Positions 1 through 64,000 of a stretch of 64,000 bases of DNA are shown here, piece by piece; the first letter of the stretch is position 1, and each line of letters begins with the position of its first letter. This DNA comes from Paenarthrobacter aurescens (GTDB taxonomy: Bacteria; Actinomycetota; Actinomycetes; Actinomycetales; Micrococcaceae). The notes under the pieces are model-generated. The model was given only the letters and a program-made list of their open reading frames with translations, was not told where the DNA came from and did no database searches. Location of the stretch: positions 3,658,001 through 3,722,000 of the forward strand of contig NZ_CP157456.1 in NCBI RefSeq assembly GCF_041549525.1. The letters are read 5' to 3'. The position numbers and the translations under genes were made by a program.

Positions 1-380
1 AGATGTTCGGCTATCCCGGGTTCATGCTCCGGGATGCCGACGAACTAATCGACGGACAATACGTCAACCACCCGCAGCTGCGTCCCATAGCCGACGCACT
101 GCTGGCCTGGTCCGCCGAAACTGAAGGCGTGGAGATTCAAATGCGAAAAGGCTACGTATCGCTCCACAGCCCTCGTCGGAAGTTCGCCCAAGTCACCCGG
201 GCCAACAACACCACCGTTGATGTGGTCCTCCGCCTGGATGCTCCAGCCGAAGGCAGACTTGAAGCAGTGAAGGTCCGTGAGGGAGACTTCTTCGACCGCC
301 GCGTGCGGCTGAGATCAATGGACGACGTCGACGACGAGCTGCTCGGGTACCTCGCCAAGGCGCTGGATCAGAACAGCTAG
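1..380 (+). CDS. DUF5655-like protein, C-terminal part (5' end outside window)
   Basis: About 125 residues can be read up to the TAG at 378-380. The stretch around residues 46-78 (basic QMRKGYVSLHSPRRKFAQV, then a beta-rich VDVVLRLD) resembles the C-terminal DUF5655 domain often joined to DUF4287 in actinobacteria. The family has no established activity; its fold is related to the DUF1801/YdhG group. An ATG lies at base 3, but nothing upstream is visible, so the true start is probably outside the window. The next gene begins 29 bases downstream on the same strand. Confidence 0.6.
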   Translation, partial: MFGYPGFMLRDADELIDGQYVNHPQLRPIADALLAWSAETEGVEIQMRKGYVSLHSPRRKFAQVTRANNTTVDVVLRLDAPAEGRLEAVKVREGDFFDRRVRLRSMDDVDDELLGYLAKALDQNS

Positions 381-409
381 ACTGCAAGCCACTCATTGGG
401 GGAGAGAAC

Positions 410-613
410 ATGGCAGAGAAAACAACAACCAAGAACCCGCCGAACCTGGGGTTCCTCGCGCTGCAAGAAGTTGCGTGGGCTTTGGGCCTGACGGCCATGG
501 TCATCAATGCAACAAGCCGCGGTGTGGACTGGATCTGGATTGGCCTTCTTGCCGGTTGGCAAGTGTCCATCATTTGGGGCTTCGTGAAGCTCCGCCGCGC
601 CAAAACGGCCTAG
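410..613 (+). CDS. Small two-helix membrane protein, hypothetical
   Basis: This 67-residue protein has two hydrophobic segments, about residues 13-34 and 41-60, joined by a short polar loop and ended by a basic tail (KLRRAKTA). That suggests an integral membrane hairpin. A GGGGGAGA Shine-Dalgarno-like stretch lies 7-14 bases before the ATG. It follows the DUF5655-type gene by 29 bases and may be co-transcribed with it. No family is recognised and no function is proposed. Confidence 0.6.
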   Translation: MAEKTTTKNPPNLGFLALQEVAWALGLTAMVINATSRGVDWIWIGLLAGWQVSIIWGFVKLRRAKTA

Positions 614-636
614 CCGAGCCCGCCGGGGGTGCCCAG

Positions 637-696
637 ATCGCCGGAACGCGTCCAGATCGCTGGAGTTATCCGGCGATCCTGCAGCGTTCCGGCGAT
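637..696. terminator. Palindromic hairpin between convergent genes
   Basis: Perfect 13-bp arms ATCGCCGGAACGC (637-649) and GCGTTCCGGCGAT (684-696) enclose a second, smaller hairpin (GATCGCTGG / CCGGCGATC, imperfect). It lies between the end of the small membrane protein gene and the end of the convergent DMP19 gene, so it could serve as a bidirectional terminator. There is no T-tract, and a REP-like element is equally possible. Confidence 0.5.
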
Positions 697-713
697 CCCG
701 GCGGTGAGAAGGC

Positions 714-1562
714 TTACGCGTCGGCGAATTCCTCGGACTCTTCGAACTCGACGGCCGCGATGATTTCCTTGGTCTCCGGGTGGATCATGAAGGCCTCGTC
801 GTCGTCCTCGATCATGAGGTAGTCGCCGTGGTCGGTGGAGAAGTGCCAGGCGAGGGTCTTGACGCCGTCGTGCTCGTAGTTGGGGTCGCCCATGGTGATC
901 TTTTCGAGGGCGTAGCCGGCCACGTCGCAGAGTTCGCGGATGATGACCTCGAACTCGGGGGCGTTGGCGAGGGCTTCTTCGTCGGCTTCGGCCTGACGCT
1001 CGGCCAGGTCAGGGATCTGGGCGACGCGCTGGGCGATGTGCTCTTCGATTTCTTCGTCGGAGAGAACCAGCAGGGCGGACTGATCGCGCAGGTATGCGGC
1101 GCTGAGTTCGATGATGTCCTCTTCTTCCAGCAGCGCTTCAAACTCGCCGTCGAGCTCGTCCAGGGCGACCACGGAAGCTGGCGGAGTTTCGGACTCGTCC
1201 AGTTCGCCGTCGAGGTAGGCCTCGGCTTCGTCGCCGCTCAACGTATCAAAGGCAGCTGCGGTGCGGTTGAACAGATCAAGGTGGCGGACGGCGCCCATTC
1301 CCTCAAGCCCTGCCCGCACGAAAGCGTCCACTTCTTCACGCTCCGGCGCGGTGAAGACGTACTGGGCGAAGCCGCCTGACAAAGCCTGGGTGAGGTAGAA
1401 ATCCACGAAGTAGCTGTTGAGCGCTGCGGTGGCGATTTCGTCGCTGTTGAGGAGCTCTTGGTACATGTGGTTCACCACGTTGACATTGGAATCCACCACA
1501 TCCGCGTTGCCGGCTTCGAAGCTGGTCTTGTTCAGGACAACGGCGTACTCGTTGGTAGTCAT
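714..1562 (-). CDS. DMP19/DUF4375 family acidic protein
   Basis: This 282-residue protein is very rich in Glu and Asp. The N-terminal 70 residues contain NSYFVDFYLTQALSGGFAQY, the helical GGF/Y-type signature of DMP19 (DUF4375) proteins. DMP19 family proteins are described as DNA mimics in Neisseria, and the strong negative charge here fits that description, but a regulatory role in this organism is only inferred. The remainder, roughly residues 100-282, is an acidic extension that I do not recognise. A GAGGA Shine-Dalgarno lies 7 bases before the ATG. It is convergent with the upstream small gene and divergent from the SNF2 helicase gene (165-base gap). Confidence 0.6.
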   Translation of the reverse strand: MTTNEYAVVLNKTSFEAGNADVVDSNVNVVNHMYQELLNSDEIATAALNSYFVDFYLTQALSGGFAQYVFTAPEREEVDAFVRAGLEGMGAVRHLDLFNRTAAAFDTLSGDEAEAYLDGELDESETPPASVVALDELDGEFEALLEEEDIIELSAAYLRDQSALLVLSDEEIEEHIAQRVAQIPDLAERQAEADEEALANAPEFEVIIRELCDVAGYALEKITMGDPNYEHDGVKTLAWHFSTDHGDYLMIEDDDEAFMIHPETKEIIAAVEFEESEEFADA

Positions 1563-1727
1563 GGGAAATCCTCACTGCTGAAAGCTGATGGTGCTCCGGA
1601 CCCTTTCAACGTACGCGCGGGAGCGGCGCAGCAATCGAGGATGAGGTTAACGGAGGGCGAAGTTTGGGAGCCGTTTTCTGCTGACTAAGATTGAACAGAT
1701 ATCCTCCTGCCGAAAGTAGCCCTGCGC

Positions 1728-4700
1728 ATGCCGTCCCACACAGACGAAAACTGGGAACTGGCCATTCAGACTCCTGCCATCACGGACCGCTCGCTCGCGG
1801 CCGGACTGGCTTATGCCATGGGCAGCCGCGTGAACGGGATTTCTTTCGACGCGGCCACGGGCCTCCTGATGGGCAAGGTTCGCGGCACCGGTCCGCAGCC
1901 GTATTCGACGTCGGCAAAACTGGTTCGCAAGCCCAGCGGCTGGAGCTGCACTGTGGGTATTTGCAGCTGCCCGGTCCGTAAGGACTGCAAGCATGTGGCC
2001 GCGCTGCTCTTCACGGCGGAGGACCACCCCACTATCCGCGCCCAGCTCCTCTCCCAAGCCCCTGGGATCCAGACCTCACGCGCAGGTTCGGGGCAACAGG
2101 GCAGTGCCGCCCGTCCTGCCTGGGAACAAGCCCTCAACAGGCTGATCACCAAGCCCGGCACGGCTCCCAGTGCTGCGGGCATCCAGTTGGCGCTTCAGTT
2201 CGAGATTGAGGAGCCGGCGGCCCACTTCTCCTACACAGGCCGACGCGATCCCATGCGCAGTGTCCGCCAGCTCAAAGCGCGCCCGGTCATGATGGGTGCC
2301 AAGGGTAAATGGATCCGCGGCGACGTCTCCTGGAACAACCTCAGCTACGTCAGCTTCCGGCGTGAATTCAACGAGGTCCACGTCGAATGGCTTCAGACTT
2401 TCCTGGCTGCCCACGGTTCAAGCAACGGCCGGCAGCAACCCTCCGGAGCCATGTGGCTGAGCCTGAACGATTTCGCGGCCAAGAACCTCTGGACCCTCCT
2501 CGCCGAGGCCACCAAAGCCGGCATCCCGCTCATTCATTCCGCTGGTAGCGAGCCTGTCCGCGTCGAGACGCAACCCGCCGTCGTCGGACTCAGTTTGGCG
2601 CGCCTGGCCACCGATCCGGACACCGCAAAGCATGAAGCGCCCGACGGCGGCCTGCAGCTCGCGCCGTCAGTCACCCTGGGTGGGGAAGCCGTGGATCCCG
2701 GATCCGTGGGTTTTCTGGGCAAGCCGGCCAACGGAATTTTCTTCACGCACTCCGGAGAAACCCTGCCGGGCGTGCCCCAGCAGAAGAACCTCATCACCCT
2801 CGCCCCTATGGAAGGGGGCATCAGTGATGAGTTGCTGGAGTTCGTCATGGATGGCGACACACTTCAGATCCCGGCCGAGGATGAGAGCCGGTTCCTGACC
2901 TCGTTCTACCCGAAGCTGCGGCAATCCACGCCCGTGCAGGCCGCGGATGAATCGGTGGAGCTGCCCACGCTGGCTGTGCCCACCCTGTCCCTGCTGGCCA
3001 ACTACGGCACGGACCACAAGGTCCGGCTGCACTGGGAATGGCACTACAAATCGGGCACCCTTGTCACCGCCCAGCCCTTGTGGAGGCACCCGGACGATCG
3101 CGGCTACCGCGATGACCTTGAAGAAGCCCGGATTCTGGAGTCGCTGGGGAGGCCGTGGGACGTGGTGCCCGCGCTCGCCGAATCGGCGACAGGCGGCTGG
3201 GGTGCGCCCCGCATCGCTGCCACCGCGGAGCTCAGTGGCCTGGATACATTGGCGTTCACCGAAGAGGTGCTGCCAGCACTCAAGGACCTGCCCGACGTGG
3301 TGGTGGAAACCTCCGGCGACATCGCCGACTACCGTGAGGCCGCCGAAGCGCCCGTGGTGTCCATCTCCACCAAGGAAACGGCAAGCGGCGACTGGTTCGA
3401 CCTCGGCATCGTGATCACCCTCGAAGGCGAACCTGTTTCCTTCGCCGCCGTGTTCTCCGCGCTCGCCGCCGGGATGAGCCGCATGCTGCTGCCCAGCGGC
3501 GCCTACTTCTCACTGGATCTTCCCGAGTTGCACCAACTCCGGGCGCTGATTGACGAAGCCCGGTCCTTGCAGGACAACCCGGACAACAAGGACGGCACAC
3601 TGCAGATCAGCCGCTTCCAGGCCGGTCTCTGGGACGAGCTCGCCCAGCTGGGGATCGTGGACGAACAGGCCGCCGCGTGGCGCGAGGCCGTTGGTGGACT
3701 GCTCGACGACGGCGTGACCGGGCTTCCGCTCCCAGCGGGACTTAACGCTGAGCTGCGTCCGTACCAGCTTGAGGGTTTCAACTGGCTCAGCTTCCTGTAC
3801 AAGCACAGCCTCGGGGGTGTGCTGGCTGACGACATGGGCTTGGGTAAGACCGTGCAGGCCATCGCGCTAATCTGTGCGGCCAAGGACCTGGCTGCGGAAA
3901 CGGCTGCGGCCGCTCAGGGTGATTCTTCCGAGGTGACCCCGCGGGCACCATTCCTTGTAGTGGCCCCCACCAGTGTGGTGAGCAACTGGGCAGCTGAAGC
4001 GCAGCGTTTTGCCCCGGGACTGGTGGTGCGGACCGTCGGTGAAACCTTCGCCAAGAGCGGCCTGTCCCCTGCCGAAGCGTTGGCGGGTGCCGACGTCGTT
4101 ATTACCTCCTATGCCCTCTTCCGCATTGACTACGATGCCTACGCGTCCTTCCAATGGGCGGGGCTGATGCTCGATGAGGCGCAGTTCGTGAAGAATCACC
4201 AGTCCAAGGCCTACCAATGCGCTCGCAAGCTGCCGGCGCGGTTCAAGCTGGCGATCACGGGCACGCCTCTGGAGAACAACCTCATGGAGTTCTGGGCGCT
4301 GACCTCCATTGTGGCGCCGGGACTGTTCCCGAGCCCCAAACGGTTCGCGGAGAACTACCAAAAGCCGGTGGAAAAGAACGGCGATTCCGCACAGCTGGGC
4401 AAGCTCCGGCGTCGTGTGCGTCCGCTCATGATGCGCCGCACCAAAGAGCAAGTCATCAAGGACCTGCCGCCCAAGCAGGAACAGATCCTTGAAGTGGTGC
4501 TGAACCCGCGGCACCAGAAGGTTTACCAGACGCATCTGCAGCGCGAACGGCAGAAGATCCTGGGCTTGATCGATGATGTGAACAAGAACCGGTTCACCAT
4601 CTTCCAATCGCTGACGTTGCTACGGCAGCTGAGCTTGGATGCGTCGTTGGTGGATTCGTCGCTATCCGGAGTGCGGTCTTCCAAGCTGGACGTGCTGTTC

Positions 4701-5183
4701 GAACAACTGGAGGACCTCATTTCCGAGGGACACCGGGCACTGATTTTCAGCCAGTTCACCGGGTTCCTGGGCAAGGTTCGCGAGCGTTTGGATGCCGAAG
4801 GCGTGGAATATTGCTACCTCGATGGCAGCACCCGCAACCGCGGCGACGTCGTCAGTGAATTCAAGAACGGTGCCGCTCCGGTGTTCCTGATTTCGCTGAA
4901 GGCCGGTGGGTTCGGACTCAACCTGACCGAGGCAGATTACGTGTTCCTGCTGGATCCCTGGTGGAACCCGGCGTCCGAAGCCCAGGCCGTGGACCGCACC
5001 CACCGTATTGGGCAGGCCAGGAACGTGATGGTCTACCGGCTGGTGGCCAAGGACACCATCGAAGAGAAGGTCATGGCGTTGAAGACCAAGAAATCACAGC
5101 TGTTCGCGGACGTGATGGAAGGCGATGCCCTGGCCGGTGGCTCGTTGACGGCGGACGACCTGGCGGCGCTGTTCGCGGAGTAG
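1728..5183 (+). CDS. SWIM zinc-finger SNF2 family helicase
   Basis: This 1151-residue cytoplasmic ATPase belongs to the SNF2 branch of superfamily 2. An N-terminal SWIM zinc motif (CxC...CxH) is visible at C79, C81, C87 and H89. The ATPase core begins near residue 665, with Walker A in DDMGLGKT (Lys about 707), a DEAQ Walker B box, TGTPLENN, and C-terminal motifs GGFGLNLTEADYV and QAVDRTHRIGQ. Bacterial proteins of this RapA/HepA-like type remodel protein-nucleic acid complexes; the exact substrate is unknown. The roughly 500 residues between SWIM and the ATPase core are not recognised. The gene stands alone. The start is the first ATG in frame, with only a weak ribosome site, so it could lie a little further on. 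Confidence 0.9.
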   Translation: MPSHTDENWELAIQTPAITDRSLAAGLAYAMGSRVNGISFDAATGLLMGKVRGTGPQPYSTSAKLVRKPSGWSCTVGICSCPVRKDCKHVAALLFTAEDHPTIRAQLLSQAPGIQTSRAGSGQQGSAARPAWEQALNRLITKPGTAPSAAGIQLALQFEIEEPAAHFSYTGRRDPMRSVRQLKARPVMMGAKGKWIRGDVSWNNLSYVSFRREFNEVHVEWLQTFLAAHGSSNGRQQPSGAMWLSLNDFAAKNLWTLLAEATKAGIPLIHSAGSEPVRVETQPAVVGLSLARLATDPDTAKHEAPDGGLQLAPSVTLGGEAVDPGSVGFLGKPANGIFFTHSGETLPGVPQQKNLITLAPMEGGISDELLEFVMDGDTLQIPAEDESRFLTSFYPKLRQSTPVQAADESVELPTLAVPTLSLLANYGTDHKVRLHWEWHYKSGTLVTAQPLWRHPDDRGYRDDLEEARILESLGRPWDVVPALAESATGGWGAPRIAATAELSGLDTLAFTEEVLPALKDLPDVVVETSGDIADYREAAEAPVVSISTKETASGDWFDLGIVITLEGEPVSFAAVFSALAAGMSRMLLPSGAYFSLDLPELHQLRALIDEARSLQDNPDNKDGTLQISRFQAGLWDELAQLGIVDEQAAAWREAVGGLLDDGVTGLPLPAGLNAELRPYQLEGFNWLSFLYKHSLGGVLADDMGLGKTVQAIALICAAKDLAAETAAAAQGDSSEVTPRAPFLVVAPTSVVSNWAAEAQRFAPGLVVRTVGETFAKSGLSPAEALAGADVVITSYALFRIDYDAYASFQWAGLMLDEAQFVKNHQSKAYQCARKLPARFKLAITGTPLENNLMEFWALTSIVAPGLFPSPKRFAENYQKPVEKNGDSAQLGKLRRRVRPLMMRRTKEQVIKDLPPKQEQILEVVLNPRHQKVYQTHLQRERQKILGLIDDVNKNRFTIFQSLTLLRQLSLDASLVDSSLSGVRSSKLDVLFEQLEDLISEGHRALIFSQFTGFLGKVRERLDAEGVEYCYLDGSTRNRGDVVSEFKNGAAPVFLISLKAGGFGLNLTEADYVFLLDPWWNPASEAQAVDRTHRIGQARNVMVYRLVAKDTIEEKVMALKTKKSQLFADVMEGDALAGGSLTADDLAALFAE

Positions 5184-5206
5184 CTCGACCAACAGCGCCG
5201 CGAGGT

Positions 5207-5947
5207 TCAGATGGCTCGTGAGGAAGCGGACTGAATGACCTTGGCGAGGTCGCCGGGCCGGCTCCACATAGGCCAATGCCCCGTCGGGAGGTCAATGACC
5301 TCGAGATGCTCGATGTTCGCGACTTCGGCAAACATGGCATGGCCTGCATGGGCCAACTCCAGCAACTGCGTGCCAGGGATCGAGCAGCACACCAGGGTGG
5401 TGCGGACCTTGCGGCGGGCATCGTTTGTCAGCTCGACCGGCTGGCGAAGCACGGGTCCGGGTTCAGGGACTGCACGGGCGCGAAAACGCTCGAGGACCTC
5501 TGCGCTCAGGCCTTCGAGGCTGGCCTGCTGTGCGAGGACATCAAGGGACGGCAGCGGAAGCTCCTCCACCCCTTCGGGAAGATCCGGGGCGAAGACGCTC
5601 CCTGCGGCCACGGGGCCGGAGTCCACCCACACCACCTGATCAACAAGCTCAGGATGTCGGTCAAGAACAAGGCTGACGGGGGCGTTCGCCCCACTGTGGG
5701 CGACGATAGTCGCAGGCTGCTCGTCGGAAACGCCGTGTCGGGCAAAGATGTCCAGGACCGCTGCAGCTTGATCGTCGAGGGTCTTAGTCGCCCGTTCAGG
5801 ATCATCCCTATCCAGACCAGGGAGCGTCACTGCGACTGCACGGGAGTGGTCGGTTTCCAGGTGTTCAAGGACTTCATCCCACGCCCACGCGCCCAGCCAG
5901 TGGCCGGCGATGAGGATGATGGGCTGACTGCTCGTAGTAGTTGTCAT
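5207..5947 (-). CDS. Alpha/beta hydrolase
   Basis: This 246-residue protein has the alpha/beta-hydrolase fold. It shows an oxyanion-loop GHWLGAW near residue 15, a nucleophile elbow IVAHSGAN with Ser at about 85 (AHSGA instead of GxSxG) and a C-terminal catalytic His in PTGHWPMW at about 224. It resembles plant-type esterase/salicylate-esterase relatives (MenH/MES-like), but the substrate cannot be inferred. It ends 23 bases from the convergent helicase gene. It is divergent from a WYL-type regulator across only 73 bases, so that regulator probably controls it. Confidence 0.8.
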   Translation of the reverse strand: MTTTTSSQPIILIAGHWLGAWAWDEVLEHLETDHSRAVAVTLPGLDRDDPERATKTLDDQAAAVLDIFARHGVSDEQPATIVAHSGANAPVSLVLDRHPELVDQVVWVDSGPVAAGSVFAPDLPEGVEELPLPSLDVLAQQASLEGLSAEVLERFRARAVPEPGPVLRQPVELTNDARRKVRTTLVCCSIPGTQLLELAHAGHAMFAEVANIEHLEVIDLPTGHWPMWSRPGDLAKVIQSASSRAI

Positions 5948-6020
5948 TTCCCTACTCTCGTAGCTCTTACGGGCAGGTGTATGTCACTATTTATGTCATG
6001 AATTTTGTGGGCCCTGAACG

Positions 6021-6719
6021 GTGAAGCGAGCAGAACGACTTCTTGCCCTCTCCGAGATGCTGCGTCGTCACGGATCCCGGGGGTGCTCCGCCGATCGGCT
6101 GGCCCGAGAGTTCAGCGTTTCCGTGCGCACCATCAAGAGGGATCTCGCTGCGCTCGAAAGCAGCGGTGCGCCCCTTTGGTCGCGCCCGGGACCTGGTGGC
6201 GGCTATGGATTGGCCGCCAGCGCTACCCTGCCGCCTGTCAGCCTGTCCCCAGCGCAGGCCGTAGCGCTCATGGCAGCCGTGTCCGCTGCACCTGATGCCC
6301 CCTATGCCGATCTGGCAGCAGCCGGGATCCGGAAGATCGTGGATGTCCTCGATCCCAGGACCCGGACCAGAGCCGAGGAATTGGCTGGCCGCGTCTGGGT
6401 CAATACGGCTCCACCCTCATCGCGGACCATCAGATCGGCCCTGGAAGAGGCGATGTCCGAGCAGCGGGTAGTGCGTATCCGCTACACATCGGGAGATGGG
6501 AACACGAGCACCCGCGACGTCGAGCCCGTGCTGTTCGCCTCAACAAACGGCCAGTGGTATTTGGTGGGATGGTGCCGACTACGCGACGCCATCCGATGGT
6601 TCATCGTGTCGCGCATCGAACGAGCCACCGTAACCAAGGCGGCTTGCTGCGGCCATACCATCCACGAGGTAGGAGAGCCCCCGGCGAACGCCAGACCTGT
6701 TCATGGTGGGGGCCTGTGA
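6021..6719 (+). CDS. YafY-type HTH/WYL transcriptional regulator
   Basis: This 232-residue protein has an N-terminal winged HTH of the HTH_11 type (residues 1-60, including SADRLAREFSVSVRTIKRDL and a GGGYGL wing). A WYL-like ligand domain follows (about residues 135-205; VRIRYTSGDGN, RDVEPVLFASTNGQWYLVGW). WYL regulators sense small ligands or nucleic acids. It is shorter than the usual 310-330 residues because the C-terminal extension domain is absent. The start is GTG at 6021; upstream bases give only a weak ribosome site. It is divergent from the alpha/beta hydrolase, its likely target. Confidence 0.8.
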   Translation: MKRAERLLALSEMLRRHGSRGCSADRLAREFSVSVRTIKRDLAALESSGAPLWSRPGPGGGYGLAASATLPPVSLSPAQAVALMAAVSAAPDAPYADLAAAGIRKIVDVLDPRTRTRAEELAGRVWVNTAPPSSRTIRSALEEAMSEQRVVRIRYTSGDGNTSTRDVEPVLFASTNGQWYLVGWCRLRDAIRWFIVSRIERATVTKAACCGHTIHEVGEPPANARPVHGGGL

Positions 6720-6786
6720 GCCGCTCAATCACAATCTCAGGCGCAAGCCCTCTCACTGGCTCAAGCACTCTCCCTGGTCGGCGCAG

Positions 6787-7962
6787 TTAGTCGTCCAGCC
6801 GCACACCCCTCAGCAGCAACATGGTTCCGCCCACGGCAACTGCGGAGGCCAGGAACACGCCCGCCGCGCCCAGGCCCACCGCCACTACGCCAATTGCACT
6901 GGGCAGGACCACTTGCCCCACCCTGTTTCCCGCCAACCTTAAGGCCAGTGCACGCCCGCGTTGGCCTTCGGGGGCTTGGGCCGAGAGCCAGGACATGGTG
7001 AGCGGCTGACCGATTCCCAGGCCCAAACCGAGGAACGCCATCACCACGAAGAGCAACCACTCGGGCATCGGAATAGCAGCCACACCTAGCGCCACGGTGG
7101 AGATGGCAAGGCTCAGGATCAACAGCCTCATGCGCCCCAGCCTGCGGGATACGGTGCCGAGGCCCAGCCTGGACACCATGGAAAACACCGCGCGGACGGT
7201 CAGCATGAGACCCACGGTTGCTGCGGTCAGGCCCCGCTCCGCCCCGAGCGCCGGCAGGTACACCACGGTCAGGTCCACCACGGCCAGGACGGTGGCGCTG
7301 GTGGCCAACGCCCGGGCCACGCCGGGGGTCCTCAGCAGCGCCAGCGAACCACCCTTGGCGGCTTCGCCCTTCACTGCGCGTTTCCGTCGGCTGGCCTTTG
7401 CGGACATCAGGAACGTGGTCAGGAACATCACCAGGCTCATGGCGGTGGCGAGCAGGAAGATCGCCTGCGTATTCGGACGAATGGAAGCGCCGCCCACCAC
7501 TGAAATAGCCAACGGTCCGAGGGCTTGGCCCAGCGACGCAGCAAAAGTCAGGTACCCGAAAGCGGAGTCCAACTTCGACGACGCCGCGTTGTTGGCCACC
7601 ACCGCTTGCTGCCCCACCACACACGCCAACTGCCCGGCGCCCAGAAGCGCCGTTCCGGCCACCAGAGCCGGGACTGACGTCCCCCAGAACAGCAGAAAAG
7701 CGGAACAACCCAGTACGACGGCGGCCCCGATCGCCATGAGCCTGCGCTCACCCAGGCGGTCCACCAGTCCGCCGATGGGCAGGGCAAGCAAAAGGGGAAA
7801 CACTGCGTAGCTGGCGGCGAGAAGACCCAGCGCGAACCCGGGGACGTCCAATTCAAGTGCGCGGTAGGTGGTGGCTGGCCGGACCAGGAACGTGACAGCT
7901 TGGATGAGGGTCGAGTGGACAAGGAGTGCTGTGGCCGAACGCCGTCCGAGTTCGCCGATCAT
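6787..7962 (-). CDS. MFS transporter
   Basis: This 391-residue protein has about twelve hydrophobic segments and the MFS signature loop GGLVDRLGERRL near residue 65. It looks like a drug/metabolite efflux or sugar-efflux type, with no substrate marker. Its ATG overlaps the stop of the upstream GntR regulator by four bases (ATGA), so the pair is translationally coupled and the regulator probably responds to the transported compound. Its end lies 67 bases from the end of the convergent WYL regulator gene. Confidence 0.85.
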   Translation of the reverse strand: MIGELGRRSATALLVHSTLIQAVTFLVRPATTYRALELDVPGFALGLLAASYAVFPLLLALPIGGLVDRLGERRLMAIGAAVVLGCSAFLLFWGTSVPALVAGTALLGAGQLACVVGQQAVVANNAASSKLDSAFGYLTFAASLGQALGPLAISVVGGASIRPNTQAIFLLATAMSLVMFLTTFLMSAKASRRKRAVKGEAAKGGSLALLRTPGVARALATSATVLAVVDLTVVYLPALGAERGLTAATVGLMLTVRAVFSMVSRLGLGTVSRRLGRMRLLILSLAISTVALGVAAIPMPEWLLFVVMAFLGLGLGIGQPLTMSWLSAQAPEGQRGRALALRLAGNRVGQVVLPSAIGVVAVGLGAAGVFLASAVAVGGTMLLLRGVRLDD

Positions 7963-8621
7963 TCGACCGCGAGGCCGGACGCCGAGATCACGCGCAGGGT
8001 CTCGTCCCGGGCACCGATCACATGGTCGAAGGCGACCTTGGCTGCCTTCTCCTCATCCTTGGAAGCGATGGCCTCGACCAAAAGCCGATGGTTGGCGAGC
8101 GCTTCATCGCGACGTTCGGGGGCGTTGTTAGTGAAGTAGCGGTAGCGCTCCACTTGGCTGGCGATTTGCCCGTGGAAGCGTTGAGCCCAGGAGTTTCCTG
8201 CGATTCTGGCGATGGCTGCGTGCAGGGCAACCCCGTATTTCATGGCTTCATCAGCGAACTCCACCATGGCAGCGTTGCGGGCCAGGATTCCGCGGAGTTC
8301 TTCAAGGTCGGCAGCGGTGGCGTTGGCGCAGGCCTCCCGGGCCATCAGGGATTCCAAGGCGGCGCGGACGTCATACAGCTCGGAGATCACTTTCTCGTCC
8401 AATTCCGGAACCAGGACTCCGCCGGTGGGCAGTTGTTCGAGAAGGCTCTCGGAGATGAGACGGCGGATGGCTTCCCGGAGGGGTGTGCGGCTGACCTGCA
8501 GGGCCGTGGCCATGGCGGGTTCGTAGATGCGCTCGCCGGGTTTCAGATCGAGGCTGAGGATCCGGCGCTTCAGCTCTCCGTAGACGAGGTGGGCCCCCGT
8601 GTTGCGTGGTTCTTCTGCCAT
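7959..8621 (-). CDS. GntR family regulator, FadR/FCD subfamily
   Basis: About 220 residues. An N-terminal winged HTH contains VYGELKRRILSLDLKPGERI and VSRTPLREAIRRLISE. An FCD-type all-helical ligand domain follows, with metal-binding-type His residues in LHAAIARIAGN and ANHRLLVEAI. I chose the ATG at 8621 (MAEEPRN). An ATG at 8657 would start inside a perfect TGTATA-N4-TATACA palindrome that looks like its own operator. A GAAAG ribosome site precedes the chosen start. It is the first gene of a two-gene operon with the MFS transporter and is divergent from the secreted GH30 gene. Confidence 0.85.
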   Translation of the reverse strand: MAEEPRNTGAHLVYGELKRRILSLDLKPGERIYEPAMATALQVSRTPLREAIRRLISESLLEQLPTGGVLVPELDEKVISELYDVRAALESLMAREACANATAADLEELRGILARNAAMVEFADEAMKYGVALHAAIARIAGNSWAQRFHGQIASQVERYRYFTNNAPERRDEALANHRLLVEAIASKDEEKAAKVAFDHVIGARDETLRVISASGLAVE

Positions 8622-8648
8622 ACCGTGCTGCTTTCGCGAAAGTGTACT

Positions 8649-8664
8649 TGTATACATCTATACA
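8649..8664. promoter_or_regulatory. Candidate GntR operator, TGTATA-N4-TATACA
   Basis: A perfect palindrome with 6-bp arms and a 4-base centre lies 27 bases upstream of the chosen start of the FadR-type GntR gene, in the divergent space shared with the GH30 gene. FadR/FCD regulators commonly bind such TGTATACA-like palindromes near their own promoters. A second half-match (GTGTACTTGTATAC) overlaps it on the left. Autoregulation is inferred. Confidence 0.6.
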
Positions 8665-8839
8665 GCTAAGTCGAGAGGAAAGGCAAAGTCAGTACAGCTA
8701 TGACCACTTCTGACTGACCCGGATCGAGCCTGTTCGAGTCCCTTGTTGCTGTCCCGGACGCCTCGTAGGGTCGCTTGTGCCTGGCCTTTCCCGAAGCCGG
8801 ACACAGCACCCACAACAACCCCGACGATGAGGTTCACCC

Positions 8840-11800
8840 ATGGCGTTTACCGCTCGAAGAATCCGAAGGCCAGTGGCCGTCCTGGCAGCAGCTGTGACTG
8901 CTGCCACCAGCTTGGCGCTCATGCCGGCCACCACTCCGCAAGCCCACGCAGCCGATGCAACGGCGGTCACCATCACCCCGAACCCCGCCAGCCGTGGCGA
9001 AGCGTTCGAGGGATGGGGAACCAGCCTGGTGTGGTTCGCTAATGCGACGGCGGGATACTCCCCCGAGCTGCGTGAGGAGTTGTACCAGAAGGTCTTCGGC
9101 GAAAATGGGCTGAACCTCAACATCGCCCGATACAACGTGGGCGGCGGCAACGCCTCGGACGTCGCCGACTACCTCAATGACGGCAGCGCTGTGGAGGGAT
9201 GGTGGAAGCCGGTCACTAAAGCGCAACCCGGCCAGCCGGCGTCGAACCTTTACAACCCGGACGGTTCCGTCGACAAGACCCAAGCCAACAAGCTCGCCTT
9301 CCTCAATGCCTGGAACCCGGACGACCCCGCGTCCTACAACCCCGACGCCGATCAAAACCAGCGCTGGTGGGTGGAGCGCCTCGCCGCAGACCAGCAAATC
9401 ACCCACTGGGAAGCCTTCAGCAACTCCCCGCCGTGGTTCATGACCAAGAGCGGCTACGTTTCGGGGCAAGTGAACACCGCCAAGGGCGAGAACCTGCTGC
9501 CCGAAGCGGAAGCGAAGTTCGCCGCTTACATGAGGAACGCCGTCGAGCTCCTCGAAAAGGGAAGCGGCATCACGGTGGACACCATCGATCCGTTCAACGA
9601 GCCGAACTCGGGCTACTGGGGTACGGACATTGACGCCGCCACCGGCAAACCACCTACCTCGTACACGCAGAAGCAGGAGGGCGCCCTGATCTACCCGGCT
9701 GCCCAGGACCGCGTGACCAAGCTGCTGGCCGCAGAACTGGAAAAGGGCAGCACGGACGCCGTCATCTCCGCGATGGACGAGACGGATCCCAGCAAATTCA
9801 TGACCAACTGGAACGGCTACAGCCAGGAGGCAAAAGATGCGGTAGCCCAGCTCAACGTCCACACCTACGGCACCAATGATCGCCGCAGGGTCCGCGACCT
9901 CGCCAACTCCACTGACAAGCCCTTGTGGATGAGCGAGGTTGGGGGCTTCTGGACGGGCAACCCGGCGCTCGGCGACTCCACCAGCGGCTGGGACCGCTCC
10001 AACATCACCAACGGCTTGGGGATCGCGGGCCGCATGGTCAACGATCTCCGCGAGCTCGAACCGGACGCATGGGTCTTCTGGCAGCCTGTGGAGGACACGT
10101 ACAAGCAGGAGAAAGCCGACAAAGGCTGGGGCTCCATCTACGTGGACTTCGACTGCAACTACGAGGGCCGCGAAGGCTTCTCCAACCGCCGCATCAACGA
10201 CGGCGCATCCCAGGAACAAGCCAAGTGCAAGGTCCTGACCAACCAGAAGTACAACACCACCCGGAACTTCACCCATTACATCCGGCCCGGCGACTTCCTT
10301 ATCCAGAATGACAACGCCAAGACCGCCAGCGCCCTCCGCGCAGACGGCAACGGTGCCACGTTGGTCCACTTCAATGACACCCCGACGCCGGAAAAGGTCA
10401 CCATCGATCTCAGCCGGTTCGCCGAAATCGCACCCGGCGCCAAGGTCACTCCCGTGGTGACCACCAAGTCGCCGCTGGATGACATCGAGAAGAACGCGCT
10501 CGTCAAGGGTGCGCCGGTGGCAGTGGATGCAACAGCCAAGTCCGCCACGCTGGAGGTTCCTGCCGCATCAGTGGTGACATTCGTCGTCGACGGCGTCAGT
10601 GGAGTTTCGGAGGACGCCGCGCCTGTGCAGGACGGCCACAGCTTCCACCTCAGCGGTGAAGCGAGTGGCAAGTACCTGACGGCGCGAGCTAACGGCACGG
10701 CCTCCATTGAAGAATTGGGCACCGACGCCGCTGGTGTGGCTCCGCAAATGTGGACGTTCAACGCCGTGTCCACGGAAGATGAATTCGCGAACGATCGTCG
10801 CTGGGTTCTGACGAACAAGGACGGCCGAGTGCTCACAGGCAACGGTGGGGTGCTGAACGGCAGCCAGAGCGGTGCGGCTTCGCTGTCTTCACTGACGTTG
10901 GAACAGGCCAAGACCACTCCTTCTGCACAGTGGATAGTGACCACGGAGAACGGCAAACAGTGGTCCCTGGTGAACGCTGGCGCCGCGATTGCCCTGCAGG
11001 TTTCGGGCAACCAGACAGCGGCGGGTACGTCCGTGGCCTTGGCATCCTCAACCGGAACCACTGCGACAGCCCTGGCCAATCCACACCAGGCATGGGCCTT
11101 CACGGACATTGCAGATCTCAAGCTCCTGGGTGTTTCCCCTGGTGAGCTGAGCACCCCCGTAGGGACAGCGCCAGTCCTGCCAGCCACGGTCACGCCCGTT
11201 TACGAGGCAGGCCCCGGCAAGCAGTTGGCCGTCACCTGGGCACCGATGGATCCTTCCTCATGGCAGAAAGCCGGCAAAGTAACGGTCTACGGTTCAGGGG
11301 TTGACCCGTACGGTCAAACCTTCGAAGCAGTTCTCACAGTCACGGTGGGCTCCTACATCGGCACGGACCCTGTTTCCGTGACCGTCGGCACCGGATCATC
11401 GATGGCCTCCCTACAGGCCTTGGCTCCGACCAGCGTTCCTGGACAGATCGCCGACGGTCCCGCCCGGAACCCGCTGGCCGTCACCTGGGACTGGTCCGCA
11501 GTGGCAGAATCAACTCTGCACAACCCGGGAACTGTCACGGTGCCCGGAACCGCCAACGGTCTCCCGGCCACACTGACCATCATTGTGGTGGAACGCGTTC
11601 CAGTAGCCAACATCTGCAAGGACGACCCCGCCACCACGGCCACCGCAAGCTACACCGAGGGCTCCTACATCGCGAAGAACACCTGCGATGCCAACTCCTC
11701 CACGCGCTGGTCCAACTGGGTGAGCGGCGGCCGTGCCGGTGACAGCCTGAGCTACGCCTTCAGCCGCGACTACACCGTTTCCTCCGTGACCGTCACGTCC

Positions 11801-12358
11801 GCGGAAAAGGCTGCGGCAAGCCTGAGAGTCCAGTACCAGGACGCCTCCGGAACATGGAAGGACACCTCCGCGGGAACCATTACGGGACTCTCCATCTCTT
11901 CACCCACCACCGTCCGTTTCGATCCCGTCACCACCCGTGGGATCAGGGTTTCGTTCGTGACCACGGCGTCGTACACGAAGATCGCTGAGGTGGCCATCGC
12001 CGGTTCCCGCTTGGCCGACGCCGGACTTGCAGACCTCGGCCGGCTCCTCGTTAACCAGGCCTCGGTAGTGGGCTTCGACCCGGCGAGCACCGACTACCGG
12101 GCGCTGACCGCAACGGCGACTCCCGCCGTCGTCGGCTACCCGCTGGACACCAACGCCAAGGTGACGGTTCAGCAGCCCACCGTTGAGAACCCGACGGCGG
12201 TAATCACCGTGACGGCGCCGGACGGCACCACAAAGGCCTACCGCGTGACAGTGGCATCGGGCAAGGAAGCGTGCAAGAACGATGGCTGGACGACGAGCCC
12301 ATCGCCCGTGTTCAAGAACCAAGGACAGTGCGTGAGCAGCTTCGCGGCTGGAAAATAA
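8840..12358 (+). CDS. Secreted multidomain GH30 endo-beta-1,6-galactanase-like enzyme
   Basis: This 1172-residue extracellular enzyme has a Sec signal peptide (residues 1-38, basic start RRIRRP, cleavage near AHA-ADA). The GH30 domain (about 40-590) shows the acid/base Glu254 in DPFNEPNSGYWG and the nucleophile Glu366 in LWMSEVGG. The layout best matches bacterial endo-beta-1,6-galactanases (GH30 subfamily 5). Accessory parts follow in order: a ricin-type beta-trefoil (600-750), two bacterial Ig-like domains (about 760-920), an F5/8 type C/CBM32-like domain (about 925-1055), a cadherin-like beta domain, and a short Cys-containing tail (CKNDGW...FKNQGQCV). It would cut beta-1,6-galactan side chains of arabinogalactan outside the cell. 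A GAGG ribosome site precedes the ATG. Confidence 0.85.
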   Translation: MAFTARRIRRPVAVLAAAVTAATSLALMPATTPQAHAADATAVTITPNPASRGEAFEGWGTSLVWFANATAGYSPELREELYQKVFGENGLNLNIARYNVGGGNASDVADYLNDGSAVEGWWKPVTKAQPGQPASNLYNPDGSVDKTQANKLAFLNAWNPDDPASYNPDADQNQRWWVERLAADQQITHWEAFSNSPPWFMTKSGYVSGQVNTAKGENLLPEAEAKFAAYMRNAVELLEKGSGITVDTIDPFNEPNSGYWGTDIDAATGKPPTSYTQKQEGALIYPAAQDRVTKLLAAELEKGSTDAVISAMDETDPSKFMTNWNGYSQEAKDAVAQLNVHTYGTNDRRRVRDLANSTDKPLWMSEVGGFWTGNPALGDSTSGWDRSNITNGLGIAGRMVNDLRELEPDAWVFWQPVEDTYKQEKADKGWGSIYVDFDCNYEGREGFSNRRINDGASQEQAKCKVLTNQKYNTTRNFTHYIRPGDFLIQNDNAKTASALRADGNGATLVHFNDTPTPEKVTIDLSRFAEIAPGAKVTPVVTTKSPLDDIEKNALVKGAPVAVDATAKSATLEVPAASVVTFVVDGVSGVSEDAAPVQDGHSFHLSGEASGKYLTARANGTASIEELGTDAAGVAPQMWTFNAVSTEDEFANDRRWVLTNKDGRVLTGNGGVLNGSQSGAASLSSLTLEQAKTTPSAQWIVTTENGKQWSLVNAGAAIALQVSGNQTAAGTSVALASSTGTTATALANPHQAWAFTDIADLKLLGVSPGELSTPVGTAPVLPATVTPVYEAGPGKQLAVTWAPMDPSSWQKAGKVTVYGSGVDPYGQTFEAVLTVTVGSYIGTDPVSVTVGTGSSMASLQALAPTSVPGQIADGPARNPLAVTWDWSAVAESTLHNPGTVTVPGTANGLPATLTIIVVERVPVANICKDDPATTATASYTEGSYIAKNTCDANSSTRWSNWVSGGRAGDSLSYAFSRDYTVSSVTVTSAEKAAASLRVQYQDASGTWKDTSAGTITGLSISSPTTVRFDPVTTRGIRVSFVTTASYTKIAEVAIAGSRLADAGLADLGRLLVNQASVVGFDPASTDYRALTATATPAVVGYPLDTNAKVTVQQPTVENPTAVITVTAPDGTTKAYRVTVASGKEACKNDGWTTSPSPVFKNQGQCVSSFAAGK

Positions 12359-12378
12359 GGAGATTCTGAGTTAGTGCG

Positions 12379-12406
12379 GCCCCTCGGGATTTTGATTCTG
12401 AGGGGC
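12379..12406 (+). terminator. Short hairpin after the GH30 gene
   Basis: GCCCCTC (12379-12385) and GAGGGGC (12400-12406) form a 7-bp stem followed by TTTG, 20 bases after the GH30 stop codon. It is a weak intrinsic terminator candidate. Confidence 0.5.
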
Positions 12407-12466
12407 TTTGCTGTGGCTTTACCGACGCGGGAGGTCCGTGCAAATGAACAGCTAATTGCTGGTAGC

Positions 12467-12490
12467 TGTTATTTAGAGGATAAAATAACA
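12467..12490. promoter_or_regulatory. AT-rich inverted repeat upstream of the Fic gene
   Basis: Perfect 8-bp arms TGTTATTT and AAATAACA around an 8-base centre lie in an AT-rich patch that stands out from the surrounding GC-rich DNA, 67 bases before the Fic start. It could be an operator or part of the promoter. No regulator is assigned. Confidence 0.35.
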
Positions 12491-12557
12491 ATAAAGAACA
12501 CCTTACTAGGCTTTGGAGGCCCTCTTGCCAGCGTGGCCAGCGCATGGAAACAAGGCA

Positions 12558-13709
12558 ATGCCCTGGAAATCATCAGGTCGTCCCCCACGGGAGGACCGCA
12601 TGTTCACCGAAGTCGAAGTTTCACTTCCGCCCAAAATTGCCGGGCTTTGGTTCGAACCCGGCCGGGAAACGATGGTGGCACTCGAAGAGGCCGCTGTTGC
12701 TGTCGCATCGTTGGACGTGTCGGCGGGTTCTCGCATGGCTGCCATCAGCGGCTTTCTGCTGCGAAGCGAAGCGGTTTCCTCTTCAAAGATCGAGCATGTG
12801 GACGCCAACCGCAACGATTACGCCCGGGCCATGATCGGTCTGAAGGCCACCGATCAAGCGAGATCCATGGTCGCAGCAGCGGAAGCCGTGCAGAGCATGA
12901 TCAGCGATGCAGGGGACACTGGCGAGGTCCGTTTGGAGGCTCTGCTTAAGGCCCACAAGGCCCTGATGAAAGACGACCCAATGGACGGGCACAACGCCGG
13001 CTCATTCCGGAATGTGCAGAATTGGATCGGCGGAAGTGACTATTCACCTCGAGGAGCCATCCACGTTCCCCCTCCCCCGGCGCTGGTACCCGAACTCATG
13101 GACGACCTCATGGCATTCTGTGCCCGGAAGGACGTCCCAATCATGGCGCAGGCGGCCATTGCCCATGCCCACTTTGAGTCCATCCACCCTTTTACCGACG
13201 GTAATGGCCGCATAGGACGTGCTCTGATCGGTTCAATTTCACGTCGTAGAAGACTGACCAAGAACACGGTCACGCCCATAGCCTCTGCGATGGTAGCGGA
13301 CGTGGAGACCTACTTTTCCTTGCTCAACAATTACCGCAATGGTGACGTGGATCCGTTCGTCCTCTATCTGGCAAAGTCAGCTATGCGTGCTTCCCAAGCC
13401 GCCAGTGAATCGGTGGCGGCTCTCGATGAGCTCCCGGCATTGTGGACCGACTTACTCCGCCCCAGGAAAAACTCTGCGGAAGCAAAGCTCATCCCTTGGC
13501 TGCTTGAACAGCCCGTTTTCGAAGCGCACCGGGCAGCGTATATCGCAGGTGTTGAGGAAACGTCCATCTACAAAACCCTGAACCGAATGACCGAAGCCGG
13601 CGTACTGTCCTTGGTCTCGCAATCACAGCGGAATCGCGCTTGGGCCGCGATGGAAGTCTTGGATGAGGTAGATCGGCTGAACAGGCGGTTGGCCGCCAAA
13701 GCCGTGTGA
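12558..13709 (+). CDS. Fic family protein (putative AMP-transferase)
   Basis: About 383 residues. The Fic core motif HPFTDGNGRIGR is complete, with the catalytic His near residue 210, so the enzyme is probably active in transferring AMP (or another nucleotide part) to a hydroxyl of a target protein. The N-terminal inhibitory-helix region reads SEAVSSSKIEHV, where the usual (S/T)xxxE(G/N) ends in His instead of Gly/Asn. A C-terminal winged-helix-like segment (TSIYKTLNRMTEAGVLSLV) follows, as in stand-alone Fic/DOC-HTH proteins. The start could be 12558 (MPWKSS) or 12600 (MFTEVE), the latter preceded by a good GGAGG site. No antitoxin gene is adjacent. Confidence 0.85.
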   Translation: MPWKSSGRPPREDRMFTEVEVSLPPKIAGLWFEPGRETMVALEEAAVAVASLDVSAGSRMAAISGFLLRSEAVSSSKIEHVDANRNDYARAMIGLKATDQARSMVAAAEAVQSMISDAGDTGEVRLEALLKAHKALMKDDPMDGHNAGSFRNVQNWIGGSDYSPRGAIHVPPPPALVPELMDDLMAFCARKDVPIMAQAAIAHAHFESIHPFTDGNGRIGRALIGSISRRRRLTKNTVTPIASAMVADVETYFSLLNNYRNGDVDPFVLYLAKSAMRASQAASESVAALDELPALWTDLLRPRKNSAEAKLIPWLLEQPVFEAHRAAYIAGVEETSIYKTLNRMTEAGVLSLVSQSQRNRAWAAMEVLDEVDRLNRRLAAKAV

Positions 13710-13713
13710 GCTC

Positions 13714-14514
13714 TTAGCCACGCACCCAGCGGTACGGCGTTGTGGTGGAGACCTTGAGCAGGCCGGAGCGTTCCAGGATGGACCGCGAGAATTCGGTGGA
13801 ATCACTGTGGATGAGGGTCTTTCCCATCTCGAGTGCCGCCTGTGCGCGACGGGCTGTCAAAGCCCGGTAAATTCCCCGGCCACGCCATTCCTCCCTCGTG
13901 GCGCCGCCCCAGATACCGGCGAAGTCCGTGCCGGGAACGGGCTCCAAGCGTCCTGCGCTGACAATCCGACCTTCAGCCTCCGCCACCCAGAGCTGCATGC
14001 CGTCATTAAGGGAGAGTCTGCGCAACAGGGCATCAGCCATCTCATCTGAGACCGGCTCGCCGAAGACCTCGTCCTGCATGGCGCTCATGGCCCGCACGTC
14101 GGCTTCCTCCGTCACTTGCCGGAGGGTCACGCCGTCGGGAAGGGGAACATCCACGGCGAGGGCCCGGGCCTCGCCGATCATGATCGATTCCGGGTCATCC
14201 TGAATGAAGCCGTTGCGGATGAGGGCCTCGTGCAAACCCGGGGCGTGGTCGTGCCCGCGGGATTTCCACTCCACCCTGGTGATTTCAGGTTCAGCACGGT
14301 AGTAGGCCACTGAATCAGCCACGAGCCGCGTGACGGTTTGCGCATCCGCACCACCGAGGTCCTGGTACGTGACGAAGCCGCGGCCCTTCATGAAAGTCAC
14401 CCAGCGCAGGGGCCCGTGCCGGGTCACCTTGAGGGCACTCGGTGTCTCAGCGTCGGTGCGCAGGTTGGCGTCGTAGGCTGCAAGGAAACGTGCGCGGTCT
14501 TCGCTGTGGCTCAT
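13714..14514 (-). CDS. GNAT family N-acetyltransferase
   Basis: This 266-residue protein has a C-terminal GNAT domain. The acetyl-CoA loop is in ATREEWRGRGIYRALTARRA (about residues 200-220), preceded by the beta-strand GTDFAGIWG. The N-terminal half (about 1-110) is a weaker GNAT-like repeat, giving the tandem architecture common in actinobacterial acetyltransferases. The substrate is unknown. It is convergent with the Fic gene, four bases apart. Confidence 0.8.
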   Translation of the reverse strand: MSHSEDRARFLAAYDANLRTDAETPSALKVTRHGPLRWVTFMKGRGFVTYQDLGGADAQTVTRLVADSVAYYRAEPEITRVEWKSRGHDHAPGLHEALIRNGFIQDDPESIMIGEARALAVDVPLPDGVTLRQVTEEADVRAMSAMQDEVFGEPVSDEMADALLRRLSLNDGMQLWVAEAEGRIVSAGRLEPVPGTDFAGIWGGATREEWRGRGIYRALTARRAQAALEMGKTLIHSDSTEFSRSILERSGLLKVSTTTPYRWVRG

Positions 14515-14597
14515 TCCGCGAGCCTACTGCAGCCTGGCTTGGCGCCCGATTCGATGGTTCCCTGCGCACCATGCCGTGCGCGCGGCACGTTCAGCAG

Positions 14598-16493
14598 CTA
14601 AGCATCGAAACGGGCGAGCTGATCCCCGGAGAGGCGCGCGCCGTCAGGGAATTCGAAGTGGCCTTCCCCTTCCCCGGCAACAAACGAGACACCCGCATCC
14701 GGCGAAGCACCTCCCGCACCGGCGAGGATCACGACGGCGGCGTAGTCGCCGTCGTGCGCGGCGCCCGAGGTTCCCACCCATGGAATGGTGAGCGCCGAGC
14801 CCATCGGGTGGGCACCGGGGCGGGCGAATGTCCCGGACGAGTCCAGAGCCACACCGAATCCCGGCACGGGAAGCACCGAGCTGGCCATTGAGGAGGCAGC
14901 GTCCACCGGCCAGCCACCAATCCTTAGCGGGGCCGCAGAACCCCCAGCACCCGAAACGCGCACCAACCTCAGCTCAACGGCACCCCGCGTCACAGAAACC
15001 ACCGTCACCGAAGGGCCAGGCGTTGCAGTGCCGGCCACCCCGCTGCCGTGATCGGGGCCGGCGTCGGGATCGGGTTCGATCCAGTGTGCCGTGAACCGGG
15101 ACGCCCCCACCTGGAAGCCGCCTTCGGAGAACGAACCGAGGTGCTCAAAACCCGCCCGATGCGTCAGCCGGCCAGAGGAATCAACAAGCGCCACCGCATT
15201 GTCCACGGACTCAGGTGCCAGGTCCGGGAACGTGTGCGTCGAGTACCCGAGCCGTGCGTACAAGGGCGAGTCAGCCACCACAGCCCCAACAACAGCGTGA
15301 TCCGTGGCGTGGTTCCGGATCCGGACCACGCCGTCGGCACGAGTCCCATCAACCTGCCAACCCGGCGCCACGATCAGTCGCTGAGTGTCGGCAACCTCCA
15401 CGGGCAGAGGCGCCTCAACGGAGGTCCACGCCGCGTGATCCGCCGGCAAGGCCAACCCCAGCATGCCCTTCGCCGCCCAATAGGGCGAGCCCGCACCGGA
15501 GTAGGCCTGCTTCATGCCTGCAAATTCTCCGTGCCAGCCGATAGACAGGAGCCCGTCCTCGGTGATCGCCCCGTGCCGGGCAAAGTAGTGGAGCATCCCG
15601 GACGCTGCCCGGCGCGCCATTCCCGGCGCCAAACGCGTGTGCCCGGACAACTCCCCCACCCAGAACGGTGCCGCAGCCGCGAACCTGTAGATCAAGCTCC
15701 GGCCTTGGATCAGCGGAGCTCCGTTCGCGCCGACGAGGAACGCGGCGTCGTCCAGAAAGTCAGCCAGCCGATCGCCGTCGAGCTTCTTGCGTTCGGCAAC
15801 GCGGGGATCGTTGGGCGCCATCAGCGCCCAGAGCTGCGGATACACCTGGAACGCCCAGCCAACGTAGTGGTCGTAAGCGCGCTCGGGCCCGTCAGCGAAC
15901 CAGCCACCGCCCCGGTACAGCGAATCGTGGATTGCGAGTCCGCCGTCGATGTCCTCGTCCGAGTATCGGCCGCCAACGGATGCCAGGAACGTCTCCACCA
16001 CAATCTGGAACCACACCCAGTTGATAGGCGGGTACTCCTCGCCGATCACCGTCTCGAACCAGGCAATGAGCTGCTCCTGGACGCGCTCCGGCAGCTTGTC
16101 CCACAGCACATCGCGGGTCAACGCCAGGCCAACAGCCAACGACGCCGCCTCAACCTTCGCCTGCCCCAGCTCACCTGGCGTGGGCCACCGGTCAGGGTTG
16201 GCGGGGTTGGTCCCGGCGTCGAGGCCAGCGGCATACCACTCGGCGATCCACCCGGTGTTGGCTGGATCGCCGGCAATCCGGAACGAAGCCAGCAGGAACG
16301 TCCGGGCGAAGGCCTCCAGTGAGTCACTTCGCGGGCCGTACCGGCTGTTGGCTCCGGGCAGGTGGATGTTGGCGTGATCGTCAGTGGCATAGCGGTGGGC
16401 GGAGCGCAGGAGGTGATCCGCATATCCGCACCAGTGCTCACGGGTCAGGCCGGTGAACGGGGAAAGTTTGTGGTCCAGGGGCGGCAACAGCAT
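14598..16493 (-). CDS. DUF2264 protein, GH154-type putative beta-glucuronidase
   Basis: This 631-residue protein has no signal peptide and is therefore probably cytoplasmic. The N-terminal two thirds are the (alpha/alpha)-barrel DUF2264 domain, with Trp/Tyr-rich stretches such as NWVWFQIVVETFLASVGG, RYSDEDID and DGPERAYDHYVGWAF. A beta-sandwich-like C-terminal third follows. As I recall, DUF2264 proteins were founded as CAZy family GH154 from a Bacteroides beta-glucuronidase acting on arabinogalactan. Removal of terminal glucuronate here is an inference from that. It is the last gene of a three-gene operon; its ATG overlaps the regulator's TGA by one base (TGATG). Confidence 0.75.
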   Translation of the reverse strand: MLLPPLDHKLSPFTGLTREHWCGYADHLLRSAHRYATDDHANIHLPGANSRYGPRSDSLEAFARTFLLASFRIAGDPANTGWIAEWYAAGLDAGTNPANPDRWPTPGELGQAKVEAASLAVGLALTRDVLWDKLPERVQEQLIAWFETVIGEEYPPINWVWFQIVVETFLASVGGRYSDEDIDGGLAIHDSLYRGGGWFADGPERAYDHYVGWAFQVYPQLWALMAPNDPRVAERKKLDGDRLADFLDDAAFLVGANGAPLIQGRSLIYRFAAAAPFWVGELSGHTRLAPGMARRAASGMLHYFARHGAITEDGLLSIGWHGEFAGMKQAYSGAGSPYWAAKGMLGLALPADHAAWTSVEAPLPVEVADTQRLIVAPGWQVDGTRADGVVRIRNHATDHAVVGAVVADSPLYARLGYSTHTFPDLAPESVDNAVALVDSSGRLTHRAGFEHLGSFSEGGFQVGASRFTAHWIEPDPDAGPDHGSGVAGTATPGPSVTVVSVTRGAVELRLVRVSGAGGSAAPLRIGGWPVDAASSMASSVLPVPGFGVALDSSGTFARPGAHPMGSALTIPWVGTSGAAHDGDYAAVVILAGAGGASPDAGVSFVAGEGEGHFEFPDGARLSGDQLARFDA

Positions 16494-17641
16494 CAGAGCG
16501 AGTCCTCCAACGCAACTCCGGCGAGACCCCGCGGCGCACCCAACGACGAATCGCGCACAATCAGCTCGGGGTTCAAATCAATACGATGCACAGGGCGCAT
16601 CCTTCCTTCGGCCAGGCGGGCAGCCATCAGCTGCACCGCTACCTTGCCGACGTAGCTTTTGGGCGGCCGAACCGCCGAGATTGCGGGTTCGGCGAGGTAG
16701 GCCACTTCATCGTCGTATCCAACGATCGCCATGCTTCCGGGAACATCTACGCCACGGTCCACGCAGTGCTGCACGAACGCCACGGCCTGGGTATCGGAGT
16801 GCACCAGCATGGCCGTGGTCCCTGATGAACGGCAGAGCTCCAGGACTCGATCAAAGTGCTTGGCCCGGTCACCGTTGTCCAGTTTGGCCGAGTCCTCATG
16901 GATGGACTTTTCCAGCGGAATCTTCAGTGCAGCAAGGGCCTGCTTCCAACCGCGGACCACGTGGGGACTGGTAGGGCTCGTGGAATCAGTGAGGCATCCG
17001 ATCATCCGGTGCCCCTCCTGCCACAAGTGCCGCACGGCCATCCCGGCACCGAAGGAATGATCCGTGGCCACCCACTCCAAACGGTGGGACGGGATCTCGG
17101 ACGGTGCCCGACGCTCAGCCATGATCACCGGAATGGGCAGGGCGTTCAGCCAGCGGAGAAGTTCCTTGCCGTGCTCTCCACCCATATCCGGGGCCACAAT
17201 CAGGCCGTCAATGTTCTGCGTATCCAAGAGAGCCTGGACCTGGCGGCGGTTATCGGCAGCGTCATAGGCGGAACCCCGGACCAGGATACGGAGATTCTGC
17301 ACCTCGGCCTCTCCACGCGCCCCGGAAATCACCTGCGGCCAGTAATAATCCAACGACGGAACCACCATGCCGATTGAGTAGCTGTGAGCCGACGGCCTCC
17401 CCACAGCCGCCGATCGATCCAACGGGCTGGGCAACGTGGCACCGCCGTGAACGCGTGACACCAGGCCTTCATCGGCGAGCGTGTTCACGTCGCGGCGGAT
17501 GGTCAGCTCGCTGACGCCCAGCTTCGCGGCGATGTCGCGCACGGTAATGGCGCCATGCGCACGCAGCTCCTCCATGAGCCGCTCACGGCGTTGCAACGAA
17601 AACAACGACTTCCCGGGTTCCGGGCTTGATTCGTTAGTCAT
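16493..17641 (-). CDS. DeoR-HTH/LacI-sensor hybrid transcriptional regulator (locus A)
   Basis: This 382-residue regulator has a DeoR-type HTH (residues about 15-70; ITVRDIAAKLGVSELTIRRD and the wing SRVHGGA) fused to a LacI/periplasmic-binding-protein sensor domain (about 85-382; DGLIVAPD, GHRMIGCLTD, IVGYDDEVAYLAEP). Such hybrids usually repress sugar-use genes until a sugar or oligosaccharide binds. I chose the ATG at 17641 (MTNESS), which overlaps the heparinase-like gene's stop by eight bases; the longer open frame upstream is an antisense-type shadow of that gene. It probably controls both divergent operons of locus A. A paralogue is at 61891-62970. Confidence 0.88.
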   Translation of the reverse strand: MTNESSPEPGKSLFSLQRRERLMEELRAHGAITVRDIAAKLGVSELTIRRDVNTLADEGLVSRVHGGATLPSPLDRSAAVGRPSAHSYSIGMVVPSLDYYWPQVISGARGEAEVQNLRILVRGSAYDAADNRRQVQALLDTQNIDGLIVAPDMGGEHGKELLRWLNALPIPVIMAERRAPSEIPSHRLEWVATDHSFGAGMAVRHLWQEGHRMIGCLTDSTSPTSPHVVRGWKQALAALKIPLEKSIHEDSAKLDNGDRAKHFDRVLELCRSSGTTAMLVHSDTQAVAFVQHCVDRGVDVPGSMAIVGYDDEVAYLAEPAISAVRPPKSYVGKVAVQLMAARLAEGRMRPVHRIDLNPELIVRDSSLGAPRGLAGVALEDSL

Positions 17642-19664
17642 GTGTTGCCTCCACTGTGAGGGTGAACGCGCCGGAAGCGCGGGTGTCTGCGGGCATTCGG
17701 AAACGGAGCCTGGTGAGCTTTTCGCCCCAGATATCGCTGAGGAGCGGATCGTCGAGGTGCCATTCGTCAACGAGCACGACGGCGGTGGCCGGCTTCCAGC
17801 GAAGATGAAGGCCCTTGGTGGTTTCCGCAGCCGGAACCCCCTCAGGCGTGATGGTGGCCGTCGCGTCTGTACCGACGCTGACGGTGCCGGCAACCAGATA
17901 GGCGATGTCGACGTCGTGCGTTCCGTCCGGCGAGTGCGTTCCGTCCGGCGAGTGCGTTCCGTCCGTTTGGTGTGCCGGCAGGTTCCATCGATCGTCAATC
18001 ACCACGGATCCCTGCTCCCGGTTCATCAAGGAGGTTCGGATCCATTGCTCGGCGTGGCCCAGACCGTAGGCAGCCCCGAGACCCAACGCCAGGGTGGGCT
18101 CCTCCGGGGTGGGTTCCTGGAGAACAGTCGCCGCGAATTCCGCGCCGGTCCCCTGTTCCAGCCCGAACGGCGCGGGCACGCTGTGCCAGGCACTCTGCAT
18201 GGCCCGAATCTGGTAGCGATCAGGTCCGAACGTCTGAGCGGTGTAGGTTGGCTGGCCGGCGTCGACCAGCAGGGGCACACCGTCCACGGCAACAACCACG
18301 GAACCGACGTCGCGGTGGTTGTGGTGCTCGCCGTTGTGCCCGCCCTTGGCCGCGAGCGTGAGCCCGTCCGATGAACCCGGGGTTTGCCGCGCCACCATGA
18401 TCTGGACCGACGGCAGGTACGTCCCCCAACTGGGTAGCAGATCAGGTGATTCTGAGGGCTCACAACGACCTGATCTGCTACCCAGTTGGGTGCGGGAGGC
18501 GAGTTGGGTGAGGACGCGGCCCAGCCCGGCGGCTGCGTTGGGTTCAGGCTCGACGGCGGCAAAGGTTACGGCATGCGCTGCCGCCTCAGAGTCCCCCAGC
18601 CGGACGGCCCAACGGTGCAGCATTCCCCACGGCAGTCCTTTGTGGGCGCGGGCGGGGCCGTCGGCGACGTTCAGGAACCACCGGTGACCCAGGTGCATGC
18701 GGTGCGGGAAGGCCACCAGCGCACGGATCACGGGCAGGTCCGGATTCAGGACACCGCCGCTTGCTTCCTCCAACAGGGCCAGGCCTTCCAGTGCCCGCCC
18801 GGCACCATTCCACCAATAGGCGAATCCTTCGTCTATTGCACCGTCGGCCGGGATGGAAGCCAGGAAACGGTCCAAGCCCTCGATGCACCGGGCAATAACC
18901 TCCGCCTGCACCTGAGGATCCTCAACCAGCAGCAGCGCAGCCACCATGATGTTGGAGTGGATCCACGGGTTCCAGTTGTGGACGTCCCCGTCGAGGCCCA
19001 GCCAGTGCCAGTCGAGCCGGTCCAGGAATGGCCGGATCACCCGTTGGTTCGCTTCCGCACGTATCCGCCCGCGCAGGCCGGGTGCACGCTCATCAAGCGC
19101 GTCGCCCAGCACCAGGTCCAGCCAGGCGAGCTGCGCCACCACCTCACCTGCGCCCAGATCCAAGTACGGCCGGGAAAGATCCGGGACCACGTGGCCGCTG
19201 CGGGTGAACACGTCATCGTGCGCTGCCCAACTCCACGAGCTTTGCTCACACAGGAGGTACGCGCCATCAATTACTTCGTCGAGCCAGCCGTCACCAGAGG
19301 GTCCACCCAAGGCGGCCATCACGACGGCGCGTGTCAGCCGCTGCTGTCGGCTCGCCACAAGTCCCTCGTAGGCAGTGCGGTTGCCGTCGCGGAAGTAGCG
19401 CGCGTAGTGGGATACCAAGGGTTGTGGCCACGGGGTTCGCTTCTCCGCTTCCGCCTGGGCGCATAGCTCCGAGACGCGCAGTTCCGAAGGGGAGCGGGCA
19501 GCAGCGAGCTGCCATCCGGCGTCGGACGCTGGACGTGACGCTGGGCGAATAGTGAGGCGATCACGGGCGCCGCGGAGTGACTCCATCAAGGAGGAGGCGT
19601 CGGCGCTGGAACCCCAGGCACTCAGGAGGGGTGGCGCTTGAACGGCGGCGGTGCCGGTTGCCAT
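17634..19664 (-). CDS. Heparinase II/III family polysaccharide lyase-like protein
   Basis: About 676 residues without a signal peptide. The N-terminal (alpha/alpha) toroid (about 90-380) contains NPWIHSN and AYWWNGAGR. The C-terminal heparinase II/III beta domain (about 430-676) carries the metal/catalytic motif HHNHRDVGS near residue 450. Family members cleave uronic-acid glycosidic bonds by beta-elimination. Given the galactan enzymes nearby, a lyase acting on rhamnose- or galactose-linked glucuronate caps is possible, but the substrate is not proven. A 66-bp palindromic element is inserted in frame (about residues 391-413), and an 18-bp tandem repeat gives DGTHSP repeats near residue 570. 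The start at 19664 (MATGTA) has GGGAG nine bases upstream of a short AT spacer. It leads the operon with the regulator and the DUF2264 gene. Confidence 0.8.
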   Translation of the reverse strand: MATGTAAVQAPPLLSAWGSSADASSLMESLRGARDRLTIRPASRPASDAGWQLAAARSPSELRVSELCAQAEAEKRTPWPQPLVSHYARYFRDGNRTAYEGLVASRQQRLTRAVVMAALGGPSGDGWLDEVIDGAYLLCEQSSWSWAAHDDVFTRSGHVVPDLSRPYLDLGAGEVVAQLAWLDLVLGDALDERAPGLRGRIRAEANQRVIRPFLDRLDWHWLGLDGDVHNWNPWIHSNIMVAALLLVEDPQVQAEVIARCIEGLDRFLASIPADGAIDEGFAYWWNGAGRALEGLALLEEASGGVLNPDLPVIRALVAFPHRMHLGHRWFLNVADGPARAHKGLPWGMLHRWAVRLGDSEAAAHAVTFAAVEPEPNAAAGLGRVLTQLASRTQLGSRSGRCEPSESPDLLPSWGTYLPSVQIMVARQTPGSSDGLTLAAKGGHNGEHHNHRDVGSVVVAVDGVPLLVDAGQPTYTAQTFGPDRYQIRAMQSAWHSVPAPFGLEQGTGAEFAATVLQEPTPEEPTLALGLGAAYGLGHAEQWIRTSLMNREQGSVVIDDRWNLPAHQTDGTHSPDGTHSPDGTHDVDIAYLVAGTVSVGTDATATITPEGVPAAETTKGLHLRWKPATAVVLVDEWHLDDPLLSDIWGEKLTRLRFRMPADTRASGAFTLTVEATHD
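17916..17966. repeat. 18-bp in-frame tandem repeat, 2.8 copies
   Basis: The unit GTGCGTTCCGTCCGGCGA is repeated at 17916, 17934 and (partial) 17952 inside the heparinase-like gene. On the coding strand it gives the repeated peptide DGTHSP. Being a multiple of three, it keeps the frame. It lies in the C-terminal beta domain, away from the catalytic motif, and probably arose by replication slippage. Confidence 0.8.
18425..18490. repeat. 66-bp palindromic element inserted in frame in the heparinase-like gene
   Basis: Perfect 23-bp arms (18425-18447 and 18468-18490) surround a 20-base loop. The arms carry the core GGGTAGCAGATCAGG and its complement. The total is 66 bases (22 codons), so the reading frame is preserved. 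It codes for the low-complexity run TQLGSRSGRCEPSESPDLLP within the protein. A relative with the same outer sequence (CTACCCAGTTGGG) and a similar loop (CCCTCA core) lies at 51488-51544. It is therefore a dispersed palindromic repeat, not a gene-specific structure. Confidence 0.85.
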
Positions 19665-19761
19665 AGGAAATTTCTCCCATTTGTTCGAGTTTGAACGTTT
19701 CAGATCAAGCACGATTGAGTTGAATGAACTGTCTTGTTTATGAGTATGTACTGATTATTAG

Positions 19762-19777
19762 ATGTGATGCAACACAT
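19762..19777. promoter_or_regulatory. Candidate operator in the divergent locus A promoter region
   Basis: ATGTG-N6-CACAT is an inverted repeat in the AT-rich 163-base gap between the divergent heparinase-like and hydroxyacid dehydrogenase operons. It is a plausible site for the locus A DeoR/LacI regulator, but the arms are only 5 bp and chance occurrence is possible. Confidence 0.3.
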
Positions 19778-19827
19778 AAACCATGGTCGAACAGGCCGCT
19801 GTTTGCTTCGAAAGGAGGATCCCCTCA

Positions 19828-20841
19828 ATGTCGCTCAAGCCCCAGGCACTGCTGGTCATGAATAGCGGAACCTTTGCTGACCAGTTCGATTCCACGCGAC
19901 TGGAGCGGCTGGCGGGAATGGTGGATCTCGGTGATCAGCCGTGGACGGATTCCTTGGACGCCCCGGACCTGACGGGCCGTTTGGAAGAGGTGGAAATCCT
20001 CCTCACCAGCTGGGGAGTTCCGCAGCTCAACGCAGAGCGTTTGGAGCGCATGCCCAAACTCCGGGCAGTTTTCCACTGTGCAGGAACAGTGCGCAGCTTC
20101 GTCAGCGAGGAACTCTGGGATCGTGGCATCACCGTCACCAACGGTGCCGACGCCAACGCGATCCCGGTAGCCGAGTTCACGTTCGCTTCGATAGTCCTGG
20201 CCGGCAAGAAGGCCCACGTGTTGGCCAACGACGCCCGCGTATCCAGGGATGACTGGAGCTATATAGCTAACCGGGGCGAGCTGGGCAACATCGGACGGGT
20301 CATCGGCGTCATCGGGTTCTCCCGCATCGGCCGCCGGGTGGTCCAGCTGGTTCAGCAACTCCAGGACGTCACGTGCCTGGTGAGCGATCCCCATGCCGAT
20401 CCACTTGAAGTCGCAGCCCTGGGCGGCAAGCTGGTCACGCTCGGAGAGCTTCTGCCAGTGTCCGACGTCGTCACCATTCACGCACCTGCCCTGCCGGAAA
20501 CCCGCAACATGATCAGCACCGCCGAGCTGCAGTCCATGAAGGACCATGCCACGCTTATCAACACCGCCCGCGGTTCACTCGTTGACACCGAAGCCCTCGA
20601 AAAAGAGTGCGCCACCGGACGGATCACTGCCCTGTTGGATGTCACCGAACCCGAGCCGCTGCCCGCGGAATCCGCCCTGTACAACCTCCCCAACGTCATC
20701 ATCACCCCGCACATCGCTGGTTCGCTCGGCACGGAAACCAGGCGGATGTCCGATGCCGCATTGGATGACCTGGAGCGCTACCTCGCAGGCAAGGACCTCC
20801 AGGCCCAGGTAGTCCACGCAGACCTCGGCCTCAGCGCCTAA
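19828..20841 (+). CDS. D-2-hydroxyacid dehydrogenase family protein (locus A)
   Basis: This 337-residue NAD(P)-dependent oxidoreductase shows the three family catalytic residues: Arg in INTARGSLVD, Glu in DVTEPEPLP and His in TPHIAG. The dinucleotide loop reads GVIGFSRIGRR, so the middle Gly of GxGxxG is Ser; the paralogue at 52803-53849 has the same change. The substrate is unknown. As the first gene of a sugar-uptake operon it may reduce or oxidise a uronate-derived 2-keto/2-hydroxy acid. An AAAGGAGG ribosome site nine bases before the ATG fixes the start. Confidence 0.85.
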   Translation: MSLKPQALLVMNSGTFADQFDSTRLERLAGMVDLGDQPWTDSLDAPDLTGRLEEVEILLTSWGVPQLNAERLERMPKLRAVFHCAGTVRSFVSEELWDRGITVTNGADANAIPVAEFTFASIVLAGKKAHVLANDARVSRDDWSYIANRGELGNIGRVIGVIGFSRIGRRVVQLVQQLQDVTCLVSDPHADPLEVAALGGKLVTLGELLPVSDVVTIHAPALPETRNMISTAELQSMKDHATLINTARGSLVDTEALEKECATGRITALLDVTEPEPLPAESALYNLPNVIITPHIAGSLGTETRRMSDAALDDLERYLAGKDLQAQVVHADLGLSA

Positions 20842-20906
20842 ACCCCCAAAAGAACACCAAGCCGCACCTACGGCAAACTTGAAACCCAGTACTAAAGGAG
20901 AACGCA

Positions 20907-22187
20907 ATGAAGCGCACAACCCTCGCCGCAATCGCCCTTGCGGTGACTGCAGGGCTCGGACTCACCGGCTGCGCCGGCGCTGCCGGTCCCGCCGAACCGC
21001 AGGCGGCCGAAGGCAAGACCCGGCTGACCGTCTCGGTGTGGAACTACGAGGGCACCCCGGAGTTCAAGGCCCTCTTTGACAGCTACGAGGCCGCCAACCC
21101 CACCGTGGACATTGAACCCGTGGACATCCTCGCTGATGACTACCCCCAGAAGGTCACCACCATGCTTGCCGGCGGCGACACCACGGACGTGCTGACCATG
21201 AAGAACGTGATCGACTACTCCCGCTACGCCAATAATGGCCAGCTCCAGGAAATCAACAGCGTGGTGGACAAGCTGGGTAAAGACAACCTTGCGGGCACTG
21301 ACGCGTTCAACATTGACGGCAAGTACTATGCGGCCCCCTACCGCCAGGACTTTTGGCTCCTGTATTACAACAAGGACCTGTTCAAGGCTGCCGGAATTGA
21401 AGATCCCAAGGACCTGACGTGGGAGAAGTACACCGAGATCGCCAAGAAGCTCTCCACCGAGGCCGGCGGCAAGAAGACCTACGGCACCTACCACCACATC
21501 TGGCGTTCAACGGTCCAGGCAATCGCAGCAGCCCAGAACGGTGCTGACCAGAACAGCGGCGACTACGGCTTTATGGAGGACCAGTACAACACCGCGCTGG
21601 ACCTGCAGAAGTCCGGCGCCACCTTGGACTTCGGCACCGCCAAGAGCCAGAAGACCAGCTACCGCACCATGTTCGAGTCCGGGCAGGCAGCCATGATGCC
21701 CATGGGCACCTGGTACATCGCCGGCATCCTCCAGGCCAAGAAGGACGGCAAGACCAACGTCAACTGGGGCTTGGCTCCCATGCCGCAGAAGAACGACGAC
21801 GGCAAGGTCACCACGTTCGGTTCGCCCACGGCATTCGCCGTGAACAAGAACGCAACGCACTCCGATGAGGCCAAGAAGTTCATCGAGTGGGCTGCCGGTG
21901 AAGAAGGCGCCAAGGCGATCTCCAAGATCGGCGTGGTCCCTGCCCTGCAGAACGATTCCATCACCGCTGAGTACTTCAAGCTCGATGGCATGCCCACGGA
22001 CGATCTGTCCAAGAAGGCCTTCACGCCGGACACCACCGAGCTGGAAATGCCCGTAAGCGACAAGTCAGCCGCTACGGACAAGATCCTCAACCAGGAGCAC
22101 GACCTCATCATGGTGGGCGAACGCTCCGTCAGCGATGGCATCGCCGAGATGGGCAAGCGCGTCACGAGCGAAGTGCTGGGCAAGTAG
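20907..22187 (+). CDS. Sugar ABC transporter substrate-binding lipoprotein (locus A)
   Basis: This 426-residue protein has a lipoprotein signal peptide with lipobox LTGC (Cys at about residue 23). It is of the extracellular solute-binding family 1 type (LTVSVWNYEGTPEFKALFDSY, GLAPMPQKNDDGKVTTFGSP), used by carbohydrate importers of the MalE/UgpB kind. It is followed by two permease genes. No ATPase gene is present, so a shared MsmK-type ATPase elsewhere is likely. Its ligand is probably an oligosaccharide released by the locus A enzymes. An AAAGGAG ribosome site lies seven bases before the ATG. Confidence 0.9.
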   Translation: MKRTTLAAIALAVTAGLGLTGCAGAAGPAEPQAAEGKTRLTVSVWNYEGTPEFKALFDSYEAANPTVDIEPVDILADDYPQKVTTMLAGGDTTDVLTMKNVIDYSRYANNGQLQEINSVVDKLGKDNLAGTDAFNIDGKYYAAPYRQDFWLLYYNKDLFKAAGIEDPKDLTWEKYTEIAKKLSTEAGGKKTYGTYHHIWRSTVQAIAAAQNGADQNSGDYGFMEDQYNTALDLQKSGATLDFGTAKSQKTSYRTMFESGQAAMMPMGTWYIAGILQAKKDGKTNVNWGLAPMPQKNDDGKVTTFGSPTAFAVNKNATHSDEAKKFIEWAAGEEGAKAISKIGVVPALQNDSITAEYFKLDGMPTDDLSKKAFTPDTTELEMPVSDKSAATDKILNQEHDLIMVGERSVSDGIAEMGKRVTSEVLGK

Positions 22188-22204
22188 CTCCCAGTACCAC
22201 TCCC

Positions 22205-22248
22205 CCGGTTCCGGTACCAGCGTCCCCGAGGCGCGGTACCGGAACCGG
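22205..22248 (+). terminator. Hairpin between binding-protein and permease genes
   Basis: Perfect 14-bp arms CCGGTTCCGGTACC (22205-22218) and GGTACCGGAACCGG (22235-22248) lie directly after the SBP stop codon and before the first permease. Hairpins in this position typically stabilise or partly terminate the message, so that more binding protein than permease is made. There is no T-tract. Confidence 0.65.
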
Positions 22249-22305
22249 ATCTGAACTCTCCGGATCCTGAAATGGAGGAACGCCCCCGCCCCGGGAGCGG
22301 TCATC

Positions 22306-23232
22306 ATGACTACAGAAACAATCCCCCAGGCCCCTGCCCCCGTGCAGAGCCGCGGCAACAGGAAGCAAGCCAGGCGTAACACGCTGATTGGCTGGACGTT
22401 CATTCTTCCGAACTTCCTTGGCTTCCTGGCCTTCACCCTCATTCCAGTCGTGGCCGCTTTCGCGCTCTCCTTCATGGAATGGACCTCGTTCAGCGCCCCC
22501 AAATGGATTGGCTTGGCCAACTTTGAGCGCATGTTCGCATCGGACTCCTTCTGGATCGCCCTGCGGAACACTGTTGTTTACGCCTTGGGTCACGTCCCGC
22601 TGACCATGGCCCTGGCGCTGCTCCTGGCCATGCTGCTGAACCGTAAGCTCAAGGGCATCGGCTTCTTCCGGGTTGCCATCTTCTTCCCGTACATCACCTC
22701 TTTGGTTGCTGTTGCAGTGGTGTGGAACATGCTGTTCAGCCCGGACAACGGCCCCATCAACCAGTTCCTTGGCGCTATCGGCATCGCCAACCCTCCCGGC
22801 TGGACCTCCAGCTCCGACTGGGCCATGCCGGCAGTGATCATCACCAGCGTGTGGCGCGACATGGGCTACTACATGGTCCTGTACTTGGCCGGTCTGCAGG
22901 CGATCCCCACGGAGCTGTACGAAGCGGCCGAAGTGGACGGTGCCAGCGCCTGGCAGCGTTTCTGGAACGTCACCATCCCGTCCCTGCGGCCCACCACGTT
23001 CTTTGTGGTGGTCATGCTGACGGTCTCCAGTTTCAAGGTGTTCGACCTCATTGTGGTCATGACCAACGGTGGCCCCGGACGGTCCACCACGGTGCTGTCC
23101 CAGCTGATCTACCAGGAAGGCATCGGCGAAGGTAAGTTCGGCTACTCCTCGGCCATCTCGCTGGTCCTGTTCATCATCGTGCTGACGGTCACCGTCCTGC
23201 AGTTCAAGATCCAACAGCGGAGGGAACGCTGA
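22306..23232 (+). CDS. Sugar ABC transporter permease, MalF-type (locus A)
   Basis: This 308-residue membrane protein has six predicted helices and the EAA loop EAAEVDGASAWQRFWNVTIP near residue 205, the contact point for the ATPase. It matches the first permease of carbohydrate uptake family 1 importers. Its last codon overlaps the start of the second permease by one base (TGATG). It delivers sugar with the upstream binding protein. Confidence 0.9.
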   Translation: MTTETIPQAPAPVQSRGNRKQARRNTLIGWTFILPNFLGFLAFTLIPVVAAFALSFMEWTSFSAPKWIGLANFERMFASDSFWIALRNTVVYALGHVPLTMALALLLAMLLNRKLKGIGFFRVAIFFPYITSLVAVAVVWNMLFSPDNGPINQFLGAIGIANPPGWTSSSDWAMPAVIITSVWRDMGYYMVLYLAGLQAIPTELYEAAEVDGASAWQRFWNVTIPSLRPTTFFVVVMLTVSSFKVFDLIVVMTNGGPGRSTTVLSQLIYQEGIGEGKFGYSSAISLVLFIIVLTVTVLQFKIQQRRER

Positions 23233-24173
23233 TGACCAACATGGCCGAAGACCTCAAAGCCACTCATATAACGGACGCAACCCCGTCCCCGTCAGGGGCG
23301 CCCAGCGCGGAAGACCGCCGTCGTACTGACCGCAAGCGCTCCCCACGCGAGGCGAAAAAGCGCACCGCGAACATGGTGATCTACGGCGTTCTGGTGGTCC
23401 TGGTGGTGGCGCTCATGGTGCCGTTCATCTGGATGCTCTCTTCCTCGCTGAAGGAGAACAACCAGGTCCTCACAGTCCCTATCCAGTGGATCCCGCAGGA
23501 GTTCGTGTGGAGCAACTACACGGACATCTGGACCCGCATTCCCATGATGGGCTACCTGCAGAACTCGCTCTACCTCGCTGTGATCATCACGTGCCTCCAG
23601 GTCCTGACGGGCTCACTGGCTGCCTACGGTTTCTCCAAGGTCCGTTTCCCGGGCCGCGACGTGTTGTTCCTTGCCTACATCGGTACCATCGCCGTTCCGT
23701 GGCAGGCCTACATGGTGCCGCAGTACATCATGATGCAGAACCTTGGACTGACCAACAGCTTCAACGCCCTGATCCTGCTCCAGGCCTTCGGCGCGTTCGG
23801 TGTGTTCCTGATGCGTCAGTACTACATGACCATCCCGGACGAGCTCTGCGAAGCCGCCCGCATTGATGGGCTCAGCGAATACGGCATCTGGGCCCGCGTG
23901 ATCCTGCCTCTGTCCAAGCCGGCCCTCGCCAGCCTGGCTCTGCTCACGTTCGTGAATACCTGGAACGACTACATGGGTCCCTTCATCTACCTCACGTCCA
24001 ACCGCCTCTGGACTGTCCAGTTGGGCCTGCGTTCCTTCGTGGGCCAGTTCGACGCCGAGTACGCCATGATCATGACCGGCTCGGTGATCTCCGTGATCCC
24101 CATCCTCATCATCTTCCTCATTGGCCAGCGTTACTTCATCCAGGGCATCGCGACCAGCGGGATGAAAGGATGA
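23232..24173 (+). CDS. Sugar ABC transporter permease, MalG-type (locus A)
   Basis: This 313-residue protein has a basic N-terminal tail of about 50 residues, then six membrane segments and the EAA loop EAARIDGLSEYGIWARVILP. It ends in the GMKG tail typical of MalG-type permeases. It partners the preceding permease and overlaps the following YesL-like gene by four bases (ATGA). Confidence 0.9.
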   Translation: MTNMAEDLKATHITDATPSPSGAPSAEDRRRTDRKRSPREAKKRTANMVIYGVLVVLVVALMVPFIWMLSSSLKENNQVLTVPIQWIPQEFVWSNYTDIWTRIPMMGYLQNSLYLAVIITCLQVLTGSLAAYGFSKVRFPGRDVLFLAYIGTIAVPWQAYMVPQYIMMQNLGLTNSFNALILLQAFGAFGVFLMRQYYMTIPDELCEAARIDGLSEYGIWARVILPLSKPALASLALLTFVNTWNDYMGPFIYLTSNRLWTVQLGLRSFVGQFDAEYAMIMTGSVISVIPILIIFLIGQRYFIQGIATSGMKG

Positions 24174-24877
24174 GCATTGTGAGCGCTAAACCGCGGCGGT
24201 GGGCCGGGCCAGGATTCGAGACCTTCGGGAGCATTTTCGGGTTCATCTACACCTTCCTGGCCGGGAACGTCCTGCTCGCAGCGGCCAACGCCCCCTTGGT
24301 CCTCAGCCTTTCGCTGGTGGCCGACCCCGCTGCCTCCTGGCCGTTCTTCCTGGCGCTCTCGGTCACCATTGCGCCGTCGCTCGCCGGCATCTTCGCCGCC
24401 TTCAAGGCCTTGAACGACGACGGCGGCGCGGTCAAGCCGGTTGCTGGGTTCCTTCGCGGATACAAGCGCAGTTTCGCCAAGGCCGCGCTGCTGGGCGTGG
24501 GGGCAGCGGCCATGCTGATGTTCCTCGGCGTGGACCTGGCCGTCATCCAGAACAACTCCGCCTCCCTTCCGGGTGCAGCGCTTCTGGTGCCGCTGATCGT
24601 CGTAGCAGCCGCCGTAACGGTGACCCTTTCGGTCACGGCGATTGCCGGCGTCGTACTCCTGCCTGAAGCGAGGCTGAAAAGCGTCCTCAAGGCCGCGCTG
24701 TACCTCGCCGTTCAGCGCTGGTACCTCAGCCTGGCCATGCTGATCCTGCTGGGCATCATCGTCTCCGCCGCCGTGATGCAACCGGTCCTGGGCATCGCAC
24801 TGGCCCCGGCCCCGCTGCTGTTCGTGATCTGGAGCAACGCCTCGTACGCTTTCCACGCCGTGCTCCGTACCCCGTAA
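24170..24877 (+). CDS. YesL/DUF624-like membrane protein
   Basis: This 235-residue protein has about five hydrophobic segments and the N-terminal pattern ETFGSIFGFIYTFLAGNVLL, as in the DUF624/YesL family. These small membrane proteins recur next to carbohydrate ABC importers and glycoside hydrolases (for example the rhamnogalacturonan locus of Bacillus); their role is not established. It overlaps the upstream permease by four bases and lies 17 bases before the GH35 gene, so it belongs to the same operon. Confidence 0.75.
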   Translation: MSIVSAKPRRWAGPGFETFGSIFGFIYTFLAGNVLLAAANAPLVLSLSLVADPAASWPFFLALSVTIAPSLAGIFAAFKALNDDGGAVKPVAGFLRGYKRSFAKAALLGVGAAAMLMFLGVDLAVIQNNSASLPGAALLVPLIVVAAAVTVTLSVTAIAGVVLLPEARLKSVLKAALYLAVQRWYLSLAMLILLGIIVSAAVMQPVLGIALAPAPLLFVIWSNASYAFHAVLRTP

Positions 24878-24894
24878 AACTGTTAGGACCTTTC

Positions 24895-26649
24895 TTGGAC
24901 ACGTTCACCATTGGCGATCAGGACTTCCTCCTGAACGATCGGCCTTTCCGGATCCTCTCCGGGGCCATCCACTATTTCCGGGTTCACCCGGACCTGTGGG
25001 CTGACCGGATCCGCAAGGCACGGCTCATGGGCTTGAACACCATTGAGACGTACGTGCCGTGGAACGAGCACTCGCCTGTTCCCGGTTCTTTTGTTGCCGA
25101 GGGCGGACTGGATCTCGGGCGGTTCCTTGATCTGGTGGCCGATTCCGGGATGCACGCGATTGTCCGCCCGGGCCCCTACATTTGCGCCGAATGGGACAGC
25201 GGTGGGTTGCCCGCATGGCTGTTCTCGGACCCCACCGTGGGCGTGCGCAGCAGCGAGCCCGGCTACTTGGCCGCCGTCTCTGCTTATATGGAGGCCGTGC
25301 TGGCTTTGGTGGTGCCACGCCAGATCTCGCGGGGCGGGCCCGTGATCATGTTCCAGATAGAGAACGAATACGGTGCTTACGGCAGCGACAAGGCCTACTT
25401 GCAGCACCTGGTTGACCTGTCCAAGCGCTTGGGGGTGGATGTTCCGCTGTTCACCTGCGATCAGCCGTTCGGGACCATGATCGAGGACGGCTCCCTGCCT
25501 GAGCTGCACAAAACCGGGACCTTTGGGTCGCGTGCTGACGAGCGGCTTGCCTTCCTGCGGGAACGGCAACCCACTGGCCCACTGATGTGCGCCGAGTTCT
25601 GGAACGGCTGGTTCGACAACTGGGGAACGCACCATCACACCACCGACGCCGCTGTTTCCGCCGCCGAACTGGATGCGCTGCTGACCGCCGGGGCTTCCGT
25701 GAACATCTACATGTTCCATGGGGGCACCAACTTCGGGTTCAGCAACGGGGCGAACGACAAGGGTATTTACGAGCCCACCATCACCTCGTACGACTACGAC
25801 GCGCCGCTCTCCGAAGACGGACAGCCCACGGCCAAGTACTTTGCCTTCCGGGACGTCATTGCCAAGCACTTCCCGGTTCCTTCCGAGGTACCTGCCGCGC
25901 GGCCGTCGCTGACGTCTTCCGTAGTGTCCGTCTCCGGGTCCACGCCATTGCTGTCCATCCCGCCTGCTACGCAACTGGTTCCCGGCCCGGTTCCGCCGGT
26001 GGAAATCACCGGGCATTACCGAGGCTTCTACCTCTACGAAGTGATGCTGCAGGGCGGCGGAGTCTTGTCCTTCTCAGAGGTCCGGGACCGGGCACAGTTC
26101 TTCCTGGACGGAGTGCCTGTGGGGGTACTGAGCCGGGAAGCGGGCGAGCGCGCGGTAGTCATCCCCCATGGTGGCCGCCTTCAGGTTCTTCTGGAAGACC
26201 AAGGCCGGGTGAACTACGGGCAGAGGATCGGCGAGGCCAAAGGGCTGATCGGACCCGCGTTGCTCAACGGCGTGGAGGTAGTGGACTGGGAAATAGGCGC
26301 TGTTGACCTGAAGTCCCTGGATGCCTTCCGTGATGCCGCGCTGCCGTTTCCGGACGGCCACCCCGCCCACGCTGGAGTGGCCGGACCTTCCCTCTCCTTC
26401 GCCACCTTTGAAGCCGACGGCCCCGGCGACCGGTTCCTCCGCCTGGACGGCTGGACCAAGGGCAATGCCTTCATCAACGGCTTCAACATTGGCAGATATT
26501 GGAGTCGCGGTCCGCAGCGCACCCTCTATGTGCCCGGTCCGCTGATCCGCGAAGGCGCCAACGAGCTCGCCATCCTGGAACTTCACGGAAGCGCGACGCG
26601 TGAGGTGAGTTTCGCCGTCGGGCCTGACGTGGGCCCCGACGAAAAGTAA
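24895..26649 (+). CDS. GH35 beta-galactosidase
   Basis: This 584-residue cytoplasmic enzyme has no signal peptide. The N-terminal TIM barrel shows GAIHYFRVHPDLWADRI, the acid/base Glu158 in QIENEYGAYG and the nucleophile Glu234 in AEFWNGWFD. C-terminal jelly-roll domains end in GFNIGRYWSRGPQRTLYVPG. GH35 enzymes remove non-reducing beta-galactose. Here it would degrade imported galacto-oligosaccharides. The start codon is TTG at 24895 with AGGA eight bases upstream. Its last 75 bases are repeated twice in the downstream intergenic region. Confidence 0.92.
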   Translation: MDTFTIGDQDFLLNDRPFRILSGAIHYFRVHPDLWADRIRKARLMGLNTIETYVPWNEHSPVPGSFVAEGGLDLGRFLDLVADSGMHAIVRPGPYICAEWDSGGLPAWLFSDPTVGVRSSEPGYLAAVSAYMEAVLALVVPRQISRGGPVIMFQIENEYGAYGSDKAYLQHLVDLSKRLGVDVPLFTCDQPFGTMIEDGSLPELHKTGTFGSRADERLAFLRERQPTGPLMCAEFWNGWFDNWGTHHHTTDAAVSAAELDALLTAGASVNIYMFHGGTNFGFSNGANDKGIYEPTITSYDYDAPLSEDGQPTAKYFAFRDVIAKHFPVPSEVPAARPSLTSSVVSVSGSTPLLSIPPATQLVPGPVPPVEITGHYRGFYLYEVMLQGGGVLSFSEVRDRAQFFLDGVPVGVLSREAGERAVVIPHGGRLQVLLEDQGRVNYGQRIGEAKGLIGPALLNGVEVVDWEIGAVDLKSLDAFRDAALPFPDGHPAHAGVAGPSLSFATFEADGPGDRFLRLDGWTKGNAFINGFNIGRYWSRGPQRTLYVPGPLIREGANELAILELHGSATREVSFAVGPDVGPDEK

Positions 26650-26735
26650 CCCTCTCACATCCCTCGGGCCACCCACCAACCTTCTCTCACATCCCCTCCC
26701 CCTTTCCCCGATCCCCTCTCACTGCCCTGAAGAAA

Positions 26736-26863
26736 GTGATAGACGGTCCCGGAAAAGGGAATGGGAAGTGATAGACGGTCCCGGCTAAAGCAACGGGACG
26801 TGATAGACGGTCCCGGCTAAAGCAACGGGAAGTGATAGAGGGTGCAAAAAGGGGGCCGGCTAA
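26736..26863. repeat. 32-bp minisatellite, four units
   Basis: Units begin at 26736, 26768, 26800 and 26832, each opening with GTGATAGACGGTCCCGG (the last diverges to GTGATAGAGGGTGC). The other 15 bases vary among units. Unlike CRISPR there are no unique spacers. It sits in the first copy of the duplicated intergenic segment. Confidence 0.85.
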
Positions 26864-27016
26864 TGAGCCGCGGCAGAGCTCGACGTACTTGGTGCCGGCT
26901 TCCTCGAACTCCACGGAAGCGCCACGCGTGAGGTGAGCTTCGCCGTCGGGTCCCCACCAACCTTCTCTCACATCCCCTCCCCCTTTCACCGATCCCCTCT
27001 CACTGCCCTGAAGAAA

Positions 27017-27112
27017 GTGATAGACGGTCCCGGCTAGAGCAACGGGACGTGATAGACGGTCCCGGAAAAGGGAATGGGAAGTGATAGAGGGTGCAAAAAG
27101 GGGCCGGCTGAT
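27017..27112. repeat. 32-bp minisatellite, three units
   Basis: Units begin at 27017, 27049 and 27081 with the same GTGATAGACGGTCCCGG opening as the array at 26736. The third unit is the diverged GTGATAGAGGGTGC form. The different copy number from the other arrays points to slippage after duplication. Confidence 0.8.
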
Positions 27113-27281
27113 GGGCCGCGGCAGAGCTCGACGTACTTGGTGCCGGCTTCCTCGAACTCCACGGAAGCGCCACGCGTGAGGTGAGCTTCGCCGTCGGGCC
27201 TGACCTGGGCCCCGACGAAAAGTAACCCTCTCTCACATCCCCTCCCCCTTTCACCGATCCCCTCTCACTGCCCTGAAGAAA

Positions 27282-27345
27282 GTGATAGACGGTCCCGGCT
27301 AAAGCAATGGGAAGTGATAGAGGGTGCAAAAAGGGACCGGCTGAT
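27282..27345. repeat. 32-bp minisatellite, two units
   Basis: Units begin at 27282 and 27314. This shortest array adjoins an intact terminator and may be closest to the original arrangement. Confidence 0.75.
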
Positions 27346-27360
27346 GAGCCGGTCCCTTTT
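27329..27360. terminator. Bidirectional intrinsic terminator
   Basis: Perfect 14-bp arms AAAAGGGACCGGCT (27329-27342) and AGCCGGTCCCTTTT (27347-27360) enclose loop GATG, with A-tract and T-tract ends. It serves the convergent GH35 and lipoprotein genes. The two other copies of this segment have lost the second arm. Confidence 0.88.
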
Positions 27361-27394
27361 GTGCGTGTCAGATGCAGTCAGCGCGCGGGCGTCA

Positions 27395-27736
27395 TTAGCC
27401 GCGGCAGAGCTCGCCGTACTTGGTGCCGGCTTCCTGGTATGCCTGGCCGAGCTCGCCAAGCTTCGCCTCGTCCGGGGTTTCCTTGGACTGCTCATCCATG
27501 TACTCCAGGATGGCGGTGACAACCGGCTTCATTTCGTCCGATGCAACGACTTCGATGGGCCGGATAGCGTTGGCCACACGGTTGGTGGCGGTCTTGCTCG
27601 CGTTCTGGGGAATGCTGGAGGCGGCCACACCAACGCGGTCGCAGGTTTCAGCCGTGGTGAGCTGCTGCTGGGCGGAACAGGCGGATGCCGAGGCGATGAG
27701 CCCGGCAGCGATCAGGACAGTGGTGAGTTTCTTCAT
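27395..27736 (-). CDS. Small lipoprotein, hypothetical
   Basis: This 113-residue protein has a lipoprotein signal peptide ending in lipobox SASAC (Cys near residue 20). The mature part is short and helical with two Cys (AETCDR and YGELCRG), which could form a disulfide. I chose the ATG at 27736 (MKKLTT) because GAGGG lies just before it and the signal peptide then starts correctly. No family is recognised. Its 3' end was copied twice into the adjacent intergenic region. Confidence 0.7.
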   Translation of the reverse strand: MKKLTTVLIAAGLIASASACSAQQQLTTAETCDRVGVAASSIPQNASKTATNRVANAIRPIEVVASDEMKPVVTAILEYMDEQSKETPDEAKLGELGQAYQEAGTKYGELCRG

Positions 27737-27825
27737 GATTCCCTCAGTGGTCGACGTCCCTTTGATTGTAAACAGAGCAGCGGCCGCATCACGCATTAGG
27801 TCGGGCTTGCCCACAGCTGAACCCG

Positions 27826-29544
27826 TTACAGCGCTGGCGTCCGGGGCGGAGAAGTGCGCCGCGAACCTGTGGCTTCGAAGGCGGCAGCCAACGCCAGCAG
27901 AGCAGTATCGTCATAGGCGCGGCCGGCGAAGGTCAGGCCCACGGGCATGCCGATATCCGCCATGGTTCCCATCGGCACAGTCACCGTGGGGATTCCCAGG
28001 TGCCTCGGGACGAGGTTGCCGTTGGCCACCCACACCCCGTTGCGCCAGCCGAGGTCCGCCGAATCAGGGTTGACGTCCATGTCCGCCGGCCCCACATCCG
28101 CTACGGCCGGGAACAGGACGGCATCCAAACCCAGCCCGTCCATCCACTCCTCAAGGTCCACTCGCCGCGTTTCTTCGAGCCCGCGGAGTCCATGTTCCAG
28201 TTCAGGGATCTCAGTAAGATGCGAAACCCCGCGCTCACGGACGTGCTCCGGATAGTCCGCAATGTCGTCGTCGAATCCGGTGTAGCGGTCTGCAAGCGCG
28301 CCCTTCGGGTGAGGGAAAATCGCTGCACCATCCACATCGGCAAGCGTGTTGAGTGCGGGGTCGCCGTTGGCACGGAGGAAGTCGTCCCACGCCCAAGCCG
28401 ACAGGTCCTCGATTTCACGCTTGAGGTACTCAGGGGTGACAAGGCCCCGGGTGGCGATAGTGGGAGCGCCCGGTCGGTCGCCTTCATAGTTTGTGACCAC
28501 CGGGAAGTCCACCAGCACAACCTCGGCCCCGGCCTCTTCCAGGTCCCGCTTCGCGGCCTCCCACAAGTCAATAATGGAGGCCCGCGTCTCGATCTTCTGC
28601 CCGGTGGGACCGCCGATGCCCGGATTGGCGCTGGTGCCGGCTTCGGCGTCGGCGTTGATGTACATGCGCGGCACTCCGAAGCGTTTGCCCCGCAAAGCCA
28701 GCGGTCCGTCGTCGGACTTTTCCGGTGACAGCGCGAGGTAGGACTCCGGGCACACCTCGGAAGCTTTGGGGATCTGAACCCAGGGCTGGACGCGCCAGAA
28801 GTCGCCGCGGGTCTCGGAGTCGTCGGCCACGATCACGTCCAGCAACTCCAACATGTCCGCCATGGTCCGCGTATGCGGGACCACTACGTCCATGGTGGGG
28901 ACCAGCGGCCAGTTGCCGCGCACGGAGATGACGCCGCGGGAGGGCGTGTAGGCGCACAGAGCATTGTTCGACGCCGGTGCGCGGCCACTTGACCAGGTTT
29001 CCTCACCCAGGCCGAAGGCGGCGAAGCTGGCGGCAGTTGCGGTGCCGGAACCGTTGGAGGAACCGGAGCCGAACGCGGCCGTGAGGAAATCGGCGTTGTA
29101 GGGGCTTTCGGCCCGCCCGTAGACACCGCGCTGCATGCCGCCGTTGGCCATGGGCGGCATGTTGGTCAGGCCGATCAGCACGGCACCGGCCTCCCTGAGG
29201 CGTTCGATGGTGAAGGCGTCCCGCTGCGCAACAAGGTGCTCGAAGGCAGGCGAACCGGCTGCGGCAGTGAGACCTTTGGCGAGGTAGCTGTCCTTGGCCG
29301 TGTAGGGGATGCCATCCAACGGACCCCGGACAGTCCCCCGCGCCCGTCGCTCATCCGATGCCCGGGCATCTGCCAAAGCACTGGGGTTCATGACCACCAG
29401 AGCGTTGAGTTTGATGCCGTTGTGGTCGTAAGCCTCAATCCGGTCAAGATACGCCCGGGTGAGCTGTTCGCTGGTCACCTCCCCGGTTTCCAGCGCTGCA
29501 CGCAATTGGGCGATGGAGGCTTCAACGACGTCGAAGGGAGCCAT
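27826..29544 (-). CDS. Amidase-signature family hydrolase
   Basis: This 572-residue protein has the amidase signature: catalytic Lys in YTAKDS, the Ser-rich GSGSSNGSGTATAA loop, and VPTMDVVVPHTRTMADM. These enzymes use a Ser-cisSer-Lys triad to hydrolyse amides. The start at 29544 overlaps the agmatine deiminase stop by one base (TAATG), so the two are coupled. Agmatine deiminase makes N-carbamoylputrescine, normally hydrolysed by a nitrilase-family enzyme. An amidase in its place is possible, but allophanate-type or other amide substrates are not excluded. Confidence 0.85.
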   Translation of the reverse strand: MAPFDVVEASIAQLRAALETGEVTSEQLTRAYLDRIEAYDHNGIKLNALVVMNPSALADARASDERRARGTVRGPLDGIPYTAKDSYLAKGLTAAAGSPAFEHLVAQRDAFTIERLREAGAVLIGLTNMPPMANGGMQRGVYGRAESPYNADFLTAAFGSGSSNGSGTATAASFAAFGLGEETWSSGRAPASNNALCAYTPSRGVISVRGNWPLVPTMDVVVPHTRTMADMLELLDVIVADDSETRGDFWRVQPWVQIPKASEVCPESYLALSPEKSDDGPLALRGKRFGVPRMYINADAEAGTSANPGIGGPTGQKIETRASIIDLWEAAKRDLEEAGAEVVLVDFPVVTNYEGDRPGAPTIATRGLVTPEYLKREIEDLSAWAWDDFLRANGDPALNTLADVDGAAIFPHPKGALADRYTGFDDDIADYPEHVRERGVSHLTEIPELEHGLRGLEETRRVDLEEWMDGLGLDAVLFPAVADVGPADMDVNPDSADLGWRNGVWVANGNLVPRHLGIPTVTVPMGTMADIGMPVGLTFAGRAYDDTALLALAAAFEATGSRRTSPPRTPAL

Positions 29545-30602
29545 TACGCTGCACCCCCGGTGAGCTGGGCTTCGCCAAGACGCGGCTGCTGCTGGGTGAT
29601 GCAGTGGATGCCGCCGCCCCGGGCAAGGATGGGACGGGCGTCTATGGTGACCACGCGGCGGCCAGGGTAGGCCTCGCCCAGGATTTCTGCTGCGAGCGAG
29701 TCCGCACGTTCTTCCCCGTACCCACAAGCGATCACGCCGCCGTTGACCACGAGGTGGTTCACGTAGCTCCAGTCCACAAAGCCGTCTTCGTCGCGAAGCG
29801 TTTCCGGCGCGGGCAGCGGAACAACGTCGAAAGGCTTGCCCTTCGCGTCGGTCTGGGTTTCCAGGAATGAGTGCAGTGTGCGGCTGACCTCGTAGTCCGG
29901 GTGTTCCGGGTTGGTCTGGGAGTGCAGCAGGATCCGGCCGGGAGCCGGGAGGGTTGCCACCATGTCGATGTGGCCCCGCGTGCCAAAGTCCTCGTAGTCG
30001 CGGGTTAGGCCGCGGGGAACCCAGATGACCTTGCTGGCGCCAATGGTGCGGGCCAGTTCAGCCTCCACTGCCGCCTTGTCCGCGTAGGGGTTCCGATTTG
30101 GATCGAGCTGGACCGTTTCGGTGATCAGCACCGTTCCTTCACCGTCAACATGGATGGCGCCGCCCTCGTTTACCAGGAGGGAGCTGACCAGTTCGGCGCC
30201 GGACTTTTCGGCAACAAAACGGCCCAGACGGGCGCTCCTCTGCCATTCGGACCAGGCGGGCGCACCCCAGCCGTTGAAGATCCAGTCCACTGCGCCAAGC
30301 ACCTCGGGACGTTCATCATCGAGCACAAAGGTGGGTCCGACGTCGCGCATCCAGAACTCATCCAACGGCGCCTCGATCTGCTCGATGCCACTGCCCAGCA
30401 TGCGGGCGGCACGATCACGCTCGCTGGGGTCCACCACCATGGTGACCGGCTCGAATTCGGCCACGGCGTGAGCCACGGCTGTCCAGGCCGCGTAAGCCTC
30501 TTCGGCGGAGGCAGCGTCCTCGCCCAGGGTCACGCCGGTACGGGGAAACGCCATCCAAGTGCGCTCATGCTGTGCGGTTTCGGCCGGCATTCTCCAAGCC
30601 AT
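29544..30602 (-). CDS. aguA: Agmatine deiminase
   Basis: This 352-residue guanidine-modifying enzyme has the start MPAETAQHERTWMAFP, the substrate-binding FWMRDVGPTFV, FGTRGHIDMVA and the catalytic Cys in RGGGIHCITQQQP near the C-terminus. It converts agmatine to N-carbamoylputrescine and ammonia. The length is typical (about 345-370). It is the first gene of an operon with an amidase, divergent from a TetR regulator. A 9-bp-arm palindrome lies 30 bases upstream. Confidence 0.9.
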   Translation of the reverse strand: MAWRMPAETAQHERTWMAFPRTGVTLGEDAASAEEAYAAWTAVAHAVAEFEPVTMVVDPSERDRAARMLGSGIEQIEAPLDEFWMRDVGPTFVLDDERPEVLGAVDWIFNGWGAPAWSEWQRSARLGRFVAEKSGAELVSSLLVNEGGAIHVDGEGTVLITETVQLDPNRNPYADKAAVEAELARTIGASKVIWVPRGLTRDYEDFGTRGHIDMVATLPAPGRILLHSQTNPEHPDYEVSRTLHSFLETQTDAKGKPFDVVPLPAPETLRDEDGFVDWSYVNHLVVNGGVIACGYGEERADSLAAEILGEAYPGRRVVTIDARPILARGGGIHCITQQQPRLGEAQLTGGAA

Positions 30603-30631
30603 GGGTGACTCCTTCGTCTTAGTGCAGGTTC

Positions 30632-30653
30632 TTGTTGATCACTCGATCAACAA
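30632..30653. promoter_or_regulatory. TetR operator, TTGTTGATC-N4-GATCAACAA
   Basis: A perfect 9-bp inverted repeat with a 4-base centre lies in the 81-base gap between divergent agmatine deiminase and TetR genes. It is almost certainly the binding site of that TetR protein, allowing it to repress both directions. Confidence 0.8.
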
Positions 30654-30683
30654 TGATGAAAAGGTAATCTAGACTGGTCCTTG

Positions 30684-31319
30684 ATGTCAAGCACTCCACA
30701 GAAGCGCGCGGTCCGGAAGTCTCCCGCAGAGCGCGCCGCAGAAATCACCGAAGCCGCCCGCGAGATCGCTCTCGAGGCCGGGCTCACAGCCCTCACACTG
30801 CGAAATGTTGCTGCCCGCGTGGGGGTTGCGTCGGGTCTGGTGGCCCACTATCAGCCCACAATGGACGCACTGGTCTCCACCACGTTCGCCACCATCGTGG
30901 CCGCGGAAACGCAGGAAGTTTCAAGCCTGCTGAGCCAGCAGCCCGGCCCGTCCGAACGCTTGGGCGTCCTGGTGGAAACGCTGCTGGACAACAGCCGGCT
31001 GGACGTCACGGCGATCTGGGTGGAAGCGTGGACGCTGGGGCGCCGCAATGAAACTCTGGCAACCGCTGTCCGCGAGCAAATGGATGCCTGGCAGAGGGTT
31101 TTCCAGGACGTAGTGGAGGAGGGACACGCCACCGGGGCCTTCAACGTTACCGATCCCGCCGCCGTAGCATGGCAGATTCTTGGCATGGTGGACGGCCTGA
31201 ACGCCCAGGCCCTGGTGCGCTGGGACGGCGTCAACAACCGCGGCACGCATCTTGCCCACGCTGTGGAGGGCATGGTGGGCGCCGCACGAGGCTCACTGGT
31301 GACCAAACCGGACGCCTAG
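30684..31319 (+). CDS. TetR family regulator of the agmatine deiminase operon
   Basis: About 211 residues. The N-terminal TetR HTH is at residues 15-60 (EITEAAREIALEAGLTALTL, then VAARVGVASGLVAHYQPTMD). The C-terminal ligand domain has the helical make-up of BetI-like regulators. TTG at 30681 or ATG at 30684 could start translation; I list the ATG. Its position suggests control by agmatine or a related polyamine; the ligand is inferred. Confidence 0.85.
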   Translation: MSSTPQKRAVRKSPAERAAEITEAAREIALEAGLTALTLRNVAARVGVASGLVAHYQPTMDALVSTTFATIVAAETQEVSSLLSQQPGPSERLGVLVETLLDNSRLDVTAIWVEAWTLGRRNETLATAVREQMDAWQRVFQDVVEEGHATGAFNVTDPAAVAWQILGMVDGLNAQALVRWDGVNNRGTHLAHAVEGMVGAARGSLVTKPDA

Positions 31320-31368
31320 GGACGCCTGGTCTTCGGCAGCTTGCAACCCCTGCCCTAGGCTGGGGAGC

Positions 31369-32019
31369 ATGGCGATCATTTACAAGGCAACCCTGTCCCC
31401 GTCCAAGCTCGAACTCATCGCTGACTACCTCCCCAAGCAGCCCTGGTTCATCCAGGATGGTTCCCCGGAGCTCATTGGCGCCTACCGCTTTGATGATCCC
31501 GACGGCGAGGTGGGCCTCGAGACGCACGTTGTCGCGGCCGGCGAGCGCGTCTACCACGTTCCCCTGAGCTACCGCGGCTACGAACTTGCCGGTGCTGGGG
31601 AGTGGCTCATCGGAACCATGGATCACTCGGTCCTGGGTAAGCGCTGGGTTTACGACGCCTGCGCGGATCCCGTCTACGTCAAAGCCCTCGCCACCGCTAT
31701 TTTGACCGGCCAGGAAGAGGCCACGCAGTTTGTGGACGGCGAACCGGAGCCCCGGCCCAGCACCGTTACGGTGAAGGGCAGCGGAAAGCTCGACGGCGGC
31801 GTCCCCGCTTTGAGTGCCTCGGCGCCTGTGACAGGCAGCGGTGTGACCATCATTGATGCCGGCGAGCTGCGCTTGAAGGTAACCCGGGTTCTGGACGTGG
31901 CCGCAGATGCTTCGGCCAACACTGCTGCAGCTCCCGAGCTCCACGGGGACCTTATTCTCAACGGACAGTGGGCCGGGCTGGAGGAGCCGGTGGAGTTGGC
32001 CTCGGTAGTGCGGAACTGA
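31369..32019 (+). CDS. Maltokinase N-terminal cap-like domain protein
   Basis: This 216-residue protein resembles the actinobacterial CG0192/maltokinase-cap family. It shows LSPSKLELIADYLPKQPWFI near the start, then AYRFDDPDGEVGLETHVV, VYHVPLSYRGYELAGAGEWL and LIGTMDHSVLGKRWVYDACA. These stand-alone caps lack the kinase domain and have no proven role; a link to trehalose/glycogen metabolism is only by homology. The gene lies 49 bases after the TetR gene and may be independent. Confidence 0.75.
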   Translation: MAIIYKATLSPSKLELIADYLPKQPWFIQDGSPELIGAYRFDDPDGEVGLETHVVAAGERVYHVPLSYRGYELAGAGEWLIGTMDHSVLGKRWVYDACADPVYVKALATAILTGQEEATQFVDGEPEPRPSTVTVKGSGKLDGGVPALSASAPVTGSGVTIIDAGELRLKVTRVLDVAADASANTAAAPELHGDLILNGQWAGLEEPVELASVVRN

Positions 32020-32101
32020 CCTCAAACGCCGGGCATCTGTTGGCCACAGATGCTGCAGCGTAGGCTGGCAAGAGATCGTGTCACTACGTGAGGAGTTCAG
32101 C

Positions 32102-32524
32102 ATGTACAGAACGCAAAGCATCATTCCCGCCGCGCAGGATCTTGCCCGTGAGTGGGTAACGCATGCGACGGAGGGCACCTCCGCGCAGACAGATGCAGTG
32201 GTGAGGTGGGCTTTGGCCCGGATCAATCACGCCGACGTTCCCTCTGTGGTCCACGGCGTAATGCTCACCTTGACCGGCAACAAAAAGGCCGCCAAGGAAG
32301 CTAAGCGCACCGCTGCCAGGGCAGTCAGGAAAGCCACCCAGGCACTCAGCCGGAAGACCACACAGCGCAGCTCCGGCCGTGCCATATGGTTCACTGCCAT
32401 TGCCGCTGCCTTGGTGGGAGCGGGCGCAGTGTTTGCCTGGCGTACCATGCTGCCGCCGGGCGAACCTGATCCGGTCAAGCAGCCAGAGACCCCCGTTAAA
32501 CCGCCGGTGCCCCCCGTTCCCTAG
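32102..32524 (+). CDS. Single-pass membrane protein, hypothetical
   Basis: About 140 residues: a helical basic N-terminal half (KKAAKEAKRTAARAVRKA), one membrane segment (about 98-118) and a Pro-rich tail. GAGGAG lies before the ATG at 32102. The segment GRAIWFTAIAAALVGAG with PPGEPDPVK after it resembles GRAIWLIAAGLVAG with PPGEPEPAK in the protein at 40607-41080, so the two share a membrane/tail module. Function unknown. Confidence 0.6.
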   Translation: MYRTQSIIPAAQDLAREWVTHATEGTSAQTDAVVRWALARINHADVPSVVHGVMLTLTGNKKAAKEAKRTAARAVRKATQALSRKTTQRSSGRAIWFTAIAAALVGAGAVFAWRTMLPPGEPDPVKQPETPVKPPVPPVP

Positions 32525-32533
32525 TTAACACTC

Positions 32534-32560
32534 TCCCTGGGAAGCACCCTTCCCTGGGGA
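32534..32560. terminator. Hairpin between convergent genes
   Basis: The core GGGAAG-CACC-CTTCCC (32539-32554) is extended by TCCC/GGGA pairing at the base. It lies between the ends of the single-pass membrane protein gene and the DUF3040 gene and is a likely bidirectional terminator, without a T-tract. Confidence 0.5.
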
Positions 32561-32580
32561 CCGCCTTCTACAACCGAGGC

Positions 32581-32883
32581 TCAGGGGGCGGGGTGGTCGT
32601 TGTGCCGTTGTATCCGCCTGCGCAGTGACCACACGGCCATGAGCCAATACGCTCCGCCGCTGGCCAGCAGGAATCCCACTACGCCCAGAATGACCAGCTG
32701 GGTAATGATCCCGGCAATGACCATGACGAAGCCGGCCAGAACCGCCGTGATGCCAAGAACTGTGCGCGCCACGGCTCCGCGCAGGCGTCCGGACTTCAGC
32801 TCATAGGCGAGGTCCGGATCGGTTGAAGCGAGATCCCGCTCCAGCTCCTCCAAGCTCCTGCGTTCTTCGTCCGACAAGGACAT
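32581..32883 (-). CDS. DUF3040 membrane protein
   Basis: This 100-residue protein starts with MSLSDEERRSLEELERDLAS, the DUF3040 N-terminal motif, followed by two membrane helices (about 37-58 and 62-86) and a basic C-terminus. The family is found only in actinobacteria, and no function has been established. It is convergent with the preceding gene. Confidence 0.8.
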   Translation of the reverse strand: MSLSDEERRSLEELERDLASTDPDLAYELKSGRLRGAVARTVLGITAVLAGFVMVIAGIITQLVILGVVGFLLASGGAYWLMAVWSLRRRIQRHNDHPAP

Positions 32884-33036
32884 CGGAGTTCCTCACCACA
32901 TGAGCAATCGGTGCTCAGTCCACCAGCACGTGCGCTGCATGCCGTGCCATGCCTTCATTATCTTCCCGTTGAAGCAATTCAGCTACAGGCAGGAAGCCCG
33001 GCGTACCGTGCGGCCTGGCCAGATTGTTTGGGTGTT

Positions 33037-33438
33037 TCAACCTGCTGAAGTGACCGCCGCCGTCGCGGTCAGTTCCACCTTCATGCCCGGGATGCCGAGT
33101 TGATTGACACCCAAGGCGCAGCGAACCGGGCGCGGGGCCGAAAAGTACTCACGGTAGAGCTCGTTGAAGACGGCCCGTTCGGTCATATCAGTGAAGTAGA
33201 TGGTCATATGCATCACGTGATCAAGGCAGCTTCCCGCCCGCTCGAGCGCATAACGCAGGTTGTCCAGCACCTGCCTGGACTGCGCCTCAATACCGTCCGG
33301 CATGGTGCCGTCGGGGCTCGTCGGGATCTGGGTGGTCCAGACTACCCCGCCAGCTGTTGCGGTATCTGAGTAGAGGGCAGCTTCCGGATCTGCACCCGGC
33401 TCCGGAATGAACGTGACTGCTTGCTGTGCCAGAGCCAT
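33037..33438 (-). CDS. RidA family enamine/imine deaminase
   Basis: This 133-residue protein of the RidA/YjgF family shows VVWTTQIPTSPDGTMP, QSRQVLDNLRYALERAG and the conserved arginine in RPVRCALGVNQL, the substrate-carboxylate-binding region. RidA proteins hydrolyse reactive enamine/imine intermediates of amino-acid breakdown. It is the last gene of the IclR-region operon. Its ATG overlaps the binding-protein stop by one base (TAATG). This suggests that the imported compound yields an imine during catabolism. Confidence 0.85.
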   Translation of the reverse strand: MALAQQAVTFIPEPGADPEAALYSDTATAGGVVWTTQIPTSPDGTMPDGIEAQSRQVLDNLRYALERAGSCLDHVMHMTIYFTDMTERAVFNELYREYFSAPRPVRCALGVNQLGIPGMKVELTATAAVTSAG

Positions 33439-34340
33439 TAGCTCGTGTGCGCTTTCGACTCGGTGATCTTGGCGCTCTCAAGGCCCCACTTGGCGAAAAT
33501 CTCGCTGTACTTCCCGTCAGCGATCAACTTGTTGAAAGCTGCCTGGAACGCGCTGGAGAGCTTGCTTCCCTTGGGCAACGCGATGCCGCCCTCAACCGTG
33601 TGGAAGACTTTGCCCGCGGTCTTGAGCTTTCCTTTGGACTGCTGGGCCACGTAGCCGGCAACCTCTGCGCCCATGCCGGTTGCATCGGCACGTCCACTGG
33701 TGACTGCCAGGGTTGCCTGGTCCTGCGTCTTGTAGCCTTGGATCTGCACTGCCGGCTTGCCGGCCTTTTCGCATTCCTTGCCTGCGTCTTCGGCATAGGT
33801 CATTTCGTATGAGCCGCTCTGCAGGGCTACTGACCGTCCGCAGAGATCGGCAAAGCTGTCGATTGCGCCCTTGCTGTCATCGCCGCGGACCAAGTACTGC
33901 GAGCCGCTCTGGAAGAAGGACACCATGTCTACTGCCTTGGTGCGTTCCTCGGTGATCCAGAAACCGGCGAAGCTCGCTTGGTACCGCTGCGACTGAAATG
34001 CGGGAACGATCGCGTCGAACGCCACTGTGGTTGGCTTGATGGTGACTCCCATCAGCTCACCGGCGGCGGTCCACATCTCGGGTTCAATGCCCACCATCTT
34101 GTCGCCCTCCATGAAGTCCATGGGAGGGTAGGCGGAGTCGACCGCGATCTCGATGGTGCCGCCCTTCTTGAGTTCTTCAGGAAGGAGCGCCTGGATATCG
34201 GCGTTTGCCTTGACCTCGGAATTGGCTGCCGGAGCTGCGGCGCCATTGCCGCATGCTGACAGCAGACCGATGGTCAGGAGTGCTGAAGCTGCCGCCATTG
34301 GCTTCTTCAGGGCATGACGGGGCTGGGAAATGGCTTTCAT
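33438..34340 (-). CDS. Polar amino acid ABC transporter substrate-binding lipoprotein
   Basis: This 300-residue protein of solute-binding family 3 has a lipobox LLSAC (Cys near 30), IEIAVDSAYPPMDFMEGDKMVGIEP, and the domain-closing GYKTQDQATLAVTSGRADATG. It binds an amino acid or related small zwitterion. With the downstream ATPase-permease genes it forms a complete importer. The ligand is not identifiable. Confidence 0.88.
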   Translation of the reverse strand: MKAISQPRHALKKPMAAASALLTIGLLSACGNGAAAPAANSEVKANADIQALLPEELKKGGTIEIAVDSAYPPMDFMEGDKMVGIEPEMWTAAGELMGVTIKPTTVAFDAIVPAFQSQRYQASFAGFWITEERTKAVDMVSFFQSGSQYLVRGDDSKGAIDSFADLCGRSVALQSGSYEMTYAEDAGKECEKAGKPAVQIQGYKTQDQATLAVTSGRADATGMGAEVAGYVAQQSKGKLKTAGKVFHTVEGGIALPKGSKLSSAFQAAFNKLIADGKYSEIFAKWGLESAKITESKAHTS

Positions 34341-34382
34341 GATCTTCCTTCTTGGGGTGGGGGTAAATGCGGGGTGGACCTC

Positions 34383-35150
34383 TCAGAGGACCTTTGAAAG
34401 AAAAGCCTGTGTTCGGGGGTGTTGGGGATTGTTCAAAACGTCGCGTGGGTTGCCGCTTTCAATGACGGCACCGCCGTCCATGAAGACCAGGGAGTTGCCT
34501 ACTTCCTTGGCGAACGCCATCTCGTGCGTAATAACCGCCATGGTCATTCCTGATGCCGCCAGCTCCCGCATAACGTCCAGTACTTCGCCCACCAACTCGG
34601 GATCCAGCGCAGAGGTGGGTTCGTCAAACAACATCACTTTGGGCCGCATCGCCAGAGCCCGGGCAATGGCGACGCGCTGCTGCTGACCGCCGGAGAGCTG
34701 ACCCGGGTAGTTACCGGCCTTGTTGCCCAATCCAACGCGCTCCAACAGCTCCAAAGCTTCGGACCGAACGTCGGCGCGCTTCCGGCCACGAACTTGCATG
34801 GGTGCTTCCATGATGTTTTCGAGCGCGGTCATGTGGGCGAACAGGTTGAACTTTTGAAAGACCATTCCGACGTCAGCGCGCTGCCTGCATACGTCTTTGT
34901 CTTTCATTTCGTGCAGATTGCCGTTGCGCTCGCGGTACCCCACGAGTTCACCGTCTACGTGAATGGTGCCGGCGTCGATCTTTTCCAGGTGGTTGATGAA
35001 GCGCAGCATGGTGGACTTACCGGAGCCGGAGGGCCCCACTACGCACATCACCTCACCTGCGTTGAGTGCAAGGTTGATGCCGTTGAGGACGTGGAAATCG
35101 CCGTAGTGCTTATGGACATCGCTGACCTGGACCATGGGAAGGGTGTTCAT
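34383..35150 (-). CDS. Polar amino acid ABC transporter ATP-binding protein
   Basis: This 255-residue ATPase has Walker [10 protein letters not shown], the signature [15 protein letters not shown], Walker [13 protein letters not shown] and the H-loop ITHEM. It is of the GlnQ/HisP type. The start at 35150 (MNTLPM) overlaps the permease stop by four bases (ATGA). The much longer upstream reading frame is a shadow of the permease gene. It energises import of the amino acid-like ligand. Confidence 0.92.
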
Positions 35151-36082
35151 CGGTTGCCTGCCTTCAAGAGACGCCGCATAGTGAACAGCTGCGTGAGTTT
35201 GTTTCCCTGGCCGGAGATCTGCTGATCGCTGCGGCCGAACTTGCGCTCCAATCGTGACTGCCCCACGGACAGCACGGACGTGGCCAGGAGGTACCAGAGG
35301 CTGGCCACTATGAGTAGCGGAATGGTCTGGAACGTTTGGGCGGAGATGAGGTTGACCTGGTACATCAGGTCCGCCACTGCCACGACGCTCACCAACGACG
35401 TGCTCTTGAGCATGGTGATGGTTTCGTTGCCAGCAGGCGGGATCATTACCCGGGATGCCTGCGGAAGGATGATCCGGCGAAGTGTCTTTGCCCGGTTCAT
35501 TCCCAGAGCACTTGCTGCTTCCACTTGGCCCTTGTCCACGGCTGTGATGCCGGAGCGGACGATTTCGGCCATGTAGGCGGCTTCGTTGAGCACCAGCCCC
35601 AAGAGGCTGGCGACAATCGGAGTGATGATCTTGTTGGCGTCCAGGCTGGCGAAGACCGGACCTCCGAACGGGATGCCCAAGTTGATGGACGGGAACAGCA
35701 CAGCGAGGTTGTACCAAAACACCAACTGCACCAGCAGAGGCGTTCCGCGGAAGAACCAAACAAAGGCCCATGCCGTGTAGGAGGCCACCGGGTTGGATGA
35801 CAACCGCATGATTGCCAGCACCACTCCCAGGGCGATGCCTAGCACCATGGCCACTACAGTGAGCCAAAGTGTCAGCCACAAGCCTTGCATGATGGGCGGG
35901 GCGAAAATGTAGCTTGCCACCACCTCCCATTCGAAGTTGGGGTTGGTGAAGAGGACAAGGATGCCTTGGGCTACCAGGACCAGGATGATGATGGCGAACA
36001 CGATCCGGCCGGGGCGTCGAAGCGGAATGACCTTGCGCGGGGCTGAAGTTCCCAATGGCTTGGTGGTTGATACGGCGCTCAT
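35147..36082 (-). CDS. Polar amino acid ABC transporter permease
   Basis: This 311-residue HisM/GlnP-type permease has about five to six helices and the ATPase contact loop [22 protein letters not shown] single permease gene is present, so it probably forms a homodimer. It overlaps the upstream dipeptidase-like gene and the downstream ATPase gene by four bases each. Confidence 0.9.
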
Positions 36083-37059
36083 GCCATGACCTCGCTATAC
36101 AGACGCATCCAGTTTCCGCCCATGACGGCAGACACTTCTGAAGTGTTGAGTCCGCGTCCGGCCAAGCCATCGGCGATTCCAGCGAAAGACTCCATGGACG
36201 TGAACCATTGGGGGTCGTCATCGCCAGGGGACACGGCTGAAGCGGCGCCGTAGTTTTCCAGGAGGGTCCAGCGGCCCTGTCGCATCCAAGCCAGGTCAGC
36301 GTCCGTGGTGCTGCCACCAAGGTCGGATCCGATCCCTACATGGTCAATGCCCGCGATGTCCGCGGTTTTGAGGACCATGTCGCACCAAGCATCCAGCGAC
36401 GCACTGTATTCGGGACCGGCAAGGTTGGGGTACAGCGCACAGCCGATTACACCGCCGCGTGCTGACAGTTCCTTGATGGTGCTGTCTGAAACGTTGCGGG
36501 GGTGCGAATACAAGCTCGCAGCGTTGGCGTGGGTGATGGCCACCGGCTTGGAGGAAGCGGCAATTGCGTCTTTGCACGTCCGCTCCCCCACATGCGACAG
36601 GTCCACCAAAATACCGTTCTTGTTGAGCTCGCCCACCACTTCGTAGCCAAACCTCGTGAGTCCTGCATCGCCGGGCTCGTAACAGCTGGAGCCGACGTCG
36701 TTCTGGTTGTTGTAGGTCAGCTGGAAGATGCGTACGCCGAGCTCGGCGAACAGCCGGACAAAGCGAATGCGGCCCTGCAGCGAGGACGTGTTCTGGAATC
36801 CGAGGAGGACTGCGGTGCGGTTCTCAGCCCGGAGCCGGCGGATATCGTCGGTATTCCGCGCGATACCCACCACGTCGCTGTTTTCTTCGATGAATTCACG
36901 CCATCGTGCGATGGAGTCCAGGGACTCTACGGCGTCATCCCAAAAACCGCACGTGACCGTAATGCAGTCGACGTCACCGGACCGGATGGTCCTCAGCGTC
37001 TCGGACGTGAAGTTTCCGCTTTCCATCCCGTCGACGTATAAAGTGTCGGGTGTTTTCAT
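36079..37059 (-). CDS. Atypical M19 (renal dipeptidase-like) amidohydrolase
   Basis: This 326-residue TIM-barrel protein of peptidase family M19 keeps the conserved [11 protein letters not shown] and VAITHANA His ligands and the late Asp in GIGSDLGG. The usual first metal motif HxD is replaced by YVDGMESG, and the bridging Glu position reads GFQN. This matches a divergent M19 branch that I recall from glycine-betaine/dimethylglycine clusters of Pseudomonas, whose substrate is not clear. The start at 37059 (MKTPDT) gives the normal N-terminus. It sits between the IclR regulator and an amino-acid importer, so it probably acts on the imported compound. Confidence 0.8.
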
Positions 37060-37084
37060 GGTGTGGTAGTTCCTCTGGCTTGTA

Positions 37085-37852
37085 CTAGTTGGCTGGATGC
37101 CACAGCGCATGGAGATTGTCGGCGCCGGCTTTGAGCCTGCGGGCGACGTCCTCGATGTCCAGGCGATCCTCGGGTCCAAGGACCCCGAGTGCTGCAACGC
37201 AGTAGCCGCGATCGTCCATCAGGGGGACGGCTACTGCCGTGATCATGTCTTCGTCATCGGGCTCGCGCGCTGAAACGGCATAGCCGTTGCGGCGGACACG
37301 GGCCAGTTCGGTTTGTGTTGGGAGTTTCGCGCCGGTCGCCCGGAGTTCATCGACGACGGCGGGATCGGCGAACGCCACCAGCGCGCGTCCCGAGGCACTA
37401 TCGTCCAAGGCCCAGCTCATTTCTGCGCTGATGTCAGCACGGATACGACGGCGTGGTTCCATACGCTCGACAATGTGGGCAGCATCGCCGTCGAGAATCG
37501 CCAGGAATGTGGATTCCCGGGTGGCTTCGGTGAGTTGGCGCATGAGGGGCAGGACCCGCTCCCCGATGCTCGATTGCTCCATGGCTGCCCTGCCCACACG
37601 GCTCGCCCTCATGGATAAGCGGTATGAGCCGTCCTCCAGTTGCTCCAGCCATCCTGCACTCACGAACGTGACGAGGTGTTGGTGCAAGGTAGCCCTCGAC
37701 CAGCCCAGTTGGCGCGACAAAGTGGGTGGCTTGACGGGTCGTCGGTGCTCCGCGATTGCTTCGAGCAGGCCAAGGGCCCGGCTGGCTGAGCTAAGGGTCC
37801 GGGTTGCGGACTTCTGAGCGGACTGATCTTCGAGGGCTGATGTCTTTTCCAT
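37085..37852 (-). CDS. IclR family regulator
   Basis: This 255-residue protein has an N-terminal winged HTH (about 18-75: SRALGLLEAIAEH, LSRQLGWSRATLHQHLVTF) and a C-terminal IclR effector domain (about 90-250; IVERMEPRRRIRADI, ISAREPDDEDMITAVAVPL-like segment). It heads the operon with the M19 protein, importer and RidA. It is divergent from two unknown genes and is likely to control both sides. Confidence 0.88.
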   Translation of the reverse strand: MEKTSALEDQSAQKSATRTLSSASRALGLLEAIAEHRRPVKPPTLSRQLGWSRATLHQHLVTFVSAGWLEQLEDGSYRLSMRASRVGRAAMEQSSIGERVLPLMRQLTEATRESTFLAILDGDAAHIVERMEPRRRIRADISAEMSWALDDSASGRALVAFADPAVVDELRATGAKLPTQTELARVRRNGYAVSAREPDDEDMITAVAVPLMDDRGYCVAALGVLGPEDRLDIEDVARRLKAGADNLHALWHPAN

Positions 37853-37919
37853 TTGTCAGGAGCATACGTGTGCTGCGACACAGATACAAGACCTCGATTT
37901 CTTAAATGAATATTTTTGC

Positions 37920-37946
37920 CAAAATCCGCTCTATCGCTGGATTTTG
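37920..37946. promoter_or_regulatory. Candidate IclR operator, CAAAATCC-N11-GGATTTTG
   Basis: Perfect 8-bp arms with an 11-base spacer lie in the AT-rich part of the 196-base divergent region between IclR and the unknown gene pair. Position and symmetry fit an operator for the adjacent IclR protein. Confidence 0.5.
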
Positions 37947-38048
37947 TGTATGTGTATGCTGAACACTGTCACGTATGCGTAGACGTACGCTCAGAATCTC
38001 GCCCACACATCCGGGCACACCATGAAGCCATTGAATGGAGCAGGAATG

Positions 38049-39719
38049 ATGCAATTGAGGGATCCGGGGGTCGTCATGACACCCGACGCGCTGGGTGCGC
38101 TGCAGCCCACGCGCTTCAGCGCCAGCCGAACGCTGGTCAACAAGATGGTCCAGGAGCGCTGGGTCATCTCCCGGGCAGAATTCAATATCGATGCCTCAGG
38201 CCAAGGGAACGCCCGCTATCACGTGGCAGTCAATGATGACTGGTCTTTTGAGTTCGTGGTGTTCTCCAACGCACCGAAGGAGGGCGTTGAGCGGACTGAC
38301 CGGATCATCGGCAGTCACTGGGACATGATGGGCGCACTCATCGAGGGTGCCGCTGGCGACGAACGCATTGAGCAGACCAAGCGCGAACTGCCCAAACTTT
38401 ACGGCGGACGAGCCGCGCCAGGAACTTTGATCTGGTGCCGGGCCAACCGCAGCATGCGGGCCTTCGACCTCACTGTTGAGGCCTTGTCCCGCGGCGAACA
38501 GCCTCCGGCACGAGTGCTTGGTGCTGTTTGCTACCTCATGCGCAACACCGGATTGGACGGGAACGGCACTTTCGGCACGCGTTCGTTCGCTGCCTACGAG
38601 TCAGATCACCCCCTGCGGACGCCGTACCACGCACAGATGCTGACGTCGTATCTCATGCGTGAGTTCAGTCTGGATCTCGCGGAACACATGGCTGCGGCCC
38701 GGAGCCACGATGCCGCCACACTGAGCCACGATTTCCGCCGCTTCCTTGGCCTGGGCAACGCCTCCGGTCTCGGCCTCGTGCTCTTCGCCAAGAACCACCC
38801 ACAGATGGTGGACCGCTGGATTACGCTGCGGGAAGCAAGCCTGGCCGAGGCGCGGGACCTGATTCTGGCCCCGGACGCACCCGAATTGGACCGCTTGGAC
38901 TCACTGTTGGAACGCGCCGTCAGCTACAAGGCCAAAGACCGCATGCGGTACACCTATCAGCCCGCTGCAGAATTGGTCAGTTCCGAGCTCGCTCAACTCC
39001 GCTCCCGACTGGCCGGATTGAGGGCAACGGCGGGAGAACCAGGCAACTTGCTCGACTCCATCTACAAGGCATCTTCAGGGCTAACGTCCGAAACCCGGGA
39101 GATCCTCGCTGCATTGCTGCTGGAACTGCTCCCGGCGCCGGAAGACATGGCGAGTCTGATCACCGTTGAAGAGTATGCCCCGGCGTCGCCGGCCACGCCA
39201 GTGGGCGAGCTCCTGGACATCATCGCCAAGGACTACGCGTGGGCAACGGGCGTGGATCTGGACGACCCCTCGGCACTCCATTTCGGTTGGTACAAATCCG
39301 CGAATGCTGAAGAACCCCGCCGCGGGCCGCTCAAGGACCTCCCTTCAGGCTTCGACGACATGACTCTGGACCTGCCGCAGAAGTTGCAGCACCTGGTCCC
39401 TCTTCTGCGCGACATGGATCGCTCCACGACCGCCGGATCCGTGTCGCGCAAGTTCCCGGAGTACCGCGCCACCATTGAACGCCTTCTTGCTTTGCGGGAT
39501 ACCGGCTATCACACCGTCCGCGCCAACACGCGCGATGAGCACTTCAATCCAGCCCACATCATCAGGCTCTTCAACAGCGCCTTCTACGGACTGGACAAGA
39601 CCAAGGAAGACGGGCCAGTGGGTGTTGTGGGCGTCCTGTTCCACGGCGCCCCCACACCCGCAGAAATTGCCGACGGAACCGGCCATGATTGGCTGTTCCC
39701 CGCAGAACCGGAGGACTAA
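38049..39719 (+). CDS. Conserved hypothetical protein, about 556 residues
   Basis: I do not recognise a named domain. The N-terminus (DPGVVMTPDALGALQPTRFS, then TLVNKMVQERWVISRAEF) is followed by a soluble alpha/beta region and Arg- and His-rich stretches near the C-terminus (TGYHTVRANTRDEHFNPAHI). There is no signal peptide or membrane segment, so it is cytoplasmic. I recall similar unnamed proteins next to DUF3726 genes in proteobacteria. GGAG eight bases before the ATG at 38049 supports that start; ATG at 38022 and 38046 are alternatives. It is divergent from the IclR operon and lies three bases from the next gene. Confidence 0.7.
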   Translation: MQLRDPGVVMTPDALGALQPTRFSASRTLVNKMVQERWVISRAEFNIDASGQGNARYHVAVNDDWSFEFVVFSNAPKEGVERTDRIIGSHWDMMGALIEGAAGDERIEQTKRELPKLYGGRAAPGTLIWCRANRSMRAFDLTVEALSRGEQPPARVLGAVCYLMRNTGLDGNGTFGTRSFAAYESDHPLRTPYHAQMLTSYLMREFSLDLAEHMAAARSHDAATLSHDFRRFLGLGNASGLGLVLFAKNHPQMVDRWITLREASLAEARDLILAPDAPELDRLDSLLERAVSYKAKDRMRYTYQPAAELVSSELAQLRSRLAGLRATAGEPGNLLDSIYKASSGLTSETREILAALLLELLPAPEDMASLITVEEYAPASPATPVGELLDIIAKDYAWATGVDLDDPSALHFGWYKSANAEEPRRGPLKDLPSGFDDMTLDLPQKLQHLVPLLRDMDRSTTAGSVSRKFPEYRATIERLLALRDTGYHTVRANTRDEHFNPAHIIRLFNSAFYGLDKTKEDGPVGVVGVLFHGAPTPAEIADGTGHDWLFPAEPED

Positions 39720-39722
39720 ACA

Positions 39723-40424
39723 ATGAGCGATTCCAAACTGACACCCCCGCCGGGCAAAGCTGCCATGTCGGTGCGCGAATGCAGGCTGATCCTGGAGCGT
39801 CTTCTGGTGGCATCCGGCGCCCTGCCAGGAGAAGTACCTGCCGCCCGCGACGCCCTCTTGGCTGCCGAGGTTCATGGTCTCGGTCTGCTCCAACTCATCC
39901 ACGCGCAGCCGCTCACTCTCCCCAGCAAGCCTGTGCGTTACGACGAAGCCGGGCCCATCGTCGTCGTTGATGGCTCGGGCAGACTTTCTGCACTCCTGAT
40001 TCCGGCTCTGCGGGACATCATCCTTGAACGTGGCACGGTGGAAATTTCCGTATCCAACGTCACGGCCCCTGAGTTGCTGCAGGCGTTGGATACTGTTCCT
40101 GAGCTCGATTCCCGCCGAATCTCTGTGTCCGTCCAAGATTCCAACACTGTGGTGGTCAGTGCAGAGCCAGCAAACGACACCGAGGCGGCCAAACGCCGCG
40201 CCGCGCGTACCCGGCGCATCACCGACGCTCACTTGAACGGCCTTCCGGTACCGGGAGTGGTCTGGCTTGAGCTGTACCAGCGGTCCAACGCGGCCCTGCT
40301 GAGCGAATCGGCGGAAACCCGCAGTCACGCAGGGTACAAGGATGTGGACGAGACAGGCCGGATCGTGAAGCAGATGGACGACGACGTCGATGTCGAGTTC
40401 GCGCTGCAGCAACTGGCCGGCTGA
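39723..40424 (+). CDS. DUF3726-like protein
   Basis: This 233-residue soluble protein begins SVRECRLILERLLVASGALP, and AARDALLAAEVHGLGLL follows, resembling the DUF3726 N-terminus. A basic stretch (EAAKRRAARTRRI) precedes a short C-terminal domain. It lies three bases after the 556-residue unknown gene, so the two are an operon and probably work together. The family has no assigned function. A strong hairpin follows. Confidence 0.6.
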   Translation: MSDSKLTPPPGKAAMSVRECRLILERLLVASGALPGEVPAARDALLAAEVHGLGLLQLIHAQPLTLPSKPVRYDEAGPIVVVDGSGRLSALLIPALRDIILERGTVEISVSNVTAPELLQALDTVPELDSRRISVSVQDSNTVVVSAEPANDTEAAKRRAARTRRITDAHLNGLPVPGVVWLELYQRSNAALLSESAETRSHAGYKDVDETGRIVKQMDDDVDVEFALQQLAG

Positions 40425-40443
40425 GGTACTTCACACGCCCTTA

Positions 40444-40477
40444 CGCCCCTGGTTCCCGAAGATGGGAATCGGGGGCG
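40444..40477 (+). terminator. Terminator hairpin after the unknown gene pair
   Basis: A 14-bp stem (CGCCCCTGGTTCCC at 40444-40457 with GGGAATCGGGGGCG at 40464-40477, including two G-T pairs) encloses a 6-base loop, 20 bases after the stop of the DUF3726-like gene. No T-tract follows. Confidence 0.6.
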
Positions 40478-40606
40478 GAGGCATTCGCGGATGAAGCGGG
40501 CGGAATCGCAACTTACCAATGGATCTAAGCATGCTTACCATGGTGGGGCAGGACTCTGACGCACCATGAGCACGGACCCCACCGCCGACTGGAAAGTTGA
40601 TCTCCC

Positions 40607-41080
40607 ATGGCACGACGAAGCGCCACCCAAGCAGCAAACCTCCCTGGACCCGTTTCCAAACGCCGCGGACCCGGACGGGCCATCTGGCTCATCGCCGCAG
40701 GTCTCGTCGCGGGAATAGCGGGCGGGATTTTCGGTTTCCGGATGCTGGTACCACCAGGCGAGCCTGAACCGGCAAAGGACCGGCGGCGCCAACCGGATCT
40801 CCGCCAAGCAACGGGAGCATCCCGGGTGGAAGCAGCCCCGGCTTCACCACCCCACGTGGAGCAGCCGGCGGAAATCCTGGTACCGGAAGAGCCTGTGGAG
40901 ATCTCCACGAGGATGCGCCCGGGTGAATGGACTGAAGAATCGCTGCTGGAGCATGTGGAGGACTACAAGCAGCAGATCCGGGAAATGGGTGCCAAGGAGT
41001 CGCAGATTGTGGTCAACGTGGAGCGGACCGAGGCTGGCGCTGCCAGGGTTGTGGTCAGCTGGGACAGGACACTGCCCTAG
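40607..41080 (+). CDS. Single-pass membrane protein, hypothetical
   Basis: This 157-residue protein has a basic N-terminus, one membrane helix (about 24-45, GRAIWLIAAGLVAGIAGGIF) and a soluble C-terminal part ending in a beta-rich SQIVVNVERTEAGAARVVVS. The helix and following PPGEPEPAK resemble the protein at 32102-32524. It is convergent with hspR. No function is recognised. Confidence 0.55.
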   Translation: MARRSATQAANLPGPVSKRRGPGRAIWLIAAGLVAGIAGGIFGFRMLVPPGEPEPAKDRRRQPDLRQATGASRVEAAPASPPHVEQPAEILVPEEPVEISTRMRPGEWTEESLLEHVEDYKQQIREMGAKESQIVVNVERTEAGAARVVVSWDRTLP

Positions 41081-41117
41081 CCCGGGAACCTGAAGCCTAA
41101 GTCCTGGAACCGGAACC

Positions 41118-41546
41118 TTACAGGTTCTCGCCTTGCCGCGGCCGCCACACCACAACGGCCTGCGACCTCGCACGGGGTCGCTGCCCACGGGCAAGGCTGA
41201 CGACGTCGCCCGCAGCACCTGCCGCGAAAATCCGGGCATCCACCGGTGAACGGCGGCGCGACAACTCCTCCGTCAGCTCAGCCACCCGGTACTGCAGGGC
41301 AGCTACCTGGTTTTCGAGGTCCAGAATGCGCTTGATTCCCTCAAGGGAGACGCCGGACTGCGAGAGGCGCTGGACCTCCCGCAGTTTGTTGACGTCGTTC
41401 TGCGAATAGCGGCGGGACTTGCCGGGCGCGCGACTGGGCGAGACGATGCCCAAGCGGTCGTACTGGCGCAACGTCTGCGGATGCATGTCGGCAAGCTCCG
41501 CTGCGACGGAGATGACAAAGATCGGCTGGTTGACGTCGATTGCCAT
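41118..41546 (-). CDS. hspR: HspR, MerR-type heat-shock repressor
   Basis: This 142-residue repressor has a MerR HTH (FVISVAAELADMHPQTLRQYDRLGIVSP; residues 10-37, then RRYSQNDVNKLREVQRLS) and a coiled-coil segment. In actinobacteria HspR, with DnaK as co-repressor, binds HAIR inverted repeats upstream of dnaK and clpB. It is the last gene of dnaK-grpE-dnaJ-hspR, 10 bases after dnaJ, which gives the usual autoregulatory loop. Two HAIR sites lie upstream of dnaK. Confidence 0.93.
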   Translation of the reverse strand: MAIDVNQPIFVISVAAELADMHPQTLRQYDRLGIVSPSRAPGKSRRYSQNDVNKLREVQRLSQSGVSLEGIKRILDLENQVAALQYRVAELTEELSRRRSPVDARIFAAGAAGDVVSLARGQRPRARSQAVVVWRPRQGENL

Positions 41547-41556
41547 GATCGCCTCC

Positions 41557-42534
41557 TTACAACCGGGCCTTCGCGGCCAGGTCCTGACGCGGGTTCGCGT
41601 CCGTGGTGGCGGCGGCGAAGGCCTTCACGGCTTCCTCCGCTTCCTTGTTCAGGTTCTGCGGAACTGCGACGTCGATTGTGACCAGAAGATCGCCGGTGGA
41701 CTTGGACGTCTTCACGCCGCGGCCCTTCACACGGAGGGTACGGCCTGATGGGGTTCCGGCCGGAACACGCACCTTGACGGTATCGCCGTCGAGCGTTGGC
41801 ACCTCAATGGTGGCGCCGAGCGCCGCCTCCGCAAACGTGACGGGCACGTGGATGCGGATGTTGTCGCCATCGCGGTGGAAGAAGTCATGCGGCTTCACGC
41901 TCACCGTGATGATGAGGTCTCCATTACCCGCAGGACCGGCGTTGCCCTTGCCCCGCTGGCGGACTTTCTGACCGTCCTTGATGCCAGCGGGAATCTTGAC
42001 GTCGATCACGTTGCCATTGCTCTCCCGCAGGCTCACAGTGGTGCCCTTGATGGAACCGGCAAAGGAAATGGACGTAGTGGCCGTCCGGTCCGAGCCCTTC
42101 TGCGGTGCACGCTGGAACCCGGTGGGTGCGCCACCAAAGCCGCCGCCGAACAGGTCCGCGAACTCCGGAGGAATGCCTCCGCCCGCAGGCTGACGGGCAC
42201 CCGGTCCGCCACCGAACAGACCGCCAAAGAGGTCCTCGAACCCGCCATTGGCTCCGGCGCCACCCCGGCCGGCGCCGGCACCCGGAGCAAACCGGGCACC
42301 ACCCATGGCACGGATGGCATCGTACTGTTGACGGTCCTCAGGATTGGACAACACCGAGTAAGCCTCGGAGATGTCCTTGAACTTCTTCTCCGCAGCAGCA
42401 TCGCCCGAGTTCGTATCAGGGTGATGCTCCCGGGCTAGCTTGCGGTAAGCCTTCTTGATATCCGCGTCGGACGCGTCCTTGGCAATACCAAGGATCGCGT
42501 AAAAATCCTTTTCAACCCAGTCCTGGCTGGCCAA
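41557..42534 (-). CDS. dnaJ: DnaJ-type co-chaperone
   Basis: This 325-residue protein has a J domain (residues 8-75, with the HPD motif in REHHPDTNSG), a G/F/A-rich linker (about 80-140) and a C-terminal substrate-binding domain (about 150-300). The Cys-rich zinc-finger region of classic DnaJ is absent, as in CbpA/DnaJ1-type proteins. It stimulates the DnaK ATPase and delivers substrates. It is the third gene of the operon; a 176-base gap with a large hairpin separates it from grpE. Confidence 0.93.
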   Translation of the reverse strand: MASQDWVEKDFYAILGIAKDASDADIKKAYRKLAREHHPDTNSGDAAAEKKFKDISEAYSVLSNPEDRQQYDAIRAMGGARFAPGAGAGRGGAGANGGFEDLFGGLFGGGPGARQPAGGGIPPEFADLFGGGFGGAPTGFQRAPQKGSDRTATTSISFAGSIKGTTVSLRESNGNVIDVKIPAGIKDGQKVRQRGKGNAGPAGNGDLIITVSVKPHDFFHRDGDNIRIHVPVTFAEAALGATIEVPTLDGDTVKVRVPAGTPSGRTLRVKGRGVKTSKSTGDLLVTIDVAVPQNLNKEAEEAVKAFAAATTDANPRQDLAAKARL

Positions 42535-42591
42535 GAGCGTTTCCTTTCTAAAACAAACAAAGCGTACGGCGAGACTACCTCGAAGCCGCAG

Positions 42592-42694
42592 CGGATGAGG
42601 GGGCCCGGGAGTGGCATCGGGCCTGCCGGAGCGTGGCGGCTAAGTCCGTAGGACTAAAGCCGCCACGCGAAGGGGCGGGGCCCCCTCATCCGCG
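42592..42694. repeat. 103-bp nested hairpin between grpE and dnaJ
   Basis: The outer arms are perfect 16-bp (GCGGATGAGGGGGCCC at 42592-42607 and its complement at 42679-42694). The inner arms are perfect 11-bp (GCGTGGCGGCT at 42632-42642, AGCCGCCACGC at 42659-42669), capped by a small AGTCC-GTA-GGACT hairpin. It separates grpE from dnaJ within the operon. It could be an mRNA processing/stability element, a partial terminator or a REP-like repeat. Confidence 0.85.
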
Positions 42695-42710
42695 AAGGCG
42701 GAAGGTGAGA

Positions 42711-43370
42711 CTACGCCGGAACCGCGACGATCACTTGGGCTGCACGCAGGACCCGCTCGCCTGAGCGATATCCGGAGCGCAGCACCTGGCTGACGGTGTC
42801 AACCTCGATGTCTTCGCCGGGCTGCTGGATGAGTGCCTCGTGGATGGTGGGGTCGAATTCGACTCCGGTGTCCGCGATGCGTTCCAGTCCGTACGTCTTC
42901 AGCGCGTTCTCCAGCTTGGTGGCGATGGCGGCAAAGGGGCCGTCCTCGAGGTCACCGTGCTGGCGGGCGGCATCGACGTCGTCCAGTACCGGGAGCAGGG
43001 AGTTCAGGACGCCGATGACGGCCATCTCTCCTGCTACGGCGCGGTCGCGTTCGACGCGCTTGCGGTAGTTGACGTACTCAGCCTGAAGGCGAAGGAGGTC
43101 GTTGCGGAGCTCCGCTGCCTGGGCTTCAGCCGCGGCACCGGAGGCTACCGATTCCTCGGCCGGCACCTCTACCCCGTTGAGGATTTCCTCAGCCTGGGAG
43201 AGGGCGTCGCCGTCCGTGGGAGCGGCGTTGCCTTCGGTGGGAGCCGCAGCCTCGTTATCGGGGTGGCGGGCCGCGCCGGTCTCCGGGTCAACCTTGCGGT
43301 TGTCCCGGATGACAGGCTTGCGCGGCTCGTTGCCTTCTGAGTGCTCTGCTTCGTTGCCGTGGTGAGGCAT
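42711..43370 (-). CDS. grpE: GrpE nucleotide-exchange factor
   Basis: This 219-residue protein has a disordered acidic N-terminus (about 1-85), a long coiled coil (AEAQAAELRNDLLRLQAEYV) and the beta-wing C-terminus with GVEFDPTIHEAL and VLRSGYRSGERVLRAAQVIV. It releases ADP from DnaK. Its ATG is two bases after the dnaK stop, so it is co-translated. Confidence 0.95.
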   Translation of the reverse strand: MPHHGNEAEHSEGNEPRKPVIRDNRKVDPETGAARHPDNEAAAPTEGNAAPTDGDALSQAEEILNGVEVPAEESVASGAAAEAQAAELRNDLLRLQAEYVNYRKRVERDRAVAGEMAVIGVLNSLLPVLDDVDAARQHGDLEDGPFAAIATKLENALKTYGLERIADTGVEFDPTIHEALIQQPGEDIEVDTVSQVLRSGYRSGERVLRAAQVIVAVPA

Positions 43371-43372
43371 GG

Positions 43373-45232
43373 CTACTTCTTCGCTTCGTCTTCGTCGATG
43401 ATTTCGGCGTCGACGATGTCCTCGTCAGCCTTCTCACCGGCAGGGGCACCTTCAGCACCGGCACCCGGAGCGTCAGCTGCGGCGGCCTGCGAGTAGATGG
43501 CTTCGCCAAGCTTGGTCTGGGAGGCCTGGAGCTTCTCGAACGCAGTCTTCACGGCGGCGTCGTCGGTGCCTTCCAGCGCGGACTTGAGGGCGTCGACGTC
43601 GGCCTTGACCTCGGTCTTGACTTCCTCAGGCAGCTTGTCGTCGTTGTCGGCGATCAGCTTGTCCACCGAGTAGGCGAGCTGCTCTGCGGAGTTACGGGTG
43701 TCCGTAGCTTCGCGGCGGGCCTTGTCCTCTGCAGCGTGCTCTTCGGCTTCACGGACCATGCGGTCGATGTCGTCCTTGGACAGTGCCGTGCCACCGGTGA
43801 TGGTCATGGACTGTTCCTTGCCGGTGCCCTTGTCCTTGGCGGACACGTGGACAATGCCGTTGGCGTCGATGTCGAAGGTGACCTCAACCTGCGGAACACC
43901 ACGCGGTGCCGGAGCGATGCCGGTCAGTTCGAACGTGCCCAGCGGCTTGTTGTCGCGGGTGAATTCACGCTCGCCCTGGAAGACCTGGATGGCCACGGAC
44001 GGCTGGTTGTCGTCAGCGGTGGTGAAGGTCTCCGAACGCTTGGTGGGGATAGCGGTGTTGCGCTCGATGAGGTGCGTCATGACACCACCCTTGGTTTCGA
44101 TGCCGAGGGACAGCGGGGTGACGTCGATGAGGAGAACGTCTTTGCGCTCACCCTTCAGGACACCGGCCTGCAGTGCGGCACCAACGGCCACAACTTCGTC
44201 CGGGTTGACGCCCTTGTTGGGCTCCTTGCCGCCGGCGAGTTCCTTGACGAGCTCGGAGACAGCAGGCATACGGGTGGAGCCACCAACGAGCACAATGTGG
44301 TCGATGTCCGAAACCTTGATGCCGGCTTCAGCGATGACGTCCTGGAACGGCTTCTTGGTGCGGTCCAGCAGGTCCTTGGTGAGGTCCTGGAACTTGGCAC
44401 GGGTGAGCTGCTCATCCAGGTGAACCGGGCCGTCGGGGGTGACGGAGAGGTACTGGAGGGAGATGTTGGTGCTGGTGGAGGAGGACAGTTCCTTCTTGGC
44501 CTGCTCTGCAGCTTCGCGGAGACGCTGGAGGGCAATCTTGTCCTTGGAGAGGTCGATGCCCTTGACCTTGAGCTGGCTCAGGAGCCACTCGACGACGCGG
44601 TTGTCCCAGTCGTCGCCACCGAGGCGGTTGTCACCGGCGGTTGCGCGGACCTGGATGGTGGAGAAGTTGTCTTCGTCCTTGCCAACCTCGAGGAGGGAGA
44701 CGTCGAAGGTACCGCCACCGAGGTCGAAGACCAGGATGAGTTCGTCTTCCTTGCCCTTGTCCAGGCCGTATGCCAGTGCGGCCGCGGTGGGCTCGTTGAC
44801 AATGCGGAGGACGTTGAGGCCTGCGATTTCGCCGGCTTCCTTGGTGGACTGGCGCTCGGCGTCGTTGAAGTAGGCCGGAACGGTGATCACAGCGTCGGTA
44901 ACCTTTTCGCCCAGGTAGCTCTCGGCGTCGTTCTTGAGCTTCATGAGGATACGCGCGGAGATTTCCTGCGGCGTGTACTTCTTGTCATCGATGGCGACGT
45001 TCCAGTCGGTGCCCATGTGGCGCTTGACCGAAGCGATGGTGCGATCGATGTTGTTGACGGCCTGGCGCTTGGCGATTTCGCCAACCAGGACTTCGCCGGA
45101 CTTGGAGAACGCAACGACGGACGGCGTGGTGCGGCCGCCTTCTGCGTTGGCGATGACGGTGGGCTCGCCACCTTCGAGAACAGAGACCACGGAGTTGGTG
45201 GTTCCGAGGTCGATACCTACTGCACGTGACAT
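43373..45232 (-). CDS. dnaK: DnaK chaperone (Hsp70)
   Basis: This 619-residue Hsp70 has the start [17 protein letters not shown], the phosphate-binding [15 protein letters not shown], the hinge-region [10 protein letters not shown] and the linker [15 protein letters not shown] substrate-binding domain and an acidic C-terminal lid tail follow. It refolds proteins with DnaJ and GrpE and acts as HspR co-repressor in actinobacteria. It is the first gene of the operon, transcribed from a sigma-70-type promoter overlapped by a HAIR operator. Confidence 0.97.
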
Positions 45233-45326
45233 ATCTTGTTTCCTTTCAATGGCCGATGTTGGAGATTGCCCTTGGCAGCGGTCCGCAGGGCGGTCTCCGT
45301 GCCGGAAGCCTGCTCAACAATCGGCT

Positions 45327-45349
45327 AGTTGAGCGTTCTGCACTCAACT
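45327..45349. promoter_or_regulatory. HAIR operator 1 (HspR site) at dnaK
   Basis: The core TTGAGC-N7-ACTCAA (45329-45347) matches the HAIR pattern (CTTGAGT-N7-ACTCAAG) bound by HspR. It overlaps and follows the dnaK -10 region, so bound HspR would block initiation. Confidence 0.88.
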
Positions 45350-45374
45350 GTACTCAGCCTCAGATTTAAGTCAA
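45347..45374 (-). promoter_or_regulatory. dnaK promoter
   Basis: On the minus strand TTGACT (45374-45369) and TACAGT (45352-45347) are 16 bases apart, a good match to a housekeeping promoter. The -10 element abuts HAIR operator 1. The leader to the dnaK ATG is about 110 bases. Confidence 0.7.
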
Positions 45375-45377
45375 TCC

Positions 45378-45404
45378 AAAGTTGAGTGAGGTACGCTCAA
45401 CTTT
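45378..45404. promoter_or_regulatory. HAIR operator 2 (HspR site)
   Basis: The core TTGAGT-N7-GCTCAA (45382-45400) is extended by AAAG and CTTT, giving a 27-base symmetrical site. It lies just upstream of the dnaK -35 element and between dnaK and the divergent 95-residue gene, so HspR could act on both directions. Confidence 0.88.
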
Positions 45405-45484
45405 GCATGGAGGCCGCCAGGAATCCCCGGAATCACGCGGCCCAAGGGCTGGTTTCGCCCACGGTGAACTGACAGACTGGCGCG

Positions 45485-45772
45485 ATGGAGATCACTGGAT
45501 ACCTGGCTCCGGACGAGTTCTGGGCCATGCATGACCGCCTGGATCAAGAGGTCCGCGACGGCGCACACCAGCTCCCGCTGTTCCACTTCGCAGACTGGAA
45601 CGGACCGGTGATGCTGGGCAGTTGGCAGATGGACGGCAGCGAAGGCGGAGTGATTCATGCCCATCGCAACCCGCCTCCACCGGAAGCCGTCCGTCTAAGC
45701 CGGGTGTCCGACGTCGAACCCTTGCTTCAGGCCCGGCGCGCTGCCCTCAAAGCGATACGCGGCGAAGTCTAG
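45485..45772 (+). CDS. Hypothetical protein, 95 residues
   Basis: A small soluble protein (EITGYLAPDEFWAMHDRL at the start, Trp/His-rich FHFADWNGPVML in the middle). No family is recognised and no clear Shine-Dalgarno precedes the ATG. It is divergent from dnaK, and its 3' end overlaps the convergent DUF817 gene by 26 bases. HAIR operator 2 lies about 80 bases upstream, so it may be part of the HspR regulon. Confidence 0.5.
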   Translation: MEITGYLAPDEFWAMHDRLDQEVRDGAHQLPLFHFADWNGPVMLGSWQMDGSEGGVIHAHRNPPPPEAVRLSRVSDVEPLLQARRAALKAIRGEV

Positions 45773-46634
45773 CCACCTCAGCAGGAGCGTCAAGCGGCTC
45801 CGGCTTGTACACCCACGCCACCAGCACCACGGAGATGATCATCAGCAGGAACCATGCCAGAAGTTTGTCAATGGAGACCGCCTGCCAGCCCTCCAGCTGG
45901 TTCGGATACAGCCATGCCCGGGACCACGTGCCGATGTTCTCCGCAAACCAGATGAACAGCGCCACCAGCAGGAACGAGACCAGGATGGGCATCTTGAAAC
46001 GACGCCGGAACACCCGGAAGTGCATCACGCACCGCCCGTAGACAAGCACGACGGCGGCCAGCAGCACCCAGCGCGCGTCAAAGATGTAGTGGTGCGAGAA
46101 GAAGTTGATGTAAATCGCAGCAGCAACAAGGGCCGTGATCCAGCGGCGCGGGTACCGGTCAAAGCGAAGGTCGAACAGCCGGAACACCCGCACCATATAG
46201 GACCCCACGGCGGCATACATGAAGCCGCTGAACAGTGGAACAGCCCCGATCCGCAGGACACCTTCCGCCTCGTACGCCCAGGATCCGACGTCCGTCTTGA
46301 ACAGCTCCATCACTGTCCCCACCACATGGAAGAGCAGGATCACCCGCAATTCCCGCAGCGTCTCCAGCCTGAAAGAGATCATCAGAACCTGGATAACGAC
46401 GGCAGCGAGGGTGAGGAAGTCGTTCCGGGCAAGGCCCGCGTTGTCCGGATACCAAAGCCGGGCCGCGATAATCACCGCGAGCAACGCCGCCCCGAACACG
46501 CACGCCCACGCCTGCTTCAGCCCGAAGACCACAAACTCGGTCAGCCCGGCCCGCAGACGGCCACCGCGAGTGCGGTCCAGGTAGCGGTGAGCGGCGTCGT
46601 CAATGGACTGCTCAACCGAGGTGAAGTTACGCAT
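45747..46634 (-). CDS. DUF817 membrane protein
   Basis: This 295-residue protein has about seven to eight hydrophobic segments. The stretches ELFKTDVGSWAYEAEGVLRI and VPLFSGFMYAAVGSY fit the DUF817 family (YoaT-like), whose role is unknown. Its start overlaps the end of the MpaB-like gene by eight bases, giving a two- or three-gene operon with the TetR gene upstream. Confidence 0.8.
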   Translation of the reverse strand: MRNFTSVEQSIDDAAHRYLDRTRGGRLRAGLTEFVVFGLKQAWACVFGAALLAVIIAARLWYPDNAGLARNDFLTLAAVVIQVLMISFRLETLRELRVILLFHVVGTVMELFKTDVGSWAYEAEGVLRIGAVPLFSGFMYAAVGSYMVRVFRLFDLRFDRYPRRWITALVAAAIYINFFSHHYIFDARWVLLAAVVLVYGRCVMHFRVFRRRFKMPILVSFLLVALFIWFAENIGTWSRAWLYPNQLEGWQAVSIDKLLAWFLLMIISVVLVAWVYKPEPLDAPAEVARLRRVSL

Positions 46635-47412
46635 GGGGCGCCTCGGGCTTAATGTGGCTTAGGTAGTAGTCTTTGGGCCAGTGCCGGAGCCGTTGCGGCA
46701 GCCGCGGATACACGCGTCCCACCAAACGCATGGTCTGCTCGAAGCGCCGTGCCTGACCTGGGCCCCAGGTGAATCCGAAACCCTCACGCACGTGCTCCGG
46801 CAATAGGCCGGCCGTGAGGAAGCGCGCCAGCGGCATGGCCAAGCGCATCAGTGCCGGGCCCGCGGAAGGGTGCAGCAAATCTCCGGCGATTTTGCGGGCT
46901 TTCTCGTCGGGCTGCAGTCTGGACACGTGCGCGTCCCAGTATTCTGCAAAGGCAGCGCGATCAGCAGGCCACTTGTCCGGTGGAAGCTGCAGCGCTGTCC
47001 CGATCCGCGCATAGTCCCTATACATAGCATCGGCAGTTTCGTCGTCGAGCGGTCCGTGAACTTGCTCGTAGACGGTAACGGCGGTGTCATACAGGGTGGC
47101 GACCACCCACAGCTGCGAATCGGCATCGAAGGCGTTGTACCCTTTGGAATTGCCGTGCGGACCGCGGCGTACCGGCGCGTGGGCGCGGTTGACCGCCCGG
47201 CGCACTGCCGCAACTTGGGCTTCGGTGCCGTACACCACTGCGTAGACGTAGCTCAGCGTGGCCCGGAGCCGGTCCTGCGGCCTCTCGGCAAAATTGCTGT
47301 GGTCCGCAACGCCATGGCCAACCCTTGGGTCGGCGATTTGCAGGAGAATTGCGCGGCCCGCACCGGCAAGAAGAACACCTTCCGCACCAATGTCTGCCAG
47401 TCCACGAACCAT
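46627..47412 (-). CDS. MpaB-like oxygenase (DUF2236)
   Basis: This 261-residue helical protein resembles the DUF2236/MpaB-latex-clearing oxygenase family: RAILLQIADPRVGHGVADHS near the start, then a helical region with conserved His/Arg (DAHVSRLQPDEKARKIAGDLL). Members bind heme and oxygen, and several cleave carbon chains, but most actinobacterial homologues are uncharacterised. It lies 17 bases after the TetR gene, so that regulator probably controls it. Confidence 0.75.
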   Translation of the reverse strand: MVRGLADIGAEGVLLAGAGRAILLQIADPRVGHGVADHSNFAERPQDRLRATLSYVYAVVYGTEAQVAAVRRAVNRAHAPVRRGPHGNSKGYNAFDADSQLWVVATLYDTAVTVYEQVHGPLDDETADAMYRDYARIGTALQLPPDKWPADRAAFAEYWDAHVSRLQPDEKARKIAGDLLHPSAGPALMRLAMPLARFLTAGLLPEHVREGFGFTWGPGQARRFEQTMRLVGRVYPRLPQRLRHWPKDYYLSHIKPEAPHA

Positions 47413-47429
47413 CTGAATACTGTAGCGCC

Positions 47430-48173
47430 CTAGCCTTGGAGCCCGGCGACGCCCTGCAGCACGCCCAACTGATGCTCAAAAAGCTCATCGCGGGCCTTGA
47501 AAGTCTCCGGCCCGTACTGCCCGAAAACCTCAAAACTGATAGCCCCGAACACTGACGTCCACACCAGGACACCGCGCGCCAACGACGCGTCAGGGGCCGC
47601 GAGATTCATCTCGGCGCGAATGGCCGCCAGGTCTTCAGCCAACGCCGGGGGAATCACGACGGCGGGAGTCACCTCTGCGGACAGGGCACCCGCGCGGTAG
47701 GCGGCATCAAAGATCCCGACGAGGCGGACAATGACACGCGTTCCGGGCACAGTGGTGCGCTCCCCCGGCGCCTGATATCCAGGGACGGGGCTGCCAAAAA
47801 GCAAGGCGTAGCTGGCAGGCTCACGGATTGCCCAGGCACGGACGGCATTACTCAGTGCCCGGAACTGCCCGGGGAAGTCATCCCCGGGGACGGCGTCTAC
47901 CGCAGCATCCACTTCGTCACCGAGCTCGTTATATGCGTCGATGAGCAGGAGGGTGAGGAGCTCGTCGCGGTTCTCGACGTACCGATACACGGCAGAAGAT
48001 ACGACGCCCAGGTCCCTCGCCACGGCGCGCAGGGAAAGAGCGGCTGCGCCGTGGACCGCAAGGTGTTCACGGCCCAGCCGGATGATGTCCGCGATGGTTT
48101 GCGTGCGCGCCCGTTCCCGCGGCGTTGGTGGCTTGGCCTTGGTCTTAGCTGCGGCGGGTTCGGCAGTCGTCAT
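47430..48173 (-). CDS. TetR family regulator
   Basis: This 247-residue protein has a TetR HTH (residues about 22-70: IIRLGREHLAVHGAAALSLR, VARDLGVVSSAVYRYVENRD) and a C-terminal WHG-type ligand domain. I chose the ATG at 48173 (MTTAEP); a longer upstream frame would run through the operator region. It is divergent from the epimerase-like gene. Two AGAGCA-N-TGCTCT palindromes in the gap are its likely sites, covering both promoters. Confidence 0.85.
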   Translation of the reverse strand: MTTAEPAAAKTKAKPPTPRERARTQTIADIIRLGREHLAVHGAAALSLRAVARDLGVVSSAVYRYVENRDELLTLLLIDAYNELGDEVDAAVDAVPGDDFPGQFRALSNAVRAWAIREPASYALLFGSPVPGYQAPGERTTVPGTRVIVRLVGIFDAAYRAGALSAEVTPAVVIPPALAEDLAAIRAEMNLAAPDASLARGVLVWTSVFGAISFEVFGQYGPETFKARDELFEHQLGVLQGVAGLQG

Positions 48174-48213
48174 GCCACCAGCTTGCCATAACAGAGAGCG
48201 CTGTGAACAAACG

Positions 48214-48226
48214 AGAGCAGTGCTCT
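48214..48226. promoter_or_regulatory. TetR operator copy 1, AGAGCA-G-TGCTCT
   Basis: A perfect palindrome with 6-bp arms whose end overlaps the first base of a TTGACA -35 element for the epimerase-like gene. An identical-arm site lies 49 bases downstream. Together they bracket the promoter. Confidence 0.7.
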
Positions 48227-48254
48227 TGACATTGGCTCTGATGATGGTCATTCT
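48226..48254 (+). promoter_or_regulatory. Promoter of the epimerase-like gene
   Basis: A consensus -35 TTGACA (48226-48231) is followed after 17 bases by a weak -10 CATTCT (48249-48254). The leader to the ATG at 48317 is about 55 bases. Both flanks carry TetR palindromes. Confidence 0.55.
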
Positions 48255-48262
48255 TGATTGAG

Positions 48263-48275
48263 AGAGCACTGCTCT
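48263..48275. promoter_or_regulatory. TetR operator copy 2, AGAGCA-C-TGCTCT
   Basis: Same arms as copy 1, located just after the predicted transcription start of the epimerase-like gene, so a bound repressor would also block elongation. Confidence 0.7.
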
Positions 48276-48316
48276 TGTTTAGCTTTCCAGATAACGAACG
48301 CGGGAGAAGGATCATC

Positions 48317-49249
48317 ATGTACGTCGTCACAGGAGCAGGGCCCGTGGGATACACGGTCGCCGAACAACTGGCCGAGCAGGGTCACCAAGTACGCATTTTG
48401 ACTCGCTCAGGCAGCGGACCGGACCACCCCCTGGTGGAGCGCATGCGCGTGGATGCCGCCGATCCCGCGCGGCTCACTGAAGCAGTGGCAGGTGCCGCGG
48501 CGGTATTCCACTGCATCCACGGATCGGCCTACCGTGCAGCGTCATGGGCCGCCGAACTCCCCCGGGCCGAGCAAGTGGTGATGGATGCCGCGGCAGCCGC
48601 GGGCGCCGTCGTCGTCTTCCCCGAAAGTCTCTACTCGTACAGCGAGCCTGACCGCGTGATGACCGAAGCAAGTCCCCGGACAGCCACGGGCGGGAAGCGC
48701 GGCATCCGGACCGCCTTGCTGGCAGCACGGCAGGCGCATGCCGCCAACACCGTCAGCGTTGTTGCCGGCGACTTCTTCGGACCCCACGTGAAGATGGCAC
48801 ATGCCGGGGAGCGGATGGTGACACCCATCCTGGCAGGCAAGGCAGTGCAGTTCATTGGGTCCATCAACCAGCCGCACTCCTTCACGTACGTCCCGGACCT
48901 GGCCGCCGCCATGATCGCAGCAGCCCGGCAGCCCGAGCTGTGGAACACTGTGCTGCACGCCCCCACAGGCCCGGCCGTCACGCAGCGGGACATGGCCGCA
49001 GCGCATGCGGAGGCCGCCGGCGTTGCTGCACCCAAGGTGAGCACCGTGCCCGGATGGGTGTTGCGGGTGGCGGGTATTTTTTCCACGGATATGCGCGAGC
49101 TCGCCGAATTGCTGTACCAGTTTGAGCGCCCATTCGTGATGGATTCCTCGCAGAGCCAGAAGCTCCTGGGTCTCCAGCCGACTCCCTTAGCGGAAGCTGC
49201 TGCCGCCACGGTGGCCTGGTGGCGAGGCGGTGTCCCTCTCAGGCGGTAA
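48317..49249 (+). CDS. NAD(P)-dependent epimerase/dehydratase-like protein
   Basis: This 310-residue Rossmann protein of the extended/atypical SDR type shows YVVTGAGPVGYTVAEQLAEQ (GxGxxG), VFPESLYSYSE in place of the YxxxK region, and FFGPHVK. It resembles NAD(P)H-binding SDR proteins of unknown substrate. A GGAGAAGG ribosome site fixes the ATG at 48317. It is divergent from and probably regulated by the adjacent TetR protein. Confidence 0.8.
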   Translation: MYVVTGAGPVGYTVAEQLAEQGHQVRILTRSGSGPDHPLVERMRVDAADPARLTEAVAGAAAVFHCIHGSAYRAASWAAELPRAEQVVMDAAAAAGAVVVFPESLYSYSEPDRVMTEASPRTATGGKRGIRTALLAARQAHAANTVSVVAGDFFGPHVKMAHAGERMVTPILAGKAVQFIGSINQPHSFTYVPDLAAAMIAAARQPELWNTVLHAPTGPAVTQRDMAAAHAEAAGVAAPKVSTVPGWVLRVAGIFSTDMRELAELLYQFERPFVMDSSQSQKLLGLQPTPLAEAAAATVAWWRGGVPLRR

Positions 49250-49391
49250 TCCCGGACGGTCCGCGCTGATGGAGCCCGCCGACAGCGTGCTGATCCTGCG
49301 GACCACCACACGTGGGATGTCTGAAAATGTTCGAATCATGGATTTCCTGATGGCTGGCTGAAACGCTGGATGGAGTGCACAGGACGCCTCC

Positions 49392-49436
49392 GGAAACGTC
49401 CCCACAGCACGAATAACACTCTTGGAAACGCCCCAC
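49392..49436 (+). promoter_or_regulatory. Direct repeats upstream of the beta-propeller gene
   Basis: GGAAACGTCCCCAC (49392-49405) and GGAAACGCCCCAC (49424-49436) are direct repeats whose starts are 32 bases apart (about three helical turns), ending 25 bases before the beta-propeller start. It is a possible regulator-binding pair; no regulator is assigned. Confidence 0.3.
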
Positions 49437-49461
49437 GGGACACTCAATGAGGAGATCTTCC

Positions 49462-51477
49462 ATGTCCACTTTCGCCATCAATCGTCGTCAATTGCTGCAG
49501 ACCGGGGGTATCGGCGGACTGGCCGCAGCCTTGTCGGCAATGTCCTCTGGAGCCGCCCAAGCCGCGCCAGGCAGGCAGACCACAGGCGCCCCGCAGATTA
49601 CCGACCTCGGACCCGCCGTCGTTCAGTTTTCCCTCATGAGCTCGCTGCTGGTGGGCGACACCGTCTACATCGGGTCCCGCAACCTGAACCCGGTACGGGT
49701 GATTGGATACCACCTCCCCACCGGCACCATCACGTCACGGACAGACCTCGGCTCGGGGTACAGCATCCAGGCTTTGGCCGCCGACTCCACCGGCCGCTAC
49801 CTGTACGCAGGTGTTCTGCGCGATGGAATCGATGGAAAGCCGAACCTGTACCGCTGGGACCTCAGCACGCCCAACGCACCGGCAGTGGGCGTGGGCGAAA
49901 CCGGAGACCGCGACATCCGGGCACTGGCCGTGGCCCCTGACGGAAAGGTCTACCTTGCCGGCGGAGGGCTAACCACCAATGCACCCTCCCTGTGGGAATT
50001 CGATCCCGCCACGAATGCCATGACCAGCTGGGGCATACCGGACCCCGGAGCCACCATTGCCCAAGCTGTGGCGGCCACTGCCAGCCACGTGTATTTCGGC
50101 ACGGGCAGCACGCTGGGAGGCGGCAACGGATCAAGTCCCGGCCGCCTGTTCGCCTTCGACCGGACCACGAAGACGTCAACCAACATCCTGCCGGCAGAAG
50201 TGGCAACCGGGGTCTCGGTCACCTCCCTCAGCGTGCTGAACGGGCAGCTCGGAGTGGGGGTCAAGGGCCCCGGTAAGTCCGTGCTGATCAACCTTGCCAA
50301 CCACGCCCAGTACACCATCATCGCCAAGACGGGCGTCATGTTCAGGCAACTGGGCAACGACGTGTTCTTCGTCAAGGAACCGGGCGTGTGGTCTTACAAC
50401 ATGGTCACCAAGAAGATCACTCAAATCCTCACGGAAGATGTGGGCGCCATGTGGGGCTTGGACGTCTACGGCAGCAAGGCGCTCACAGTGTCTTCCTACG
50501 ACGTCATTGAGATCGATCCCGTGGCGAAGACCGCCGTCAAGCATGACCTCCAACAGGCCGGGGCGCCGGGCGGACCCCAGCTATGCATGGGTCTCGCAGC
50601 GGGCGCCGGGGACGTCTATGTGGGCGGCACCGGAACCATTGCCCGGCACCAACTGGCCACGGAACAGGTGTCCTATCTCCGGGCAACAGGTGAAGCCAAG
50701 GACGCCGTGATGGTAGGCGGTGTCCTCTACACGGGCCAGTACAACTCGCGAGGAATCTACGCCTACGATCCCGCCACCGGGCAACTGCCCTACCAAGTGG
50801 CCGCGTTGCCCGCCGGGCAGAACCGCCCCTTGGATGTCTGCTGGGACGCAGTCAACGGGCTGGTCATTGCCGGAGCCCAGAACGACACCGGAGGTGGCGG
50901 CTGCTTCGCCGCCTACAAGCCTTCCACCACGCAGGTCATCACCAAGGTCAACCCGATCGATGCCCTCCAGATGGTCCGTGCCGTGGCGACCAAGGACGGA
51001 GTGGCCTACCTGGGTGGCGACAACATCTACGCCACCGGTCCCCGCAGCACCGTAGTGGCCTGGGACCCCGTGGCGAACCAGGAGTTGTGGCGCCTGGATC
51101 CAGGACAGCCCCAGGGCATTGCGGCCATGGCGATCCATGGCAAATTCCTTTACGGCATGTCCCGCAAGGCTGCCGGCCTGTTCGTGATCGATCTGGATAC
51201 CCGGCAGGTGGTTCATCGGGGTGACCTGAGCGCGGTGTGCACGGACTTCGGCGCTCTTCAGGTCAGCCGCGGGATGGTTTACGGCGTCTCCGACACCACG
51301 GTTTTCCGCATAGATCCGATCACTTTCGCCGCCTCTGTTGTTGTTGCTGACATCAACGGCGGTTGGTACAGCGGACCGCACATCACGGCGGATGAAGACG
51401 GCTTGCTGTATACGCTGCGCGGCCCGAACCTTGTCCGGATTGACGATCAGCAGGCCATGCAAACCATGCGGCGTTAG
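49462..51477 (+). CDS. Tat-secreted beta-propeller protein (paralogue 1)
   Basis: This 671-residue protein has a Tat-type signal (NRRQLLQTGGIGGLAAAL, cleavage near AQA-AP). The rest is built of repeated beta blades (for example LYRWDLST, LFAFDRTT, VVAWDPVANQELWRLDPG), of the PQQ-like/YVTN propeller type. It has no enzymatic motif I can name; binding or lyase-type roles in glycan processing are possible. GAGGAG precedes the ATG at 49462. A paralogue with the same C-terminal sequence pattern lies at 63099-64000, at the other end of locus B. Confidence 0.75.
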   Translation: MSTFAINRRQLLQTGGIGGLAAALSAMSSGAAQAAPGRQTTGAPQITDLGPAVVQFSLMSSLLVGDTVYIGSRNLNPVRVIGYHLPTGTITSRTDLGSGYSIQALAADSTGRYLYAGVLRDGIDGKPNLYRWDLSTPNAPAVGVGETGDRDIRALAVAPDGKVYLAGGGLTTNAPSLWEFDPATNAMTSWGIPDPGATIAQAVAATASHVYFGTGSTLGGGNGSSPGRLFAFDRTTKTSTNILPAEVATGVSVTSLSVLNGQLGVGVKGPGKSVLINLANHAQYTIIAKTGVMFRQLGNDVFFVKEPGVWSYNMVTKKITQILTEDVGAMWGLDVYGSKALTVSSYDVIEIDPVAKTAVKHDLQQAGAPGGPQLCMGLAAGAGDVYVGGTGTIARHQLATEQVSYLRATGEAKDAVMVGGVLYTGQYNSRGIYAYDPATGQLPYQVAALPAGQNRPLDVCWDAVNGLVIAGAQNDTGGGGCFAAYKPSTTQVITKVNPIDALQMVRAVATKDGVAYLGGDNIYATGPRSTVVAWDPVANQELWRLDPGQPQGIAAMAIHGKFLYGMSRKAAGLFVIDLDTRQVVHRGDLSAVCTDFGALQVSRGMVYGVSDTTVFRIDPITFAASVVVADINGGWYSGPHITADEDGLLYTLRGPNLVRIDDQQAMQTMRR

Positions 51478-51487
51478 CCCCATGCAA

Positions 51488-51544
51488 GTAGCAGCAGATG
51501 CCGTTCTGAACCCTCAAAACCACATCTGCTGCTACCCAGTTGGG
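51488..51544. repeat. Palindromic element, second copy, supplying the ROK stop codon
   Basis: Perfect 13-bp arms GTAGCAGCAGATG (51488-51500) and CATCTGCTGCTAC (51523-51535) enclose a loop that itself partly pairs around CCCTCA. The element runs on through CCAGTTGGG as in the copy at 18425-18490. On the minus strand ACTGGGTAG ends the ROK gene, so the element provides its last codons and stop. It also lies between two convergent genes and may act as a terminator. Confidence 0.8.
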
Positions 51545-52668
51545 CTGGCTGTGAACAAGCCAGCCAGCACCGAGCACGCAGCACCCCGCGCCAGGGCCAC
51601 AGGATCTGCGATGGCTGCATCAAAGAGTGGAGGCGGAGTGTTGGCGTGAAGGTACTGACTCATAAACGCGTGCTTGGTCTGCTCGGCAAACGTCCCCAGA
51701 TTAGCTTCGGGCGCGAAGCCCACCACCACCTGCTCGGGCCCGAGGACCTTGGCGGCGTTCGCCATGCCAATACCCAGGTGCAAGGCGGCGTCGGCAATCA
51801 GGCTGGAATCGACGTCGGGGTCTATGTGCCGGTTCTGGCCGCTTCGCTCCAGCTCCTGCTGCATGCCCCACAGGCTGCCGCGGGTTTCACAGCAATCTTC
51901 GGCTCCGCAGTGGCACGGCCTGGCCGGCCCGGGTCCGGTGATCGCACGCGAATGGGCGAAGCCGCCAGCCGCGCCGTTGAAGCCGCGCTGGATACGGCCT
52001 TCAATCACGACGGCGGCCCCCAAGCTGGTGCCGACGCTGAAGATGAGCATTTCGCGACCCTTGAAAACGTCGTCGAACAGCAGACCGCGTGCGTAGGCGT
52101 TGACGAAACTGTCCACAACGACGGCTTGGCCCACAGCCTCTTCAAGAAGCATTTGGAATTTGATGTCAGTCCAGCCCATCGCCCCGCTATGCCGCACCAG
52201 ACCGCCGGCCTGATCCACCACGCCGGAAACGGCTGCGCCCACCCCGATCAGCCTGGACTCCATCTGCCCTGCCGCAGATCGAACAGCCCGGGCAGCGGCC
52301 GCTGCCGCCTCGCCAGGCTCGGTGGATGCCAACGGCTCGCTGTGCGTTGCCACCACGTCGCCGCGCAAATCGACCACGACGGCGTGCGCCTCCGTGGCGG
52401 ACAGCCTCACCCCAGCTGCGAAGACGCCTTCGCGCCCCAGCTCCAGGAGACGCGCCGGACGGCCACCCGTGCTGGGCGCAATCTCGGTCTCCACCAGCAG
52501 CCCGGAGTGGACCAGCTTGCCGGTGATCCCGGTGACGCTGGCAGCGCTCAAACCGGTTTGGACCGTGATTTTAGCGCGGGATACCGGCGCCTGTGTGCGG
52601 ACGATGTCCAGCACCAGGGCCTCGTTGATCTCGCGGATCAGGGCCTTGCTGCCTGCGCGTGGCTTCAT
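51532..52668 (-). CDS. ROK family transcriptional regulator
   Basis: This 378-residue protein has an N-terminal HTH (residues about 20-60; PVSRAKITVQTGLSAASVTG) and a ROK sugar-kinase-like sensor with the zinc motif CHCGAEDCCET and GFNGAAGGFAHS in place of GxxGExGH. That suggests a NagC/XylR-type repressor binding an (amino)sugar. The start at 52668 (MKPRAG) has AGGAG nine bases upstream; the in-frame ATG/TTG further upstream lack one. It is divergent from the locus B operon, which it probably represses. Its C-terminus runs into a palindromic repeat. Confidence 0.88.
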   Translation of the reverse strand: MKPRAGSKALIREINEALVLDIVRTQAPVSRAKITVQTGLSAASVTGITGKLVHSGLLVETEIAPSTGGRPARLLELGREGVFAAGVRLSATEAHAVVVDLRGDVVATHSEPLASTEPGEAAAAAARAVRSAAGQMESRLIGVGAAVSGVVDQAGGLVRHSGAMGWTDIKFQMLLEEAVGQAVVVDSFVNAYARGLLFDDVFKGREMLIFSVGTSLGAAVVIEGRIQRGFNGAAGGFAHSRAITGPGPARPCHCGAEDCCETRGSLWGMQQELERSGQNRHIDPDVDSSLIADAALHLGIGMANAAKVLGPEQVVVGFAPEANLGTFAEQTKHAFMSQYLHANTPPPLFDAAIADPVALARGAACSVLAGLFTASPTG

Positions 52669-52766
52669 AGCTCGTGGCTCCTGTTGTTGCGTCGCAAGGG
52701 ATCTCCCCCATTCTGGCATCCGCGGTCCGGATGTCTTCACACTGTCCATTGTACTTACTTTAGTCA

Positions 52767-52795
52767 TTGACAAAAGATATTGAAGCTGGCAATCT
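52767..52795 (+). promoter_or_regulatory. Promoter of the locus B operon, possibly leaderless
   Basis: A perfect -35 TTGACA (52767-52772) is followed after 17 bases by -10 CAATCT (52790-52795). The ATG at 52803 is seven bases after the -10 and has no Shine-Dalgarno, so transcription probably begins at or next to the start codon. Leaderless messages are common in actinobacteria. Confidence 0.55.
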
Positions 52796-52802
52796 CGGTC
52801 AC

Positions 52803-53849
52803 ATGAACATCAACAAAGGCGTTGCATCACCCTCCTCGCCCCCCACAGCACTCCGGCTGCGGATCCTGCTGAGCATCCCGGACGCCGAACGGGCAGCGTT
52901 CATCTCTCCCGAAACCCGCACTGCCCTCAGCGAGCTGGGCGACATCACTGAAATCGCCCCCGCCGAGCTCCAGTCCTTGGATGCTTTCGCGGCCGCTGCC
53001 GCAGACAAGGACGCATTCATCACCGCTTGGGGATTCCCCCGTCTCGACGCCGAACACTTGGCAGCGGCGCCGAACCTCAAGTGCGTCGTCCATGCAGCGT
53101 CTTCGCTGCACGCCCTGGTCAGCGACACCTTCTGGGCCGCCGGCATCCCCATCTCCCAGGCGGGCGCAGCCATGGCACCGGCCGTCGCAGAACTATCGCT
53201 GACATTCACGCTAAATTTGCTGCGCCGTGTGCACCTGCTCGATCACAGCCTCCGGACGGGTGCCAGTTGGGACGACGCCCGCAACGTCAGCAGGGCCCGC
53301 GAAATCTCCGGGGCCCGCATCGGAGTAGTTGGAGCGTCCAGGACAGGACGCCGCTACATCGACGCCTGCCTGGCACTCGGCGCCAAAGTGTCCGTCTGTG
53401 ACCCCTACATTCCCGCGGGAGATCCCCTCGCAGCCCACTCAGCAACCCTGCACGATCTGCTGGCTGGCAGCGATGTGGTGGCTATCCATGCACCGGCCAC
53501 TCCGGAAACCGAAGGTCTCATTGGCGCTGCCGAACTAGCCCTGCTTCCGGACGGGGCCGCGTTGGTGAACACTGCCCGCTCCACCATCGTGGACATGGAA
53601 GCCCTCTACAAAGAGGTCCACTCGGGCCGGATTGATGCAGCGCTGGACGTCTTCGACCAAGAGCCCCTGCCCACGGACAACCCCTGGCGTTCGCTGCCCA
53701 ACGTGCTCCTCACGCCCCACCTCGGAGGGGCCACCGTGGACTCCCGACGCCGGGCCGGCGCCATTGTGGTTGACGAACTCCGCCGCTACATCAGCGGCGA
53801 ACCCCTGGAACACGCCCTCACCCGCACCGACCTCGAACGAATGGGCTGA
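52803..53849 (+). CDS. D-2-hydroxyacid dehydrogenase family protein (locus B)
   Basis: This 348-residue paralogue of the locus A enzyme shows catalytic Arg in VNTARSTIVD, Glu in DVFDQEPLP and His in TPHLGG. The cofactor loop reads GVVGASRTGRR, again with Ser in place of the middle Gly of GxGxxG. Substrate unknown; as first gene of the locus B operon it may act on a sugar-acid product of the imported glycan. It precedes the sulfatase by two bases. Confidence 0.85.
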   Translation: MNINKGVASPSSPPTALRLRILLSIPDAERAAFISPETRTALSELGDITEIAPAELQSLDAFAAAAADKDAFITAWGFPRLDAEHLAAAPNLKCVVHAASSLHALVSDTFWAAGIPISQAGAAMAPAVAELSLTFTLNLLRRVHLLDHSLRTGASWDDARNVSRAREISGARIGVVGASRTGRRYIDACLALGAKVSVCDPYIPAGDPLAAHSATLHDLLAGSDVVAIHAPATPETEGLIGAAELALLPDGAALVNTARSTIVDMEALYKEVHSGRIDAALDVFDQEPLPTDNPWRSLPNVLLTPHLGGATVDSRRRAGAIVVDELRRYISGEPLEHALTRTDLERMG

Positions 53850-53851
53850 AA

Positions 53852-55198
53852 ATGCGCAACATCCTCCTGATCCATTGCCACGATCTGGGCCGCTTCCTGG
53901 GCACCTATGGAGTGGAGACCGTCTCCACACCCAATCTGGACGCCCTGGCAGATGAATCCACCCTCTTCGAACAGGCCTTCGCCACGGCCCCGCACTGCAG
54001 CCCTGCCCGCGCCTCACTGTTCACCGGGACGTATCCGCAGAGCAACGGCGTCCTGGGCCTCACCCACGAGCCGTTCGGCTGGGACCTGAACGAACCCTCC
54101 CAGCACATCGCCTACAGGTTGAAGTCGGCCGGCTATCAGACCGAGCTGGTTGGTGTGCACCATGAATCCCGGGTTCTGGCCGACGATGTAGTGGCCAGCA
54201 GGCTTGGTTTCGACCGCGCCCGTACGGGAGGTGCGCGGGACGTCGTCGTGCATCGCGCCACTGACGCACTGCGTCGGATGTCCGGCAGCGACCGTCCTTT
54301 TTACCTGCAGGTGGGCTTCACGGAACCGCATCGGGTGCCGTCCGAGCGGGACCGCCCAGGCGTCATGGGGTTCCTGGCCGACGGCGTGAACCCGGACGTC
54401 TCGCGGGGGCATACAGTCCCTGCCCACCTGGTGGACAACGATGGCGCCCGCGAGGAAATCGCCGAACTGCAGGGCGCTGTGAAGCACATGGACGAAGGCG
54501 TGGGCAGCATTCTCGCGGAACTCGATTCCTTGGGCCTCCGAGACCAGACACTGGTGCTGTTCACCACCGACCACGGCCTTGCGTTGCCCCGCGCCAAATG
54601 CACCCTGTACGACGCCGGACTGGGCGTTGCGCTGATGCTTCGCCACCCCGGCAACGCGGCATGGTCCGGGAAACGCGTGACGGACATCGTCAGCCACGTG
54701 GACGTCCTGCCCACCTTGCTGGAGCTGGCCGGACTGCCCGTCCCGGAAGGCCTGGCCGGGACCAGCCTGCGTCCGGCCGTCGAAGCAGGGGAGGCTCCGC
54801 GAAGCCACTGCTTCAGCCAGTTGAGTTACCACACGTATTACGACCCCAAACGATCAGTGCGGACATCCACGCACAAGCTGATCGTCAACTTCTCCAACGC
54901 ACCACGCGCCATGGATCCCACCCAATCCTGGATTCACCGCAGCCTGCCGGCAGACCTTGGCGGGCCAACCATCGGCACCAGCCCGGCGCTGGAACTCTAC
55001 GACCTCACCGTGGATCCAGAAGAACTGGACAACATCGCAGGCCAGCCGGAGCAGTCGGAAATCCTCAGGGATCTCTCCGCAACCCTCTTCGACTGGATGC
55101 GGGAATGCGGCGATCCCCTCCTTACCGCCCCCGTAGCAGCCAGCCGCCACAAGCTCGCCCTCGACGCGATCCACGAAGCCACCCTCACCCGAAAGTAG
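53852..55198 (+). CDS. Sulfatase (S1 family)
   Basis: This 448-residue protein shows the type I sulfatase signature CSPARASLFTG with the formylglycine-forming Cys49, HCHDLGRFLGTYG for metal binding, and FTTDHGLALPRAK in the C-terminal part. It has no signal peptide, so it acts in the cytoplasm on imported sugars. The DHG-PRAK pattern resembles N-sulfoglucosamine sulfohydrolase-type enzymes, which would fit the downstream NagB, but the specificity is inferred. No formylglycine-generating enzyme is in the window. Confidence 0.88.
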   Translation: MRNILLIHCHDLGRFLGTYGVETVSTPNLDALADESTLFEQAFATAPHCSPARASLFTGTYPQSNGVLGLTHEPFGWDLNEPSQHIAYRLKSAGYQTELVGVHHESRVLADDVVASRLGFDRARTGGARDVVVHRATDALRRMSGSDRPFYLQVGFTEPHRVPSERDRPGVMGFLADGVNPDVSRGHTVPAHLVDNDGAREEIAELQGAVKHMDEGVGSILAELDSLGLRDQTLVLFTTDHGLALPRAKCTLYDAGLGVALMLRHPGNAAWSGKRVTDIVSHVDVLPTLLELAGLPVPEGLAGTSLRPAVEAGEAPRSHCFSQLSYHTYYDPKRSVRTSTHKLIVNFSNAPRAMDPTQSWIHRSLPADLGGPTIGTSPALELYDLTVDPEELDNIAGQPEQSEILRDLSATLFDWMRECGDPLLTAPVAASRHKLALDAIHEATLTRK

Positions 55199-55203
55199 CC
55201 ACC

Positions 55204-56490
55204 ATGTTTACTCGAAAAATGCGCACCGCCACTTTGGCCACAGCCGTCGTCGTTACCGCTGCTTTAACGCTCACCGCCTGCGGTTCATCTGGTTCGTCAA
55301 CGTCCGACGGCGGCCAGGCCACCGGCAAGGTGACGCTCTGGATGTACCCCGTCATCAAGGACGAGACCGCCAGCAAGAAGTTCTGGCAGGACACTGAGGC
55401 AAGCTTCGAGACGGCCAACCCCGGAATCGACCTGACCATCGAGCTCCAGACGTTCGACAAGCGGGACGCCCAGATCTCGGCGGCACTTGCCGCAGGCTCG
55501 GGACCCGACGTCGTACTTATTACGCCTGACCAAGCAGCCACGTACCGTAACGTCCGCGGCCTGCTGCCAGTAGATAAGGCGGTTGAGCAGGACAAGGACA
55601 GCTTCTATCCCGGTACGCTGGAGGCCGCGACGTTCGACGACGAAGTATTCGGCGTTCCGTTGTTCCAGAACATCAACACCACCGCTTACAACACCAAGAT
55701 CTTCGCGGACGCAGGAGTACCGCTGCCCAAGACCTGGGATGACCTGCGCAGCGCGGCGCCGGTTCTGGTGAAGAAGGGCGTCGCCGTGATGGACTACGCC
55801 GGAAGCCCCGAGCAGACGCTCAACCTGTCCTTCTATCCGCTGCTGTGGCAGGCCGGCGGAACGGTTTTCACCGATGACGCCAAGGACATCGCCTTCGACT
55901 CCGAGGCCGGTGTTTCGGCACTCCAGTTACTGATTGACCTGAAGAAGCTCGGCGGGCTTCCCGCGGATGCGGCCACCGATGGACCCAAGGTTGAAGGTGC
56001 TCCGATCGCCACCGGCAAGGCCGCGATGCGAGCCACCACGTCGTTGCCGGAATTGAAGCAAATGCGTGCCGCGCTCGGAGCCGAAAACGTTGCACTGGGC
56101 GCTCCGTTGCAAGGCAAAGTCCAGGCGACCTACGGCAACCCAGGTTTGCTGGCACTGACCTCCATCAACAAGAAGGAAAACCGGGAAGCCGCCTACAAGG
56201 TGATGAGCTACTTGAGCTCGGCCGAGTCCCAGAAGGCCCTCAATGCCGCCGCGGGAAACCTCCCCACCCGGACCGACGCCGCGGCCTTGGGCACAGACCC
56301 GGACTCCCTGGCCATGGCAGAAGCTTTGAAGACCGCCAACCCCGGCGAATCCTCACCTGTTGCACGCCAGGTCATGGGTGCCCTCGCTCCCAACATCCAG
56401 GCCGCCCTCCGCGGTGATGTCACCGCCAAAGAAGCCCTTGACCGTGCAGCCACGGAAGCCCGCGGCATCCTGCAGCGCTCGGCATCCTAA
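55204..56490 (+). CDS. Sugar ABC transporter substrate-binding lipoprotein (locus B)
   Basis: This 428-residue protein has a lipoprotein signal with lipobox LTAC (Cys near 25). It is of solute-binding family 1 (VTLWMYPVIKDETASKKFWQ, ALAAGSGPDVVLITPDQAA). It follows the sulfatase by five bases and is followed by two permeases. The longer reading frame starting at 54598 is a shadow of the sulfatase gene. The ligand is probably a sulfated oligosaccharide or monosaccharide. Confidence 0.9.
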   Translation: MFTRKMRTATLATAVVVTAALTLTACGSSGSSTSDGGQATGKVTLWMYPVIKDETASKKFWQDTEASFETANPGIDLTIELQTFDKRDAQISAALAAGSGPDVVLITPDQAATYRNVRGLLPVDKAVEQDKDSFYPGTLEAATFDDEVFGVPLFQNINTTAYNTKIFADAGVPLPKTWDDLRSAAPVLVKKGVAVMDYAGSPEQTLNLSFYPLLWQAGGTVFTDDAKDIAFDSEAGVSALQLLIDLKKLGGLPADAATDGPKVEGAPIATGKAAMRATTSLPELKQMRAALGAENVALGAPLQGKVQATYGNPGLLALTSINKKENREAAYKVMSYLSSAESQKALNAAAGNLPTRTDAAALGTDPDSLAMAEALKTANPGESSPVARQVMGALAPNIQAALRGDVTAKEALDRAATEARGILQRSAS

Positions 56491-56519
56491 GCCCGGCCCC
56501 ACCACCGATTGGTCACCCC

Positions 56520-57476
56520 ATGTCCATAAACACCCGAACCAGAAACACGCTGGCCGGCCGACATCCCGAGTTGACGGCCCCACAGCTCAAGCCTTTCGGG
56601 GCCAAGAAAGCCCGCAGCCGCGAGGCGCTGGCCGGCATCCTGTTCGTCCTTCCCACGCTGATCATTTTTGGCCTCTTCAAATTCCTCCCCATCTTTGGGG
56701 CCGGAGCCATGAGCCTGACCGAGTACAGCCTCAACGGTGATTTCGAGTTCCTGGGCGCAGATAATTACGTGCGCCTGGCCGAGGACCCCAACTTCTGGCA
56801 AAGCTTGCGCGTGACATTCCTGTACGTGGCGATTTTTGTTCCGTTCATCATCGCCGTGTCACTGGCCGGCGCCGTCCTCCTGGACAAACTGGTCCGGTTC
56901 ACCGGCACCTTCCGGGCGCTGCTGTTCATTCCGTACCTGAGCTCGTTCGTGATGGCCGGCATCATCTGGACCTGGATCTTCTCCACCGACGGCCCGCTCA
57001 ATGCCGCACTGGGCGGCCTGGGCATGGGACCCGTTCCCTTCACCTCAGGCCCTCAACTGCTGGTCCTCTTGTCCCTGGCCGTGGTCTCAGTGTGGAAAGG
57101 CTTCGGCTACTCCATGTTGATCTTTCTGGCCGGCCTTAAAGCCCAGCCCGCTGAAGTCCACGAAGCCGCCCGCATTGACGGGGCCGGCGCGTGGAAATCG
57201 TTCTGGTACGTGACGTTGCCGCTCCTGAAGCCCGTGGTGTTCTTTGTCCTGGTCATCGAGACAATCGTCGGCTTCCAGGTCTTCGACACCATCTACGTGA
57301 TGACCGGCGGCGGACCCGCCCGGGCCAGCCACAGCCTCATCTACTTCCTGTTCGATGAAGGCTTCAAGTTCTTCGACTTCGGCTACGCATCGGCAATCGG
57401 CGTGGTGCTGTTCGTCATTGTGCTCATCCTCTCGCTCATCCAGCAGCGCTTCTTCGAAGGTAAGGACTCCAAGTGA
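56520..57476 (+). CDS. Sugar ABC transporter permease, MalF-type (locus B)
   Basis: This 318-residue protein has six predicted helices and the EAA loop EAARIDGAGAWKSFWYVTLP. It overlaps the second permease by four bases (GTGA). Like locus A, no ATPase gene accompanies it. Confidence 0.9.
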   Translation: MSINTRTRNTLAGRHPELTAPQLKPFGAKKARSREALAGILFVLPTLIIFGLFKFLPIFGAGAMSLTEYSLNGDFEFLGADNYVRLAEDPNFWQSLRVTFLYVAIFVPFIIAVSLAGAVLLDKLVRFTGTFRALLFIPYLSSFVMAGIIWTWIFSTDGPLNAALGGLGMGPVPFTSGPQLLVLLSLAVVSVWKGFGYSMLIFLAGLKAQPAEVHEAARIDGAGAWKSFWYVTLPLLKPVVFFVLVIETIVGFQVFDTIYVMTGGGPARASHSLIYFLFDEGFKFFDFGYASAIGVVLFVIVLILSLIQQRFFEGKDSK

Positions 57477-58372
57477 CCGCCACCCTTTCCACTCCAGCTG
57501 GTGGGCGTCACCCCGCCGGACGTCCCGCCCAAAGCCCCGCCGGGCACAGCCCAAGGCGCAATACCGAGAAGCGCCGCCAGCGCACCCTGACCTGGGTGTT
57601 GGCAGTAATCTCGCTTTTCACCGTTGCACCGCTCATTGCCGTTGCAGTGCTGGCGCTCTCCCCCGCCGACGCCCCCACGTTGCCGTATGCGCTGCCGTCG
57701 TCGCTGACGTTGGACAACATTGTCCGCATCTTTAACGTGGGCGAGTTTCCTCTCTGGCTCTGGAACTCGTTCCTGTACTCGGCTGTGTCCGTGGTGGTTG
57801 TGTTGCTCACGGCATCCATGGCCGCCTACGCGTTGGCCCGCAAGAGGTTCCCGGGACGGAACGCGCTGCTGTGGGCCATCATCGCCACCATGATGGTGCC
57901 CGTCCAAGCCACCCTGATCCCCACGTTCATCCTCATCTCCAAAATGGGCGGGGTGAACACCCTCTGGGGGCTGATCCTGCCCACGCTGGCTAACGCCCAG
58001 GCGATCTTCCTCATCCGGCAGTTCGTGCGGGACATGCCCGAGGAACTGTTCGATGCCGCCCGCATTGACGGCGCCGGTGAATGGCGGACGTTCTGGCAGA
58101 TCGTCCTGCCGCTGATCCGCCCCGTGCTGGCGACTCTGGCAATCTTCGTCTTCCTGTGGCACTGGAATGATCTCCTGTGGCCCTTGGTGGTGGGCCAGTC
58201 GGACGCGGCCAGAACACTCACGGTGGGCTTGGCAACGTTGAACACAGAGACCGCCTCCACGTCCAACGTCATGGCAGCAACGCTAGTCAGCTTCATACCG
58301 TGCCTGGTGATCTTCGCCCTCCTGCAAAAGCACATCGTCGCCAGCATCACGCATAGCGGGGTCAAAGGATGA
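57473..58372 (+). CDS. Sugar ABC transporter permease, MalG-type (locus B)
   Basis: This 299-residue protein starts with GTG. Six helices, the EAA loop DAARIDGAGEWRTFWQIVLP and a C-terminal GVKG identify the MalG type. It overlaps the Gfo/Idh/MocA gene by four bases (ATGA). Confidence 0.9.
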   Translation: MTATLSTPAGGRHPAGRPAQSPAGHSPRRNTEKRRQRTLTWVLAVISLFTVAPLIAVAVLALSPADAPTLPYALPSSLTLDNIVRIFNVGEFPLWLWNSFLYSAVSVVVVLLTASMAAYALARKRFPGRNALLWAIIATMMVPVQATLIPTFILISKMGGVNTLWGLILPTLANAQAIFLIRQFVRDMPEELFDAARIDGAGEWRTFWQIVLPLIRPVLATLAIFVFLWHWNDLLWPLVVGQSDAARTLTVGLATLNTETASTSNVMAATLVSFIPCLVIFALLQKHIVASITHSGVKG

Positions 58373-59295
58373 CGTCTGCCGCACCTATCCGTTTTGGGCT
58401 CATCGGTGTCGACTCCCCGCACGCGCCGTCCTTTACGCGCCTCTTCGGCAATGGCGTGGACGGTGTGGTCCCCGGCGGCACGGTGACGCACGCTTGGAAG
58501 GGGGAACCGGCGTCGGACTTTCCGTTAAGCCTCCACCGCATCGACGCCTTCGCGGACGAAGTCAGCGGACTTGGCGTCACCCTGTGCGACTCCCCCGAAG
58601 CTGTGGCCGAGGCATGCGACGCGCTCTTGATCGTGGCCTCGGATGCACGCACCCACCCGGAGTACTTCAGGCGGGTTGCCCGGTACGGAAAGCCTGTTTA
58701 CGTCGATACCCGTTTTGCGCCGTCCCTTGCTGAGGCGCGGAGCATGTTGGCTTGGGCCGAAGCCTCGGGTTCGTTGGTACTGGCGGGTTCGCCGAAGCGC
58801 TTTGCGCGCGAATTCCAGACGGCGCTAGGGGCTGCCGACGCGCACCGGGTATCGCTCACTGGACCGCTACCCACTCAGCCTGGCCATCCCGGCTTCTCGT
58901 GGTACGGGGTGCATTTAGTGGACCTCGCCGTCGCGTCGCTGGGTTCGCTCGCCACCCGCTCCGGAAAAGTGACGGTCGACGCCGGGCGGTCTGAACCCGC
59001 TGCAGGCCAGGTTTCCGTGACGGTCGACTGGGGCGACGGCCGGGTGGCGACCATGAGCGGCGAATCTGAATGGACCCCGCACACGCTGGGCCGGATTGAA
59101 ACCACCGAGGGTCTGGCCACTTTCTGGATTGAAGCCGGCCCCCCGATGCTGGTGGGCCTCCTTGAGGACATCGTGGAATCGTGCCGCAGCGGCAGGCCCA
59201 ATGTGCCGCTGCCCGAAATCCTCAGCATCGTGGCCATCGTGGAAGCAACCAACAGGAGCCTCGAAACGGGAGTCCCCGTGACAGTAGGCAGCTAG
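58369..59295 (+). CDS. Gfo/Idh/MocA family oxidoreductase-like protein
   Basis: This 308-residue protein has an N-terminal Rossmann-type domain (IRFGLIGVDSPHAPSFTRLF) and a C-terminal alpha/beta dimerisation domain. The usual cofactor loop GxGxxG is changed to GVDSPHA, and the EKP motif is replaced by GKPVYVDTRFA, so dinucleotide use is uncertain. Such proteins often oxidise, epimerise or dehydrate sugars. It sits between the importer and NagB in the operon. Confidence 0.75.
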   Translation: MTSAAPIRFGLIGVDSPHAPSFTRLFGNGVDGVVPGGTVTHAWKGEPASDFPLSLHRIDAFADEVSGLGVTLCDSPEAVAEACDALLIVASDARTHPEYFRRVARYGKPVYVDTRFAPSLAEARSMLAWAEASGSLVLAGSPKRFAREFQTALGAADAHRVSLTGPLPTQPGHPGFSWYGVHLVDLAVASLGSLATRSGKVTVDAGRSEPAAGQVSVTVDWGDGRVATMSGESEWTPHTLGRIETTEGLATFWIEAGPPMLVGLLEDIVESCRSGRPNVPLPEILSIVAIVEATNRSLETGVPVTVGS

Positions 59296-59322
59296 TTACG
59301 CACCCAAAATGTTAGGAAACCC

Positions 59323-60114
59323 ATGGCAGAAATCATCATTGTCCGCGACCAGGCCGAGGCCGGCTCCCTCGCCGCTTCCATCATCATTGGAAAGATCAGT
59401 TCGAACCCCGCTACCGTGCTGGGCCTGGCGACGGGTTCCACCCCACTGTCCACGTACGCAGCGGTGGCGCAGGCCGTCCGTGACCATCGGATCGATGTTT
59501 CCGGCGTACGTGGCTTTGCCCTGGACGAGTACCTCGGGGTCCCCCCGCAGCACCCGGAAAGCTACCGCTCGGTCATCACCCGCGAAGTGGTTGAGCCGTT
59601 GGGATTGAATCCGGATCAGGTCTTCACACCGCGCGGAACTGGCGAACACATTGGCCAGGCCGGGGCGGAGTACGAAGCGTTGATTGCCGGGGCCGGTGGC
59701 ATCGACCTCCAGATTTTGGGCATCGGTTCCAACGGACACATCGCCTTCAACGAACCGGGCTCCTCATTGGCTTCACCCACCCGGATCAAGGCCCTGGCGG
59801 AGCAGACCCGCAGGGACAACGCCCGATTTTTCGGCAACCCTGACGAGGTTCCAACGCATTGCATCACCCAAGGGCTGGGGACCATCCTCCGCGCCAGGCA
59901 ATTGGTCCTCCTGGCCTTCGGGGCGAACAAGGCCCAGGCCGTTGCAGCTGCCTTGGAAGGACCTGTCTCCTCGGTCGTGCCTGGCTCGGTGGTTCAGCAG
60001 CATCCCCACGCCACGGTCATCATCGATGAAGAGGCCGCGTCCACGCTGGCGCACGCCGAGTATTACCGGCACGCCTGGCGATCGGCGCAGGAGCTGGATG
60101 CAGTAGGTTTTTAG
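59323..60114 (+). CDS. nagB: Glucosamine-6-phosphate deaminase
   Basis: This 263-residue protein shows GLATGSTPL for phosphate binding, FALDEYLGV, the catalytic GIGSNGHIAFNEPGS (Asp, His and Glu of the active site; here Asn-Gly-His) and TVIIDEEAAS near the end. It converts glucosamine-6-phosphate to fructose-6-phosphate and ammonia. In this operon it points to an amino-sugar component of the imported glycan. A nagA-type deacetylase is absent, which fits N-sulfated rather than N-acetylated glucosamine. Confidence 0.92.
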   Translation: MAEIIIVRDQAEAGSLAASIIIGKISSNPATVLGLATGSTPLSTYAAVAQAVRDHRIDVSGVRGFALDEYLGVPPQHPESYRSVITREVVEPLGLNPDQVFTPRGTGEHIGQAGAEYEALIAGAGGIDLQILGIGSNGHIAFNEPGSSLASPTRIKALAEQTRRDNARFFGNPDEVPTHCITQGLGTILRARQLVLLAFGANKAQAVAAALEGPVSSVVPGSVVQQHPHATVIIDEEAASTLAHAEYYRHAWRSAQELDAVGF

Positions 60115-60157
60115 CGGGGGCAAACGCATCCCGCATTCCATAAAAAGGGGACCGTAC

Positions 60158-61006
60158 ATGGGGCAGGACGCACGCACATCCGGCTGGAAAGCATTCTGGA
60201 ACCGGGGCGGGTGGTGGCGGTCCATTCTCCTGGTGGTGCTCTACATGGCCTTCTATCTGGGCGCCGGCCTGCTGATCGGTGCGATCGCGGGAGACCAGAT
60301 AGACACGGAGGACATCTTCCGCACGCCTCAGAGTGTGTTCTTCGGCATCACGTTCCCGCTGATTGTTGGCAGCGTGGTGCTGCTGGCCTTCTTGTCCTCC
60401 ACAGGCTGGCTCAGGCCACTCTTCGCGCCGCAGCCCATCAAGGGGAAGTGGTGGATGTGGGTGGCGCCGCTCTTCTTGGTGGCAGCCATCGTCCTTCGCT
60501 TCCTCGGCATCGATTACGGCAGCTATGAGGCCTCGGTGGTGGTGGTCACCCTCCTCACTGGCTTGTTAGTCGGCTTCGCCGAAGAGGTGCTGACGCGTGG
60601 CATCGTAGTGAAAATGCTGCGGGACTCAGGGAAGTCCGAGTGGGTGGTCATGGTGCTTTCATCGCTGATCTTCGCCCTCCTGCACGCAGCCAACGCCCTT
60701 TCCGGACAACCGATCGTCACAGTCCTGGTGACTGTTGGTTTCACCTTCGGGTTCGGAATCTGCATGTACCTGACCCTGCGCGTCACCGGCAACCTGATCT
60801 GGCCCATCATCCTTCACGCACTGTACGATCCCACCCTGTTCCTCGCCACAGGCGGCATTGACCAGGCAGCCGCCGGTCCCCAGAGCCCCTTCCTGGTGCT
60901 AGCCGGGCCGGCCAACATGATTTACATCCTGATCGCTTTGGTCGCATTGATTGTGGTTCGTGGAAAGGTACAGCGCGCGCCTTTGTCCGAACCTGTGTTG
61001 AGCTAG
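60158..61006 (+). CDS. CPBP family intramembrane metalloprotease
   Basis: This 282-residue protein has about seven to eight hydrophobic segments. The CPBP/Abi motifs are present: EEVLTRG (ExxxR), ALLHAANAL and IILHALYD with the His ligands. The family cleaves or binds within membranes (Rce1-like). It follows nagB by 43 bases with its own AGGGGA ribosome site; whether it belongs functionally to the glycan operon is unclear. Confidence 0.8.
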   Translation: MGQDARTSGWKAFWNRGGWWRSILLVVLYMAFYLGAGLLIGAIAGDQIDTEDIFRTPQSVFFGITFPLIVGSVVLLAFLSSTGWLRPLFAPQPIKGKWWMWVAPLFLVAAIVLRFLGIDYGSYEASVVVVTLLTGLLVGFAEEVLTRGIVVKMLRDSGKSEWVVMVLSSLIFALLHAANALSGQPIVTVLVTVGFTFGFGICMYLTLRVTGNLIWPIILHALYDPTLFLATGGIDQAAAGPQSPFLVLAGPANMIYILIALVALIVVRGKVQRAPLSEPVLS

Positions 61007-61018
61007 TTCCACGAAACC

Positions 61019-61060
61019 GAAGCGTTCGACGGCGGATTGCCACCCGCCGTCGAACGCTTC
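61019..61060 (+). terminator. Strong hairpin at the end of the locus B operon
   Basis: Perfect 17-bp arms (61019-61035 and 61044-61060; core GTTCGACGGCGG) with an 8-base loop lie 13 bases after the CPBP stop, followed by TGTTGTGCTT. It is a likely intrinsic terminator. Confidence 0.75.
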
Positions 61061-61079
61061 TGTTGTGCTTGCAGTACTT

Positions 61080-61232
61080 GGTGCGCTGTTAGGCCTGGCT
61101 GATGTCGATGCCTGTGACCGGAGCGCCGACCTCCGAACTCCACCCCTCACCCAGACCTACGGAGAGCAGTACCTGAACTACAAACACAATGTCCGCGGGT
61201 GGTGGCCGCGGTTCACGCCGTGGCGGGGGTGA
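61080..61232 (+). pseudogene. Possible 3' remnant of an isoprenylcysteine methyltransferase-like gene
   Basis: The frame ending in TGA at 61230-61232 reads LTQTYGEQYLNYKHNVRGWW followed by PRFTPWRG. This resembles the C-terminus of ICMT/PEMT-type membrane methyltransferases (G-eY-aY-xxVxxxxP). Upstream of about residue -30 the similarity ends and no start is found. The fragment is short, so the call is tentative. Confidence 0.3.
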
Positions 61233-61253
61233 CCGCAATTGTTGCCGTACCGC

Positions 61254-61890
61254 CTAAGTGGGCTCGGCCTGTCCCTCGTCAGGTTCTGCCCACTCGAGGG
61301 CAGCGACCAGGTGCCCTTCGGTGGGCAGGGCCTTTTGTTCGGAAGCGGGGAGCTTGTCGTACGTGTAGGCAGCGACTGCCATCGGTGAGGTAGAGCGCCC
61401 GAGGCTGTACCTGACGCTGCGGTCGTTCTTGGTGCCGCAGATCAGAATGCCAATCGTTTCGTTGTGATGCTCACGGCGAAGCATGTCATCGACGAGGGTG
61501 TGGAAGAACAGCATGTCAACGAAGTCATCGTCGCCTTCGACATCGAAGTGAACCTGCCGACCAACGAACGAGAAACCCGGCCCGAGTTCCCGGAGGGTTT
61601 CGGTGATTCGGTGAGTCAGGGCCTGTTCCAGATCCCGTTCGGCAAGTCCCCCGACAAGCCGAGAAACTCGAAATCTTTCCCGTGTCCGGTTCATGATCAT
61701 GTTCAGCAGGACATTGCGGGACCATCCGTACTCAACTGCGGCACCGGCATACCCAATCCCGATGCTGTCGAGTGTTTGCCTTGTCCAAAAGAACGGTGAT
61801 ATGACCCCACGGCAATTGTGCAACAGCTTGTTGCACAATTGGGTCCGGCCATGCGGTGGCAAAGGCCCGCATGTAAAAGAGCGGCTCCCC
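61254..61890 (-). pseudogene. Decayed yhcG/DUF1016-type PDDEXK nuclease gene
   Basis: A remnant directly after the regulator stop reads EPLFYMRAFATAWPDP, then VQQAVAQLPWGHITVLLDK and QHRDW. The frame then changes and continues YAGAAVEYGWSRNVLLNMIM down to GFSFVGRQVHFDVEGDDD. These are YhcG family (PDDEXK nuclease, DUF1016) signatures. Frame is lost at a GGG run (+ strand CCC 61752-61754). Two in-frame deletions remove the region after RERF and the segment between MLFFHTL and VDDMLRR that would hold the catalytic ExK. The N-terminal domain is also missing, so no active protein is expected. Confidence 0.8.
61813..61841. repeat. 29-base palindrome within the yhcG remnant
   Basis: Perfect 13-bp arms CAATTGTGCAACA and TGTTGCACAATTG with centre GCT. 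It coincides with codons for IVQQAVAQL of the original yhcG reading frame, so the symmetry is probably a coding coincidence, not an operator. Confidence 0.6.
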
Positions 61891-62970
61891 CTACTCCACG
61901 TCCTCCCCCGGCACGGTGGACTCCCGGATGATCAGTTTCGGGGCCAGGCTCACCCGGCGGAGGGCTGGCGAAACCGCAGAGCCGGTCTTTCCGGCAAGAC
62001 GTTCCATGCACATGGCGACGGCGGCGTGGCCTACGTCCCGCTTCGGCGGGGCGATGGAGGTCAGGGGCACGGGGGCGAGGTCCGCCACCTCGTCGTCGTA
62101 GGCCACGATCGCCAGGTCCTCCGGGACGTCAAGCCCTGCTTCCTCGGCGAGGTTAATCAACGTGATGGCTTCCTCGTCCGGAAGCACCAGGGCCGCGTGC
62201 GTCTCAGTGCGACGGCAGTCTCTGAGGAATTTCGCGAACTCTTTTTGGTTGTTGCCTGCACCCACCACTGAACGAACGTATTCCATGATGGGCGCATCAG
62301 TTTCGAGCCCCAGCTTGGCCACCATGCGCTCGTGGCTTTCACGGAGCCACGGCGCTGTGGGGCTGGTGGCGATGGCAAGCCCTATCCTGCGGTGGCCCAG
62401 GGATGCGAGGTGCTCAAGGGCAAGCTCGGCACCATAGCTGTGATCGGACATCACGGATTCAAACACGCGGCTTGAACGTTCCACGAGCACTACGGGGATT
62501 CGCAGCCCGGACAGCAGCTCGAACGTTGGAGATCCGGGTTCAAGGGATCCGGCGGTTGCCAACAGTATCCCGTCCACGGAGTTGGCCACCATGCGTTGGA
62601 GCTGCCGGTGTTCGTCCTCCGCGGAGTAGTTGCTGACCCCCAGAATCAGCCGGGCGTTCAGTTCCCTGGCGGCTGATTCCGCGCCGCGGATGACCTCCGG
62701 AAAGTAGTAGCCCGTGGTCGGGACAATAAGGCCCAGGGTTGCGAGCGGCTGGCGGGATCTCCTGTGAACGGTGTCGCCTTGCCGTTCGGAGGGGACGGGA
62801 ACGGCACCGCCGTGGACTCGGCGCAGCAGCCCTTGGGCAGCAAGCTGCGTCAGGTCCCGGCGGATGGTCATGGTGGACAGGCCGGTCTTCTCCGCGAACC
62901 CATTGACGGTCAGGGATCCCCGCATTTCAAGCTCGCGCAGAATCTTCTCGTGGCGTTCGCCGCTAAGCAT
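61891..62970 (-). CDS. DeoR-HTH/LacI-sensor hybrid transcriptional regulator (locus B)
   Basis: This 359-residue paralogue of the locus A regulator has a DeoR-type HTH (LTVNGFAEKTGLSTMTIRRD, wing RRVHGGAVP) and a LacI-type sugar sensor (LGLIVPTTGYYFPEVIRGAE, GHRRIGLAIA, IVAYDDEVADLAPVP). The ATG at 62970 has GGAGAGGG upstream; GTG at 62976 is an alternative. It is likely to sense a sugar from the locus B substrate and may control the propeller or the operon genes. Confidence 0.88.
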   Translation of the reverse strand: MLSGERHEKILRELEMRGSLTVNGFAEKTGLSTMTIRRDLTQLAAQGLLRRVHGGAVPVPSERQGDTVHRRSRQPLATLGLIVPTTGYYFPEVIRGAESAARELNARLILGVSNYSAEDEHRQLQRMVANSVDGILLATAGSLEPGSPTFELLSGLRIPVVLVERSSRVFESVMSDHSYGAELALEHLASLGHRRIGLAIATSPTAPWLRESHERMVAKLGLETDAPIMEYVRSVVGAGNNQKEFAKFLRDCRRTETHAALVLPDEEAITLINLAEEAGLDVPEDLAIVAYDDEVADLAPVPLTSIAPPKRDVGHAAVAMCMERLAGKTGSAVSPALRRVSLAPKLIIRESTVPGEDVE

Positions 62971-63004
62971 GCCCACCCTCTCCGGAATTCAGATGTTCAA
63001 ACAA

Positions 63005-63022
63005 GCATAGGTGACCGTATGC
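63005..63022. promoter_or_regulatory. Candidate operator GCATA-N8-TATGC
   Basis: A 5-bp-arm inverted repeat 34 bases upstream of the locus B regulator start. It is possibly an autoregulatory site; the arms are short, so confidence is low. Confidence 0.3.
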
Positions 63023-63027
63023 ACGTG

Positions 63028-63090
63028 CGTTGCGGGGCCCGCTCTGCGCGGTAAATACTCGCCAGAGAGCGCAAAACAGGCCCCGCAACG
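63028..63090 (-). terminator. Hairpin between propeller paralogue 2 and the regulator
   Basis: Perfect 12-bp arms CGTTGCGGGGCC (63028-63039) and GGCCCCGCAACG (63079-63090) with a further pairable GCTCT/AGAGC inner stem. It lies directly after the propeller gene end on the minus strand and before the regulator gene, fitting a terminator without T-tract. Confidence 0.6.
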
Positions 63091-63098
63091 CCGGGCAC

Positions 63099-64000
63099 CT
63101 ACCGCCGTGGGTGGTCGTTGATCCGCACGAGGTTCCGGCCCCGCATGGTGTAGAGGTAGCCGTCCTCGTCGTTGTTAATGTGCGAGCCGCTGTACCAAGC
63201 GCCGTCGATGTCGGCCACCACGGTGGCAACCTCGAAGGTCTTCGGGTCGAAGCGGAAGACGTGGGTGTTGGAAACGCCATACACCGCGCCGCGGTTGGTC
63301 ACCAGGGCCGCAAAGCCGTAGCTGACTGAGGTGATATCGGCTTGGTGCACCACCTTGCGCTGGGGAAGGTCGATAACGAACACCGTGCCCTTGCGGGACA
63401 CTCCATAGAGGTACTTTCCCTGCACTGCCAGGGCAGCGACTCCGGAATTCTGTCCGGGATCGATCCTCCACAGTTCCTTGCCTTTCACGGGGTCGAAGGC
63501 AACCACGGTCCCCGCCCCTCCAAGGTCGGGGAGCCCGCCGCCCAAGTAGGCCACGCCGTCGCGGCTTGCAACGGCACGAACCAGCTGGGTCTCATCCACC
63601 GGGTTGACGAAGAAGCCCTTCTTGCCGGTGCGCGGGTCATACGTCCACAGCGAGCCTCCGCCCTCGGTGTCCGCCTGTGCGACTACCAGGACAAGCTTAT
63701 TGCTGTCGTCCCAGCAGACGTCCAGGGGCCGGTTTTGCTCCTTGGGAAAGTCGGCCACCTGCGTAATCGGCTTACCGTTCCGGGGGTCGTAACTCCAGAT
63801 GCCCTGACCGCTGTACTGGCCTGTATAAAGGGCACCATCCACCACGATCGCGTCCTTCGCCTCGCCGGGTGCCCTCATGTTCGTGACTTGGCCATCCTTC
63901 AGCGAACGCCGGGCGATGACGCCATTGCCACCTACGTAGACGTAGCCCGCGCCTGCCGCGATCCCCATCACCGATTGAGGATCAGAGGGTGCGCCGGCTT
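63099..64000 (-). CDS. Beta-propeller protein (paralogue 2), N-terminal part outside window
   Basis: About 300 residues of the C-terminal half are visible. The frame continues through the window edge (AGAPSDPQSVMGIAAGAG aligns with AGAPGGPQLCMGLAAGAG of paralogue 1). Repeated blades such as IWSYDPRNGKPIT, LWTYDPRTGKKGF and VVAFDPVKGKELWRIDPG match paralogue 1 closely, including the final HINNDEDGYLYTMRGRNLVR. Function unknown; probably also exported. It is on the strand opposite to the locus B operon. Confidence 0.75.
   Translation of the reverse strand, partial: AGAPSDPQSVMGIAAGAGYVYVGGNGVIARRSLKDGQVTNMRAPGEAKDAIVVDGALYTGQYSGQGIWSYDPRNGKPITQVADFPKEQNRPLDVCWDDSNKLVLVVAQADTEGGGSLWTYDPRTGKKGFFVNPVDETQLVRAVASRDGVAYLGGGLPDLGGAGTVVAFDPVKGKELWRIDPGQNSGVAALAVQGKYLYGVSRKGTVFVIDLPQRKVVHQADITSVSYGFAALVTNRGAVYGVSNTHVFRFDPKTFEVATVVADIDGAWYSGSHINNDEDGYLYTMRGRNLVRINDHPRR

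Follow-up and report, generated by a model that had tools for sequence, protein, structure and literature searches.

How does a perfect palindrome come to be translated within a protein-coding gene, and what happens to it once it is there? This question is raised by a 66-nt element in a gene for a putative polysaccharide lyase of Paenarthrobacter aurescens, which lies in a 64,000-nt stretch of DNA (the window; we refer to the assembly that holds it as the source genome, and list the features discussed here in Table 1). The palindrome had been put forward in a preliminary description as a 66-bp repeat with perfect 23-bp arms around a 20-base loop, placed in frame, and we recovered it both by direct reading and by an inverted-repeat scan in which the arms extend to 2 x 32 nt with 91% complementarity and a 2 nt gap. 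It is the sole inverted repeat listed within 17500–19500 under the settings of the scan and heads the list of 16 for the whole window, and by our own rough estimate a perfect 23-nt hairpin would be expected by chance in 64 kb with a probability of about 1e-8. The element is indeed in frame, being translated from the minus-strand ORF as (T)QLGSRSGRCEPSESPDLLPSW(G), and in the sequences we read one of the three frames of the lyase copy is open while the other two usually hit a stop codon in an arm.

Table 1. Positions of the features discussed, in window coordinates unless stated otherwise.
Feature	Position	Strand	Remarks
66-nt palindromic element	18425..18490	.	In frame in lyase gene; stem type a
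Left 23-nt arm	18425..18447	.	Perfect complement of right arm (direct read)
Right 23-nt arm	18468..18490	.	Reverse complement of left arm, 20 bases between (direct read)
PL33-like polysaccharide lyase ORF (heparinase II/III superfamily)	17634..19712	-	Likely ATG start at 19664
DeoR-type HTH + periplasmic-binding-protein-like regulator	16493..17641	-	Start overlaps lyase stop
DUF2264 protein gene	14598..16493	-	Downstream, same direction
Second family copy	51479..51544 (genome 3709479-3709544)	.	Behind a stop codon; 72 bits with model R2
Long-element candidate	292704-296570 of source-genome block L131-L140		Two unpaired outer arms; arm scan

The host protein fits polysaccharide lyase family 33 by predicted fold (TM 0.69–0.73 to BtPL33HA and BcPL33HA, normalised by query) and by sequence similarity to a solved enzyme of that family (profile match to the heparinase entry 8r6z, E 6.1e-83), with a match to Pfam Hepar_II_III_C of 20.5 bits that is under the cut-off of 24 for that model, and its activity is putative. 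In the AlphaFold2 model (mean pLDDT 75.7) the insert is predicted to be a low-confidence loop joining the last toroid helix to the first beta-domain strand, as residues 395–407 of the 676-aa form have pLDDT values below 50 and lie between a helix at 381–390 and a strand at 414–417; this agrees with the toroid/beta-domain position proposed earlier. The DeoR-type regulator begins before the lyase gene has ended, with an overlap of 8 nt between start and stop (17634–17641), and the two genes are therefore probably co-translated, which places the hairpin upstream in the same probable operon. An 18-nt short tandem repeat is also found near the 3' end of the lyase gene (17917–17970), where it is translated as THSPDG units.

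The palindrome is one of a family of 66-nt repeats dispersed through the genomes of Arthrobacter-like soil bacteria. These repeats are palindromic over their full length and have the ends CCCAACT..AGTTGGG, and their consensus is a near-perfect palindrome. A blastn search with the 66 bases found seven places in the source genome including the lyase copy, a pattern search added one, and our covariance model R2 found 30 at E ≤ 1, of which 12 scored 55 bits or more (scores were computed for 150 of the 1575 first-look candidates, and copy numbers from the model are minimum values). These places bear out the earlier suggestion of a dispersed repeat that is protein-coding here, and the relative noted elsewhere in the window is real, with the qualification that R2 was built partly from source-genome copies and has this one in its training set. 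R2 also matched 12 of 13 named relatives, with none in a Microbacterium; the 128 matches in EpRS71, counted over both strands, correspond to about 64 places. A family-wide sample with stricter filters and fewer candidates scored gave matches in 33 of 149 genomes and 12 of 32 genera. Searches of Rfam returned nothing at gathering scores for seven loci, and for the lyase gene just low-scoring animal microRNA models, all under their gathering scores. Palindromes of other families lie in the window at 631–702, about 14544–14615, 61015–61064 and 63027–63091, and similar ones recur in blocks of EpRS71, NtRootA1 and 9V (e.g. GTTGCGGGGCCCGCTCTGCG and TTTCGATGGTTCCCTGC), so these genomes carry several 50–72-nt palindrome families. 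Four 400-kb blocks held 27, 32, 31 and 39 separate palindromes with at least 22 of 31 positions paired, from many families, compared with 3, 1, 0 and 1 positions reaching that value in letter-shuffled versions of the same blocks.

The copies lie mostly at the ends of genes. Fifty-two were called in eight blocks from eight genomes (2.4 Mb, with genes called by a home-made codon-score caller, and including one 9V item, 149356, which resembles another family), of which 26 are between convergent genes, 18 between tandem genes, four between divergent genes and four in genes, where the gaps of at least 50 nt available in these blocks number 218, 633 and 368 for the convergent, tandem and divergent arrangements, respectively. 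A stop codon is found within 30 nt of 40 of the 48 copies outside genes, compared with 1189 of 3200 (37%) random gap places, and several copies overlap a gene end by 9–19 nt and in this way provide its stop codon. All four in-gene copies are in the PL33-like lyase gene, in the source genome, EpRS71, NtRootA1 and 9V. The family is thus not confined to the lyases, and the likeness to Rickettsia palindromic elements drawn in the preliminary description holds for the in-frame palindrome within a gene but not for its spread, as just 4 of the 52 copies are in genes and these represent one gene.

The site of the insert within the lyase is conserved. All twelve alleles that we could read as DNA, one from the window and eleven from orthologues on genome contigs, contain an in-frame insert of exactly 66 nt followed by GGAC, with a left linker of variable length, and the stems are of three types, a (GATCAGG), b (GCGCG) and c (AAACGTC..AATGAG). 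Fifteen of the 31 pairs in these stems have changed on both sides, and 87% of cells are paired compared with 28–38% when the partners are slid. By peptide, the insert is present in all of the 47 closest homologues, either complete or as a deletion derivative (P0020 has an in-frame deletion of the insert's middle), and an insertion that is recent and peculiar to the source genome was rejected for this reason. A clean 22-residue gap in homologues, which had been anticipated for an insertion, was not found; L030 and the other more distant loci that were read have unrelated linkers, and linker length varies among the homologues lacking the insert. It should be noted that these palindrome-less homologues have other residues in the linker, and the same 22 residues do not occur there without the palindrome.

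We constructed a tree of 44 typed proteins with the linker left out (P0020, because of its internal deletion, and P0038, P0039 and P0041, which have a fourth stem type, were omitted), and on this tree types a (9 proteins), b (23) and c (12) require at least 13 changes, where types were read from the peptide by regular expression for those without DNA and type b was assigned manually to P0046 and P0047. The starred branches alone force five changes for type a, five for b and three for c, and the window and EpRS71 sequences (a) are placed as sisters to MYb23 (b) with support of 99/97. The types are nonetheless clustered on the tree (13 changes versus a mean of 18.2 in shuffles, with a value as low in 1 of 200), and part of the type pattern is therefore inheritance. 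Among the twelve DNA alleles, stem distance is 0.136 within and 0.340 between types, whereas the gene distances for the same alleles are 0.171 and 0.181. Seven flank segments were compared with stem type and none of them followed it (p 0.13 to 0.98), even within 60 nt; the unit of exchange therefore appears to be the element alone, with the flanking codons unaffected.

The stem type in the lyase gene tends to be one that is resident in the genome. Arms counted with the type patterns on both strands (reversed-pattern controls gave 0 or 1) numbered, for types a/b/c, 6/0/0 in the source genome, 90/0/0 in EpRS71, 65/0/0 in RL58, 6/0/0 in cf158, 0/41/0 in NtRootA1, 6/0/29 in 9V, 40/25/5 in MYb23, 6/30/11 in 18067, 6/6/3 in TC1, 0/7/5 in CM16, 0/2/4 in SM1928 and 0/21/1 in ISL-95. 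With the gene's own arms removed, the lyase type was found elsewhere in the same genome in 11 of 12 cases (7.4 expected, p 0.017), and its mean share of the genome's arms was 0.59 compared with 0.34 expected (p 0.015), in a permutation test that ignores the relatedness of the twelve genomes. The exception is ISL-95, which has type a in the lyase gene and no other type a arm in the genome, and the lyase type was the commonest type of the genome in just 6 of 12 cases (p 0.25). In four relatives lacking the insert (G009–G012) all three types are absent, but other copies are found there by R2.

A similar pattern is seen between genes. Mapping of flanks among the source genome, EpRS71, NtRootA1 and 9V gave 30 slot pairs occupied in both genomes, in which a stem lies at a distance of 0.36 from its orthologue and of 0.24 from the median copy of its own genome, and in 42 of 60 comparisons the stem is nearer within the genome than to the orthologue. 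At two slots of the EpRS71 block (362637 and 370678) the stem is of type a in EpRS71, b in NtRootA1 and c in 9V, as at the lyase slot, and a third (393119, a-like) shows the same pattern less surely, with weaker orthology in NtRootA1; the slot of the second window copy, on the other hand, has kept one stem in the source genome, EpRS71 and 9V. We also considered whether intergenic slots retain outer arms of their own, but this was rejected as not significant (ends p 0.066, outer arms p 0.38, from 21 of the 30 slot pairs hand-picked for differing stems).

These comparisons make it very likely that the site and length of the lyase insert are fixed and that its stem is swapped, mostly for types resident in the genome. 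Our preferred explanation, to which we give a probability of roughly 0.55, is that an old in-frame insertion has had its sequence replaced as one whole, in exchanges with copies elsewhere in the genome, through break-repair gene conversion; given that the exchanges take place, we put gene conversion as their route at somewhat better than even. The 66-nt palindromes would normally reside at gene ends, and one would have landed in the variable toroid/beta-domain linker of a PL33-like lyase in an ancestor of the Paenarthrobacter-like clade, where its open frame could be read through as a hydrophilic loop that is predicted to be disordered. Since then the site and the 66-nt length would have been kept and the stem overwritten several times, mostly with a type also present elsewhere in the same genome, and with flanking codons left untouched. 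We infer that an extruded hairpin may be cut by an SbcCD-like nuclease in rare break repair, and that the cut may be refilled from another copy by way of the shared outer arms and centre, that is, by ectopic gene conversion. Arm pairing would then be a by-product of palindrome copying and not of selection on an RNA hairpin. SbcD scored over the cut-off in ten of ten genomes, with an SbcC-like ORF adjoining; these SbcC-like ORFs were under the strict model cut-off in all ten, as was SbcC in 13 of 14 control genomes. The shared outer arms of about 7–16 nt are short for RecA-type exchange, which counts against gene conversion.

Targeted transposition is a possible though less likely source of the exchanges, and would involve a non-autonomous MITE- or REP-like element and a putative transposase with a preference for hairpins or gene ends, the new copy replacing the resident one. 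The copies are dispersed with conserved ends and cluster at gene ends, one EpRS71 site is empty in the source genome, NtRootA1 and 9V, and slot 167466 of EpRS71 holds a different palindrome family in the other three genomes, as such movement would suggest. The empty site means that new copies seem to be gained and is indirect support for the earlier description of the repeat as mobile, which was not otherwise borne out. The element has inverted ends, as MITEs do. Against transposition, no target duplication is recognisable at the one empty site aligned, and a precise in-frame replacement would also need exact removal of the old copy. A scan of the eight blocks (2.4 Mb) for arms that could be the ends of a longer insertion sequence or autonomous parent element gave a single candidate, with unpaired outer arms 3.9 kb apart. 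The Y1 (RAYT) transposase family PF01797 was found in none of 14 genomes by a search that was positive in 5 of 14 known genomes used as a control; mobilisation by RAYTs was rejected on this basis, and a transposase outside the Y1 family could still be the mover of copies.

The family resembles the REP/REPIN sequences that spread with RAYTs in being short, palindromic, many-copy and mostly located near gene ends where neighbouring genes are convergent or unidirectional, and in forming genome-specific sequence populations (PMC3116915, PMC3733652, PMC8049555), and here 48 of the 52 copies are extragenic. It differs in being 66 nt and palindromic throughout with symmetric ends, where the REP/REPIN unit is 20–40 bp with a GTAG or CGTC end tag, and in the lack of the RAYT family from the 14 genomes; GTAG occurs inside many arms but not as an unpaired end tag. 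The CGTC-tagged REPs are closer in that they have no known transposase and include intragenic units that code for residues, but their motif is another and their stems are 8–9 bp (PMC3733652), and in the accessible part of that paper, which describes intragenic REPs, no mention was found of stem exchange at an orthologous coding site. Rickettsia palindromic elements are likewise described within genes and read through in frame, as in 12 of 12 alleles here, but are about 150 bp and occur in many unrelated genes (PMC10969869), whereas in our sample the 66-nt family enters one orthologous gene, where its stem is apparently exchanged.

Returning to the exchange itself, we think it improbable that it is the work of a dedicated hairpin-for-hairpin system, in which a trans-acting activity would swap such palindromes as whole units chromosome-wide, perhaps between unrelated families, and so keep rewriting the 22-residue lyase segment in frame.

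Selection on RNA could in principle explain the strong covariation if the hairpins act in termination or at mRNA 3' ends and the lyase copy is a regulatory or pausing hairpin, and the excess of copies close to stop codons fits this, as does the presence in the source genome of hairpins that look like terminators, judged by eye, at three of the slots that the palindrome occupies in EpRS71. The family is like intrinsic terminators in occupying the same kind of place, but it has conserved ends and centre and is repeated, and none of 65 gene-facing ends has a T tract (at least five T within the following 8 nt). Changes on the sense strand show no excess of G-U over A-C (9 versus 23 in the lyase alleles, 27 versus 22 in 17 tandem copies), and the missing T tract and G-U excess both disfavour RNA selection. 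In 9V, slot 125378 has both a palindrome and a terminator-like hairpin, P0020 has lost the middle of the insert in frame, and stems switch as wholes and not stepwise, which leaves an RNA or terminator function very doubtful.

Allelic recombination, in which stem types are imported from other species on fragments of the lyase gene, would account for the three types being common to several species, and recombination can scramble gene trees among close relatives; however, no flank segment tracks type, even at 0–60 nt on the right, and the same swaps occur at intergenic slots, making it highly improbable. Template-switch correction of quasi-palindromes with point mutation, where one arm is copied from the other and stems drift, matches the compensatory change at columns 8/59 between the window and EpRS71, the closest pair, but is the hardest to credit since it supplies no whole new stems and no match to types elsewhere in the genome.

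In Arthrobacter livingstonensis 5,512 REPs have been predicted, and the 66-nt family is not named in the accessible part of that report (PMC12306157). Our literature search, which covered titles and the beginnings of abstracts, recognised no report of the family in Arthrobacter or Paenarthrobacter or of stem exchange at a coding slot. It has long been asked which process keeps the dispersed palindromes of bacteria alike, gene conversion or transposition, and a 1988 review reportedly posed the question in its title. The question becomes testable by strain sequencing and experiment at the lyase slot, because this combines constrained flanks with a fixed length and three distinguishable stems in genomes where no RAYT was found. 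Here, too, a repeat that is mostly non-coding appears to supply new sequence for a segment of protein without loss of the reading frame.

Two minor observations concern the family itself. The base after the palindrome is T at 47 of 65 gene-facing ends in the eight blocks, and the complete element may therefore be 68 nt long, bounded by A and T. Per 400-kb block there are 4 copies in the source genome (L121–L140) and 14 in its closest relative EpRS71 (L141–L160), and two EpRS71 slots are remnants in the source genome with the middle gone, as if the family were decaying there.
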